Shown: one piece after another, positions 1-64,000 of the stretch
Numbering within the stretch: position 1 is the stretch's first letter
How the letters are laid out: each line of letters opens with the position of its first letter
Assembly (NCBI GenBank): GCA_025558095.1
Contig: JAIVFI010000022.1
Span: 372,001-436,000 of the forward strand
DNA: 64,000 nucleotides
From: Hyaloraphidium curvatum
Taxonomy: Eukaryota; Monoblepharomycota; Hyaloraphidiomycetes; Hyaloraphidiales; Hyaloraphidiaceae
Direction of reading: 5' to 3'
Position numbers and translations under genes: made by a program
Notes under the pieces: generated by a model
Seen by the model: only the letters and a program-made list of their open reading frames with translations
Told to the model about the DNA's origin: nothing
The model's database searches: none

Positions 1-948
1 GGCCCCGGGCAGACACGGAGGGCGCAGTCAAGGCTAAGATCAAAGCCGTGAATGGCAACAATTCTGAGGCCGCGGAGGAGGGACCCCGGCCGAAGAAACC
101 CCGGAAGGAGCGGGCAACCGGACCACCGGGGCAGCGTCCGAAGAAGCCCACTGGGCGGGAGAGGACGATGAAACCGTTCAAGCCCAGACGAATGGATGGG
201 AAGGACAACGAGAAGAGGGAGAGGGAGCCCGAGAGGAAGAAGAGGCCCCAGAAGGAGGCGAAACCTGAGCAGAAGCGGCCGGAAGCGAAGAGGAAGCCGA
301 CGATCGAGCTCGAGGCCGACCTTTCCACGGCCCACGGCCGGTACCGAGCTGCAATTGCGCGTGCAGCCGATCGCACGCGGAGCAAAATGTCGGTGCTCGA
401 GATCGAAGATCACCTGGTGGAGGGTAAGCAAAGCGGCACTGTGGCTCGCGTCGTCTTCTCATTCCTATCCCTCAGAAACCTCGGCCAGAGACGGCCAGTA
501 CGCCCTGAAGGATCTCGTGGGTCTAATCAAGGAGGCCGTGCCGCGTTGGGAAGAACTGAAGAAAGGCGGCAAGGGCAAGGGGGTCGCAGTCCTCTTCGTT
601 GCGTCTACGACCCGCTGTCTCGAGGCGCAAAAGGTCGCGAAAGCCCAAGGACTCGCGTTGGCGAAGCTCTGGGCCAGGCATATGGACGTGGAGGACCAGG
701 GCGCGTTCCTCGGCAAATCGCGCCACCTGCTGGGCGTGGGAACCCCGGGGAGGCTGGTCCAGCTGGTGGAACAGGGCCTTCTGCCGCTCGACCAGCTGAA
801 GCTGGTTGTGGTCGACGGAGCGCCGGACGTGAAAGGATCCCGGATCCTCGACATCAACTTCGACTCCTGCCTCGCGTTGACCAAGAAGGTCTTCCGATCC
901 GGCACCGGGAGCAAGGCACAGTTCGTGTGGCTCGAGGGTGGCCAGTAG
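1..948 (+). CDS. CMS1: CMS1/CMSS1-like 90S pre-ribosome protein (5' partial)
   Basis: Homologue of Cms1, a helicase-like protein of the small-subunit processome that lacks a full ATPase core. Two exons are visible: up to 423, then 476-948 (intron 424-475, gtaagc...ctcag, phase 1). The N-terminal part is very Lys/Arg/Glu/Pro rich, as in the family. The conserved core follows, with VGTPGRLVQL (a degenerate DEAD-box motif Ib-like segment) and a C-terminus with the family pattern ...GSKAQFVWLEGGQ. The first in-frame codon often taken as a start near position 48 is GTG, and the frame is open to the window edge, so the true start is probably upstream. Its stop lies 45 bp from the stop of the convergent QCR7 gene. 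Confidence 0.8.
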
Positions 949-993
949 CTGCCTCAATAGATGGCTCTAGTCCCGTCGACCGAATTGGCAGCG

Positions 994-1690
994 CTACACG
1001 ACGTTCCGCTTCCACAGCCGCTGCGGCGGCACGTCGAGATTGTTGTAGGCATCCAGCTCCATCTTCTCGCGTTCCACCTGGGCCACGTATTCCCTCAGGT
1101 ACGGCTTGTCCTGCGGGACCTGGTCAGTTGCTAGCGGTAGAGGCGATTCGCGGCAGACCAACCTCGCTGGGCTTCGTCCACTGCTCAGGCTCGAGCTCCG
1201 ACTGCTGAATCGACGCCTGAACAGCGCGCTTGATCCTGTACATGCGGTCGTACGCCTCCCGCTTGGGCAACCGGCGCAGCGCCTCGCCGACGATGGGGTT
1301 CTGCTCCGGGATGAGGTCGTCCGCGACCAGACCTGGTGGGAGCAGAGGGAGATGAGCCTGGCGTCCAAGAAAGCACTCCCGAGGGATGGGCGGCCAACGC
1401 CGCGGCCACCGAGCGGCACCGTGCATGAGGACGTCGGGAGTCGGTGCGCCCCACAGCCCGTCCCGTCCTCCGCCGCCGGCCAGCCCCACATCCCGCCCTG
1501 CCGGCGCCCCAGCCGCGATTCGCGCAGCCAGGCGCGCCTTGGCGCCCGGGATGGCGGGGCCCGCTGTGGCGTCGCGCGCCGTCCGCCCCCCGCGATGCGC
1601 ACCCATCCGGCGGTACGCGGCCGAGTCCGAAAGGAACTCCGCGACCGGGCGCAGCAGCTTGGACGACGCGAGGTTCGTCGTCAGCGACAT
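994..1690 (-). CDS. QCR7: Ubiquinol-cytochrome c reductase subunit 7 (14 kDa)
   Basis: Small matrix-side subunit of mitochondrial complex III. Three exons on the minus strand: 1690-1603, 1332-1163, 1119-994, giving 127 residues, the usual family size. Diagnostic segments are ALRRLPKREAYDRMYRIKRA in exon 2 and QWTKPSE joined to VPQDKPYLREYV across the second intron, as in QCR7/UQCRB proteins. The ATG at 1690 starts a typical short basic N-terminus. The first intron (1602-1333) is about 270 nt, unusually long for this window. The gene is divergent from BRF1, with 156 bp between start codons. Confidence 0.9.
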
Positions 1691-1846
1691 CGTGGTCCTG
1701 GGATGGAGTGGGGTGGACGCGGGGGCGCAAGTACTACGAAAAGCGCTAACGCACGAGGGCGGCCCTCCCCACCACGCAGACCTCGCGAGCAGTCGGTTTC
1801 CTCGGCAAAGGGCGCCGCTGGCGCTCCGCCGGCCGGCCCGTGGGAC

Positions 1847-3681
1847 ATGGCTTCGTACCACTGCCGCGCCTGCGGCCCGACTACCGCGGAAAGCGACGAG
1901 CACCGCGGGCACACCGTGTGCGTACGGTGCGGGCAGGTCCTCGAGGAGAATGCCATCGTCTCGGAGGTCACGTTCTCGGAGAAGGCCAACGGGGCTGCCG
2001 TGGCCGACGGGTTCTTCATCGGGGCCGACAAAGGTGGACTCCAGCGGACCGGAAGCCGTCCCCCGCCTCTACCCTACCTTGTCCGCAGCCCGGGCGACTT
2101 CTCGCCTCAAGGGGGTCAAGGGCATCAGCCAGGATTCGAACGCAGAGTCTCGGGAGCAGACCTTGGCCAACGGTGGGCCCGACCTGTCCTGGGGCCCGAC
2201 GAGACGATGCCAACCTTGCTCGCCCCAACCAGGACGGAGAAGAATTCAGCAGCTCGCGAATGCCCTCAACATGTCCGACAAATACGTGGAAGCTGCTCAG
2301 CGGTTCTTCAACCTGGCCATTGTGAACAACTTCACCCGCGGGAGGAAGACGGCCAATGTCGTCGCCGCGTGCCTCTACATCGTATGCCGGACCGAAAAGA
2401 CCACGCACATGCTCATCGACTTCTCCGACGTGCTTCAGGTGTGTGCCAGATGGTGGTTCGCTGGTCGTCCCCTTCAACCTGCCCGACCTGCAGACGGACG
2501 TCTACGTTCTCGGATCCACGTTCCTTCGTCTCGTCCAGGTGCTGAACCTGCGCCTCCCTCTCGTGGATCCCGCTTTGTACATGACCCGCTTCGCCTCTCG
2601 ACTGGAGTTTGGGGACAAAACGGAGGCTGTGAAGCGGGATGCGCTGCGGCTGGTGTCGCGGATGAACAGGGACTGGATCCAGACGGGCCGCCGCCCCGCG
2701 GGGATATGTGCTGCGTGCCTGCTCATAGCGGCGCGGATGCACAACTTCAAGCGGACGCAGAGGGAAATCGTGCAGGTGGTCAACATCTGCGATGCGACGC
2801 TCCGGAAGCGCCTTGAGGAGTTCAAGAACACGCCGTCGGCGGCGATGTCCGTCAGCGATTTCCAGAACATTTGGCTGGACGAACAGGCGGATCCGCCGTC
2901 TTTCTCGCACAGCAAGAAGCGGAAGGAGCCCGAGCTTCCGCCGATCGCTCCGGAGTCCGGGGGCCAGCGGGCGACCGCGGGGAGGAACCCCCTGCCTTTC
3001 GAGTCGACGGAGGTTCAGGAGGGCGATGTGGAACAGGAGATGCTCAGCGCGCTGCACGGAGAAGACCTGCGGAGGCTCTACCCCAACGGTTCGTCGTTGA
3101 AGGCCGCGTTCTGGTCGCTTGCCAACCTTCTTTCCAGTCGAGGAGCTCGCCGACGACGACCTGACGGCCCTCGATGACGATGAGGAGATCCAAGGCGCTC
3201 TGCTGGAGCAGGACGAGGTCGAGTTCAAAACCATCATCTGGACCAACGAGAACAAAGACTGGCTCGAGGCGCAGGAAGGTGTGTGGCTGTGCAACCCGGG
3301 TCGAACTCAACTGAGTGGAACGGTATTGCAGAGAAGCGGCTTCAAGCGGAAGCAGACCGAGCTGCGGGCATCGAGCCCAAACCTCCGCGCCAGAAGAGGC
3401 GGAAGAAGGCCAACGCGGCGGGCCCAGACGGGCAGGAGGAGAAAGCCGGTGCGCCGGTCGTCGCGCCAACGCCTGCGGAAGCTACCAAGGCAATGCTGGC
3501 TTCGGCATCGAAGAAGAGCTCCAAAAAGATCAACTACGCCGTGTTGGAGAACCTTTTTGAGGTATGCCGGCCATCCCGGGTACCCTTTCGGTTGCTCATT
3601 GTTGCCTAGGTCGACGACGACTTGCTGGAGAGAAAGATGCAGGAGCGGCGTCTCATGCGTGGCGAGACGCCAAGGCCTTAG
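1847..3681 (+). CDS. BRF1: TFIIIB subunit BRF1 (TFIIB-related factor)
   Basis: RNA polymerase III initiation factor. Exons 1847-2033, 2089-2172, 2233-2438, 2494-3088, 3138-3278, 3332-3561, 3610-3681 join to 504 residues. Visible domains: an N-terminal zinc ribbon (CRAC...CVRC with VLEENAIVSEV), two cyclin-like TFIIB repeats (FTRGRKTANVVAACLYIVCR; GRRPAGICAACLLIAARMH), then the BRF1 C-terminal TBP/BDP1-binding block with an acidic stretch (ADDDLTALDDDEE), the EVEFKT motif and KINYAVLENLFE near the end. The ATG at 1847 sits 3 codons before the first zinc-ribbon cysteine, as in other BRF1 proteins. All six introns are 48-60 nt. Confidence 0.93.
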
Positions 3682-3831
3682 GAGCGGCGGGGCTTCGGAC
3701 TGGAACATGGTTTCGGATGCGCACGGTTATGGATGTGTTGATTGTTGTTCATCTCAATTGTCTGTACATCTCAAAGTCAATCGACGTGAATGGCGGGTAT
3801 TCGTCGGAGGAAGAGCTGTCCGGGCGCTGAT

Positions 3832-4599
3832 TCAGCGAAAGGGCAGGTTGAGAAGGCGCAGCACCCACGTCTGTGTGGAGGAGAAGATCTTAATCGCACG
3901 TACGTGCGTGTCCTTGCCGTTCTGATGGTTGGCCATGATTGCAATTTGCACCAAGTTCGTCCGCAAGGGCCTAACGCGTTGCTGATTAGACACCTAGCCC
4001 GACGGGATGCCGGCGCTACGGCCCACCTGTCATCAGCTTCCCTGAGGGGGAATCGTATCCATCCGCACGGTTCTTCGAGCTCGAAGCTCTGTACTTCCTG
4101 GCGGGGTGCGGAGAATTATGGCGAGGTTGTGCAGGGTGGATTCGCGCGTGCCTGGAGGTCCTGGTAGCAAGTTCCGGCCCGAACCGAGAGTCGTTGAGGC
4201 GTGTATGACTCGTCCTGCTTATAATCGAGGTACATCTTGACCTCCTGCTCTGGAGTTAGAAAACGGGTTGCGGCAAACGTTCGCCCACGCACAGTTACAG
4301 TCATTTTCTTCGGGAACTGAATGCTGATGAGATGTGGCTGCGGCCCATCGGATCTAACACCAGCATAATCGCGGCGCAGGCAGGCTCTGGTCAGCTGAAT
4401 GCAAATCCTCCGGCTCTGGGCGGACCCACTGCCAGTAGGTCTCCAGATTGTCGTCCCGGATCTGCTCGATCCCGAAGTTCGGCTTACACGTCGACAGCGA
4501 CCATACTGCGAGATTGCCGATCTCGCGTCGGTCTCCGTCTTCCGCTGCAGTCGGTGGGACGTGTGGGTTGGTCTCGGGACGGAGCTCCGAAGCGCTCAT
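3832..4599 (-). CDS. APC10: Anaphase-promoting complex subunit 10 (Doc1)
   Basis: APC/C subunit that helps recognise D-box substrates; a DOC-domain beta-sandwich. Exons 4599-4430, 4353-4293, 4244-4152, 4097-4027, 3970-3832 join to 177 residues (human about 185). Hallmarks: [56 protein letters not shown] and [17 protein letters not shown]. The upstream in-frame codon at 4611 is GTG; the first ATG is 4599. The third intron (4151-4098) begins GC, not GT (CAG|GCACGC ... CCAG), required to keep ...[12 protein letters not shown] in frame. The C-terminus ends in Arg (NLPFR), resembling the Ile-Arg tail used for APC/C docking but with Phe before Arg. Confidence 0.92.
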
Positions 4600-4824
4600 G
4601 GAATCGCCCACGGTCGAGGTCGGCCATTCTCCTGTCGGGCCAAAATCGTCATCTGCCCGTTTCCATGACTACGTATGACGTTTGGCGTGGACGCTTGCAG
4701 TGCGCAAGTAGCGGGAAGGTCGGTGGGAAGTCCACATTCTTCTTGACCGTTGGCGCCGCCGTCACAACTCCGACTCCCCGGCAAACACTCGCATCCTTTC
4801 CCGCGCGACGGGCGTACCGCAGCG

Positions 4825-7800
4825 ATGTCCGGCTCGGGCGCAGCTGCGATGCCCGACGCGAAGTATTTCCAGCGTGGAAAGATCCAGGAGCTGCGCGCGG
4901 AGCTGGCCGCCGACAAGCGCGACACGAAGCACGCGAAAAAGCGCGTCGCGCTGAAGAAGGTCGTTGCAAACATGACCATGGGCAACGACATGTCGCCTCT
5001 GTTCTCGGACGTGCTGGGGTGCATGCAGATTCCCATTCTGGAAATCAAGAAGATGGTGTACCTCTACCTCATCCACTACTCGAAGAGCAAACCGGACCTG
5101 GCAGTGCTCGCCATTAACGCCTTCATTCGGGTGCGCTTCATGCCGGGAGAGCGATACGGGGCGGGGCACGGCATTAACCAGCTCCCTCGGGGCTACGTCC
5201 CAGGACTCCATTGACCCGAATCCCCTCATCCGAGCTCTGGCAGTCCGCACGATGAGCTACATTCAAGTGGACCGGATCATTGACAGCCTGACGGACCCGC
5301 TGCGGACGAGTTTGCGGGACTCGGATCCCTACGTCCGGAAAACGGCAGCGATTTGCGTTGCCAAGGTGTTCATGCACAACCCGACCGTCGTAGAGAGGGA
5401 AGGCTTCCTTGATCTGCTGCTAGATCTTCTGAACGACTCCAACGCTACCGTGAGTTTTGGGCGGCGATCCGCTGGGAGAGGGCTAAAGCAAGCAACCGGG
5501 CCGCGCCAGGTTGTCGCAAATGCCGTTGCTGCGCTCACGGAAATCTCGGATCGCTCGGAGGGCTTCGAGTTCACCATTGACATCGCAATGGCAAACAAGC
5601 TCCTCACTGCCATCAACGACTGCTCGGAGTGGGTGCCTCACGTCGCGTCGCCGTGTCACGCTGACCAGGGGGCTGTGGCTAGATGGGGCCAGGTCTACAT
5701 CCTGGAAGGGCTTCTGTTCTACGTCCCGCAAGAAAGCCAGGACGCAGAACTCCTGGCAGAGCGGGTACTCCCCCGGCTTCAGCACGCCAACTCCGCGGTC
5801 GTCTTGTCTGCCGTCCGCGTCATCCTCTACCTCATGAACTACATGTCGCTGGAGGAAAACGTAGACAGTCTCTATCGCAAGATTGGACCCCCGCTGGGTT
5901 TGTGCCTCGCGGCTTGGGTCGTCGTTGTCTCGCACTCAGACCTCGTGCCAGTTACCCTCCTACACAACAGCTCGGAAGTTCAATACGTTGCCCTGCGGAA
6001 CATCCTCCTCATCATCCAGAAGCGGCCGGACTTCCTGAAGAACGAGATGAAGGTCTTTTTTTGCAAGTACAACGACCCGATCTACGTGAAGCTGGCCAAG
6101 CTCGAGATCATGATCCGCCTGGCCAACGATGCCAACGTCGCGCAGGTTCTTTCGGAATTGCGGGAGTGGGTTGCCGGCCACTGCAACGGAATCCGGCGGC
6201 TCTGACTTGCCTGCAGATATGCCTCTGAGGTCGATGTCGAGTTCGTCCGCAAGTCGGTCCGCGCCATAGGCCGCTGCGCGATCAAGATCGACAGCTCCGC
6301 AGACAAGTGCATCCAGACGCTGCTGGATCTCATTCAGACGAAGGTCAACTACGTTGTTCAGGAGGCCATCGTGGTGATCAAGGCACGTGGTGTGCCTCTA
6401 CCAGGCGATCCCGGCTGACGGCCCCCCGCACCAACCAGGACATTTTCCGCAAGTACCCTAACCGCTACGAGAGCATCATCTCTACCCTCTGCGAGAACCT
6501 CGACAGCCTGGACGAGCCGGAAGCCAAGGCTTCGATGATCTGGATCATTGGCCACTACGCCGACCGGATCGAGAATGCCCACGATCTCCTGGCGCAGTTC
6601 CTCGAAACCTTTAGGGAGGATCCCGCTGAAGTGGGGCCTTCCCGTCGCATGGTCAAACACGCGCTAATGTCTCGATTGTGCCGCAGGTCCAACTAACGCT
6701 CTTGACCGCCGTGGTCAAGCTCTTCGTGCGGCGGCCTACAGTGGGACAGGACCTGGTGCCTAAGATGCTGAAATGGGCGACGGAGGATCTCGACAATCCC
6801 GATGTCCGGGATCGGGCCTTTATCTACTGGCGCTTGTTGTCGACGAACCCAGTTGCGGCCAAGGTTTGCTTGCCTCCATTTCCGGGCCGATTTCTTTCTG
6901 ACCGTGATCCCAAGGCCGTTCTCTTTGCTGACATGCCCACCATATCCACCGAGACCGATAACCTGGAGCCAAGCTTCCTGGACGACCTGCTGCTCTACGT
7001 TTCGAGCCTGTCGTCCGTTTACCACAAGCTCCCGACCACATTCATTGGGGGCATCAAGGCGCGAAAGCTGGCGCCATCCAGGGCACTCAACCTCATGTAC
7101 CGAGCTGCTGCGACTCTGCGTTTCGACGGCCCCATTGGCAGGTTGGATTCGAACCTTTTGGCTGCAGTGCTTTGGCTGACCAAACGATATTCCAGCGCGC
7201 CAGCTGCCAGCAGCGCACTTTACGGCGGGGGCAGCACCTCGAACCCGTACCAAACGGATGGGCTTCGGCCATACGGGGGGGACAATGTCGACGAAGGGGA
7301 CGAAGGAGATCAGGACATTGGCGGACAGGACGGAGCCGCCGCGCGGGATCAAACCTACCTGTCGTCCATGATGGGAAGCATGGATCTCGGCTCTCCGGTT
7401 TCGTCGCCCTCGTCTCCGAACCCGATGTATCCGCCTCCTGGATCGGGGAATGCCTCTGCTCCTGGACCCGGCCCGTACGGATCTGGGCTCGATTCGTTGT
7501 CCCGCACGGCGTCTGGATACGGGCTGGCGGCCCAGCATATGTATTCGACCGGCCAAGCGCAGGCTAACAACGGCCTTTCTTCGGACTTGCTTGGCCCAAG
7601 CTCCCGGAGCTCGAGCATGGACTCCTTTGCACAGAGCCGCGGCCCGCAATCGGACCTTTTGGGAGGCCAGCAATCTGGCCAAGGGACCGAATTGCACCCA
7701 GCGTACGAAGGCTTGTCTGCCCTCGCAGCCGCTTCGGGCCTTGGAGACAATGCGTCGACGCGGCCCAACCCACCAGTTGCGGCTCCTGGTGCATTGCCGC

Positions 7801-8777
7801 AGCAGCCTGGGTTTGCGCGACCTGGCCTTGTCCCCCAAGCTTCGGGTGCCGCACCAGCTCGGCAACCATTTGTGCCGCCCAAGGTGTTGCTCTTGAACCC
7901 TCAGGCGGCTAGGGGTCTGGAAATCACGGGCACTGTGCGTGGCTCGTCATGGCTTTATATTTCCGGGAGCTAACCACTGTGAAACAGTTCGCTCGTCGTC
8001 AAGGTCAGATGTTTATGGATCTGGAGTTCGCCAACCGAGGGGTCGAGACCCTCAGGTGTGTGCCCCAGGGGCCCGTGCGGTGCCGTGCCTGATTGTCCCA
8101 TTGCAGCGACTTCGCTATTCAGTTCAACAAGAACTCGTTCGTTCAGTTCGTGGCGTCGCCTGCGTCTTTGTCTGATCTCGCTTCGTTTCAGGTTCGGCGT
8201 AGCTCCTGGGGGCATTCTCGACGTGCAAAGCCCACTCATACCTGGCGCGTCGTCGCGGACATCGCTGCGTTTACGGACAGACGGACCTGTAGCACCTGCC
8301 AACCCCATCAACCTTTTGCAGGTCGCCGTGAAGAGCAATGGCGGCATCTCCTACTTCGCCGTGCAGCTGCCGCTGCACATTCTCTTCGTCGAGGGGCCAA
8401 TTGACCAGGGGACTTGGCTTCGAATGTGGCGGAATGACATCCCTGCCGCGAACGAGTGGCGTTCTCCGCTTTCTGGACTGAGCTTCGTGTCCATTGCCGA
8501 CTTGCGCAATAAGCTGGCGCTGAACAACGTGTTCACCGTTGCGGATCGGCTGATTGATGGCAAGGTAGGCTCTCCGCCTGGGTGGTTGGCACAGAACTCA
8601 ACGTCCATTCAGCATCATGTTTACTCCGGGACGACGCTTGTGAACGGGACTGTTCTCCTTTCCGAGATCACTCTGGACGGGACATTCGCTGGTGGCTTGC
8701 TGGCAGTGAAGACGTTGGCTTCCCCGCAAGTGGTGGACGTGTTTATGAAGGCTTTGGTCGCAGTTCTGTTGAGTTGA
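4825..8777 (+). CDS. AP-1/AP-2 complex beta subunit (beta-adaptin)
   Basis: Large subunit of a clathrin adaptor complex at the trans-Golgi/plasma membrane. Twelve exons: 4825-5130, 5204-5449, 5510-5628, 5683-5897, 5952-6165, 6217-6382, 6439-6630, 6687-6863, 6915-7934, 7988-8055, 8107-8136, 8192-8777; 1112 residues versus about 940 in animals. The trunk HEAT repeats are clear ([67 protein letters not shown]). The extra length is in the Gly/Ser/Pro-rich hinge (about 7080-7860), which carries DLLG repeats. The C-terminal ear is present (GLEITGTFARR...[12 protein letters not shown]...PLHILFVEG). The intron 6383-6438 is GC-AG. Sequence alone does not separate the AP-1 from the AP-2 form. Confidence 0.93.
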
Positions 8778-8792
8778 GAATACAGATTGTAC

Positions 8793-11700
8793 TCAAGGTT
8801 TCCTGCTGGTCTGCTCCTTTTGGGCCTTGGCCCGGATCTCCTCAACTCTCCTCCTCTTGCGCTTCTCCGTCGATACCTCCTCCTCCGCTGCCTTGCGCTT
8901 GAGATACTCTGCCCGCTTCTTTTGGTTCGTTTCTTCCCTCCGCTTGGCCTTCTCGTTCCTAAGCGTGTTCAATTGCTGCAGCAGCGTGTAGACCTTCCTC
9001 TCTTTCGGCTCCAGAACGACCGCCCGCCGCTGGTCCAAGGTCTGCTTCTTTTGCTTCGAAACCTGCTTGGCCTTGGAAGCAAACGGCAGCGAGGACTCCA
9101 GGTTGCGCGGGATGCGGAGAGGGTTGAACTGCTTTGGACGCCTTTCGATACGCTGCAAGCACAGGTTCAGCAACGGACGAAACCTGTATGCGCAGTACTT
9201 ACTCTGTACTCGGAGTCCGCCTTCAGGTCCAAGGGAATTGCACGTTCTCGCCGAAGCTCGCCTGCCAGTTTCATGCCTTGCCACGACTCGTCGGGGGCCA
9301 ACAAAAGATTGGTAACAGGGTTGTAAAGCGGCTTCGGCCGCACCGGGTACCACGCCCGCAAGAAGACGATATCTGCATTATGTCGTCAGGTCCCACGAAC
9401 AGGAGGTGTTCAATGCGCGTACCGCTCATAAGGATCTTGTCCTCAAAAGTAGCGCGGAAACAGCCCTCGGGTTTCTGCGCGGCGTCGTTAGTGCCGTCGT
9501 GGCCAAGCAGAATCCTTGCGAGACACGCACCGGCAGGTGCTTCTTGATCTGACCGCGGATCCCGCTGACGGTGCGCAGGCTGGCACCTTCGAACTTGGCA
9601 ACCTCCAAGGCCGACGTGAACATGTCCTTGACGAAGGCGGTGTTCTTGTACACCTTGTACGGCGTGCCAACCAGCTTCAGCTTCTTGACAACCTCCGTTC
9701 CCTGATCGACGTCCGCGACGGTACCCGTTGCACTGACCCGGAACGACGCCTGCAGCGGGGAATCCAGCACCCTTAAGTCCACGAGGTCTGCGACCGGCCA
9801 ATTCATCTGCACACCTGTGTACCCGAGAGGCTCTTGAAGGCGCAAAAGCCGGTGTTCGGGGGCGCGGTGGGGCCGAAGAACGTGGCAAGGCAGTGCATGT
9901 GCTCCGGGGTGTACTTCAACATGCGGTTCCGTGTGCCGCCGTTGTCGATGATGGAGAACATGGGTATGCTCTGGAAGCGGCGCCAACCGATCGAAAAGAT
10001 GAGAGGATCATTGTTTTTAAGGATCTTGGGGTGCCACCGATGCTTCTTGAGCCGAACCTGACGGGAACGGGAGCTGTCAGACAACCTGCGTCAGCTCCGG
10101 TGCCGCGCGAGTTACCTGGAGAAAGCCGAAGGTATCTTCGTTCGGCAATAGTCCGCCGACAAGCACGGGATGCCTGGGGCTGAAATGCGCCGAAAACTCG
10201 TACGGAACGCCTTCCAGCACAAGTCGGACGTAGGTTCCGGGCGGGAAACCCTCCAGCTGGTGTCGCAGCTCGGGGTCTGCGTCCTCGAACTCCTGGCGAT
10301 TTACTGCCGCCTGACGCTCGAGCTCGGCCTTGCCCTTGTCGAACAAGCTCTCCTCGCCTCCTGCAGCGTCGTCCTCCTCGTCGTACATGTCGTCGAACTT
10401 GCGTTTTAGATCCTCCTTCTTTGCAGCCAAGTCCTGGACATCGTCCGACTCTTTCTCCGTGTCAGCACGGCGAGGGTCGTTCTCCAGGTCCTCGAAATCG
10501 CCGTCCAAATCGCCTTCCGTCTCGGTCGGTCCGCCGTCAACAGGCCCGGTGATGAAACGGGAGCGGAGCGCATCGAGGGCATCCGATCCATGCCAGTGCG
10601 CCAGCGTCTCCGACGGAGTGTTCACGCGACTAGAATCTGCCAAAGCAACCACCGGAAACCCGGTGCCGCGGACGACTTTTCGGAGGAGCTCCCCGTCGTC
10701 GTCGAAAGGCAGAGGGGATGCCTCCGAGGCAGCCAATTCCGAATCGCCGCCGCCGTAAACCGCGGCCATGTAGTCCAAGCGTCCATTTCGCGCATGAGCA
10801 CGGGCGGCTCTTTCGCGCATCTCATCCTTCCAACGCAAAAGTCCGTCGTTTTCCGCATCCGAGACATCTTCTTCGTCCGAGCTTTCCTGATCGTCCAGGC
10901 CGGATGCGTCTGCCGAGTCGTCCTCCGATCCTTCCGAGACACCCAGATTGCCTGGCTGCGGGATCGCACGGCGCTGCCGGGCGTCACGCAAGTGGCCGCG
11001 ACCGGTGCGTGCACCGTTCGCGTCCCCGTCCGCGTCCGACTCGTCGCTCCATCTAGCATCCTCCGCATCAGACTCATCACCCGAGCCGGCGTCGGAAACT
11101 GGCGAATCCTCTCCGTCAAGGTCCGAATCGCCACCGTCGTCGCTGGTAACCTCATCCGTTCCCACGAGGCCGCCCTGCACCAAGTCCGAACCGTCAAAAA
11201 GGCGCAATCCGCTCGCCCGCACTTTCTCGGCGAGCGTCTCTCCGACATCTTGTAACTCCAGCATCATGCTCTCCCCTTCGGTCCGGCCCTCGGCACCTTC
11301 CGCCTTGGAATAGACGCCCGGCACATTTATGTAGACCGCATCCTTGTCGTAGCGCACACCGCCGACGTCCGACATCGGCGCATGGATGACGCGCTGCTTC
11401 TCGCTCAGAGTCTTGCGGACCTTTTCGGGCAGCGGGCACGGATCCGGCAGCTCCGTGATCGCTTTGAGCACCATGTCCCCGCAGCCAGGAATGTGGACCT
11501 TCATGGAAGGCCGCAGGTTCGTCCCGCGGACGTATCCGTAGAGGGTCACTGTCCGGTCCATCTTTGGGTTCTCCTTGACCATGGAAGGGTGCGTCATGTC
11601 TTCCAGCCGGTCGCAGACCACGTAGGGGTGCGTGTTGCGCCACGTCAGGGGCCTGAACTTCATGACCGAAATGAAACGAGACAGGTTCATGATCTCGGTC

Positions 11701-12527
11701 TTCCGGTAGCGGCCGTTCACAGTTCCCGTGAGGTAGAAGAGCTTGGCACCCTGGTAGATCTCCGTCCAGAACCGCTGCTTCAGCTCCTTCTTCCGTTTTC
11801 TCAGCTTCTTGTTGTCCTTGAAGCCGTCAAGGTGCGTGAGCACGCCCATGACCTTCGGGAAGCCGTGGACCTGGAGGACGTTCAAGAACTCGAAGGTTTC
11901 CTGTTGTGCGCAGTTCAGTCACCCGACGCAACTCCAACACGCCGTGAAGGGCCAACCATTTCGAAGCCGAAGCTCGCATCGATGAGCAGAAGGACGAGAT
12001 CTGCCACTTTGGCGACGTCAATCATGCTGTTGAGGTCGTTGGCGCACTCAATGAGGGTGAGACGGCGCTTCTTGCCGGAAACCACTGTGATCGGTCCGAG
12101 CGGCTCCTGCACGTTGTACCGCGTGTATCGCTTGATGAGTGAGCGAATGAGGGTCGTCTTGCCAACCTGCAACGGTAATTGTAGAATGGAAACTGGAACC
12201 AAGGAGCGGACCTACCCCGGGGGGACCGACCACGGCAACGACGACCGGAGGTGCCTCTGAGGGGGTCTTGAGGGGCAAATGGAGCTTCTTCTGATCAAGA
12301 TCGCGCGTCCGCCGCTGCTGCTTCTCCGCACGCCGCCCGCTCTTGAAGGTGAAGGCCTTTGGGTTGTTGGCCGCCGTGCTCTCCGGCCGCTTGCCGGACT
12401 CGGCCCCGTCCCCGCCATCTCCAGGAGCCCGTTTTCGCTCCCGAAGCTGCTTCGCCGCCTTTTTTGCCCGAGCCGAGTTCGGACCCGCCTTGGCGACCCG
12501 GTGGGGCTTGGCGGGCCTCGAGTCCAT
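8793..12527 (-). CDS. BMS1: Ribosome biogenesis GTPase BMS1
   Basis: Essential GTPase of the 90S pre-ribosome that helps deliver Rcl1. Exons 12527-12216, 12166-11957, 11900-10116, 10060-9815, 9749-9531, 9474-9423, 9372-9203, 9152-8793 give 1117 residues. The P-loop GPPGVGKTTL is split exactly by the first intron. Next come the G-domain ([28 protein letters not shown]), a long acidic linker (about 10300-11260), then the Bms1/Tsr1 C-terminal domain ([55 protein letters not shown]) and a basic Lys/Arg/Glu helix tail. Its stop is 15 bp from that of beta-adaptin; its start is 82 bp from the divergent TMEM170-like gene. Confidence 0.95.
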
Positions 12528-12609
12528 CGATTTGCGTCGATTGTTTGTGTGATTGGAGGCAGACCTGGGGCAGACCTTGGGATCCACGACGGCCCCGGGC
12601 CATTCGGCA
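12528..12609. promoter_or_regulatory. 82-bp divergent start-to-start gap, BMS1 / TMEM170-like
   Basis: The two start codons face away from each other with only 82 bp between, so both 5' UTRs and both core promoters must sit here or reach into the neighbouring coding sequence. No TATA box is visible. The call rests on gene geometry only. Confidence 0.5.
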
Positions 12610-13070
12610 ATGGCGATCGCGCCGAGCGGCTACGTTCCTCCTCCTTTCCCGTCCCTGACGTTCCCTCTGGCGCCGGCGTCGCCGTCCCAGGCGCTGTACT
12701 ACCGGGACGACGTGCTCTCCTTCACGGTCCTCTGGACGATCATCTGGTTCTCGCTGGCCTACGTCTCTGCCGGTCTGCGTGCCGCGATTTCTCTGCCCGG
12801 GAAGCGGGCTCCCTTGCTGGCCTTCGCCTTCTTTGTCCTGTGGGGCCTGGCCACCGCCTCCGTGTCGGGGGCTGTCGTCGGTGCGTCGTGTCACAGGGGC
12901 CCGTGTGGAAGCTGCGGGCTGACTTCGAGAAACCAGGAATCATGCTCTTTCGCGTCTATGACGCCGGCAACTTTCCCATGGCCACCTGGGTACCCTTCGT
13001 CTGGGGCTTGATACAGCTGCTGGTCGTTCTGTTGTCTTCCTTTACGTCCACCAGCCTGACGCTTTTGTGA
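12610..13070 (+). CDS. TMEM170: TMEM170-family membrane protein
   Basis: Small multi-pass membrane protein of the Tmemb_170 family (ER/nuclear-envelope shaping in animals). Exons 12610-12880 and 12937-13070, phase-1 intron, 134 residues. The N-terminal block ALYYRDDVLSFTVLWTIIW followed by three or more hydrophobic segments and the block DAGNFPMATWVPFVWGLIQ match the fungal/protist members I know better than animal TMEM170A. The match is by pattern recall, so the family is probable rather than certain. Confidence 0.65.
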
Positions 13071-13110
13071 CGAGATCAATCAATCAGCACAGCTACAACA
13101 TGGGTATCCT

Positions 13111-16100
13111 CTAGTGCGCCCGCGACAGAGCCTCGACCAGCCTGCGTACCTCGACCACGTCGACGTTCTGGGATTCCATGCCCTCGACGACCGCCTCCTG
13201 CTGCTCGGGGACCAATTCCAGAAACATCTCGACGAGATCACCGTCGATGAAATGGTGCGCGGGGTTTGACCGCTTCTCGTTGGCAAACGATCGCCAGCTG
13301 ACCACCGCGATTCGCTCAGTTCAGCGCACCGACACATTGATCCGTCCCACCTTGCGTGGCCGAATGAGCCCGCGCTGTGAATGCTCTTTGCCAGGCTCGA
13401 TTGGAGGCTCTCGAGGGTATTGTAATGCTCCTTGCTGATGTTGAGTATAGACCCGATGGAGCCGTCGCTCATGGCAAAAAGGAGGTTCGGTCTCGCGACC
13501 GACGAGGTTTCCGCCAAGGTCATTACCAGACTACCTGCGGTCGCACAGTCAGCGCCCCGAGTCGAGCGATAGCCTGCTTGGAGGTTACCTTTCTGAAAGC
13601 GATTCACGTTGCCGCCGACGTGGTACTCTCCAACGAGCTCGAGCCGCCGACGTTCCTCGTCCCTCGTCGCATCGGTGTTCCGCCGGAGTGTAAAGAGATT
13701 GAAGGAGTTGTCGGCGCCGATAAAGACGTCGTCATTCAGCATGCCGGCTGCCGTTATCCAGTTGGTATCCGCGTCCCGTGCAACGAGCTCCAGTTTGCCC
13801 TGCTCGCTCCGGAACATGAGCAGGCTCAGAGACTTCATCAAATCGCCGACGAGGAGATAGGGACCGCGGCTCGCCATGGTGAGTGCGATAACAAGACCGT
13901 GGTGTCCGCAGACCTGGACGAGGCTCGCCGGCCCATCGGCCGGTATCTCTGGGCGGTAGACGTAGATCTGAAAACGCGATCAGCTCTTCGACAAAAGGGG
14001 CAGCAAAAGAGCAGCACCTTGTTGTTGATGCCCGCCGCGAAATGACCGTCCAGAGGCGCGAACGAATAAACGGCTCCCTTGACTTCAGCCTGGGCCACAA
14101 CGCGCAACGATTTGTTGACGACCTCAAGAACAATGATTCTCCCCTTTTGCGGCTCGTCCTCGCTGGGATCGGCAAAAGCCGTGCCGACGACAAAGACGGT
14201 TGCAGCGGGCCTGTCCTGCTCTCCCACGTTGAATTCGTAGGAAGCGATGCTCAGTCCCTGCTCATTCGTCTGCAACCCCAATGAATCCAGGACTAGGAGG
14301 AGCGTGAGTGGCGATCGAGCACGCCCACTGCTGGGAATCACCTTCAAACGTCTGATCGTCGACGATTCTGACGCAGGACGACTCATGCTCGTCCCCAGTG
14401 GCGTCATCCCGGTTCGTCTGCAAGGTCAGGATAGCAAACGTGCGCGACTGCTCTTGGTAGGCGATTCTTCGCGCCATCTCTCGCAGATGGACGGTCCTGA
14501 TGTGCAGCTTCTGGATCTGATCGACGGTCCCGATCTTCAAGCGCTCCTCGGAAACGATGGCCAGGGCGTTCGGGACCTCCTCCGAGCTGAACCCCGACAT
14601 GCTCAGGGCCTCCTGCCCGCGCGAAAGTTGTCAGCGAGAACGCGAAGAGGACTGACACCGCAGCCACCTTGAGGTTCATCTGCGAGTACAGCATCTTCCG
14701 GTTCTGACTGTGAACGACTGTTGGCCGATCGCATCCGACAAAGACATTCTCGTGGCCGTTGGAATCCAGAAACCGAGTGAGCGTGATTGGCTGCGTTCCC
14801 AGGGTGATGACCCTCTTGTCGTAGAGCACAACCGACCCAGCCGGGCCGCCCAAAGTCACGTCGTACAGCCTCCCATCACCTTGACCAACGAGTAGATGGT
14901 GCACACCTTCAAAATTGGTCAACGCGACAGACCGAGGGATGAAGTCGCCGTCAAGCTTCTGCACGGCGACTGTTTCGAACGTGGGCAGTCTGCGTATCGA
15001 GACCGCCTCTTGCGTGTTCCAGACGCCGACAGCGCAGAGCTCAGAAGGGCTTCTTTCCGCAGGCTGCGCGGCGATGTCCAAACAGGAGATCTCCTGTTCG
15101 AACGCATGACTCCTGGTTTTCCTTTTAGCACATGGACTGAAACGCGAAAGAAGCGCAACACACCCCATGTGCCGGAGCTTTCCACCCTCAATCGCAAAGA
15201 GCTCGAGCGTCTTGTCTCCCAAAGCGCAAAGCACTTGCACTTTGTTTGCTGTCGCCACCGTTATCCGTGTTCCTTGCCGCGGAAGCCACTCGTCGCTGAC
15301 GAGCCGCGTCGAAGCGCTCACGAGACGAATACCTTTGGCGGTGATCTGCACGGTGCAGAGGTCATGCTTGAGCAAGGCATGAAACACGTAGTCGCAAACA
15401 GACCTGGAGAAAGTGGTCCCCAGTCATGTTGCCGCAGTGGAGCGTCGGTTCGCTGGGGTCGAAGCCCTCGATTGAGACCTCGTTCAGCTCTCCGCCGGTG
15501 ATCTCGAGTACTTGCGTGCCCTCCACGAACGAAAGGACGAGCAGCTCGTCGTAGCTTTCGCACAGCAATGAGATCCATCTCCGACCAGGGGCGACGAGCT
15601 TACTTGGAAGCCTCATGCGGTCTCAGGGACCATACGTTCTTGAGTCCCGGCATCTCGAAGTCGGCTATCTCGTTGAGACCGACACCGCTCCGGATGATTC
15701 TCAACGTCCCGTCCTTAAAGCCACCACAGCAGGCGACGATCTGGCCCTGGCCCTGCTTGTCCGAATCCATGACCGCAAAATCCAATATCGGAGCCAAGTT
15801 GGTGTACTTGTCGAGTGTTTCTAGCAGTTCTCCGCTGTCGTCCTTCTCATCCAAAAGCCGGACCAGTTGCGAATCGCCGTAGTGAGATCCCACAAATACG
15901 TGGCCGTTGTCTAGGTAAACCAGACACGACGGAGCGGAAGTCTGACAATGCCGCGTTAGAGCACCCAACCCATTGACGGAGACGGTTGCTCACAGTTCCA
16001 AGAGGCTCCAGCTTCAGCTCCGTGACCTCGTTTCCTTGGTTGAAGAGGAGGAGCAGGAAAAGGTTGCCATACCGATCCCCCAGCAGGAACCTGGGCGGTC

Positions 16101-17199
16101 CCATGCCATCATCGATCGAGCCCCAGCAGGTCATGATGGTTATCCTGAAGCTGAGCGAAATGGCCGGTTTCTTCCCATCGCCAAGGTAGGTCACAGACTG
16201 CTCGCCGATGACGAGGATTCCGCGCGACGGAGATGGCACCGGAATGAGCATCGAGGCGCCCGCTTCCAAGTTGCTGTGCCGGAGCGGCCCATCGGTGATG
16301 GTCTTGTCCTTGGCAGAAACGTAGTAGCTTCGCAAATGCCGGTTCTCCCGCACGTCCTGGTAAAGGACGGCCAACAACGGCAACTCCCCGCTGCGGGGAT
16401 GAACAAACGCCATAGCAATCACGCTAAGCTCCTCGATGCTGGCAATCATGTTGCGTTGGTCGGCCGCGCTCCCGCTGTGCCTGAGCGCCCACGCACCTGA
16501 CATTGAAGGGTTCGCCAAGATCGCCGGCTCTGGTTCCAGCGCTCCGCTTCCCCTTCCCTTTGTCGCTTTCGTGCTGCATGAAAAATGCCGCACGGTTGCG
16601 AGATGTCCCTTCAGTCGCCACAGGAACGAGCTGCAGCATGCCCTGGTAAAGGTGGAACGCGAGCATCTGGTTGCCAGGATCCAACACAGCGATCTGTCCG
16701 TTCTCCGCAAATGCAGCGCCTCTTTCCGTCATGTCTCCCACGGCTTCGGTCACGAAAGACTGGGCCTGGCTGTCCCACGAAAGCAAGCACAGTTTGCACC
16801 TCTCGGTGAGCAGCAGGAGCAGCTCCCCACGATCCTGGAGCGAGAGCCCGTTAGCGTCAAAGGAACCAACAGCCGACCTGTGCCCCGCGTTTCTACCTTA
16901 GGCTTGAACGACTTCATGGCCGAAATCCGTCCAAAGACGGGTGTGTCGAGAAGGAGCCTGAGCCCCTGCTCCTCGAAGGAGTAGACCTCGAGCCTCGTCC
17001 CCTTGCTATTCCAATCCGCATCAAACGCGACCGATCGCGATGCCTGAGCCATTGCGGCCCACCTCACTACCAGGTGGCTCCGTCCGGAGGCTCCGAGCCG
17101 GCATTTCAACGCGGCCCCGACGGACGTGGGGCGCTGGGCAGTGACGACATACTGCCACAGAGGCAGGCTGTCCGCCGGCTCCATTTCCACGTCCGCCAT
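13111..17199 (-). CDS. DDB1: DNA damage-binding protein 1 (DDB1)
   Basis: CUL4 ubiquitin-ligase adaptor built of three beta-propellers. Read on the minus strand as many exons between the ATG at 17199 and the TAG at 13111; I recognised but did not fix every boundary. Order of hallmarks: YVVTAQRPTSVGAALKC, KGTRLEVYSF, LEAGASMLIPVP, YLDNGHVFVGSHYGDSQLV, QGQGQIVACCGGFKDGTLRI, LCTVQITAKGIRLVS, FIPRSVALTNFEGVHHLLVG, GQPITLTRF-like segment, MLNDDVFIGADNSFNLF, and the end block FIDGDLVEMFLEL...LVEALSRAH. The first propeller contains an extra segment that is probably an intron (about 17020-17080). The N-terminus lies 91 bp from the divergent cap methyltransferase. Confidence 0.93.
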
Positions 17200-17290
17200 C
17201 ACGGCATCAGGACGCGTTACGGTGTCGCCGAGGCCGCCTCCGCAACTTCTTAGACCTTGCGTCTCAGAGCAGGAGCAGCAGCAGCTCGGC
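17200..17290. promoter_or_regulatory. 91-bp divergent start-to-start gap, DDB1 / cap methyltransferase
   Basis: Start codons of two divergent genes are separated by 91 bp, which makes this a probable bidirectional promoter. No recognised motif is seen. The sequence is GC-rich with a CAG-repeat-like run near 17265-17290 that ends at the methyltransferase ATG. Confidence 0.5.
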
Positions 17291-18458
17291 ATGCCGATGG
17301 CGGAGGTGCTGCCCGCCGCTTCGTCGTCCGGAGAGGCAGGGGCCACTGGGACGGCCGCCGCCGTAGCGGACCACTACGACCGGAAACCGGAGCTCGGCCG
17401 GCACGTGCGGGAGGCGTCAAAGATCATCCGCCTGCGTTCCTACAACAACTGGCTGAAGGCGACTCTGCTCCAGGCGTACCTCTTCGAGGGGGCCAGGGTG
17501 CTGGACATTGGCGTCGGAAAGGGCGGCGATCTCACCAAGTACTCGTTGGCGGGCATCGGCGATCTGGTGGCAGCAGGTCCGCTGGCGCTCGCTGTCGCAA
17601 GTGACGATGCCAACTGTCTTCCGGCACGGCGCAGATGTGTCTTCGGTGTCCATCTCGCAGGCGCGGGATCGATATAGTGCTCTCCGAGGGCATAGATACC
17701 CGGCCCGGTTCCACGTTCTGGATTGCTTCAAGGTGCGATCGGCCCGGCGCCTGGTGGATGCTGTGCCGACCGCGTCCCGCTTCCAAGGAATCGCTGGAAC
17801 CTTTCCTGACTCCCGATGACGCTTTCGACGTGGTCACCAGTCAGTTTGTCATTCACTACGCCTTCGAAAGCGAACGAACAGTTAGAATCATGCTGGAGAA
17901 CGTGACGAGGCATTTGAAGCCCGGCGGGCACTTCATTGGGACCGTTCCGAACGCAAACTGGATAGTGTGGGTGTGCTTTTTTGGTCCTTCCCGGACGGCT
18001 CACTCACCGTGGCTGCGCTTGGTCTCACCAGCAAGAAGTTGCGTGCCTCGCCCGGGCTGGAGTTTGGCAACAGCATCTACTCGATTCGCTTCGATCAGAA
18101 GGATGAGTACCCGGTCTTTGGCCACAGGTACTGGTTCCAGCTGGAAGACGCGATCGACGACTGTGCGGAGTACCTGATTCACTTTCCAACATTCGAGCGG
18201 TGCGTCATCGATCGCCCTTGGGAGATCGCGGACTCTGAAAGCGAGCTTTCCCCGTGCAGAATCGCTCTAGAGTATGGACTTGAGCTGCAGTACCTGAAGA
18301 CGTTCCACGACTTCTACCTGGAGCACCTGGAGGACGAGGACTCCAAGCGGTTGATGTACAGGATGAACGTCTTCGACGAGAACGGGCAGGTTCCGGCAGA
18401 GGATTGGGAAACGATAGGGGTCTACAGTGTATTCGTGATGCAAAAGATCGAGGCGTAG
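17291..18458 (+). CDS. RNMT: mRNA cap guanine-N7 methyltransferase
   Basis: Nuclear enzyme that methylates the guanosine cap of pre-mRNA using SAM. Exons 17291-17576, 17635-17732, 17788-17966, 18032-18199, 18260-18458 join to 309 residues. Seen: the RSYNNWLKATLL helix, SAM motif I (VLDIGVGKGGDLTKY), FDVVTSQFVIHYAFES, LKPGGHFIGTVPNA, the DEYPVFGHRYWFQLEDA block and the LQYLKTFHDFY segment. It lacks the long N-terminal extension of the animal enzyme and resembles a compact Abd1-type core. The last intron (18200-18259, 60 nt) has no stop and keeps the frame; it is called because the joined protein then matches the family at FER|IALEYG. Confidence 0.92.
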
Positions 18459-18677
18459 TTGAACGGATCTGCCACGGCGCGTGTTCTGCGATTCGCGAAA
18501 ACAGGCCGACAGAGCGAGCCTTCGGAGTCCGCAGCGCGACGCGCGGACACGTGTGGCCTGCCTCCTGATTCGCTCGCAACTGGCTGCGGCGGCCTTGTGA
18601 GGGCGTGGAACGCGTGCGGTCTCGCGGACGAACAGCGGCAGCGCCCATTTCTCCCAGCGCGTTGCGCAGTGGCCAGC

Positions 18678-20157
18678 ATGCTGGAGGCGACGATGCTTGT
18701 TGCGGACAACTCCGAGTACATGCGGAACGGGGACTACACGCCGAACCGACTGGACGCGCAGAGCGACGCGGTGACGCTCCTGTTCAACGCCAAGACGCAG
18801 TCCAACCCGGAAAACATGGTCGGGCTCATGACGATGGCAGGCAAAGGGTGGGACGAGGCCATTTGCATGACCCGCGACGGCGCGTCTCACGCGTTGGTTG
18901 TCCGGGACGCGTCCTCCGCCAGGCCCGAAGTCCTCGTGACCCTCACGGCGGACATCGGAAAGATCCTCACGGCGCTGCACCAGGTCAAGATCGGCGGCTC
19001 TGCTGCCGTCAGCACCGCGGTTCAGATTGCACAGGTAGACTCAAGTGCTGCTAAGTGCCCTCGTGCTGGAGATCTAACTCGCCGACATGGCACAGCTCGC
19101 TCTCAAGCACCGACAGAACAAGAACCAGAAGCAGAGGATCATCATCTTTGCCGGGAGCCCCATCGAGGAGGACGAGAAGACGCTCGTGAAGCTCGGAAAG
19201 AAGCTGAAGAAGAACAACGTGGCCGTCGACGTCATCAACTTCGGTGAGGAGGCAGAGAACACGACCAAGCTCGACGCTTTCGTCCAGGCCGTGAACAGCA
19301 ACGACAACAGGTGTGCACCTCGCGGTGGCTGCCAGTTCGGCACCTTACGTTGTACCTCCGTGACCATCTGCAGCCACCTCGTCAACATCCCCCCGGGCCC
19401 GCACATCCTGAGCGACGTCCTGCTCAGTTCGCCCATCTTGGCCGGAGAAGATGGCGTGCTGCCCGGTTTCGCCGGATCTGCGGGCGGTGCCGGCTTTGAG
19501 TTTGGAGTGGACCCCAGCCTTGACCCTGAGCTTGCCCTGGTAGAGTTTCGCGCGTTCTTCCAGCATCGGAGCGCAGTTGACCTCCACGACACCCGATAGG
19601 CGCTCCGCATCTCTTTGGAGGAGGAACGCGCCCGCCAGGAAGCTTCTGCGCGGACGGATGGCGGTGCGGGCCCCTCCCAACCCAGCGGAACCGACGCCGC
19701 ACCGGTTGCGGGAGCGGCTGGGGACGTGGACGATGCGCTGGCTCAGGCACTAGCGATGTCGCAGGGCGCAGTGGGAGAGGTAACCCAAGAGTGGCTTCGC
19801 TCGATGCACCGTTTTTGGATCTCATTCGCTCGCTTTAGGACACGGCCATGGATGATCTCACCGAGGAAGAGCAAATCGCGCGGGCCATCGCGCTTTCGAT
19901 GGGCGCCGGAGGCGACGAAGCTGGGGTGCGTTGCGTTGTCCGGTCAGTTCGAATTCGATCTGACTCCCTGAGCGCGCCAGGCGACTGCCGACGCCCTCAA
20001 CGACGCCGAGTTCCTGACGGAAGTCCTCGAGTCTCTGCCCGGCGTAGACACGAAAGACCCTCGCTTCCAGACCATGCTTCAAGGCGGCAAGGAGGACAAG
20101 GATGGCCAGGGCAGTGATAGCAAAGGGGACAAGAAGGAAGAGGACAAGGACAGTTGA
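18678..20157 (+). CDS. RPN10: 26S proteasome regulatory subunit RPN10 (PSMD4)
   Basis: Ubiquitin receptor of the 19S regulatory particle. Exons 18678-18847, 18923-19034, 19096-19310, 19374-19539, 19600-19779, 19839-19925, 19981-20157 give 368 residues. The N-terminal VWA domain is plain ([59 protein letters not shown]). Two ubiquitin-interacting motifs follow (ALAQALAMS and [13 protein letters not shown]), then an acidic/Lys tail. Co-oriented with the cap methyltransferase (219 bp gap) and tail-to-tail with the lipase homologue, 31 bp between stops. Confidence 0.94.
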
Positions 20158-20188
20158 TACCTCGGCCTGGGGCATTCTGTATTTCCCC

Positions 20189-21993
20189 TCAATTCACCGA
20201 CTTTGTCCGCATACGTTGCGCCTTTGTCTGTGCTTGCAAATGGCGTGAACCCGACAGAGCGTTGACGCACCGCGACAACTCGAACTCGATGCCTGTCCGT
20301 GCGCGAATCACCGCCAGCAACGGCCACGTGGCCTTCTCTCCCTTTAGGATGTAGCGGCTGATGAGCTGTTTCGAGGGCGAGGAGAAAAAATCCGTCAGAT
20401 CGGACAATTGGAAGGATGGTTGGACGACAATGTGCCCCTTTCAGACAGAGATTGCCGTTGTCAATTCCTCCGCCGGCGGGACAAACCGCGAGGGACCCAC
20501 TTGGTACTGCCGATCGGTGCTCCTGAAAGCGTGCGGTAAAAGGCCGAGGTGGGAGAGCTGCGACAGCCTGAAGCGGATCTCGCTTCGCAGCAGGGAAATC
20601 AACCGCGAGTAACCCTTGTTGGGATCTCCCGGCTGCAGCAGCGCGGTCATGGGGTCCGCGGAGGAAACGATGAAGTGGTTGCAGTTGAACATCTCCTGCA
20701 GCCGGCTCTCGGGGCTCTCCGTCGTTTCGCTGTAAGTGGTGTTGCGGCTGGGGTGGAACACGACAGCGTGCCCTGCAGAGTCCTTGGCCAGCAGAACGCT
20801 CCGTTCAAACAGGCCAGAGTCCACCGCAGAGCAGCACGCGGCGGACCATATGAGAACCGAAGGCGCTGCACGGCAGGGTGTCGGGTTACTAGCTTTGCCA
20901 AAGGCAACAGCACATACCCGTCAGATGGTTTAGGAGCTGGGGCACCTCGTTCGTCCGAGAAGAGCTGACGACAATGTTCAGCGCTCGACCCGTTCTTGCG
21001 AAAGCTTGCTGTCGAGCAGACGAGGCGCGGTAAGTTGGCCGCATCGTGTGACGGGGGACATGCACCTACAGCAAAGGTCATATCTCCGACGTTGGCGCGC
21101 ACAAATTCCTGCCGTACATCCGCCATGAGTGTGACCGCCTTCCAACACGACGTGCGCTCGATCCAAACCTCGAGCACCGACACGTCGAAAAGGTTCCCGG
21201 TCTTTAGGAAACGCGTGAGCCTTCGTCGGGTACTGCCGGTCGAGCGCCGGCCTTCGAAAACCCCAAGATCGATCCCCTCCGCTGTCAGAATGTCGGGGAG
21301 CTCGTCGGTGGTGTGGACTCCCACGAGCGCGGCGATCAGCGCTCCGATGCCGCTTCCGGACACAATGCGCGGCAGCAGATTGTTCCTCGCGAGAGTGCGC
21401 GCCACGCCCAGGTGGAAGGCGCCGAACGTGGTTCCACCAGAGAGAATCAGGGCGGTGTTGCCGAAGCTCTGCCTCGTATCGGTGAAGAACTCCAGGCGCG
21501 ATTGCAGCGGCATCTCCTTGTCATCGGCCACCAGCACGAGCTGCGAGCATACCTCGGCCAAGTAGGCTTCGATGAGATTCTTGGTGCCCAGCAGAGACCT
21601 CCGATAGAGTCGCAGGTCCGCGAGTCCGCCTAGGTTCCGCAAAAGCCCACCGCGCAGGAGGTACATCATGGCAGCAACGTCCCCGGCCGCCTCTCGCAAC
21701 CGGACCAGGCGATGGAACAGCAGCTTATGGTCGTAAATCGGCGACGCCGGGTTTGCCCTCCACGCCTGAGCGCCCGACACCGCGTCAATCTCCTTGGCGA
21801 TGGCGGTCCACTCCTCCTGGCTGGTAGCCTGACCCAAGGCGGCCGTGAGGCGGTCGAGCCGGGAGTTGAACGACGTCCCGATGAGCATGCCCAGCAGCGC
21901 GGCAAGGTTGTCCACAAAGGCAATCGCCAGAGAGACGATGAAATGGAGCACCGAGAACACCGTCGGCTGCAGGGCCGCCTTGAGTGTTTCCAT
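20189..21993 (-). CDS. SDP1/TGL-like patatin-domain protein, active site apparently lost
   Basis: Homologue of triacylglycerol lipases of the SDP1/Tgl3-5 type, which start oil-body breakdown. Exons 21993-21169, 21108-21070, 21008-20918, 20865-20501, 20437-20189; 522 residues. The upstream in-frame start at 22023 is TTG; the ATG is 21993. An N-terminal hydrophobic helix, a DUF3336-like region and the glycine-rich oxyanion loop (LSGGTTFGAFHLGV) are present. The nucleophile elbow reads GSGIG where GxSxG is expected, and the DG[GS] aspartate motif before the ...RLQEMFNCNHFIVS block is absent (SETTES). The C-terminal block KATWPLLAVIRARTGIE is well conserved. Probably a pseudo-enzyme or a scaffold protein. 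Confidence 0.85.
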
Positions 21994-22121
21994 CACAGAC
22001 AGTGAAGGAGGCTCGAAGACCAAGTCTTGCCGTGAAGTTGGAGGTGTGTCGGCGGACGATCGGCGCGCACGGCTCGATCATCCGGCCCGCGCGTCCAAAC
22101 AAAGGGCCATTGGACCTCGCG

Positions 22122-23387
22122 ATGGCGACGGCACGTGCCGTCGGCCGGGGCGGGCGCCTGCCGGAGAGCTGGGACAACCCGTCCGTCATGCGGACGAGCT
22201 CTCCGGCCCCGCCGGCGCAGTCGGCGGCGATTCGTCACAACTGGCTGCGGAACTTGCTCCTGCGCGCCGTCGAGGCCGAGGTGCCCTGGTTGGTGGCTCT
22301 GCAGCGCTTCCGGACCCCTCTGCTGGACGTCGCCATGACCCGGGCGAGCTTTCTTGGGACGCACACCTTCTTCATGCTGGGATTGCCCCTGCTCTTCTTC
22401 GGCGACTTTTCGAATCTTCCCGGGACGGACGCCGAGCTGGCCGCCCGGAGGGCGCTGGCGGAGCGGATGCGGCTCTTTGGGCGGACAATGGTGTTTCTGT
22501 TGGCCGAGGGCGTCTATTTGACTGGCGCGGTGAAGGACTACTTGATGCTACCGCGCCCACCGAGCCCGCCGATCGTGCGCCTGTCGACCCACAAGCTCGC
22601 CGAGGCGAACCCGGGCAAGCCCGTCGCGTCGATAGACACGACGACCCACCTCGAGTACGGCTTTCCCTCGACGCATTCGGCCGACGCCCTCGCCATCTCC
22701 GCGGCGTCGGTCGTCTTTGTGTACAGCTACTTTGCTCCCTTCCTTGCGCCGCTAGTGAGGGACGCGCTCTGGGTGCTGCTCGTCGGGCAGTACCTTCTGG
22801 TCGCCGTGAGCAGGCTGTACTGCGGCATGCACACGGCCTGCGATGTCCTGGGCGGCACCGCGATCGGCATCGCCATGGTCTTCTCCTGGCTCGGAATGGG
22901 CGGTATGGCGGCATTTGAAAGCCTCCTCGGGACGGAACATTGGCTCGTCCCGCTTGCCATACCGTTGCTCCTCGGCATCCTTCCTCTTTACGTGTTCCCT
23001 CTCAAGGCTACCTGCCCCTGCTTTGACGATTGCGTCTGTTTCAACTTTGCTCTCGTCGGCGTGGCTTTGGGTGGCTTTTTCGGCAGGGGCGTGGGGCTCT
23101 CGGTCGAGGTACAACCGGGGGCGCCATTGACGCTGGGGATACCCGCGGCCGAGCTGGTCCTTCGATTCGTCGCACGGACGGCCCTGGGGCTGGGAAGCAT
23201 CGTGCTTTGGCGGCTGGTCATGAAGTCCGTCGGACACGCGGTGTTTCCTCCCCTACTGGGCAAGCGGTTGGGGACCATCCGGGCGAAAGGAACTCCGGAG
23301 CAGGTCACGCGGAGCTTCGTATACACGGGAATCGGTCTGATCGCGACCTATTTTGCCCCTCGCGTGTTCAATACAGTGGGACTCTAG
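22122..23387 (+). CDS. Sphingoid long-chain-base 1-phosphate phosphatase (PAP2 family)
   Basis: ER membrane phosphatase that dephosphorylates sphingoid-base phosphates (LPP-delta/Lcb3/SPP type). One uninterrupted reading frame of 421 residues, unusual in this intron-rich window. PAP2 motifs are complete: KDYLMLPRP (KX6RP), the PSTHS block in YGFPSTHSADAL, and SRLYCGMHTACD (SRX5HX3D), between many hydrophobic helices. The frame is open upstream, but the first ATG is 22122. It is divergent from the lipase homologue (128 bp between starts), so two lipid-metabolism genes may share a promoter. Confidence 0.88.
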   Translation: MATARAVGRGGRLPESWDNPSVMRTSSPAPPAQSAAIRHNWLRNLLLRAVEAEVPWLVALQRFRTPLLDVAMTRASFLGTHTFFMLGLPLLFFGDFSNLPGTDAELAARRALAERMRLFGRTMVFLLAEGVYLTGAVKDYLMLPRPPSPPIVRLSTHKLAEANPGKPVASIDTTTHLEYGFPSTHSADALAISAASVVFVYSYFAPFLAPLVRDALWVLLVGQYLLVAVSRLYCGMHTACDVLGGTAIGIAMVFSWLGMGGMAAFESLLGTEHWLVPLAIPLLLGILPLYVFPLKATCPCFDDCVCFNFALVGVALGGFFGRGVGLSVEVQPGAPLTLGIPAAELVLRFVARTALGLGSIVLWRLVMKSVGHAVFPPLLGKRLGTIRAKGTPEQVTRSFVYTGIGLIATYFAPRVFNTVGL

Positions 23388-23402
23388 TCTTTATTGTGGC
23401 CT

Positions 23403-25067
23403 TCAGGAGGAGAGGAAGAACCTGGCCGGGATGGTCAGCAACGGGTAACGGAAAAGCGCGCTGGCGGCGGGCACCCACCACTTGTCGATGTTCTGGGAGG
23501 GATCGATCGGCGCCGGGGGCGAGTTGGTGGCCTGGTTCCGCGGATCAGTACCCGGTGGTGCGACCGATCCGACAAAGCTACCTTCGGCACCTTCTTCGCC
23601 TCCTCGCTGTCAGGGCCCACAGTGTAGGGGCTGTTGGGCGCGGCCGCGTTCGCCCTGAAGCAGCGTGAGGAAACCGACGCGAAATACAAACGCGTCACCT
23701 ACACTTTGATGTCGTAGGCGTCCGCCTTGGGAGGGATCTTGCCCGTGATGAGGCGCTGCCAAGCCTCCTCGCATTCGTGGATCACTTCCATGGCGTACTT
23801 CTTGTTCTTGGCCTCGCCGCTGAAGGCAAACTGGTTCTCCGGCTTGCCGTCCGGGATCTGCAGGCCCCCGTCAGGATCACATCACAAACAGCCGAAAAAT
23901 GAGAGCATACCTTGTAGATCCTGAACGGGACACGGGCATGAGAATCCGACCGTCATGGCGCGCCAAGCAAGCTAGTCCCACCTGAACCACTCGTTGGTCG
24001 CCCTCAGAAGGCCCGGAAGGTGTTTCTCCACGTCCTCAATGTCTGGACGGCCATCAGAACCGCTGAAGCCACCCAAAAGCAGGCAGCTTCAACGCACCGT
24101 TCAGCTTCGAGGCCAGCGGGTCGTTGACATCGATGGTGATGACCTTCCAGTCCGTCTCCCCCTCGTCAAGAAGAGCCATGGTTCCCAGGACCTTGACCTG
24201 CTTGACCTGCCCAACAGTAGCCACCTTCTCACCAATCTCGAGGATGTCAAGGGGATCATTGTCTCCGCGAGCCTTCGTGTCGGGGTGGATCGAAGTGGGG
24301 TCCTCCCACGTCTGGCACCGACGGCCGCGTTAGCTCCCTCTGCCAAAGGCACTGTTCCTGCCAAACCTGGGGGAAGGCGCCGTCTTCGGAGCGCAGGTCA
24401 GTCGTCGAAAGAAAAAGGTTCCCAACAACACCCACAGTTCCAGATGTAGCCGTGGTGGGGGAAGCAGTTGCGAACGTATCGCAGCTTGCCCTTCTTCACA
24501 TCCTGCTTGATGGGGTTGAAGGCCTCGTCCTTCGAGATCTTTTGCGACCCATCAGCGGTTATCCCAGCAGCAGCAAAACAGCAGACTCGCTTCGAGCTTG
24601 GCATTCGTCCACCTCGGAACTTGGATCACACCGCAAGTTAAGCGAGGCCAGCACATGTTGGTGCCACCCACTTTCGATGACGACATTCAGAATGGTCTTC
24701 TCCGGGTTGGCATAGAGCGGGATGTCGTGGAAGGGAGAGACGACCTTCCCGGTCGAGTCCTCTGCGGCACGCACGCTTCCTTCCAGTCCACCGGGAAATG
24801 CCGACGTCCGCAGGGCCCACCAAAGTAGACACGGTAGTCCGTGGTGTTGGCGGCTCCGACGGGGCGAGTTTTGTATGCCATCGTGGAATTCAAGCGGGAA
24901 GGAGCGGCCGAGAGCTGGCTGGAAAGACTGGCGAGGCGCGATTGGGCCGACACCGTGGCAGACGGGGCTCGGAGGAAAGCTCTCTCTGTTGAAAGCTGTG
25001 AGGCGGGGGACCTGGGAGCCGGGATAAAATTCATCTCACTTGCTGCCGCGAGTCCAGCACTGTGCAT
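23403..25067 (-). CDS. PPA1: Soluble inorganic pyrophosphatase, probably organelle-targeted
   Basis: Type I eukaryotic pyrophosphatase. Exons worked out include 25067-24821, 24761-24672, 24619-24591, 24538-24436, 24383-24367 (17 nt), then from 24311 on; the last exons continue past KADAYDIK through [15 protein letters not shown] to [15 protein letters not shown] and the TGA at 23403. The signature [11 protein letters not shown] and the [25 protein letters not shown] and [16 protein letters not shown] blocks are clear. The intron 24590-24539 is GC-AG. An ATG at 24881 would give a cytosolic form; the frame extends upstream to ATG 25067 with about 62 Ser/Ala/Arg-rich residues, resembling a transit peptide. 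The C-terminus ends in an unusual hydrophobic stretch ([16 protein letters not shown]). Confidence 0.9.
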
Positions 25068-25214
25068 CCCGCGTACCTCAGAGGCCGCGGCAATGATGCA
25101 AGCTGTGGACGCCACGAACAGACCCGACCATTCCCGATCAAAGATCAAAGGGTTTCGTGCAGACTTGTAGTGGCTCTGGCCGTCGCGATGGTGACCTAAA
25201 AAGCGGCCATCGCG

Positions 25215-27653
25215 ATGGTAGACACGGCCACCTTGAAGGACTTGGCCCGTCGGGACCTGGTTGCGGCTCTGGACTCGGTGCGAAACGCGTCCCCACGCGT
25301 GCCGAGTCCCTGACGATCGCCGGGTCTCAGGTCCCAGGCCCGAAAGCGCTGCTGATCGATCCGGAACTGAGCGGACCGCTGTCTCTGATCGCGGAATTCT
25401 CGCTCCTCAAGGCATGTGCGAAATGCTGCGTGGGGCCTTTCGGGTGATCGAACGGTCTTTCGACCCCAGGAGCACGGAGTTCAGAAGATTTACTTCTTGC
25501 AGACCTTGGCTGTCGATGCGGATGCACCTGCCGTGTTTTATCTGTGTCGTCCGAGGATCGACCACACGAGGACTGTGGCTAGTGAGGAGACTGAACCGGG
25601 AGCAGGGCCAGTGTGTTTAGCTTTCGCTTTCTGGGCCAGGTCAAGTTCGCAATACGTCCTCGGGAGGGAGGAAAGCTCAGCACCACCTCTACTTTGTGCC
25701 TCAACGGACCAGCGCCTGCGTCCGCGAGCTCGAGGAGCAGGGGGTGTTCGGCGACGTCGTCATTGGCGACTACAACCTCGACCTCGTCCCTCTGGAGCGC
25801 GATGTGCTTTCGCTCGAGGCCGGCAACAGCTTTCGCGATCTTTATTTGGTTGGTTGCGACGGCGTTGTGGCTTCAGACGGCTCAATCTCTGGTTGCAGGA
25901 CGGCGACACCTCTTGTGTGTATCAGCTTGCTAAGAGCATCCTGAAGCTCGAAGCGATTTACGGCGAGATCCCGCGCGTCCTTGGGAAGGGCGAACATGCC
26001 AGGGTAAGGCACTGGTATCAGGTGGCTGGGACCACGTTGGGACGTGATGCCGGCTTCGCAGGCTCTTGTGGACATCCTGCAGCATTCCCGCGCCGCATTT
26101 GCTGGCAGCCCAGAGGCGGGGTCGGGATCGACAGGACCATCGCCGTTCGATGCCATGCTGGTCTTTGATCGAGGCGTGGATTTGGTCACCCCGCTGAGTA
26201 CACAGCTCACGTACGAGGGGCTCATCGAGGAGACTTTTGGCATCAATGCCAGTGCGTCTTTGACGAAGAGTGCGACCCATCGTTGCTTTGTGTGTAACCC
26301 TGCCTTTCAGCGTTTGTTGAGGTCGATGGAGCTTTGGTGGGGTCATCGGCACCCTCTGGATCGACCCACGCTGCGAAAACCCGCAAAGTGCCGCTCAGCT
26401 CGTCGGATCCGCTGTTCTCCCAGCTGCGTGACATGAACTTCGCCGTCGTGGGTTCAACGCTGAGCCAGATAGCCCGACGGATCCACAACAACTACGAGGA
26501 TCGGCATGCTGCAAAGACCATGTCCGAAGTGCGGGACTTCGTTGGTCGCCTTGGTCCCTTGCAGGCCGAGCACCAGTCGCTTCGCTTGCGTACGTTTGCT
26601 GTGACGTGGCTCGTTCGGTCCATTGCCGTAACGCTACCTGCTTGCAGACACCAGCGTAGCGGAGGAGATAGCAAAGACCACTCGGTCCCCGGATTTCAAT
26701 GGCGCCCTTGAAATCCAACAGAGTGAGATTGCGAAGCCGCCTCTGAAGAAGTGCTGGCGCTCACGATCTCTTGATATCCAGATCTGGTAGCAGGCGTGGT
26801 GGCCACCGAGCAGATCGACTACCTCGAGCAGCTGATAGATCGCGACGCTCCGGTCGAAGGCGTTCTCCGTCTACTGGCCCTGATGTCGCAGGTGCAGAGC
26901 GCGCTGAAGCAAAAGACATACGACCACTTGCGGACGGAGCTGGTTCAGGTGTGCTGTGCCGACAGCCTAGAGTTGGACTTACCGACAACTCGTTTTGCCC
27001 AGACGTACGGTTTCAAGCACATTGTCACCCTGCAAAACATGGAACGCTCGTCTCTGCTTCGCCGGGGAGACGTTCCCGGGCAACCGGCTTACTCGTCAGC
27101 GCTGCGTAAGGCGTTGCGACTCGTCGTTGACGATGTCAACGAACAAACCCCAAACGACATATCGTACGTCTACTCCGGTTTTGCACCCATAATTGTTAGG
27201 CTGGTGGAAAGCGCTTTCCGACAACAAGATACCCCGGGCAGCAAGGGAAGCGCAGCGGCACGCTCAGCTCCCACGTGGCGTGGACTGGACGACACACTGA
27301 AACTCGTCGGCGGTGGAGCACCGTTCGAACGCGATTTCCGGGGAGCAAAGCCGGCTGTATCTGCAGGCTCAGGTGCTTGATTGCCCGGTGCTTCCACGTG
27401 GGCGGCATTCTCATCGATGCTCCGGGCGGAAGCAGATCGCACGCGCGTCGTCCTCGTTGTCTTTGTCGGCGGCTGCACCTACACGGAAATCTCCGCCCTC
27501 CGATTCCTCAGCCAACAGTCTGCTGGTATGTGCTTCCCGACCGTCGCCTCCTGCGCCTGACGCCGGCCACGTGCCCAAGGCGCACGAACCTTCCTCGTCG
27601 TCACAACCGATATCGTTAGCGCACCCCGGCTTCTGCGCTCCATGATGCTGTAG
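25215..27653 (+). CDS. VPS33: Vacuolar sorting protein VPS33 (Sec1/Munc18 family)
   Basis: SM-family subunit of the HOPS/CORVET tethering complexes, chaperoning SNARE assembly at endosomes and vacuoles. Multi-exon between the ATG at 25215 ([19 protein letters not shown]) and the TAG at 27651-27653. Hallmarks in order: [31 protein letters not shown], the [20 protein letters not shown] block, [79 protein letters not shown], and the final [19 protein letters not shown]. This is the VPS33A-like arrangement. Stop codons of VPS33 and the convergent DnaJ gene are 19 bp apart. Confidence 0.92.
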
Positions 27654-27672
27654 ATTTGCTATGTACGCCCAT

Positions 27673-28491
27673 TCAAGAGGAGCGTAGAGCATAGAGGACC
27701 AGCATGAATGTCGTGAGGACGCCGGCAAAGTGCACGATTTGCGGCAGCGTGTAGGTCTCGGGAGCAGCAGATGGCGGCTTCTTGGCCGTTCGCGTGCCTC
27801 GTTCCTTCCGCGGCGCCGTGCTATTGGTGTCCGCTTCTCCATAGTGCGACTCGTAGTGTGCTTCGTGGTTGAACCCTCCTGTGGACCGTCCCCTGAAGGA
27901 GCCTCGGTGCCCGATCCTAAGGAAATGTCCGCCGAACCGGCACGTCCAACGTACCCGTGGTATGCCTCGCCTCGTGATTGCGGATCGTGTCATGCTGCCG
28001 GAAGTGCCGCGACGCGGCGGGCCGTCGGGGCCCGTAGCCCGTAGAGCGGGAGCCGGTATGGTGCGACGTGTCGCGGTGTACATGACCATGTGGAAGGCTC
28101 AGATCGTACTCCCTCCTCTTGCGATCGTCTGAGAGGATCTTGGAGCGGGACGTCGATGAGGTCCGCGCTTTCCAGGAGCCTCATTCCAGGGCACCTCGTA
28201 GGCCTCGCTTATCTTCACAAACTCCTTGTGCGCGTCCGCGTTCCCCGGGTTGCGATCCGGATGGTGCTTCTTCGAAAGCTCGTAGAAGGCGTGCTTGATC
28301 TGCCCACGAGAACGTTGGCATGTACTAGGACAGATTCCGGGAGGGCCAGCCTGCACCTCTTTCCGGTCGGCCCTGTGGCCCACTCCGAGCGCATCGTAGT
28401 GCGACCGGTGTCTGGCACGTTGGGGAGCAGAAACAGAGAAGAAACGCTGCAGGTAGAGCCGCGTGAACGCCGCGGAATGTCGACAGGACAT
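27673..28491 (-). CDS. J-domain protein with mitochondrial-type presequence and C-terminal TM
   Basis: Hsp70 co-chaperone of the small organellar DnaJ class (DNAJC4-like by layout only). Exons 28491-28357, 28299-28195, then from 28138. The N-terminus (MSCRHSAAFTRLYLQRFFS...) is basic and amphipathic, like a mitochondrial presequence. The J domain follows at once: HYDALGV, KEIKHAFYELSKKHHPDRNP with the HPD loop, then SEAYEILSDDRKRREYD. No Gly/Phe or zinc region. The C-terminus carries a single hydrophobic segment (IVHFAGVLTTFMLVLYAL), suggesting a tail anchor. A frame change near 27920-27960 needs one more short intron that I could not place with certainty. Confidence 0.75.
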
Positions 28492-28651
28492 GAAATCGGG
28501 CTGCGGAGGTCGGCGCGGCGTCCGATCGCGCGCAGCCAACGCGCAGCTCACGCGCAGCTCCGCGGCTCCGCAACGCAGCAGCTCTTGCTTGCTTTGTCCT
28601 GCCCCCAAAGCTGTCGGGGCAAGCCTCCTCTGTTTCCGCCACCATCCGACG

Positions 28652-29267
28652 ATGTACATTCCCGTTCAGTCGCTCTCCGAGGTGAAGAGGTGGCCCTCAT
28701 GCCGGCGTGGGCTGGCTGGCACAGGACTCACTCCCTCGCAGCCTCAAGACCGGGCCGACGGCGCCGAGGAAGTGCCAAAAGTGCCATTCGACGAAGCATT
28801 TCACGTACCAATGCACGCACAAGGCCCCCGTCTACGTGAGCAGGCCGTCGAGGACGCAGCTGCTTTCCAAGGGTCCCGGAAAGAGCGGTGCGACGGCATC
28901 GCCCGTGCCAGAGGCGGTGGACACGCGCGGTCTAGCCGACCAGCTTCTGAAGGAAAAGGAGAGGAAGCGCAAGGCGTCCTCCGAATCGGACTCTTCGGAC
29001 ACGGACTCCAGCTCCACATCGTCGACCAGCTCCAGCTCTTCTAGCACATCAAGCTCCGGGACGTCGTCGACGTCGGACAGTAGCTCGTCCAGCAGTGGAA
29101 GCGACTCGGATACGTCGTCGAGCTCTGGTAGCTCTCGCGCCTCAAAGGGACGGGCACGACGGAGAAGGCGGGACAGTTCCTCGAGCTCGAGCTCCTCCGG
29201 GGACAGGTCTCGCAAGCGGCAACGGAAAAGCCGATCTTCCTCCTCCTCCTCCTCATCCTCGGGATGA
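28652..29267 (+). CDS. ZCCHC10: ZCCHC10-like zinc-knuckle protein
   Basis: Exons 28652-28689 and 28742-29267 (phase-2 intron) give 187 residues. A single CCHC knuckle (CQKCHSTKHFTYQC, spacing CX2CX3HX4C) is followed by the ZCCHC10-type VYVSRPSRTQLL segment, a short Lys-rich helix, and a very long Ser-rich, Asp/Arg-dotted tail (about 28980-29265) typical of nuclear RNA-processing proteins. Function in the family is poorly known. The serine tract is low complexity, so its exact length should be treated with caution. Confidence 0.8.
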
Positions 29268-29318
29268 TGCGGTTCCAGTCTCTACTGTGGCATCAAAGCT
29301 GAAATGTACATGGTGTCC

Positions 29319-30374
<1,056 letters not shown>

Positions 30375-30611
30375 GGTTCCTCAGTGCTGTGGTCCGGCGA
30401 TGCGTTCGCAGCAGGAGTCCACGAGCAGAGGCACGAGCAAAGAGTCCCAAAGTGAGCCGGAAGTCAGCAGTCAATCGACACGGACACCTGCCACGCCGGG
30501 AAGTCTGGTGAGGCGAATGAGTGCTGGAAAGGGCGGACGCAATTTTTGGCAGGGGCTGCCAACCCCAGCCCATTGGCCACACTTGGCACGCGCAACCCCC
30601 CAGACGCCGCG

Positions 30612-31372
30612 ATGGGGGGAAGCAGCGGCGGCGGCGACGCGGACGAGATCATCGACAAGGTGCCGATTGCATCGTGCCGGAGAGGCGTGGACTCTGGGAC
30701 ATCTCGGGCTAACGGGACGCTGCCCTCCGACACTGTCCCCGCTTCGTGACTACCTACGCGATTGGTTCTGCCGCGCTCCCGGACGGCTCGGCTCCATTGC
30801 ATCGCTTGCTCAGACCATCTTCGAGCAAGTGGGTGTGGATGCGGAGCGCGGCGCGGCGCCCTGTCTGACGGAGGCTGCAGCTACTCGAGATGGACGAGGA
30901 TGACGAGGACCGCGAGTTCAGCCGCTCTATCGTCGTCAATTATTTCGAGCAGGCCACGCAGACGTTCGACAAGATGGTCGCGGCACTGTCGGTTGTCGCG
31001 CCGGCGGGCATCCGGGCACCGCCGATCTCACCGTCCCCGTCCAGAGACGAGAAGGACCTGCCGCAACTGTCGAAACTGGGTCATTTCTTGAAGGGGAGCT
31101 CGGCGGCTCTGGGCTTGCAGAAGGTCAAGTCCTCGTGTGAGAAGATCCAGCACTACGGGAACTTGAGGTCGGAGGATGGGAAGGACGAGATATCGGAAGC
31201 GGACGCGGTGGACCTGATCAAGAAACTGCTTGATCAGGCCAAGGGCGAGTACGAGGAGGTCAGTCGGTGCTTGCCCGGGCCTTGGCTCCCTCGCTCACCG
31301 CAGCATGAACCCGGGCAGGCGGAAGTGTGGCTGAAGGACTTTTACCACCTGGATGAGGATGGCGATTCGTAA
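30612..31372 (+). CDS. Histidine-containing phosphotransfer (HPt) protein, YPD1-like
   Basis: Shuttle of a multistep phosphorelay between a hybrid histidine kinase and response regulators. Exons 30612-30659, 30814-30828 (15 nt), 30881-31258, 31319-31372 join to 164 residues. The phospho-accepting histidine is in LGHFLKGSSAALGL (HxLKGSS), preceded by LEMDEDDEDREFSRSIVVNYFEQA, the helix pattern seen in fungal Ypd1. No kinase or receiver domain is fused to it. Divergent from RPS23 with 237 bp between start codons. Confidence 0.9.
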
Positions 31373-31811
31373 CGCCTCAGGCATGGGTTGTGGATCGGCT
31401 ACGGCATCCTCGGGGAGCATTCGTCTGTGGCGATATCGTGTGGCGGGATCTTTGGAAGGATACCGCGACCGTTGTAGACCCCGACCATCCGTGTAGTAGA
31501 CGTCTCTTGGTCCTGTCCTGGTAATGATCTCGATGCCTACAGCGCAGACGGGTATGCTGATGCCGATGTTGCGGGGGTGATCACTGAAGCCCGGGCGTCG
31601 GCGCGCCCACCCGCACGCGCCAATCATCCGAGCGACTCCCGAATCTCCAGCGCGCGGACGCCACGCCGATTCCGCGAATCCCGCGGCACTGCGGACCAGT
31701 GCGTTGCACTGGTCCGAGATTCACGTGAAGACGGTCAGCCAGCGGTCGGCGGACGGCGGCGCGACTCGGCAGGGCGACTCGTCCGCGCGGCGGCGGGCAG
31801 CGGATTCGGGG
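31373..31811. other. Gap between the HPt gene and CDT1
   Basis: About 440 bp between two co-oriented genes. I see no conserved coding segment on either strand. It must hold the HPt 3' end and the CDT1 promoter and leader. The only structure noticed is the perfect inverted repeat listed separately at 31692-31716. Confidence 0.6.
31692..31716. repeat. 11-bp perfect inverted repeat, 3-nt loop
   Basis: CGGACCAGTGC at 31692-31702 is followed by GTT and by its exact reverse complement at 31706-31716. It lies about 95 bp upstream of the CDT1 start codon, so it could be a dyad protein-binding site or an RNA hairpin in the leader. Confidence 0.7.
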
Positions 31812-33888
31812 ATGCAGACCTCCCTTCGCGCGTTCCTGCCCGTGCAAAAGGGCAGGGCAGCCGCTTCAAAACCGTCGCTAAAGGTACGCGCAGTCATTGT
31901 CCGGCGTATATTGTTCATGCCGACGTGCTGTCGCAGCGGAGCAGGGACTTCGTCGAGAACCAGCTTCACCCCCAGAACGAGGAAAACGACAGTCCGCGGA
32001 GAATCGTGCGTCCTCTTCGAGCTCTCGACTGCTTTGCTCCAGTAACCGACGTGATTGCGTTGGGCAGGCCTCTCCGCGCAAAAGGCCACGGGGCCAAAAG
32101 GACTCTCCCGCGGACGCTCTAGCTCGCAAGGCGCACGACCTCCTAAGGGAGACTGGGAAGCATCCAGCCTTTTTCACAGTCGACGGCGAGGATGTTGAGG
32201 ATTCTGCAGGAACCGCCCCCTTGGCGGGGTCGGAGAGCACGGTGGTTGAGGATCCGAGCCCTCCACTGTTGGTGGGCCCGGGCAGTCCGCCAGCCGCAGA
32301 CCTCCAAGAAGCGACACGTGATGCCATCTTGGAGTCCACAACGGAAGAGCAAGAGCCCATCAATGAACTTCCAAATGGCGGGACGCACTCCATCTCTGTA
32401 CTATCTCGCCCTTTGGACGACACCTCAACGAGCGATACTGTCGGAGAGGATGAATGGAACGAACCGTTTGTGTTGTGGAATGCGGTGCCGATGATTCCCT
32501 GGGATGTGACTGGGCGCTCCTCAGACCACCTCCTTCACCTACGCGGTCCGTCGTTCTTCCTATGGCTTCTGGACATGCTCTTCCCGCCTACCTGCGGCTT
32601 CAGTCCCGGACTACACTTCAGAAGCCGAGAGCACAGGCCTTACCACCCTCCTATGACCTGTTGCTGCGATTCTTCGCCGAGCTGGATCAAGTTGTTCGCC
32701 ACTGGCGATCACGGTCCCAGCCGTGCTTGCTTTCCAAATGCAAGAAGCACATCGAAAGCACCGTACGCCGGTCAGCAAACTCCTGTGGTGGTTTGGAGAA
32801 CGTTTCTGACGGAATCTGGCATCCACAGCACGTTCGAGATATGGCACCTGCAGCAGATTGCACATGTTTTCCCGGAGGCCTACATTTTCACAGCCCTGAA
32901 TCCCAACGGGAATTGGGAACGCGATCTGTCGCTTGTAGTGGCATTTAGGGACGACAGTCTCGATGCCGTGCAGACGGAACCGCTGCAAAACGTCGTCGCC
33001 TTTTTGGAACAGAGGCTTGGAACCTTCCATCAGCGTCTGCGAGCGTTCGCGCGCAGCACGGTACGACAGGCGCATGCGTAGGCTGAGGAGAAGCCAACCT
33101 TTCCCTAGCAGGCCGGTGCTCTTCCTGGTGACGATGCCCGCGACGCGGCGCAAGGCAGCGGTGTTGACGATGGTGCCCCGGAAATCCCACGGGCAACCAT
33201 TCCTTTGGCCAATCATTTCAAGGCCTCGTCGTCCGAACGGTCTCATGCACGGAAGGACCTTGCGCCGGATCCATCAGACGCTCAGGCTGCATTGCTACCT
33301 ATCAGCACACCGGAGGTGCCGGAGAAGCCGAGAGCAACGACATTGCTGGAACGCGTGGGTGTTGCCCAATCCCAAGCTGGGTGCCTGTAGTAATGCCCAA
33401 GACCGTTCACAGATCAGGCTTAAGGAACAGGAGAAGAAGGCCAAGATCCTCGCTTCCCGAGGTCCTGAACAGTCCAACTTGGGTGCCGCGGAGAGGGCAA
33501 TGAACAGCAGGATGCCGGAGGTGGCAAAGGCACTTTCTACGTTGGTGCTTGGTTTTCCTCGTCTGTGCAGTGACTCATTTCGCCTATAGCCTTTTCCACA
33601 TGCAGAAACGCACTGCTATGACCATGGCTGCCATCTCTGAGCACTTGACACGCAGTCTGAAGACACCACTGTCAACCGGTGAGCCAAGCAACGATTTTTT
33701 GCTTCCGCCTCTCATTGGATCACACCCTCTCAGTTGAAGCTTCAAATCATGTGATGCACCTCGCAGCCATGTGTCCCGAGTTTTGCACCATTGTGGATGG
33801 TGCATCGGGGAAACTTGTCAAGCTTCAACCAGGAACCAAACTTTCTCAGGTCATGGATGCTCTTGCCTGTAAAAGTGGAATCACTTAG
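31812..33888 (+). CDS. CDT1: DNA replication licensing factor CDT1
   Basis: Loads MCM2-7 on origins with ORC/CDC6. Multi-exon; exon 1 is 31812-31883 and exon 2 probably starts at 31945. The N-terminus (MQTSLRAFLPVQKGR) resembles a PCNA-interacting peptide, as in animal and plant CDT1. A long acidic/Ser/Pro linker is followed by the CDT1 core (LPPSYDLLLRFFAELDQVV; FEIWHLQQIAHVFPEAYIF; then DLSLVVAF). The C-terminal winged helix follows (SLLERV-like segment, RLKEQEKKAKILASRG, PEVAKALSTL, MCPEFCTIVDG...KLVKLQ). Stop TAG at 33886. The last exon is copied in the 133-bp tandem duplication just downstream. Some internal exon borders were not fixed. Confidence 0.82.
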
Positions 33889-34109
33889 TCTCTCATTGTA
33901 TGCTCATTCTGTTGCATTGGCCGAATTGATGCGAGTTGGCCTCTGTGCCTCTGGATTGCACCACCAACTTGCCAAGTCTCAGGTCATGGATGCTCTTGCC
34001 TGTAAAAGTGGAATCACTTAGTCTCTCATTGTATGCTCATTCTGTTGCATTGGCCGAATTGATGCGAGTTGGCCTCTGTGCCTCTGGATTGCACCACCAA
34101 CTTGCCAAG
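33844..34109 (+). repeat. 133-bp perfect tandem duplication over the CDT1 3' end
   Basis: Unit 1 is 33844-33976 and unit 2 is 33977-34109; the two read identically base for base by eye. Unit 1 contains the last 15 codons of CDT1 including the stop, so unit 2 is a copy of the exon end and 3' UTR. Because the stop is in unit 1, the protein is unaffected. Confidence 0.9.
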
Positions 34110-34385
34110 TGCATATATCTTTGTCGTGTGCTCTCTTTGCTCCACAAGGCAATTGCCACAGCAAATGCACGACAGGACAGCATGGAAAACAAAACGTGTG
34201 GAATGGCAAGCGCAGTAAACTGTGTGGCAAACTCACATTGATGGTCTGCAAGCTGGCAAGATTGCTTCTTGCCGCCCTGCTGGCATGCATGCTTCCCCAC
34301 TTGCAACCAGGAAAACGTGTAATACGGCCGAAGCCGCCCACAGATCGGAGAAAAGCAACTGCTGGTACTGAGTCAGGACGAGCAA
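34110..34385. other. AT-richer spacer downstream of CDT1
   Basis: About 275 bp with a base composition visibly richer in A/T than the gene regions. No coding pattern, repeat family or RNA gene was recognised. It ends where the LINE tail begins. Confidence 0.5.
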
Positions 34386-35520
34386 CAGTAGAATAGTATT
34401 GGTGACCCGGACCTGCCCCTGGCTTGGCCGCTGTTACACCATCAGTTTGCTGCTAGTTTGAAGTTTGTCGTCGTGCACCATCAGTTTGCTGCTAGTTTGA
34501 AGTTTGTCGTCGTGCATCTTTTTCATTTTCCCCATTTTCGGTCCTTCATGGACTTTGAGATGAAGCTGGCAATGGAGTTGAGGGCCTTCTCCTTCTGCCG
34601 CCTCACTTTGATCGTGGGCTCGAACTCCTTGATGCTAAGATCGAGAGCCCAGAGCCAGGTCTCCATGTTCGACTCGCGGCCCAGTGCTTACTTCCAGTCT
34701 GGTCTGCAGCTTCTGGCGCTGCTCTGCATTTGCTGAACAGTGGAACAGAAAATGTTGTTCGTCTCCAATGTGCTCAGGGTCATGTTTGCACATCCTCTGC
34801 TGCACCTCAAGTCCTTGGTGCCTGCCTGTCTCCACCTCCAGGTCGTGGGTAGAGCAGAGCAGCTTCTGGACGTCCCTCCGGTGCTTCTCCACCCGGATCA
34901 GGGACGGTGCAATGTGACCAAAGGTCATGTTGCACATCCTCCAGAAGTGCAGCTTGTCGTTGTCCTTGAGCTTTTGGGCTTTGATCTCCCTGAACTTGCC
35001 CTTCACAAGAGTCTCCACAGTCTCCTTGGCCCATGAAAAAGTGTCCTTCTCCCACATCTCCCTCCCCTCCTCTCCACCATAGTGTACAAGTAGTTCCCTC
35101 AGGAAGGCAGCCCAGTTCCAGGACCCCTTCAATGCCTCGATCTTGAGCTCTTTGTAAAGTAGGTACAGCGCAGGATCCGCTGTTTTGATGCGCATGAGGA
35201 ACTTGAGTGCCGACTCGTGGTCATGAACTGCAAGGGGGTACTGGCCAGTGATCGCATACAGACAGGCCAGGGAGGTAGACTTGGGCAGATGAGTGACGGC
35301 ACGAAGAGCCATGCATGTCACTTTGTCCCTGGTGCTTTCCCCGGCAAGGTACTCCTCCTTCGGCAGTACAGGAGCTTCACACGGTGAGGTATCCTCCTGG
35401 CCATCCACTCTGTTTTGCTGACGTTGATCTCCAGCCCGTTGGCACTGGCATATGCAGACAAAAGATCCAGCTGCATCTTGGCATCCTTCACTGTCTTCGA
35501 GATCAAAGTGGTGTTGTCTG
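34386..35520 (-). mobile_element. LINE-type retrotransposon, 3' half (interrupted copy)
   Basis: Minus-strand remnant of a non-LTR retrotransposon. From 5' to 3' it encodes the end of the reverse transcriptase palm (DNTTLISKTVKDAKMQL, LEINVSKTEWM), then the region shared with the copy at 51.7 kb (EEYLAGESTRDKVTCMALRA...; KHDPEHIGDEQHFLFHC, a C-terminal zinc-knuckle-like block). It ends in a tail matching that of the other copy. Relative to the 51.7-kb copy it lacks about 230 bp before PKEEYLAG. Its upstream part continues at 45085 on the far side of the copia insertion: joining the two sides at one copy of gtctg restores FADNTTLISK, the YxDD-equivalent motif. Confidence 0.85.
34437..34514. 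repeat. 39-bp tandem duplication in the LINE 3' region
   Basis: Two adjacent copies of a 39-bp unit starting CACCATCAGTTTGCTG, at 34437-34475 and 34476-34514. The LINE copy at 52.8 kb carries only one. It lies in the 3' UTR of the LINE, close to its tail. Confidence 0.85.
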
Positions 35521-35665
35521 TGTTGTGACGGACGACTGGTCCGGCCTCTAGCCGGTGTGGACGGAAGGATGCGTGACCCCTGTGTGTGGTGAATTCCGTC
35601 GTGTTGTGATTGGAGTTGGGGCCGCTTCTCTAAGTTGCCGCCAGCCTAACAACCTCGTCACAACA
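35521..35665 (-). repeat. copia-2 3' LTR
   Basis: 145 bp, starting TGTTGTGACG and ending CGTCACAACA on the plus strand. Direct copy of 44935-45079 with about three substitutions. The ends are a 10-bp perfect inverted repeat, normal for LTR termini. Confidence 0.9.
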
Positions 35666-35751
35666 ATGAACTTTGCAATTAGCAGCAAACTCATGGTGTA
35701 ACAGCGGCCAAGCCAGGGGCAGGTCCGGGTCACCAATACTATTCTATCTAC
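35666..35751 (+). mobile_element. 86-bp 5'-truncated LINE tail inserted at the copia-2 LTR edge
   Basis: Matches the last part of the LINE copy at about 52.79-52.87 kb (TGAACTTTGCAATTAGC ... CCAATACTATTCT). It is flanked by CACAACA on both sides (35659-35665 and 35752-35758), a 7-bp target duplication, and separates the LTR end from the polypurine tract. It is therefore a separate retrotransposition that landed in copia-2. Confidence 0.85.
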
Positions 35752-35924
35752 CACAACACTCCCCCCTCGAAGCGGGACCAACTCCTCCCCCCAACCTCCT
35801 TAGAGGTTTGAGCACCAAGCACCAAGCAGCGTGGCAAACCCGACCAAATCCACTGCTGCTGTTGTCTTTGTCCAGAGCGCCGCGGTTTTGCATATCGGGC
35901 ACAACGCTCTGTGGTGCAGTCCGT

Positions 35925-38884
35925 TTATCCCCGTGCATGCTCCCCCTGCGGCAAGAACATGGTGGTATCCAGGACTCCCAGATCTGTTCGTGATGGAATG
36001 AAGCGCTCTTTCGGCTGAGCTTTTGTCATGATGTCCGCAAGTTGTTTTCCGGATTCAATGTCCTGAACCACGATTGTTCCAAGTTCCTGTTGTTGTCGAG
36101 TTAAATGGTACCGAATTGCAATGTGTTTGGTGCGCTCATGGTGAACAGGATTGTAAACCAAGTCCTGTGCCGAAGCATTGTCTTCGTGGATGATGGTGGG
36201 GCCTGGCATTGGAAACCCCAGTTCCGCAAAAAGGGTGCGCAAGTACATCACATCCCTTGTGGCTAATGCCAGGGCAATGTACTCTGCTTCGGTAGTGGAT
36301 TGAGCCACAAGGCTTTGGAGTTTTGACTTGAAGGAAAGCGGGGCTCCACATGCCATGACGACAACGCCTGTGGTGGATCTGGCAGTGTCCAGATCACCTG
36401 CAAAATCCGCATCTGCAAAAGCTTCCAGCACCAATGGTTTGTTGCCATCAAACACGAGTCCAAATGCCCGGGTTTGACTCAAGTAGCGCAGGATTCTCTT
36501 TAGAGCCGCAATGTGCTCCTTTCCATAGTTCTGCAGGTACCTGCTGAGGTAGATGACAGCATATATATGCCATGTCAGGCCTAGTGCAAAGAGCTAGGAA
36601 AAGCAAGGAGCCAATGCATCCAGAGTAGTTGAACGATGCCATGACGTGCGTCCGGATCTGCAATGTCTGGCTTCCTAAATCTCTCGGAAGGGAGCAATGG
36701 TGATGGAGCATCCTTCAAAGAAATGGGAGTGGCAAACTTCTGGTTCTTGTTGAGATCGCCGGCAGCAAATTGCACTGCTTGCGTGGTGTTGGTAATGTAC
36801 TTCTCCAGGATCCTCTCTGCAAAGACTGTTTGCCTCAAGATGATTCTTTTGTTGGGTCTGTCACGGATGACTTCCACACCGCCGTAGAGCTGCACTTCAC
36901 CGAGAAAGCGTGATTCATATCGGTTCTCAATCAATGCAATGCACTCTCTGACGAATTCTGGTGGATGTCCCGTGCCACACACATCGTCCATGGTCACAAG
37001 AAGGATTGCAATCTCTCCTGAGTCGCCCTTGATGCGTGTGTACATGTTGGGGTCCGTTTCGCAGTTGTGAAAGCCGTCCTCTTTCATGTTGCGCTTTAGC
37101 TCACGCTGATACAGGTTGGCTGCCTGTTTGAGGCCATAGACCCCCCGCTTGAGTTTGAGAACGGGGTCCTTGAGAGACAAGTCCCTCCTTTGGTAAGTCT
37201 CGTGCATCTCAACGTAGAGGTCCTCCTCTTCTGCATTGGAATTCAAGAACGCGTTCTTGATGTCAAAATGGTAAAGGGGCCAGTCCATGTGTGCAGCTAT
37301 GGCACACTGTGATCTGAAGGCTGCATGGGTATGGCTGCAAAAGTCTCCCCGTAGGTCCCAGGAGCCTGGCGGTTGCCATCAACCACGTGACGTGCCTTGA
37401 ACCGTTTGGTGAGGTCTGGGTTGAGTTTGAGGTCGAACACGTAGTGGGATTTGAGAATTCGGTCCTCCTTGCCACGGGGCCTTTCAACCTCTTCCCAGAC
37501 TTCTTTGTCATTGAAAGCTCCATCTTCCACTTGAATTGCCTCATTCCATTTTTCCCATTCTGGCAAAAGCTTTGCCTCCGCAATTGATCTTGGGATTCGA
37601 ACCCCATCAATCACGTGCATTGGCATTCCAAAACCTCCTTGGCTCCCAAAGTCCATGTGCACTGGTCCATGGATTCCTGCCATAATTGCAGCTTGCAGGT
37701 GTGGGGCTTTCCACCATTCCCGGGGAGGCTGCTGTGCCCGAGAGGAATGACGCACAGGGCGATGAAAATCGTGCTGTCCATTCTGCTCTTGCTGTTCTTG
37801 TTGCTCATGCTGTGGAAGATTTTGCAGGTCTTGCTGCTGATGAAGATCTAGTGGCTCTTGTTCCTCCTCCCCCTGAGGCACTAGATCATCCGTTTGGATG
37901 AGATCAAGTAGATCCAACGTTGAAAGAGGTGGCGTTGCCGTGCTGTCGACAGCTTCCTTGCCTGGTTTTGAGGAAGTGGGTGCAAGGAAAGGGATAGTGC
38001 GTGCGCTATAGCGCTCATTTGGCACTATGGTTCGGACCGCCATGACTTTTCCTGAATCAATCAAACGAACCATGTGCCCTTTTGTGTTTGGAGCTCTCCC
38101 CAAGTAGATTGCTCGCGCACCACGTGGTGCCAAGGTAGTGAGTTCTCTGTCTCGCACTTGGGCCCAGCATTCCATCCCGAATGTATAGAAGTCTTCGACT
38201 GTTGGAATTTCTCCATTCCACAAAGTCAGAGGAACGGCGTTCCTTTTCCATGATTTGGTGGTTGGCACGCAGTTGAGGACGTGCCCTGCATGGGTGGCGG
38301 CAAAAGACCGCCATTCCTCAGAGGGTCGCTGTTCCCCTAACAGCATTGCACGGATCATTTTCTCAATCTTTTGAACTCCCCGTTCAGCAACCGAATTCAT
38401 TTGGGGATGTCCTGGGATGATGAGTCTGAACTGAGCCCCAATCTTATGGAGGTGTTCCTGGAGTTCCTTCATGTTGGCTTCATTGTCCGCATGGAGGTTG
38501 CCAAGAACGTATCCATATTGATTCCTGGCGTGTTCGCTGAATCTGATGATTGTCGATGACATTTCAGAGCGAAGGGCCAAGTTGAAAGTGGCAAGAAACG
38601 GAGTGTCCTCGTCGAAAATGATGAGAAGATGACGCTTGCCATCTAGGGATCTAGGGAAATTCACGGCCATATCCGTATGTGCAACGTGTAATCGCCTTTT
38701 TGCCGTGCGAATCGGGTGAGGCGGGTATGGTTCTGAAACCATTTTTGCCCGTATGCATGAGTCGCAGTTCTCATGATCTCCTATGGCTCCCAGTTTAAAT
38801 TTGTCAAGACCTTGGATGAGGTTGTGTAGTTTCATGCGTCGGAGCGTGTCAAGTGACACATGGCCGAAGCGGGCATGGATGAGG
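35925..38884 (-). pseudogene. copia-2 pol, distal part (integrase, RT, RNase H), frameshifted
   Basis: Three minus-strand frames follow one another: 38859-37297 (GHVSLDTLRRM end of GAG-pre-integrase, CIRAKM, integrase core, start of RT), 37288-36581 (FDIKNAFLNSNAEEEDLYVEM, GVYGLKQA, TMDD in place of YVDD) and 36482-35925 (ADADFAGDLDTARSTTG, HERTKHIAIRYH: RNase H). Frame breaks at about 37290 and 36500-36580 mean no continuous product. The left side of the break at 38884 joins the segment at 44465 across the nested element. Confidence 0.88.
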
Positions 38885-39108
38885 TGTTGGAGTGGCTATG
38901 GGGCGTGGGGAAGACGTAGCCCCAGTGGTCTGAACCGGGTCAGAACTCAGATGGACGGGATGGGGAGAGGGACAGTTTCACGTTGACCCGTTGTCCATTC
39001 CCTTGCGATGACAAGTCCCTAGATGACCCCTCCGGTCGTACCCAAGTATCCCCACACGCCAATAGACTCCCTATTGATACAGAATCGTAGCAACGATCCA
39101 TTCCAACA
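38885..39108 (-). repeat. copia-1 3' LTR
   Basis: 224 bp, begins TGTTGGAGTGG and ends CCATTCCAACA on the plus strand; identical by eye to 44236-44459. The inverted termini and 5-bp target duplication are canonical for Ty1/copia. Confidence 0.95.
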
Positions 39109-39119
39109 CTCCCCCTCGT
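39109..39119 (-). other. copia-1 polypurine tract
   Basis: On the minus strand this reads as a purine run directly before the 3' LTR (plus strand CTCCCCCTCG). It primes plus-strand DNA synthesis. The same kind of tract occurs in copia-2 at 35759-35769. Confidence 0.85.
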
Positions 39120-39156
39120 TGTAAGATTCCCAAGAAGTGTCCAGAAATCCCCAAAG

Positions 39157-42100
39157 TTAGTCACGAATCTCTACAATTCCCATAAGTGCCCTGAAACGTT
39201 GAAACTTCTCCCTTGGTAGCTGTTTGGTGAGCAGATCCGCAAGCTGGTCCTCTGTGTTGATGTACTCCAGCTGTATCTCTCCACTATCAATTTTCTCCCT
39301 CACAAAATGGTACTGCACTCCAATGTGCTTGGTACGTTCGTGAAAGACAGGATTCTGCGCCAGCTTGATAGCCCCCTCATTGTCCTCCTTGATGACTGTT
39401 GGCCCTTGCTGAGGAAATCCCAATTCCTCCAATAAACTCCTTAGCCACGCAACTTGACGTCCAGCATAAGATAGAGCCATGTACTCGGCCTCTGTTGTAG
39501 AAAGAGCCACCACTGGTTGCAGTTGTGACTTGTAGATGATAAGGCCATTCCCCATCATCACAATAACCCCAGTAGTTGACCTCCCAGTGTCAAGGTCCCC
39601 AGCAAAACTAGCATCTGCATATCCGTGCAATGCTTTGGTCATGTCCAGATTCGGATCCCTCTTGTAGACCAAGCCAAAGTCAGCTGTTCCCTTCAAGTAT
39701 CTGGTTGTCTTCTTGACTTGCTCCACTGCTTCACGAGTAGGTGCCATCCCATGACGGCTCTCCGTGATAATAGGTAAGGCAATGTCCGGCCTGGTGAAGT
39801 TCATGGCATACATCCAGCTTCCCACCATTGATCTGAACGGAAAACGTCCGATTTCCTGCTCCTCAGCAGCAGACAACTCCGTCTTCCGTTTCCTGAGCTT
39901 CACCCCAACGTCCATAGGTACAGAAACTGCATTGCAAGTGTCCATTCCGAAGTCCTCCAAGGCTTTCTTGATGTAGTTGGACTGCTTGATTGTGATTGTT
40001 CCAGCCTTCTCGTCCTGCTTGATTTCCAAAGCCAGGAACTTTTTCATGCGACCCATGTAACGTATCTTAATCTGCTTTCCCAGCTCCTCAAGAAATGCAA
40101 TCGTCCGTTTTTCGTCCGTTGAGCTACATCCAAAGTCGTCCACATGAATAATCATCAAAAGAAACCAATCATCTTGCCGCAGAAAGTAGATGCAGTACTC
40201 CTTTGAGCAACGTATAAGCCCCATCTCCGTGAGTATCTCGTGCAGGTGTCTGTGCCAAGCACGTGCAGCTTGCACAAGTCCATAAACCGCGACTCCAGGT
40301 CGAATTACAGTAGGTCTTCCATCAGTAAACTCAGGTAAATCCATCCCTTGAGCTGGATACAAGTAAACTTCCTCGTTCTCCTGGAGCTTAGCCTGTAGAA
40401 ATGCAGCATTTGCATCAGCCTGATGTACGATCATGTTGTTCTGAGCAGATATCCAAAAGAAAAGCCGTACAGCAGCAGCAGAAGGTACAGGTGCAAAGGA
40501 TTGACCAAAAGAAGATGGATCCTGCCAATCACCCCTTGCCACCCATCGAGCCTTGTAGTTTTCCTCCCCCACAATGCTGCCATCAGCTCCAGGTTTGAGG
40601 TCAAATACAAATTGGCTTCCAACCGCGAATTTTTCCTTGCCCTCAGGCAATCCCATGATGTTGTACGCATCTCTGCTCTTGAAGTTGCCAATCTCACGTT
40701 CCATTGCCTTGGCCCACATCTCACGATCCTCTGAACGCATTGCCTCTGCATAGTTCCGTGGTACACGTGCTCCAGTGCTTGCAGCAAAGATTCCATCCAT
40801 GTGTGCCATGTCCTCCCAAGTTGGTAGGTGTCCCTGCCAGTCCAGGTGGTCCTGGACCTCCTCCATCAGGAAATTGATCGATTCCAGCGTGATCACGTTG
40901 ATCTCCTTCTCGTTGCTCGTGTTGGGGGCTTTCCACCACTCCCCAGGAGGTCTTGGAGCTCTGCTGGATGACCTTGTAGGTAAAGGTATCTTAGAACCCG
41001 TTCCAGCCGCCCCAGCGCCTCCCTGAGCTCCGCTGCTTGATGAAGATGCTCCTCCAGGCTCCCCACGTTGGTCTGTGGCTTCCCTAGCCGCACGATCACC
41101 AGAAAGTTGCGATCCACCAACTGCCTTTCCTCCCCCTGGATCGCCACTTCCACTGTTCCCAGAGCCTCTTCCACGAGCCACCAGCTCGTCCTCACTTTCG
41201 CTCTGAGCTCGTTGATCGCGTGACAGACGTAAATCCGTTCCCTGGCTGCCAGAACTTGAAGATTGATGTTGAGTACCTCCAACTTCCAGTCTTTGACCTC
41301 CTCCCCCGGCCTCCTGGCGCTCAGGTTGACGCTGCACACGGTCTCCCTGTGTCCCACGATGCTCCTGGTTGCCGTCGTCGATAGGATCTGCGGAACGGAC
41401 CCGCCGTGGCGTCTCCGGTGACGCCTCCAATTCCTCAGGCTGCGCCGACTCCTCCACTGCAAGTCGACGGTTCAATACAGCGCTCGGGTCCGCGTCCTCA
41501 GGTAGTTTTTCGACCGAAACTCCGCTTTCCAGAACCCGCATGTAGCTCTTGAGCGTCTTGTTTGACCAGCGTTCCTCGAAAACGACATCACGTGAGTCAA
41601 AAATCCGCCCGGTCTCAAGATTCTGGACCGTAAATGCCTTCGATCGCGAGCTCATTCCCAGGTAGCGGCATTGTACCGCCTTAGCATCCCATTTGCCGCG
41701 CTTATCCTTGTCGACGATCGCGTAACACGTTTCTCCGAAACGTCGGATGTGGCTAATGTTCGCCCGTCTCCCAGTCAGCAGTTGAAACGGCGTAGACCCT
41801 TTCTGCCACGTCTTTGTGTTCGGCAAACGATTCCGTGTGTTGATGTGATGATGCAGTGCGTATCCCCATAACGACTTCGGCGCTTTCGAGTCGATCAGGA
41901 TGGTCCGGATCCCTTCCTCGGCGGTCCGGTTCCGCCGCTCAATTACCCCATTCTGCGCAGGCCGATTCGCCACCGACGATTCCAACTTGATTCCCTCGTT
42001 CTTGCAGTACGCTTCGAGCCGTTTTGACGAGAATTCACCTCCGGGATCGACCCGCATGCATCCGACCTTTAGGCTGAACTGGTTCTTCACCCACTCGGCA

Positions 42101-44061
42101 AAGTGCATCATCCAGTCCTCCGCCTCCGATTTGTGCTTCAATAGGAACGCAAACTCCGCAGAAGTGTACTCGTCGACTGCATGCAATGCCCAGCGTTCTC
42201 CATGCACCGTTGCAACGTCCGATTGTATCAGGTCCCAGTGAGTCAGCTCAAACGGCCGCGAGACTTTCCGCTCCGACTCCGGATAGGGCAACTGATGCAT
42301 CTTCCCCATCACGCACTCCTTACAGAAGTTGTTGAGGTTTCCAGCAAACACGTACTCCTCCAATCCATCCACAATCCCAGCCTGTTGAACCTTCCTGAGT
42401 GCCGCGATCGGGTAGTGCCCGCAGCGCCCATGCGCAATCTCCGCGCTCAAATCCCCTTCCTGAGCACTCAGCATGATCTGTTCGTCATGCTCGTTGAGGA
42501 TTTCCGCGTTGAGATAGTAAACGTGACGATCTATGCGGCAAGTGCCCCGCACGTCGCCGCCCTTGGTGATGGCCCCTCCATCCGGACCCAGAAGCGTGTA
42601 GTATCCCATCTGCCCTAGTCTCCCAATCGAAATGAGCGTTGCAGGAAGATCTTTGATGAAAAGCACATCTTCCAGGGTGACGATGTCGCCAGAATTGGTG
42701 AGCTTGATCTTGAGCTTTCCGACTTCGATCGCACGCGCGATCCCTTTTCCCATTCGAACATCAACTGCATCGCACGGCTTGATGCCGTAGAGCAGTTCCC
42801 TGATTCCCGTCGCGTGCACGGACGCGCCGCTATCCCCCATCAGCCTGCCGCGCATCTCCTGGCCCGTCTTCGCCGCGTGCACGACGTGTTCCGGGGGTTT
42901 TTCGTATCCACCGTCCCCCGTCGTCTCCCCATCGTTTCCCTCGATTCCGCCCTCCATCATGAACAGGAACGCGCCGAATCGATCTTCCAGATCGGGGAGA
43001 TCGCCCAGGGTGAGCGTGTTCTGCTGCTCTCGTGCCGTTTTCCCATCGTCCTTCCTCCAGCACACGGCCTCGAGATGACCGTCCTTTCCGCACTTGTTGC
43101 AGGTTTTGTCACGATGGGTGCAGTCCTTCTTGACGTGTCCACCCTTCCCGCAGCAGAGGCACGTGATTCCCGAGCCGTTTTCGCCCTCCGCCGTGGCCTG
43201 CCGACCCCCGCGATTTCCGAATCCTCGCCCGCGACCCCTTGAACCCCCGCGGTCACCTCCATGGCCACCCCGTGATCCTCCGCGACCCCTGCCACGGTTT
43301 AGAGCGTACATCAACGTGTTTGGAGCGGGATTCACGGTTATGTTGGCTGCCCCAGGTGAGTACGTATCACCATTTTGCTCAGCTCGCTTGATCATAGTCT
43401 CCTCTTCCATCTCCATCCTCTTCTGAAGGTATGCAACGTTCAAGATAGGGTGTTTCTTCACTCCATTTTCAGTCTTCCACTCGTGTTTGGTCTGTGCTCC
43501 CAGCCAAATGCCGTCAATCTCGGCCCGGACTTGATCGAACTCAGGTAGGTCCTTCAGGACTTTCCTCCAGATGCTCATATCATCGTCATCTCCCTTCAGC
43601 TTTCCCAGTGCTTCAACTTCCATCTTTTTCTGCATGAAGCGGGTAAAATTCGGAGCCACCCGGTCGGTAATGATGAACTCAAAGCTGTAGTACTGGACCT
43701 CGGCGTTCCCTTGCTGCGCCACATTTTCCGTCACGAAACGCTTCTCTAGGTAGTCCCAGATGTCCTTAGCAGTGTCCATCCTGCTGCAGATCCTTTTGAG
43801 ACCAATAGAGAGTGATCCTACCAGGATCCCTTGAGCTTTCTGGTCCTTCGTGTTCCAGGCTGACAAATCATCTTCCGTCTTTCCTCCCTGCCCTACCACG
43901 GGCTTTGCCACCTTTCCAGTCACAATTTGCCAGTCACTCTCCCTCTGGAGCTTGGCCTTGATGTCAATTAACCAATCCTGGTAATTGGTTTGTGATCCGG
44001 TTTCCTCGAGCTTGGCCCCCCCAAACAATGCCACACGGGTTCCTCCGACCGAAATCTCCAT
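39157..44061 (-). CDS. copia-1 Gag-Pol polyprotein
   Basis: Single 1634-residue frame from ATG 44061. Order: capsid-like gag (UBN2 type), RGG-rich spacer, two zinc knuckles (CLCCGKGGHVKKDC and CNKCGKDGHLEAVC), aspartic protease (MGDSGAS), GAG-pre-integrase zinc site (HGRCGH...CKECVMGK), integrase with D-D-E residues (VDEYTS, RVDPGGEFSS, NGVIERRNRT), a low-complexity linker, then RT (NAAFLQAKL, GLVQAARAW, IHVDDFG) and RNase H (GYADASFAGDLDTGRSTTG, HERTKHI). The protease-integrase-RT order is that of Ty1/copia. No internal stop or frameshift. All enzyme motifs look usable. Confidence 0.96.
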   Translation of the reverse strand: MEISVGGTRVALFGGAKLEETGSQTNYQDWLIDIKAKLQRESDWQIVTGKVAKPVVGQGGKTEDDLSAWNTKDQKAQGILVGSLSIGLKRICSRMDTAKDIWDYLEKRFVTENVAQQGNAEVQYYSFEFIITDRVAPNFTRFMQKKMEVEALGKLKGDDDDMSIWRKVLKDLPEFDQVRAEIDGIWLGAQTKHEWKTENGVKKHPILNVAYLQKRMEMEEETMIKRAEQNGDTYSPGAANITVNPAPNTLMYALNRGRGRGGSRGGHGGDRGGSRGRGRGFGNRGGRQATAEGENGSGITCLCCGKGGHVKKDCTHRDKTCNKCGKDGHLEAVCWRKDDGKTAREQQNTLTLGDLPDLEDRFGAFLFMMEGGIEGNDGETTGDGGYEKPPEHVVHAAKTGQEMRGRLMGDSGASVHATGIRELLYGIKPCDAVDVRMGKGIARAIEVGKLKIKLTNSGDIVTLEDVLFIKDLPATLISIGRLGQMGYYTLLGPDGGAITKGGDVRGTCRIDRHVYYLNAEILNEHDEQIMLSAQEGDLSAEIAHGRCGHYPIAALRKVQQAGIVDGLEEYVFAGNLNNFCKECVMGKMHQLPYPESERKVSRPFELTHWDLIQSDVATVHGERWALHAVDEYTSAEFAFLLKHKSEAEDWMMHFAEWVKNQFSLKVGCMRVDPGGEFSSKRLEAYCKNEGIKLESSVANRPAQNGVIERRNRTAEEGIRTILIDSKAPKSLWGYALHHHINTRNRLPNTKTWQKGSTPFQLLTGRRANISHIRRFGETCYAIVDKDKRGKWDAKAVQCRYLGMSSRSKAFTVQNLETGRIFDSRDVVFEERWSNKTLKSYMRVLESGVSVEKLPEDADPSAVLNRRLAVEESAQPEELEASPETPRRVRSADPIDDGNQEHRGTQGDRVQRQPERQEAGGGGQRLEVGGTQHQSSSSGSQGTDLRLSRDQRAQSESEDELVARGRGSGNSGSGDPGGGKAVGGSQLSGDRAAREATDQRGEPGGASSSSSGAQGGAGAAGTGSKIPLPTRSSSRAPRPPGEWWKAPNTSNEKEINVITLESINFLMEEVQDHLDWQGHLPTWEDMAHMDGIFAASTGARVPRNYAEAMRSEDREMWAKAMEREIGNFKSRDAYNIMGLPEGKEKFAVGSQFVFDLKPGADGSIVGEENYKARWVARGDWQDPSSFGQSFAPVPSAAAVRLFFWISAQNNMIVHQADANAAFLQAKLQENEEVYLYPAQGMDLPEFTDGRPTVIRPGVAVYGLVQAARAWHRHLHEILTEMGLIRCSKEYCIYFLRQDDWFLLMIIHVDDFGCSSTDEKRTIAFLEELGKQIKIRYMGRMKKFLALEIKQDEKAGTITIKQSNYIKKALEDFGMDTCNAVSVPMDVGVKLRKRKTELSAAEEQEIGRFPFRSMVGSWMYAMNFTRPDIALPIITESRHGMAPTREAVEQVKKTTRYLKGTADFGLVYKRDPNLDMTKALHGYADASFAGDLDTGRSTTGVIVMMGNGLIIYKSQLQPVVALSTTEAEYMALSYAGRQVAWLRSLLEELGFPQQGPTVIKEDNEGAIKLAQNPVFHERTKHIGVQYHFVREKIDSGEIQLEYINTEDQLADLLTKQLPREKFQRFRALMGIVEIRD

Positions 44062-44219
44062 CCCGGCCGCCGCAGCACCTCTAGTGCTTCACGCGCTCTT
44101 TCTAGCGCCCACTGAGTCCACCCAGGCGGTCCTGGAGACCAGACTCAGCTGGATGCGGTCCCCTCGGCTGGTTGCGCCACACGCAACTTCAAAGCCGCGC
44201 AAAAGTGTTCTGGACACCC

Positions 44220-44235
44220 TTTGGGCTCATAGACC
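44220..44235 (-). other. copia-1 primer-binding site (half-tRNA type)
   Basis: Directly inside the 5' LTR the plus strand reads GGGCTCATAGACC, close to the anticodon arm GGGCTCATAACCC of a Met tRNA (CAU anticodon). Elements such as Drosophila copia are primed by an internally cleaved initiator tRNA, which pairs through this region and not the 3' CCA end. Confidence 0.7.
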
Positions 44236-44459
44236 TGTTGGAGTGGCTATGGGGCGTGGGGAAGACGTAGCCCCAGTGGTCTGAACCGGGTCAGAACTCA
44301 GATGGACGGGATGGGGAGAGGGACAGTTTCACGTTGACCCGTTGTCCATTCCCTTGCGATGACAAGTCCCTAGATGACCCCTCCGGTCGTACCCAAGTAT
44401 CCCCACACGCCAATAGACTCCCTATTGATACAGAATCGTAGCAACGATCCATTCCAACA
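44236..44459 (-). repeat. copia-1 5' LTR
   Basis: 224-bp direct copy of 38885-39108, no difference seen. Because the element is on the minus strand, this is the promoter-bearing LTR. Confidence 0.95.
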
Positions 44460-44464
44460 TGAGG

Positions 44465-44929
44465 CGCCGTTGATCCTTATCAGTTGCTTGAAGGACCATC
44501 ACCTGTCTGCCATGAGAAGTGTCTCGGACCGTGTTGCTGTTGCCCTGCAGCACGTCTGCATTCAGGATGTAGACGTTGTTCACCACCTGTGCCTTGGCAC
44601 GTGGTTCATTTCCAAATGTCAGGGTTGCAAAGAGTGGTTCATCAGAGGGATCTGTCAGGTTTTGAGGAGGTTTGGCACTGAACTCAAAACCTTTGCGTGC
44701 GTTGGAAATGTGCAAGTGACAGGAGTCGGCAAGCACTGAGGGGCATGAACAGTACGTTTGATACCAGGCATTTCCTCTTCGTATCATTGAAGTGAATCAT
44801 GATTGTCCCCGCGTAGTTGGCTAATAATTTCCCTTGGACTTGGGTGATTTGAACTGGAGGACAAAGAGGCCACATCTCCATAAAATCAGACAGGTCTGGA
44901 GACGAGTTGAATGATGCACATGGGCTCAT
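44465..44929 (-). pseudogene. copia-2 pol, proximal remnant (after protease to GAG-pre-integrase)
   Basis: Minus strand, two overlapping frames: ...LVSNVLFMPLSACRLLSL and NNVYILNADVLQGNS...ATDKDQRRL, the spacer between protease and integrase in copia elements. A frame break lies near 44700-44780. The protease DSGA motif and all gag are missing, the sequence starting almost at the primer-binding site. Confidence 0.8.
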
Positions 44930-44934
44930 AACCC
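44920..44934 (-). other. copia-2 primer-binding site (half-tRNA type)
   Basis: Plus strand GGGCTCATAACCCTG runs up to the 5' LTR and overlaps its first bases. It equals the anticodon stem-loop of yeast-type initiator tRNA-Met as I know it (stem GGG/CCC, loop CTCATAA). This supports an internal-cleavage tRNA primer for both copia elements. Confidence 0.7.
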
Positions 44935-45079
44935 TGTTGTGACGGACGACTGGTCCGGCCTCTAGCCGGTGTGGACGGAAGGATGCGTGACCCCTGTGTG
45001 TGGGGAATTCCGTAGTGTTGTGATTGAAGTTGGGGCCGCTTCTCTAAGTTGCCGCCAGCCTAACAACCTCGTCACAACA
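44935..45079 (-). repeat. copia-2 5' LTR
   Basis: 145 bp, TGTTGTGACG...CGTCACAACA, followed by target duplication gtctg at 45080-45084. About 3 of 145 positions differ from the 35521 copy, so the insertion is older than copia-1. Confidence 0.9.
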
Positions 45080-45084
45080 GTCTG

Positions 45085-45480
45085 CAAAGAACAGAGCCAG
45101 CAAGCTAGTGGACCATCCTCTCCTGATCCTCTTCCTCCTCAGACACCATGCCCAGATCCATCCCTTTTGCACCATTGGCCTCCATGAAAGCAGTGATGTC
45201 GTTGATGAACAAGATGAAGAACAGTGATGAGAGTGGGTCCCCTTGCTTCACTGCAGTTAGGAACTTGATGAAGTCCGACTTGGTGCCGTCCTCATCCCGG
45301 AGCCTTCCCCACACCCGCCCGAACGCCATCTCAAACATGTCAACAACCTGTTTGGGTACTCCCATCTCCTCCAGCTTCTGCCATAACCTGGGGCGCTCCA
45401 CCGTGTCAAAAGCCTTTTATTTTGCCTCCCTGCCATGCATGTGGTCATTGCTCTCACCGGGTTCTAGCACGGGTTGACGT
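45085..45480 (-). mobile_element. LINE-type retrotransposon, RT fragment (5' side of the split copy)
   Basis: Minus-strand RT segment: FDTVERPRLWQKLEEMGVP, then VKQGDPLSSLFFILFIND (non-LTR RT domain 4), ending ...LLALFFAD where copia-2 inserted. Upstream of KAFDTV, at about 45430-45490, lies a stretch similar to a region that is downstream of the RT in the 51.7-kb copy (CAGCTCACGTCAAC and CATGCATGGCAGGGAG), so this copy is rearranged or a join of two fragments. Confidence 0.75.
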
Positions 45481-45578
45481 GAGCTGGTAACTGGTCGGAT
45501 GAAAAGACATGGAGACACCAGTGGTGGACAGTGGCGTGGTGGATGAAGTGGCATGGGCTCCGTTGCATTGCGGAACTA

Positions 45579-45665
45579 TATACAGTATAAATGGGTAAAG
45601 GTCACCATAAGGTCACCTCGAGAATCACCTGGGTCCGCCCGCCAAACCGCGGGGGCCGAAGTGAC
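45579..45665. repeat. Left terminal site of the recombinase unit
   Basis: Contains TATACAGTATA (45579-45589) followed 11 nt later by GTCACC, another GGTCACC at 45611-45617 and GTGAC at 45661-45665. A closely similar arrangement (TATACGGTATA, then GAAAGTCACC) occurs in the same orientation at 51595-51621, 6016 bp away. Proposed element end or recombinase/DNA-binding-domain site. Confidence 0.5.
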
Positions 45666-45838
45666 ATTCCAAAGCTCCGAAACAAACCGTTGCCGTTCCC
45701 TCCCCAGGCCCGAACGGCCAGTGCCGCTTGGCACTGACGCTTAGAGAGGACCATAGATCCCCTCCCGGCCCTCGGTCGGGCACGGACTGTTCTGAGCGGC
45801 GAGCTTTTGGGACTCGGAGCCGGACACTTGACAGGACG

Positions 45839-48800
45839 ATGTCGGACAGCCGCACACCGGCTTCCGGGCCCGGATCCCGCCCCGCGGCGAAGGCGCGGGC
45901 TCCGAAGAGTGCGCCCCAGGGAACGCCGGGGGCTGGAGAGGGACGGAGGAGGCCGCGGGCATCGCGGGGTGGTGCGCGGACGCCCACATCGCAGGACGGC
46001 AACACCGGCTCGGGGACGTTGGAGCTGCCCGCGCCGACCCTGCCCGCGCGACGGAAGACCAAGACGAAGGCAGAGACCGGCACTCGGGCCAAGGCGGCGG
46101 TAAGTTTGTGCCGGAAGCCCGTCACGGGAACTCGACGCTGACCTGTTCTTGGCCCTCGGCCACGTGCAGGTCGTCTCCCCTACGGCGCCGTCTGGAAGTG
46201 CTTCGGAAGCTCCAAATCCGAAACGAAGGAAGACGGCAGACGGGGCAGCTCTGCCTGTTGCCGGACAGCCCTCCCCGCTTCGGCCTTCGACGGCAGCACC
46301 TTCCACCTCCCTCAACGACCCCAACGCGCCCGCTACCTCAGCCGGAGACCCTCCTGGGGACGAATCCGAGATTATTCTCCCCCCTGCCGGCCTGCAACTT
46401 GTTCTAGGCGGGCTTCGCTTGCAGATTCAGAACGCCGTACCTATCCCGTCGGAACTCTCGCGCCGGGCCCTCGAACAGCTCGATAGGCTGCGGCAGGACC
46501 AAACGACGACCACGAGCTCTCTTTACCGGCCGCAGATGACTGAGTACCTGCAGTTTTGCAAGACGGAGAAGCTCCCGGCATGGCCTATTCGGGGGGACAC
46601 AGTGGCCCTCTTCGTGGAGTACCTGTCACGGAGGCCGAAGAAGACGAGCGGCAAGAAGCGATCGAGGGACGAGATGGAGGAGACCGAGGAGGAGCGGGAA
46701 CGCCGGGAACAGCAGGCCAACGAGGAGCAGGAGCTCGGTCTTGGCAATCAGCACGGCGGACAACCGCTTTCCGAACAGCCGTTCGCGACCAAGACCGAGA
46801 CCCCGGGCGTGAGCACCGTGATTTTGGCCATCACTGCGCTCGAGTGGTTCCGCCTGCGGACGCAGGACTACTTTCCGCAGACCACTTACCCCGAGGCGCA
46901 CGTCAAGCTCCGGGATTGCTACGCTGTGAAGGAGCTGGAGAAGCTGCTTAAGGTGCTCGAAGTGGACAAGAAGAACTCCATCGACAGAATCAAAGCGCCG
47001 GGCGTTTTATCTGATACCTACTCGGACTCTGAGTTTCTGGCCGTCGCACAGTACCATCTGACAAGGGGCCGGATCTACCGCAACAAGAGGGTGCGCATGA
47101 CACCATTTCAGGAGATCCTGAACCTGCGTGCACGCACACTCCACCTCATCAACGGACTTGTCGGGTTCCGCTCCAGCAACGGGCGGGCGATCGAATTCTC
47201 GGACCTCTTTGTGAAAGTCGTCCAGCTCGGTCACGGAGAAGACCCGGTGACAGCCAAGGTAATGTACGGCTTGCCTCGCCGCACGAGAAAGCTGACGTTC
47301 CTTCCCCGCTTCCGGCACAGGCGTACTGCATCCTCGCGGACAACGGCAAAACGAATCGGCACGGCGGGGTCGACATTTTCGGCATGCTCCGCAACTACGA
47401 CGTGCGCCTGTGCGCCGTCGCCAGCCTCGCCATGCAAATGTACGCGCTAGATCGACTGCAAGACTTCCAGTGGCCAGATTGCGCCCCGGTCTTCGATTCC
47501 CTCACGACCAAGGTCGGTCGCCGCCCGTGGGTGAGGCTCAAGGTCTTTCCCCGAGCCAGCAACCCCTACGAGGAAATGTCCTACAACAGTGAACCGTGCT
47601 TTGCTCGGTCGAGGTGAAGATTTGGCGCCTGATGAATCCTTCGACGCAGCGCACTACCAGCAGGTCAAGAACGCGCACGACGACTTGGCCATCGGCATCA
47701 CCAAGGCCACGCACGCATGCAGGCAATACTCGGCCACAACATCCGTAGCGCGCGGCGCCAACAAAGCGGATGTCAAGGACCAGCATGGCTGGGACAAGAG
47801 CATGCTCAACCTCTACGACACCGGCTCGCTCCCCCTCACGCACCTTGTCGCTGTCGCCGGCGGGAACCCTCACAATTTGGCGTCCTATTTTCTTCCTCGC
47901 GCCGAGCTCGGTGGGTACCTTCGGCCAGCGCATGGAGCTGCTGGATGCTGACTGTCCTCTGATGCAGTGCCCCCGGCATCTCTTGTGGCCGAGACCTTCC
48001 AATTCGCAACGCGGGAGCTCGCGAACTACGCGAGCCGACTGCAGCAGGACCAGAGCAAGTTCCTCGACCCAACGTGCAAGGGCTTCCACGAGCTTGCGCG
48101 GGACTTGGCCACGGCGAGCATGCCCATCTCGAGACGCACACTTGCGCATGTACTTACTTCGGTCCCCCGCCAGGTCTTCTTCCAAGACGCGCCAAGCATG
48201 ATCGATCTCTTGTCTGGAGGGCGTTTCGGCAATGCCGAGGTGCCGAGGGAGCTCTGGTACGCGGGACTCCCGCTGATCTACCAGACGGAGCACTTCAAGT
48301 CGGAGGTCTACATCCACTATCACAACCAGGCGCTTGCGCAGCTCGAGGCCATCAAGGTCTCCCGCGCCAACACGCTCGCGCCCAAAGACTACGTCGACGC
48401 CATGGTCCCGCGGTTCCAGCAGCTGCAGTCGCAGCACGCGCAGCTGGAGAACCACGTCGTCACCGAGATCTCGGGCGTAAAGGAGCTCGTCAACGAGCGG
48501 TTCGACGAGATCAAGGAGCTCTTCCTCTCGCAGCGTGGTGAGCTGCCGTCGTCGGCCCGCCCGGTGAACGCCCGCTCGGTGAACCCGTCGGCGATCGTGG
48601 AGAACCCGACCCCCTCGGCGCCAGAGCGGAGGGCGAAGCCGCGGCTGCGTCATCGTCTGCGGCTGCGGCTGCAGCCGCCGCTGAAGCAGCCGCCGCGCAG
48701 AGGCGCCGCGAAGCCGAGGATCGCGCACGGAGGGAGAAGGAGGAGGCGGAGAAGCGAGTGGCGAAGGCCGAGCTCCTGCAGGAGCACGGTGCTCGCCTCG

Positions 48801-49201
48801 GGGCCCTGGAGCTCGTCTAGTACGAGCAGGGTCGGCGCTGGGTGCCCGCGTACCCCTTCCCTTGGGTCGTTAACCCGCGGGACATCTGGGACGAGTACAC
48901 GATCGGGGCCAAGCCGGATCCCGGGCGCCCTCGCCTGATCTCCATCCGGGAGCTCAACACCATCTTTGGCGGATCATGGACCCGCAACATTCCGACACTG
49001 AAGCAGCAGAAGAAGCGGAGGAAGCTGGTGTGCGACGAGGTGCAGCGCCTCCAGAAGGTGAACCATTGGTCCGAGGAACAGGCTCTCCAAAGCCTGTGCA
49101 ATTGCTTCCATCGCAATGGGAAGTGGACGGCAATTACCAACGTGTACAAAATCTTGACCGAGGAGCGCAAGGCACGCGGAGAAGCTGAAGCAGCGGAGTA
49201 G
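45839..49201 (+). CDS. Crypton-like tyrosine recombinase with GCR1_C domain (possible premature stop)
   Basis: Exons 45839-46099, 46170-47258, 47321-47588, 47650-47910, and from 47968. Pro/Ala-rich N-terminus, SAM-like core-binding domain (LYRPQMTEYLQFCKTEKL), then catalytic domain: Arg box in VGFRSSNGRAIEFSDL, the Crypton block ADNGKTNRHGGVDIFG, HACR (HxxR), and GWDKSMLNLYDTGSLP with the candidate nucleophile Tyr. It continues through SYFLPRAELVPP, a coiled coil, and a GCR1_C-type DNA-binding domain (VNPRDIWDEYTIG, near 48863-49201). A frame change near 48545-48625 needs a fifth intron, and an in-frame TAG at 48818-48820 separates the coiled coil from GCR1_C. This may be a decayed copy, or GCR1_C may be translated separately. 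Confidence 0.82.
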
Positions 49202-49613
49202 GGGAGCTGGCATGGTGCGGCGGACGGCTTCGGGCGGGATTCTTGGCCACGGCCTCTTGACAATCTTAAAGATCGTTGATGTATTCTTCGTTTTGCAATC
49301 TTCGTTGGTCCCTCAATGTCGAAGCTTGGTCTGGGGAAGCCGAAAACGTCCTTTTCGTAGTCGTTTTGTCGCGCCTTAGCGATCAACCCTTTGGTTGCTC
49401 GGGTGACAGTTACACAAACTCGGCCAATTCTCTCACTCGCGACCTCGTGACGGCCAGCTAGAGGCCTTAACGCGGCTCTCCTGAGCCGTCGCCATCGCCT
49501 CGTGGGGCACTGGGACCGTGGGACTCTCCGCGGGGCAGCTGCCGGCGGAAAAGTCACGTCGGGACCACTCCGCTCCGAGCACGAATCACTTGCCATTGGA
49601 GGGGCTGCCGGTC
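49202..49613. other. Gap between the two recombinase genes
   Basis: About 410 bp, GC-moderate, no recognisable protein segment. It should hold the 3' end of the tyrosine recombinase transcript and the promoter and leader of the serine recombinase. The frame of the latter is open upstream to about 49518 but without an ATG. Confidence 0.55.
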
Positions 49614-50692
49614 ATGGCCGCCCGGGAAAAGCCGGCGCTGAAGGCAGTTGAAGAGGCGCTGGAGTCCTTGGTGGCCCTCGCAAATCCTCGGCCGAGGGAT
49701 GGGCGCTGGATTGCATACGTGCGCAAGTCGAAGGACGACAATGCGAACAACATCTCGCTGCAGGACCAGGAGGGACTGGTGCGGCGCTGGGCGGCGGACA
49801 ACAAGAGGGAGATAGTCGCTGTCTGTAGCGACGTCCTCAGCGGCACCTACCCGCGTGGTGACGGGAGGAAGCAGCGGCCCGGACTTGAGGAAGCATTCGG
49901 GAGGCTCTCTCGCGACGCAACGATCGTGGGCCTGGCCGTTGCCCGCGTGGATAGGCTCGGCAGGAACGCTGCTTTCATCCTGGCGGACGTGGAGGAGCTG
50001 AATCGCATGGGCAAGAACTTTGCCAGCGTCGAGTTTCAAGGACTTGTGCACGGGCCCTTGAATCCAACTTCCAACATGGCGTACATGTTTCTCGTACTAG
50101 GGGCCCTAACGGCGCACACTGAGCGCTCCTCTGTGAGTGCTCCGCGGGGCGACAGCAGCGTCAGCGCAGTCTCTGACCTCGCAGGCACCCACCTCTGCCT
50201 CGCAAGATTGCTGCGCGCACCGCCGACTCGGCGAAGCAGAGATCAACGCGCAACATCGGTCAGTCCAGGTTCTCACCCTTCGGGACCCGCTTCCGAGCTC
50301 GGTTCCCTGGAGGAGAGGTTCGCGAGGCGGTGGAGTCGGGTGAGCTCGCTGGCCGGGAGTACCACGGAACGAAGCGCGCACCGCTCGAGCTTGTGATCCA
50401 CGAGCCCGAGGCCGAGCAAGCTGCGATTCTTGCGCCTTACCTGACCAAGCTTGACGGGGAGCAAGACCCTCAGGAAGTGCGTCATGGGTCGTCGCCGGCA
50501 TTCTTGCTCGGTGTCCTACGGGAGCGAGGAAAGGACGTGGATCATCGCGCCAAAGGGGTTCAGCGAGGGTACCTGGATGCCTCCTCGCTTGCTCGCAATG
50601 TTGCAAAGGCCGTCAAGTACCTGACTGAGCGGGAGGGGAAGGAGAGGTTCGCGGAGCGCGTGCTGGCGGCGTGGAAGGGGCCGGGCATGTAG
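49614..50692 (+). CDS. Serine recombinase (resolvase/invertase family) with an intron
   Basis: Exons 49614-50132 and 50207-50692 (intron 50133-50206, gtgagt...caag, phase 0) give 334 residues. Catalytic domain: YVRKSKDD (nucleophile Ser in the YxRxS motif), NISLQDQEG, SDVLSGT, RPGLEEAFGRL, VARVDRLGRN (arginines of the active site), NPTSNMAYMFLVLGALTAHTERS (helix E region). After the intron: AARTADSAKQ, then RFSPFGTRF, the linker seen in many resolvases, followed by a moderate C-terminal helical domain without a zinc ribbon. Serine recombinases are rare in nuclear genomes. The ATG at 49614 is the first in frame. Confidence 0.88.
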
Positions 50693-51567
50693 GAAGCGTC
50701 CAACGGAACGCAATTCGTTCTATTCTCCATCTTCAAATACCCATATCCCGGCCCTGTAACCCCGGCAGCCGCGTTCTGGCAGATGCAAAGAAGCTGATAC
50801 GCGCCCGTGCGGGTTCCCCCGTACGCAACAGGGTTGCGGCCTGTAGGACCTCTGGCAAACAAGAGGGCAATGCTTCTTTTGATTGCCGAACTTTCTCAAC
50901 GGTCCAATCTTGGCTTGTCGGAGGTAACGGCCAGGGGTGAGGGAGCAACGCGTCCGAAACAACGAAAGTGCCCCAGCTGTCGCCAGGAACCTCGGAGCCG
51001 CGATCCTTCTAGCCAACGGCATTGGCCAGCACCATGAAGGTCTGCTACCCCTGATTCCCTGGCCAGTCCTCCCCCAGCGGAGAGCGTGGGGGCCGACATC
51101 CAGCGCCGCGGCGGGGACCGGCAGCGAACCCCGTACAGCGGCCTCCAAGGGCGGATCCAGCCGCGCAATCCTAGAGAATATGTTCCTCGAGAGATGCTTG
51201 CGGCGCCGCCTGCCTCCAAATAGGCATGCGAAGCCGAGGAAGTGCCTCGGACTCGCCGCCACCGCGAAGGTCCACGGCCCGGCTCCACAAACAGCTCCAG
51301 GAAACAATGGGCCCGGCATCCCCGTAGAAAACAGCGTAGCCAAAGTTGCCGCCGAGCCAGCCGAGCTCGGCGAGGGGCATTCCACGAGGAACACCGCAGG
51401 GCCCCTCGAGGCCCGGGGTGCCGCTCACACACAAGGTCCCCGGCCGAGCGCGTCCGCCGCGCCCACCGGCACGTGCGGCGGTACTTGTTGCGACGCTGCG
51501 CGGGCCGGCGCGCGGCCGGGCGGAGAGTGGGACGCGCACGGGGTCGCCGACCTTGTCGGCCTATGAG
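50693..51567. other. Unassigned right part of the recombinase unit
   Basis: About 875 bp downstream of the serine recombinase. Open frames exist on both strands (for example plus 50937-51566, starting with GTG, and minus 51394-50720), but none shows a recognised domain and the codon patterns do not favour one. It could be a cargo gene in several exons, or non-coding. Confidence 0.4.
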
Positions 51568-51579
51568 GTGAACTGCCGC

Positions 51580-51655
51580 GTGACTTTTCGGAGCTATACG
51601 GTATAGCTCCAGAAAGTCACCTCTGCCAGCCGGCAGTATAGTTTTGAAAAGTCAC
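51580..51655. repeat. 20-bp-arm palindrome plus a third half-site (right terminal site)
   Basis: 51580-51599 and 51601-51620 are reverse complements at 18 of 20 positions around a single central base (51600), both arms running from GTGACTTT to the TATAC core. A third half-site of the same form (GTATAGTTTT...GTCAC) is at 51636-51655. The TATACGGTATA core resembles the left site at 45579. Further GTGAC motifs follow to about 51715. The order fits an element end or a recombinase accessory site. Confidence 0.6.
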
Positions 51656-51711
51656 CCGTATTTTTGATAGCCGGGTTAGGCGCGCGCGCGGGGTGACCTG
51701 GGTGATCTAAC

Positions 51712-52975
51712 GTGACATTTAAAACACACATATGTATGGGCAACAGGGTCGGCAGCTTCAAGCTTCTGGGGTACCAGCTCACGTCAACTGGGCGGAGCAA
51801 GGACCATGTGCATGGCAGGGAGTATAAGATGAACGCTGCTTATGGGCTCTGGCTCCGCGACATCAGGGAGCAGCCTGGGATGAGTCCTGACCTCCAGCTC
51901 AAGCTCTACAGCACAAAGGTCAAGGCAGTGGGCCAATATGGGAACCCGTTCATTGTTGAGATGCCGAAGGAGGAGTACCTTGCCGGGGAAAGCACCAGGG
52001 ACAAAGTGACATGCATGGCTCTTCGTGCCGTCACTCATCTGCCCAAGTCTACCTCCCTGGCCTGTCTGTATGCGATCACTGGCCAGTACCCCCTTGCAGT
52101 TCATGACCACGAGTCGGCACTCAAGTTCCTCATGCGCATCAAAACAGCGGATCCTGCACTGTGCCTACTTTACAAAGAGCTCAAGATCGAGGCACTGAAG
52201 GGGTCCTGGAACTGGGCTGCCTTCCTGAGGGAACTACTTGTATACTATGGCGGCGAAGATGGGAGGGAGCTGTGGGAGAAGGACACTTTCTCATGGCCCA
52301 AGGAGACTGTGGAGACTCTTGTGAAGGGCAAGTTCAGGGAGATCAATGCCCAGAGGCTCAAGGACAACGACAAACTGCACTTTTGGAGGATGTGTGACAT
52401 GATCTTGATCCGGGTGGAGAAGCACCGGAGGGATGTCCAAAAGTTGCTGTGCTCTACCCACGACCTGGAGGTGGAGACAGGCAGGCACCAAGGACTTGAG
52501 GTGCAGCAGAGAACGTGCAAGCATGACCCTGAGCACATTGGAGACGAACAACACTTTCTGTTTCACTGTTCAGCAAATGCGGAGCGGCGCCAGAAGCTGC
52601 AGACTAGATTGGAAGCACTAGGCCGCGAGTGGAACATGGAGACCTGGCTCTGGGCTCTTAGCATCAAGGAGTTCGAGCCCACGATCAAAGCAAGGCGGCA
52701 GAAGGAGAAGGCCCTCAACTCCATTGCCAGCTTCATCTCAAAGTCCATGAAGGACAGGAAAACTGGGAAAATGAAAAAGACACAAGACGACGATGAACTT
52801 TGCAATTAGCAGCAAACTCATGGTGTAACAGCGGCCAAGCCAGGGGCAGGTCCGGGTCACCAATACTATTCTTGAGGTCCGGGTCACCAATACTACTATT
52901 CTTGTAACAGCGGCCAAGCCAGGGGCAGGTCCGTCCGGGTCACCAATACTATTCTACTATTCAACAGCTTGACAG
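51712..52975 (+). mobile_element. LINE-type retrotransposon 3' half, plus-strand copy
   Basis: One frame (stop at 52807-52809) encodes the part downstream of the RT palm: LGYQLTSTGRSKDHVHGREY, EEYLAGESTRDKVTCMALRA, KIEALKGSWNWAAFLRELL, a C-terminal zinc-binding-like block (CKHDPEHIGDEQHFLFHC) and a Lys-rich end. The upstream RT and endonuclease are absent (5' truncated). The 3' UTR holds repeated blocks of the CCGGGTCACCAATACTATTC type and ends in TACTATTC-like repeats, not poly(A). It is close relative of the split minus-strand copy. The insertion abuts the 3' end of the importin gene. Confidence 0.85.
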
Positions 52976-53009
52976 AGGAGGTATCCAAGGAATCATCAAC
53001 AGCACAGGA

Positions 53010-56000
53010 TCATCCTGCAGTGGCTTTAGCAACTGCCTCCTGTAGCTGCTTTGCTTGGTTGGAATCCAACGATGCTGTTAGTGCCTGAAACAGTTGCTGA
53101 TCCCTGTTTGAGAGATCTAGAGTGCCATCAGCGAACGTAACAGTAAGCAAGGATTTAGAACCCTCACCTAGGATCACGGTCGAGAAGACGTGGTAGGGAT
53201 CGACAGTATCCAACGGCGTCTCAAAGTAAACATCCTCCTCAAGTTCAGCATCATCCCAATCATAGTCATCAGCGTCTCCATCCTCCTCTGCTTGCTCCTC
53301 CTGTTTAGGCGGAAGACGAGGGAATCAGCAAGAGCAAAACACGACAGCGACCCCAACCACCTTGGAAGCCAGAAAATCAAGATACTCGTCTCCTTCATCC
53401 GCCACATCATCGTCTGAAAGGAACGGCATCAGTCACGGAATAGCCAAAATCAGGAGCAACCATACCGGATCCGGCGTCCACTTCCTCAACCTCATCCTCG
53501 TCATCTTCAGGCTCACTTTCAACCTCCCCATCTTCCTCGTCAGCATCCGATCCCTCCTCGTGGAGCTTCTTCAGGTGCTCACGCGCTACAGAACGGGTTA
53601 TCTCACGCGGAAGGGATCGCCAATACGGCCGTGTCTAACCTTCAACGGCGGCTGGCCACGTCTCGAAAAGCTTGGCAAAGGCGACGCCAAGTTGCGACCA
53701 TCCAGCCTTCAACACTGCTGGGATCTGCTCGACCGGACACGACAAGATGGCACAGAGTCCCAGTATGCAGAGGCGCTTGTCATGGACACTGTGTCAAGAA
53801 ATGAGCTTCCAAGTACTGGACATGCCCACGCCGAACCACCCACCGAACAAACTTGTCCAGGTTCTGGAGCCAAAGTGTGAAGAATGCTCCGGTCTGGCCT
53901 TGCTGCTCCAGCAAGTGTAGGGCAAGCGATGGGTTGTACAGCAGGCAGTTCACAACGACCTCGAGCAGGTGTACGAGGTAAGCATCCGACTTCGGCTCCC
54001 CATCGTTGAGGTAATTGCCGGCATAAGCAAGGAAGGTCTCAATCACCTGACCACGATGTGGTCAGTTCTGCGGGTAGGCCATCCTCATGGTCTCGTGCTC
54101 ACGTCATCGAGGTGCTGCTTTCCATGCAGCATCAGCGACTCCATAAGCTGGCAACCGCAGATGCGGTCTCCATCCGACAAGTGCTCCTCCGTCATAATCT
54201 AGGAGAGGAATCAGCAAAGACCAGGGAATCGTCGAGTGCACATCCCGCACCACATTGATAATCTCGAGCATCATTTTACGCAGTTCATGAGAGCCGAACA
54301 GGGTAGTGCTTCCGTGGGCGATAATGTTGTCGAGTACCGGGAGCACCTCTGGGAAGCGAGTGAGATTCCTTCCCATAGGCCACCCGCATAAGCCCACCTT
54401 CGATGTAATCGATTGAACTGTCTCGGATTGCCTGGAAAATGAGTTCGAATACTTGCCAAACGCCTTGGCTAACTGTTTTGGTGCAATGCGTGAGAGTGTC
54501 CACAATCTCGAAAGCATCATCGAAGTGATCTGGGTTCCACGGTCAGTCACTGCAGGTCCAAGTTGCATTCTCGAGGCATCAAGTACGAACCAACGAGCCG
54601 CTGCGATAGGATGTGGCTGACGAGAGGAACCACAACATGCTCGATCCGCGCAAGCACCTACGGAGGAAGAACGTTAGGAATGAACACCAGCAAAGGGTCC
54701 AAATGCCCACATCCTTGGAACTCTCTACGGAAACAATGAGGGTGGATATCGTCTTGAGGACACCCATAGCTGCCATGGTCTTCTCGTTGGCTTCGCTAAA
54801 GGCGTCATCGTCGTCGTTTTCGTCCAGGGCACGCGTGTCGGCCATGATGCGAAGGAACGTATCTCTCTGCCGGGGACGGGGTCAGATCGGAATGGGCAGC
54901 CAGACGCCTGAACGCACCAGCGACGTGCATAGTTCAACAGCAAACGGGGTAAGCTGTTCCGAGAACAGCTCGACCAGAGATTCCATCACCGAAATCAGCG
55001 TATCCATGTCGATTTCGTTCGTCAGCTTCAAGAGCTCTGTGCTGCCCGTCAGCGCGGTCCTCTTCTGGATTCGATTGCGGCAACATACCGTTCATGACGA
55101 GGGCGGCGTCGGGCGCCATAGCTGTTTGCACTGCAGGACACATGGCTAGTCTGCAGGTCATGCACGAAAGAGTGGTGGAAGCACGACTCACCGTCCTCGT
55201 GCTGAAGAAGCTGGGGCAGCGTCAAAGCTGCCGCCACCCGAACTGGGAGGTTCGCATCCTTGAGGCAACCAATGATGCCACGGTAAACGGCCATCACACC
55301 CTAGGAGTCGATGCGGATCAGGGCAATTAACAAAAGCAACAGTGCGAACGTCAGACCTCCCGGTTCTCAAACTCGTAGTCCCCGAGCTTCACAAAGATCT
55401 CACAGGCCTTGATGCACCAGGCGATTGTAGTTAGAGCACTGGTATCACAAACTGGTGACAAGACATACCCTCGATCTGAGGAAGGCGTGCGGGCTCTGGA
55501 GCTCCGGCAGCACGTGGTTGAAGGCAAACTCTTCGATGCTAAACTGCTGCTTCAATTCCTGCAGATGCGACGTCAGCAACTTGCCATGTCACGCAGGGGA
55601 CGAACGTACCTCATCCGCGAGGACGACATCCAAGACCGTTCCAACCATGTTCAGGGCCCCGTCCTTCCGACGAGCCATTTCTTCCGTCGGAGTTTGTGCG
55701 TAGCTGCGACTAGCACGTCAGATTCACTTCCCCCCACATCGCGCCGGACGTTACCTCTGAAGCACACCAGAAACAACCTCGAACATCTGCGCCAGCGTCG
55801 ACTTCCGATCGCGCACTAGCGTGACTAGCAAATTGGCAGCTGCATGTTCTGGGCTCTTGAAGTCCTCCATAGGATCTGCGAAGGCATAAGGATCGAAGAT
55901 ACGGAAGCGAGCCAAAAACCAACCAAGTTTCTTCCTGACAAACTCCACCGGGTTATCCTCCCAGAGCTCGGCATCCTCGCTGGAAAAGCAGAGCATCGGG

Positions 56001-57422
56001 AAAATGAAGTACGCAATAATGCTGGGAACCTCGGGCTTCATGAGCTTCCACGTCGACTTCAACTTGACGCTGGGTTCATTCCGGCTTTAGGCTTGCGCAA
56101 TCGGTCCCCGCAGCCAGGCGAGCCCCAACCTATCGGCATAGAACGTGGCGATGGAGTGCATTGCCCATTTCGAAAGCCAGATTTGCCCCGAGACGAGCGA
56201 GGCCGTTTGGCTCATGTACGTCCTCAGAATCAAGGGCGCAAAGTTCTCCACAAAGTTCTTGGCGAAGGCACCGTACTTCTTCTTGGTGTTCTCCAGGGTT
56301 GGGTTCCCGTAGCGGCTGAAGAGCCTGTTGAGGCAACGGTAGGCCCACTTCTTGGCCTTCCACAAAGGCGCCTTCTCCCGTTCGTCCAGATCCTCGGGCA
56401 TAGCGCTCGCCGGCGGCGGCAAAAGGATGGTCTTGATGAAAAGGTTGCCCCACGAAACCAGCCACGAACGGTCCTGCTGAGTCTTCGACAGCTCCGCCTA
56501 TTGGTAGAGTTTAGCGATGGCGGACGCCGGGAGGGAGCAGCGAGCAGGAACCTGGATGGATTGGAAGTAAGTCTTGATGACCAGCTTCAGCATTTCATGT
56601 GCATCTCTGGATTCCTCTTCGAGCAATTTGCTCCCGATCTTCTCCAGTTGTGGGAAGGTCGCCTTGATGATTTGGTTCAGGGGACCCCGCTTGCCTTCAG
56701 TCTTCCACCTGTCCCACGATCGACCCCGCGATGTCAATGGCCGCTTTGCTTCATGCCTGTCAGGAAGACACAGACCGATAAACGCTGACGACCCGCAGGG
56801 TGGCCAGCAGACCCATCCGGATTTGCTCAACACTTGTGCCCGCCAGACCCTCCCGCACGGCATCCATGAAGCCCGGCCAGCGGTCCGGAAAGTCGTTGTT
56901 GAGCATGCTCCCCACACACTCCGTGAGCTGCACCCTGAAAACCGGGCCCGTCATGGAGGGATCAAACGGAAGCCCAGACGTCCCACATCGCCGATCGGGG
57001 CGCCTTGGCCAGGACGGAAAGGATGTTCGCTCGCAAAATCTCCTTGTCATGATCAGCGATGACGTTGCTGGCGTCGTCTCTCCAGCACCGCGTAACCTTG
57101 TTCTTCAGGTAGATCGCCGCTGATCCGCTCGTCAACCGCCTGTCCACACTTCCGCCGGATCGCTGCCGACCGGACCTGCCTGCTTCACGGAAGGTTCCAC
57201 AGATGTCTCGGCGATGAGATGCAAAAGGACAGAAGGGAAGCCCGCGACGTTCTCGAGCTGGAAGGTGGTGGGCACTCTGAACCGTCAAAAGAACCTGCGT
57301 CCACGCACTTCCTTCAGATGCTGCTCCGCCGCGCTCCTAGCAGCCGGGTCGCCAAGATAAGTCGTTGCCAGGATTGCATGCACCTGGTGCGGATCCGGGG
57401 CGGCCGAAGCCGGGACCGCCAT
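53010..57422 (-). CDS. IPO7: Importin-7/8-type nuclear transport receptor
   Basis: Karyopherin-beta carrying ribosomal proteins and other cargo into the nucleus. Many exons from ATG 57422 to TGA 53010; boundaries not all fixed. Blocks in order: [51 protein letters not shown] (importin-beta N-terminal), [131 protein letters not shown], and the acidic C-terminus [21 protein letters not shown]. This block order is that of IPO7/IPO8/Nmd5. The LINE tail ends about 35 bp past its stop, within the expected 3' UTR. Confidence 0.9.
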
Positions 57423-57521
57423 TTTTGCGATTGTATGTTTGGCCTGCAGCGTCGCGGCGCGGCGGGCCTTTCGCAGATCTCGGCGGGCCCCGCGCCAGTC
57501 TTCCCAACCCGATACCCCAAG
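57423..57521. promoter_or_regulatory. 99-bp divergent start-to-start gap, importin / PSMA6
   Basis: Start codons 57422 (minus) and 57522 (plus) leave 99 bp for both promoters and leaders. No TATA motif is seen. Called from gene geometry only. Confidence 0.5.
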
Positions 57522-58704
57522 ATGTCGCGAGGATCTTCCGGTTCGCGTCTTCCTCCCTTTCTTCGCTGGCGCACATGCAGTTTCGCTCACCGCGCCGCGC
57601 ACCCTGGGCGTTCCTGTCGCGATCCGACGCGTCGATCCCAGCTGGTGGGTGTCTTGCGCGGCGTCTCATCGGAGCGCACACTGACGGGATCGCCCCGGGA
57701 ACGCGCAGGCTATGACCGACACATTACCATTTTCTCTCCCGAGGGCCGGTTGTACCAAGTCGGTGCGTGCTCGAGGGCCGGGGAGGGTGCCTCCGCCGGA
57801 AGCCAACCTACCCATCTAGAGTACGCGTTTAAGGCGATCTCCAGCGCGGGCATTACGTCCGTGGGAGTCAGGGGCCAGGACTGCGCGGTCGTGGTGACGC
57901 AAAAGAAAGTCCCCGTAGGCGCACGGACCGGCCGAACTCTCCCTTCGTACCTGAGCGCTTCGCGTTCTAGGACAAGCTCCTGGATCCCAGCTCTGTGACC
58001 CAGATCTTCCAGATCACTCCGTTTGTGGGCTGTGTCATGACTGGCATGATTGGTGGGCGCCGGACCGGAAAGCGCGCGGCTGGCTCTGGAGTGACGACGT
58101 TGGTCGCCCAGCCGACGGCCGCTCTCAAGTTACCCGCGCACGAATGGAGGCCGCCGAATGGCGCTATAAGTTCGGCTACGAGATCCCCACGGACATGCTT
58201 GCGAAGCGAATCGCCAATATCAACCAGGTGTACACCCAGCAGGCAGCGATGCGGCCACTCGGCGTCTGTGGGTTTGGCAGGCGGACCACCACGGATTCCG
58301 ATTCACCTGCCGCCTTCAGCCATGATACTGATTGGCCACGACGAGGAACGAGGGCCGCAGCTCTTCAAGTGCGACCCGGCGGGCTACTATGTCGGATACA
58401 AGGCGACCGCGGCTGGTGCGAAACAACAGGAGGCGCTGAATCACTTGGAGAAGAAGCTGAAGAAGGAGCCGTCGTTGAGCGAAGAGGAGGCCGTCGAGGT
58501 GCGGACTCGACCTTCCGATGCCTTTCGCGCCGCTCACGAACAGAACCCCAGCTTGCCATCACCACGTTGTCCACCATCCTTTCGATCGATTTCAAGCCGG
58601 GCGAACTGGAAGTGGGGCTGGTAACGAAGCAAGATTCGAAGTTCCGGACGCTTTCGACGGAGGAGATCGACGTGTACCTCGCCCGCATAAGCGAACGCGA
58701 CTGA
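57522..58704 (+). CDS. PSMA6: 20S proteasome subunit alpha-1 (PSMA6)
   Basis: Outer-ring alpha subunit of the 20S core. Exons 57522-57540 (19 nt), 57709-57762, 57820-57914, 57971-58052, 58112-58267, 58320-58498, 58552-58704 join to 245 residues, one less than human. Hallmarks: [30 protein letters not shown] across two introns, [67 protein letters not shown], and the C-terminus [13 protein letters not shown]. The first coding exon is followed by the gene's longest intron (168 nt). Confidence 0.96.
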
Positions 58705-59756
58705 TCTCTATTAGAGGTCGCCCCTTCAACCAGCAGTCCACCAGGCACTACAGCAGTTTGATCCACAATCTGGACGGACCTTTTCAAAACCAAAGACCTC
58801 TAACACTTGCAAAGCGCTTCATTGCAGAACATCAACTGATCTGGCTTCGGAATACGGGAGGAAAAGATTGAGCACTCCTTGCTGCTACTGACACTCCTTG
58901 CCCAGCTTAAAACACAAGTAGGACAACAGCAACCAGTGGATAAATGTGTGCACAATTCCTGTCAGCTGCAGAGCATGCAAATGCGTCTGATGCACTTTGC
59001 ACAGAGAGATAGAACGAGCAATCGTGTTTTCACAGGCCTAACTGACGGCAAGAATGAAGAACTGACTAATATACTATCCGCCACTGCAGGGGTTTTGACT
59101 GCCGTTGCATGCAGATTACATTGTGTCTAAAGGCAAGTTAGCCGCAGAGCTCTACATCTAGATCCACATCTTCATTCATTTAGATACGTTTGGGTGGAAA
59201 TTAAAGCTTTCCGTCCTCCATCGTGCCTACGCCGCCGCCGATTTTCTGGCCCTGCCGCAGTAGGTAGGGAGGGCGGGGTGAGCTACAGCCGAGGGGTGCC
59301 GCCGGTGCCGCCGACCTCCCACCCCTCCCGGCACGTCTCCCGCGCCCGCCCCGCCCGCGCAGCGCAATGGAGCGCGTCCTCCGAGCCACGTCGGGGGTCT
59401 GCGTGCCTCGGACGCGGTCGGTCTGGGGGGGCTGCCCCTCGGGGTTTTGGGCGTGCGCACCGCCCTCCTCCACACGCCCGCAACGCTCCCCGGCCACCAC
59501 AACGGGCAGTGGGTATTTTTGAAATCTGACACCACTTTTGGCGTGGAACCGACCCCCTGCGGTCACGTTCCGGGGTCGTCCGGGCCCGTACGATGCGTTG
59601 CGGCCGAGAAATGGGCGATGTCCGAAACCCCGAGCTACCATGGACACGGTTGGAATCGCAGCGACGGGGACGCACCACCGTTTCGCCGGCACAAGTTAGA
59701 GTCAGTGTCCGTTCGCGCACCAATGTAGAGTCACAGCGGTGCCAGCTAGGACCATT
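58705..59756. other. 1.05-kb gap between PSMA6 and VDAC, content unresolved
   Basis: The only long gap between host genes here, striking because other convergent pairs are 15-150 bp apart. Two halves differ: 58705-59200 is AT-richer and looks like the spacer at 34110-34385; 59200-59750 is very GC-rich with Gly/Arg/Pro-type open frames on both strands. No recognised domain, no clear terminal repeats, no RNA gene found. Confidence 0.5.
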
Positions 59757-61125
59757 CTACTCAAAAGCGAGCGAAAGCCCAAGCTTGTGCACTGTCCGTC
59801 GGAAGGCGATGAGGATACGCGGCAACGGCGCCCAGCTCTTCCAACTCACCGTTCTCCTGAAGCCTGGTGGTGTCGAAGCTACCGGCGAGGGTGACCTTGA
59901 CGCCGGGGCGAAGAATCTGCGAGTAGCTAAGCCCAAGGATGCCTGCGTTGTTGATCTTGGCCTGGCCGTGTCATCGGGACAGTGAGCAGCTGCCATTTTC
60001 CGGTCGTTCATCTGTACGCACCCTGACGGCGGTGTCGCGGTCGAGGACGTAGCGGGTGCCGACTTCGATGGCCACTGGGCCTTCGCTCTTCTTGTCCCAG
60101 ACGGCCCTGGCGCCGGCCTCGACATCGGGGGCAACCCGGTGGAAGTACGAGGCAGTGAATACGTTCAGCGCGTTGTTGCTGGTTGGTGAAGCTTCATGAG
60201 CCGCGACTCCGGGCACCGGAGGGGGCCATAACATCTCACGCGGCAAGCGATACGGCGTAGTCCTTGGCGGTGTAGCCGACGGCGGCGTTGTACTTGGTCA
60301 CCTTGGCCTCCTGCACATCGTAGGCCACCTCGCCCCCAAGGAGGAACCCGTCCGAGCTGCAACAGCCCACAGCACGTGAGGCGCAGACACATGGCTGCAC
60401 GGCGATCCACGAACCCGATCACGGCGTCCGACTGCAGGGTGGGGCCGCGGAAGAGATCGACGCTCGAACGGGCGTACACGTAGTCCTGCTTGTACTCGGC
60501 GGTGGCCTTCGCGTTCCGTTGGCTGCCCGATGTTAAGCGTACTCTCTACCATTCGCAAGGAACGCACTAACCCGACGGCGGGCAGAAGCGAGGCGTCAAG
60601 GGCGAGCTTCAGCCCCTTGGCCACAGTGTTCTCGAGCTCGACGGTGCCGGAGAGCACGTTGCTGGTGCTCCAGCTCTCCGTGATGGTCAATCCTGGACAA
60701 CCAAGGGGTGAGGTCGGCCACGAGGATGATCCGAGACCTTGGCGTACCGCGGGCCTTGTTCGACCACCTTCGAGCAGCCTCAACGTCAACCGCGGACGGC
60801 AAAAGCGGACAGAGCCACCCACTTCGTCTTCAAATCACCGGCGATCGCGCCGCTCTTGTTGTCCTTCGCACCGGTAACGGTGAAGCTCTTCAATCGTAGC
60901 GCGAGCAAGGTCAGCGGATCGGCGCCACACCGGAAGTTGGGGCACGACGCACCACGCCGTTCGAGGCCACGGTCTTGACCTCGAGCTTGACATTTCCGGC
61001 CGGGTAATCCTTCCCAAGGAGGTCGTTGAGGCCCTTGCCAACGTCAGAGTAAGGGATGGCCCTGTTCCCGGTACGGAGAGCCGGTGCGAGAGGGAGGCAA
61101 CCGCGCCCGACAGGCACATGAACAT
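59757..61125 (-). CDS. VDAC: Mitochondrial porin VDAC
   Basis: Voltage-dependent anion channel of the mitochondrial outer membrane, a 19-strand beta barrel. Multi-exon on the minus strand. The probable first exon at 61125 (MFM) splices to AIPYSDVGKGLNDLLGKDYP, the N-terminal helix typical of the family, then KLEVKTVASNGV, SNVLSGTVELENTVAKGLKL, KVTKYNAAVGYTAKDYA, FTASYFHRVAPDVEAGARAV and RYVLDRDTAVR. Then comes NNAGILGLSYSQILRPGVKV (the LxxGxxYxQxLRPGVK end signature) and finally HKLGLSLAFE before the stop at 59757. Start codon choice is inferred from frame, not from homology. Confidence 0.85.
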
Positions 61126-61361
61126 CGTCCGCCGAATCCAAAGCGTGTGAATACCAACGACATGATGAATCCGGTGGCAGACAAGCGGAGGACGCAGGGA
61201 CGGACGACGCAGAAGATGTGCCGGTATCGTCGGACGTCAACAGGCCGCGCGCGAAGCCGGAGCCATCAGCGCAAACGCGTCGCGCCCCCAATGCGACCTG
61301 GAGTCCCACCAACCCCCGGCTCGGGCCGCTCTCATGCCGGGTGACAGTAGAAGGAACCCAC

Positions 61362-64000
61362 ATGGACAAATCGGACCAGGAGCGGGCACTGGTCGCCCTT
61401 GGATTGAGCACCAGCTCGTCGCCCGAGGTTGGCTCCCCACACCGCGATCGTGCAACGCGTTCCAAACCTAGTGACCAGGAGGAGGACGATGTCGACAACC
61501 GATTGACGGAAGGACTGATAGACGGGGCTGACTGGGACGAGCGGAAACTGTCGGAGCTCGATCAAGGCGGGGTGAAGGATGCCGTGCTCAGGGTGCTGTT
61601 CCCACCGGAAGAACGCGGAAGCTTCGGCTCATTCGGATGCCCAGGGAGTCGATCTTCGGCTCTACGCCAAGCAGGTCGAAGAGGAGCTCCAGACCGTGGA
61701 AGACCTTCACATTGTGGACTGTCGGTAATCCAACGGCACGCCCCGGAGCCCTCCTGACGTGACCTGGGACGGGCAGATATCAAGAACAGCCAACTGTTTG
61801 CGGATTTGCACTCCGAGATCCAAGTGGGTCGCCTGGTTCGTGCCGTTGGACTCGAACCGAACTCCGGATCCGCCAGGGTTGCGACACTATTCTAGCTCGG
61901 ATGGAAGCGCTACTCAGCGGATTCCACGCCGAGCTTGGGGCTATAGGCACAGAGATACAGGCGCTCCAAGAGCAGTCTGATTCCTGGAGCACGCGCCATA
62001 AGAACCGAGCTGTACGTGAAACTGCCTTTTGCCGCACCGCGACGCTGACGTAGCAGGCGCCAGGTGGTGCAACAGCAGCTGAACAATGTGCTTGAAGGCC
62101 TCGTCGTAAGCCCGGAGCTCATAAGGTGCCTGCCTGCGTCGTGGTTTCGTGCATACTTAGAAGTTGACGCCGTACCACGCATCGGCAGGAGAATCGCGGA
62201 CGGCGAGGTTGGGGAAGTCTACGTGCAGGCCGTGGCCGAGCTGGACAAGAAGATCGCGTACGTCAAGTCGCAGCAGGGGAAGCCTTTGAGGGCCTTTAGG
62301 GACGTTGGCCCGGAACTGGAGCGTTTAAGATTGAAAGCGAGTGGTCTGGACTCTGCGCTTGACTGGAGCTGGAAAGTCTGACGAAATGTACAGGCAGCGG
62401 ACAAGATACGGACCTTCTTTGCCGAGCGTATGAAGGCGCTGCGGAGCCACAATGCCAACCTGTCAATAGTCCAGCAGAGCTCGTTGCTCAAGTTCAAAGA
62501 GCTGTTCTGGTTCCTCGTCGACCGGCACCAGGATGCGGCGTCAGATTTGCGGCAAAGCTACATGAACACGGTTGAGGCATATTACTATTCGCACTTCGAG
62601 AAGTACATAAAGACGCTCGCAAAGCTACAGGTAGAGCCGCATCGTCGGAGCCCCCGCCACGTACCCTGACCCTCGTTCGCAGATCCCCCCGGGCAAATCT
62701 GAGTTTCTGGGTCAGGATGAGGCGAAGAAGGGTGCGTTCTCATGCCCTTCGGCGAACGATTGATTCTTATGGCGATGGCGCCACAGGCCTGTTTGCCGCC
62801 TCGAAGCCAGCTGTCCGCGACCGAGGGAACGTCTACTCTCTGGGAGACCGCATACAGGTCCTTTCCAACCCGGACCCCGGAATCATTGTCACGCACGTTG
62901 CAGAGGCGAGCAACCAGGTTGGGCGCCTGCAAGTTCCTGTCGCGACCCTTGCTGATCCAGCGCAGCACTTTCCGTACGAGGTCATCTTCAAGAGCTTCAA
63001 TCGGTTGCTCCTTGACAATGCTGCATCCGAGTACGTGTTCATATCGGAGTTCTTCCAGTCTCCACGCCTCCGGCATTCTTTGTCCAAATCTGCCAATGGA
63101 GCCATCCTCGCTGCCGTGACGTTCGTCAGCGTGTTTGGCTCCACGTTGGAGCTCCTGCTGGTGAGCAAGGTCGCCGTCAGATGGACTGCCATTCGCTGAC
63201 CAATCTCCACAACCACCCAGGCGTCCATCAAGAGCTTTGTGGAGGCTACAACAGATGCGATCGCGGTTCTGCTCGCCATACGAATGAACCAACAGCATCA
63301 GTTCATAATGCAGCGCCGCCAGGTTCCTTGTTTGGAGAGCTACTTCAACGCGATCAACATGCTTCTTTGGCCGCGTTTCCAGATGATCATGGACATGCAC
63401 GTGGAAAGCGTTCGCCGGAGTGGCACGGCGCACTTGGTGGGAAACAACAAGGAAGTTCATCCGCACTACGTGAGTGCAAATGCGCTCTGCCTTGGCGCGG
63501 CTGACAGGCGGGGGCCAAAGATTACAAGGCGGTATGCCGAGTTTGCCTCGTCAATCCTCTCGCTGAATCAGGGCTACGAAGATCCTCTCGTTCTGGCTAG
63601 GTTGTGGCTTTTTGGCATCGCGTCCTACTCGAGAGTAACATTTGTCTCGTAGTCTTGCGCGCTTGCGCGGTGAAGTGGATGCACTCCTGTTAAAGATGTC
63701 AGGCGAGATCGCGGACAAGAAAAGCCGTCTCATTTTCATGATCAACAACTACGATTTGGTTCTGCTCATCTTGAATGTAAGTTCCGGACGTCTTCGCCGA
63801 CGCAGTAACCACAAGACCGGTTCAGGAACATTCCGAATCGGCGTTCGACGGCGAAAAGTCGACCTTTCAGGACGCATTGGGGAGCAAGACAGCCGAATAC
63901 GTCGAGGAAGAGCTACGTCCGCACTTTTCTTCCCTCATCGCCTTTGTCACCAAGTTTGAGAGCGTTCTGACCTCGCCCGATACGGCGAAGGAGGAAGAAC
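61362..64000 (+). CDS. VPS52: GARP/EARP complex subunit VPS52 (3' partial)
   Basis: Tethering-complex subunit for endosome-to-Golgi retrograde transport. ATG 61362; the gene runs off the window. Hallmarks: LNNVLEGLVVSPELI, YVQAVAELDKKIAYV, SLLKFKELFWFLVDRHQDAAS, YMNTVEAYYYSHFEKYIKTL, DEAKKGAFSCPS, NRLLLDNAASEYVFISEFFQ, ESYFNAINMLLWPRFQMIM, ITRRYAEFASSILSLNQGY, KSRLIFMINNYDLVLLIL, and the Vps52 C-terminal block ALGSKTAEYVEEELRPHFSS. Many short introns. Divergent from VDAC with 236 bp between starts. Confidence 0.92.

Follow-up and report, generated by a model that had tools for sequence, protein, structure and literature searches.

The window, by which we mean the whole 64,000-bp stretch of Hyaloraphidium curvatum DNA that was analysed, contains a Crypton element of 6149 bp on the forward strand (45582..51730, including a 3-bp ACA at both edges) in which a tyrosine recombinase (YR) gene (45839..49201, +) is followed by a serine recombinase gene (49614..50692, +). 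The explanation that we favor, and regard as reasonably probable, is a CryptonF-type transposon that owes its mobility at an ACA core to the YR and that has a genuine second gene, a serine recombinase likely resolving multimers. A reading from sequence only had proposed one mobile unit with both recombinases, and this proposal is supported by a second locus with the same gene order, by a right end that occurs with varied flanks, and by ends of the Crypton type.

The YR gene was delineated from open reading frames, splice sites placed by eye, and an ordered alignment with a second Crypton family (family 2, L032–L038). Its inferred exons (45839-46099, 46170-47258, 47321-47588, 47650-47910, and 47968 onward, +) are separated by introns predicted from reading frames and GT-AG boundaries (46100-46169, 47259-47320, 47589-47649, and 47911-47967). 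The successive open reading frame pieces match family 2 in the same order; the motifs HACR and NLYDTGS align with HAGR and RERY of that family, and an arginine (GFRSS/ADRSS) is found at the expected position in both. The final part of the gene (48821..49201, +), which follows an in-frame stop at 48818, is identified by profile search as a GCR1_C domain (PF12550; E 8.2e-10, 39.3 bits, cut-off 23), so that the previously noted combination of HxxR, YDTGS, and GCR1_C holds. The window YR scores 11.8 bits against NDC10_II, below the cut-off; the family 2 copy L036 scores 29 bits (cut-off 26.3). The YR frame in the window is broken by the stop at 48818 and by a frame change near 48.6 kb, and dN/dS values of 0.22–0.40 in four segments indicate that the gene has been under purifying selection.

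Based on its YR residues and GCR1_C domain, we read the element as being of the CryptonF type: in the accessible portion of PMC3212892, CryptonF, which comprises Cryptons of fungi and oomycetes, is likewise characterized by a YR with catalytic R-H-R-Y and a C-terminal GCR1_C. The same portion describes CryptonF elements that carry a second gene, encoding a Ulp1 protease, one that is fused with a Mariner transposon, and terminal direct repeats of about 6 bp in "most of the fungal Cryptons." Unlike CryptonF as described there, the window element carries a serine recombinase, has an edge repeat of 3 bp (ACA) instead of 6 bp, and has a subterminal palindrome that shares a half-site with the left end; given that the 6-bp rule covers only most fungal Cryptons, the mismatch lowers the case for CryptonF membership without excluding it.

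The serine recombinase gene consists of two exons (49614-50132 and 50207-50692), both open in the window, that encode a 334-aa protein, and its intron (50133-50206) is spliced identically in the deposited protein P0005; short GT-AG introns are present in each of the two genes, in line with the earlier claim that both are split. A profile search places a Resolvase domain (PF00239, E 2.9e-14) in the open reading frame 49485-50396, at residues 76-216 of 303 (approximately 33-173 in the 334-aa protein, which leaves the rest C-terminal), and this match together with the spliced 334-aa frame confirms the earlier assignment of a same-strand serine recombinase downstream of the YR gene. In a 7-row alignment Y35-R37-S39, R88, and D113-R114-L115-R117 are invariant; the invariant catalytic Ser and the Arg/Asp residues argue for membership in the serine recombinase superfamily, and the protein matches DNA-invertase structures (E 2e-6). 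In the 171-aa C-terminal open reading frame, the part in which a large serine integrase would carry a Recombinase domain (PF07508) and a zinc ribbon, Pfam gave no match up to E 10. Scoring in the protein searches with the serine gene covered the 8000 candidates with the most shared words, and no viral contigs were found for the relative P0009.

Serine catalytic domains are present in other eukaryotic genomes, namely in the IS607-type recombinases of a yeast and in Fanzor2 elements (accessible portions of PMC2715888 and PMC3627910), and purifying selection on the window gene parallels that on the IS607-type recombinases of Saccharomyces kluyveri, for which an average dN/dS of 0.19 is given (PMC2715888, same portion). 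In contrast to IS607-type proteins, the catalytic domain of the window protein lies near the N-terminus and is followed by a 160-residue C-terminal part, with no N-terminal DNA-binding domain ahead of it. This domain order led us to reject IS607 membership, as did NCBIfam IS607 model scores of 14.7 bits for P0005 and 18 bits for its cousin in the element S2 (see below), both below the cut-off of 110. The dN/dS of the serine gene is 0.15–0.23 for six pairs from four copies (dS up to 0.215), pairs that are not independent and in which the two C9 halves show signs of gene conversion in exon 1; these values indicate that the gene evolved under purifying selection. A passenger gene, captured once and useless to the element, would fit the restriction to one host species, the few copies, and a site and activity that are only putative; we nevertheless consider it improbable given such ratios between copies this diverged, the retention of the catalytic signature residues, and the maintenance, in another repeated element, of a cousin gene that shares its intron position.

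The left end of the element is marked by the site TATACAGTATA (45579..45589, +), which includes a core ACA (45582-45584) and a half-site GTATA from 45585, and the only other occurrence of this left edge is at C10:494932 (38 bp, 97%). The right edge ends in a core ACA (51728..51730), with host DNA starting at 51731, and is common to four copies with four different flanks (the window element, two at C9, and one at C14), all of which match through ...TTTAAAACACACA(T) and diverge beyond; these four identical right ends are a sign of mobility. The left end is known at two places only. Three copies (C2:638 kb, C21, and C2:548 kb) break off earlier, at 51621-51626, close to the right edge first drawn; two of these have a common flank and so probably represent one event, and the third picks up again at 51648-51677. 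Despite these three copies, we place the right end at 51730. The 6-kb unit first drawn at 45579..51621 thus survives as an element of ~6.15 kb with a different right edge.

The TATAC-n-GTATA pair of the sequence-only reading is real, in that TATACNGTATA with at most one mismatch occurs twice in the 64 kb (45579 and 51595) versus 0.03 expected. The left site straddles the left terminus, and the right site is the center (TATACgGTATA) of an unstranded 41-bp subterminal palindrome (51580..51620; 18/20 arm bases paired) that is located 131 bp inside the right end. All five occurrences of GTATA in the element fall at the left end, in the palindrome, or in a third, unstranded half-site copy with AAAAGTCACC (51636..51656, repeat family D6). 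Because the sites are palindromic, the "direct orientation" ascribed to them is meaningless; given this form, the right edge at 51730, and the shared ends, we reject them as terminal direct repeats, and the idea that they bound the unit is not supported. Rejoining the flanks of the window element at ACA yields a 12-bp palindrome, ATACATATGTAT, which by eye resembles the family 2 site at L038, ACATATGT; the edge repeat is ACA only in the window element versus ACAC at the family 2 copy L036. No empty site was found for the window element, the left flank of which has no second copy.

Family 2 encodes a YR with GCR1_C and has no Resolvase match in the profile search. Its ends comprise an AC-repeat core, GGTCA-type subterminal repeats, and a palindrome whose center lies 105 bp inside the right end. 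Five full copies were checked: in four, the left half-site GCATAA recurs only in that palindrome (3/3 in each), and in the fifth, L038, the left end has ACATAA and not GCATAA. The end motifs were chosen after inspection of the sequence. Given that a family without a serine gene has a similar end architecture, we assign the right end, which is located behind the serine gene, to the YR system, with TATAC-n-GTATA in family 1 (the window element and its copies) and TTATGCGCATAA in family 2 as the candidate YR sites. The converse, a serine recombinase that is the main mobility enzyme (integrase/excisionase) with the YR as an accessory, would account for an open serine gene beside a broken YR in the window and for right-part places that outnumber those with YR sequence; however, in its ends and target cores the element is similar to family 2, which forms head-to-tail arrays (three units in C21) and many near-identical copies with the YR only, and we regard this converse as decidedly unlikely.

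The host is a chytrid-like fungus of the phylum Monoblepharomycota. A search of its assembly for further two-gene copies, the check suggested with the original proposal, found a second locus (C2:638221-641904) where YR/GCR1_C and serine genes lie in the same order as in the window but in other surroundings, the serine part being 93% identical to that of the window (serine dS ~0.2). The pairing is thus not an assembly accident, and an assembly or chimera artefact, which the retroelement scraps in opposite orientations on the left versus right flanks might have suggested, is barely credible. The YR/GCR1_C gene is present at two of the three family 1 loci with a serine gene. The window element is the one known full-length family 1 copy and its YR is interrupted, and the C2 copy is missing ~1.1 kb that includes the YR catalytic residues, so no copy with both genes intact was found. 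The serine gene is not a neighboring host gene, since other copies carry it together with the right end of the element.

The third locus, C9:336628-341290, consists of two head-to-head serine blocks (starts w49429 and w49396) with no YR and could suggest that the serine gene forms a mobile unit by itself, a serine transposon lying within or next to the Crypton and only secondarily paired with it, as could the IS607-type serine recombinases known in another fungus (accessible portion of PMC2715888). Yet the C9 blocks end at the Crypton right end, an architecture common to the serine-less Crypton family, and left starts vary between copies (49396, 49429, 50491, 50694, 51043, and 51489 in window coordinates), as those of fragments would; we judge a separate unit to be as improbable as a passenger gene. 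With the right end kept and the left side truncated, the C9 copies look like left-truncated Crypton fragments and not like a separate unit with its own boundary on either side. Recombinases found alone with different boundaries had been named in advance as evidence against a single unit; serine-only copies do exist at C9, but they retain the Crypton boundary on the right. Of the eight places where serine or right-part sequence is retained (C13 being taken without its surroundings), six have no YR match, and the bias toward left truncation is unexplained by a circle-based Crypton model.

In the CryptonF-type system that we favor, the YR, with its GCR1_C DNA-binding domain, would excise and insert the element by crossover at the short AC-rich core (ACA), recognizing as its putative binding site the half-site that occurs both at the left end and within the subterminal palindrome on the right. 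Excision of the YR type would produce a circle joining ...AAAACACACA to GTATAAATGGG. The serine recombinase would most likely come into play once the element has replicated or inserted, when it would resolve copies in tandem or multimeric form, cleaving with a 2-bp stagger at a dyad site inside the element. The earlier suggestion that one recombinase serves integration and the other resolution is plausible. We count in favor of this role that family 2, which has no serine gene, has arrays, and that no array of whole family 1 units was seen, a weak observation with only one full copy in the family. We did not identify a strong serine-type crossover dyad in family 1: between the genes (49202-49613) there is only a dyad with 8-bp arms and a 4-bp loop (49380-49401), 50690-51579 contains no dyad with 9 paired bases when up to one mismatch is allowed, and the sole dyad with a 2-bp center is an imperfect one in the first 260 bp of the element (45717-45738; 10-bp arms, 2 mismatches). 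Bacterial Tn3-type transposons encode a transposase and a serine resolvase. The window element similarly combines a transposition enzyme with a serine recombinase; unlike in Tn3-type transposons, the transposition enzyme is a tyrosine recombinase, and a res site was not found in family 1.

The cousin serine gene (35–38% identity, same intron position) is part of another repeated element, S2, where it lies downstream of a DDE-looking open reading frame; this label depends on the motifs VDRCC, LDHFH, and GSNRLEG, as none of 2216 candidates is a homologue of the frame at E 0.001 and Pfam gave nothing for it up to E 10. S2 contains a palindrome with 15-bp arms and a central AG, built like a serine crossover site. 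The model of the cousin protein P0008 is helical and of low confidence (mean pLDDT 56), and no word of 10 or more bases is common to the sequences upstream of the two serine genes. We tentatively raise the idea, on balance doubtful, that serine recombinases of one fungal lineage were recruited as resolvases by two unrelated Hyaloraphidium transposons, the Crypton and S2, which if true would constitute a Tn3-like division of labor in eukaryotic DNA transposons.

We found no Crypton with a serine recombinase as cargo in the openly licensed papers that were searched. Four kinds of enzymes that integrate eukaryotic transposons are named in the accessible portion of Kojima and Jurka 2011 (PMC3212892), with serine recombinases absent from these, and IS607-like serine recombinases were later described in eukaryotic and viral Fanzor2 elements (PMC3627910, accessible portion). 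The window element suggests a eukaryotic transposon in which two enzymes share the work of cutting and joining DNA. A selected serine recombinase in a Crypton would demonstrate that unrelated enzymes can take on transposition and resolution separately in eukaryotic elements, as they do in bacterial ones; it would also add a eukaryotic serine recombinase family with a domain order that is not IS607-like, and the mechanism of Cryptons would become testable at defined end sites.

Both recombinase genes recognized in the sequence-only reading are present: the tyrosine recombinase gene (45839-49201) matches the Pfam domain GCR1_C (E 8.2e-10), and the serine recombinase gene (exons 49614-50132 and 50207-50692) matches Resolvase (E 2.9e-14). 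The serine gene is spliced as in P0005, a deposited partial protein of H. curvatum (Monoblepharomycota) that matches 71% of the window serine recombinase at 100%; YxRxS, an arginine, and DRL-R are retained among seven aligned relatives. The open reading frame pieces of the tyrosine gene are colinear with, and 28-40% identical to, those of a second Crypton family of the same genome (family 2), which has no serine gene; NDC10_II scores above the cut-off in family 2 (29 bits) and below it in the window (11.8 bits). The tyrosine gene of the window is interrupted in its C-terminal part, by a stop at 48818 and a shift of frame around 48.6 kb. In the C2 copy the frame stays open from ~48470 through GCR1_C, but this copy carries a different one-base shift and, upstream, has lost 1.1 kb that included the catalytic residues.

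DNA searches of the 31.9-Mb, 55-contig assembly, in which the window spans C22:372001-436000, recovered further copies of this Crypton (family 1), in numbers that are lower bounds. The two-gene order recurs at C2:638221-641904, where tyrosine pieces precede the serine gene with order and strand as in the window. The opposing possibility, that other copies hold each recombinase alone with different boundaries, is borne out by half: at C9:336628-341290 a head-to-head pair of serine blocks begins at window positions 49429 and 49396. C2:518052 has the tyrosine part alone (46017-47208). The remaining copies cover 50491-51731 (C14), 50694-51621 with resumption at 51648-51677 (C2:548609), 51043-51504 (C13), and 51489-51626 (C21), together with two tandem GCR1_C stretches at C2:564006, two short right-end pieces on C8, and 38 bp of the left end on C10. 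A census gave nine Resolvase matches, five in family 1 (the window, two at C9, and two pieces of one C2 gene) and four in another repeated element (S2), and ten GCR1_C matches (the window, C2:639 kb, and eight in family 2). Both domains thus occur together at two of three family 1 serine loci versus none of eight family 2 places, and we consider it highly probable that a single Crypton encodes both recombinases.

The inverted C9 pair consists of left-truncated copies differing by 0.2% in exon 1 and 4-5% further downstream, a pattern that suggests gene conversion. The right part of family 1 is retained far more often than the left (C14, C2:548609, C21, C9), an excess that is unexplained for a circle-based element.

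Across 324-334 codons, the serine gene has a dN/dS of 0.15-0.23 in six comparisons among four copies. For tyrosine segments the range is 0.22-0.40 over four comparisons, in one of which the partner copy contains three stops. Changes are most frequent at third codon positions in every comparison over a whole gene or segment. The age of the pairing is thus at least dS ~0.2, and the serine protein was probably functional for much of the time since.

We place the right edge further out than the earlier 51621: four copies continue together through ...ACATTTAAAACACACA(T) and diverge beyond. Three others do break off at 51621-51626, which might represent a shorter end variant; we read these stops as deletions because two have a common flank and one resumes further right. 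The two, C21 and C2:638, probably record one event since their downstream flanks are identical. The left end, ATACAGTATAAATGGGTAAAGGTCACCATAAGGTC, is common to the window and C10. Family 2 (~5.4 kb, seven loci fetched, L032-L038) terminates at the right in GGTGCACACACAC(A) and starts at the left with CAGAGCATAATAATC, but with GAACATAATAATC in L038. Its units stand head-to-tail in C21 and C49, with junctions reading ...CACACACAGAGCATAA; at L032-L035 (C21:156539-172817 and C49) the arrayed Cryptons are 5.42 kb long and nearly identical, and the junctions between them are AC-rich. Rejoined by eye with ACA as crossover core, the window flanks give ...ACTATATACATATGTATGG, which contains a 12-bp palindrome, those of L038 give TTTACATATGTTT, and L036 and the L032/L033 array both give GACAATATACACGA.

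The repeated TATAC-n-GTATA motif noted earlier is real, TATACNGTATA occurring twice in the window versus 0.03 expected. With both strands counted, the 6152-bp stretch tested contains GTATA five times in all, and every occurrence falls either at the left end or in the subterminal region on the right. The family 2 left-end half-site, GCATAA, is present three times per copy in four full copies (L032, L033, L034, L036): once at the left end and two more times in a palindrome whose center lies 105 bp inside the right end. In L038, the fifth full copy checked, the left end reads ACATAA. Rough positional estimates, made after the fact, are 1.5e-5 and 7e-4. We infer that the half-site belongs to the tyrosine recombinase, as its two places are kept though its sequence differs by family, and a serine gene is absent from family 2. 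Subterminal repeats are a second feature common to both families (GTCAC in family 1, 8/17 within 160 bp of an end; GGTCAG in family 2, 7/10).

The S2 serine gene, at four loci (L028-L031, on C4, C34, C46, and C9), is 35-38% identical to that of the window with the same intron position; two further relatives are P0009 and P0010. The S2 loci are colinear over ~6.7 kb at 97-100%, C4 lacking 278 bp; C34 and C46 appear to stem from a single duplication. They have a common sharp edge, also present at C39. Upstream of the serine gene is a palindrome with a central AG between 15-bp arms, the right arm being repeated three times in L031. Also upstream, an open reading frame carries motifs that we take to be DDE-like, an assignment for which no database support was found.

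Neighboring the Crypton, a young Copia element (38885-44459) has two identical 224-bp LTRs, TGAGG at each of its edges, and a minus-strand open reading frame of 1643 aa in which RVT_2 and a copia-type gag are the recognized domains; beside it is a Copia remnant of greater age (36581-38895). The retroelement scraps flanking the Crypton, which we read as LINE, are inverted copies of each other over 28 bp (45426-45453 and 51795-51822), and RVT_1 is slightly below cut-off in the left scrap.

Searches of the openly licensed PMC literature, both for Cryptons that carry a serine resolvase or recombinase and for serine recombinases of fungal or other eukaryotic origin, identified no paper on a Crypton with a serine recombinase. 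Ulp1 protease cargo and a Mariner fusion are already known (PMC3212892). A resolution role would agree with the tandem arrays of the serine-free family and with the lack of arrays of whole units in family 1, but weakly, as family 1 has one full copy. Most likely, the tyrosine enzyme would move the element and the serine enzyme would resolve multimers, the latter role being one that we propose tentatively.
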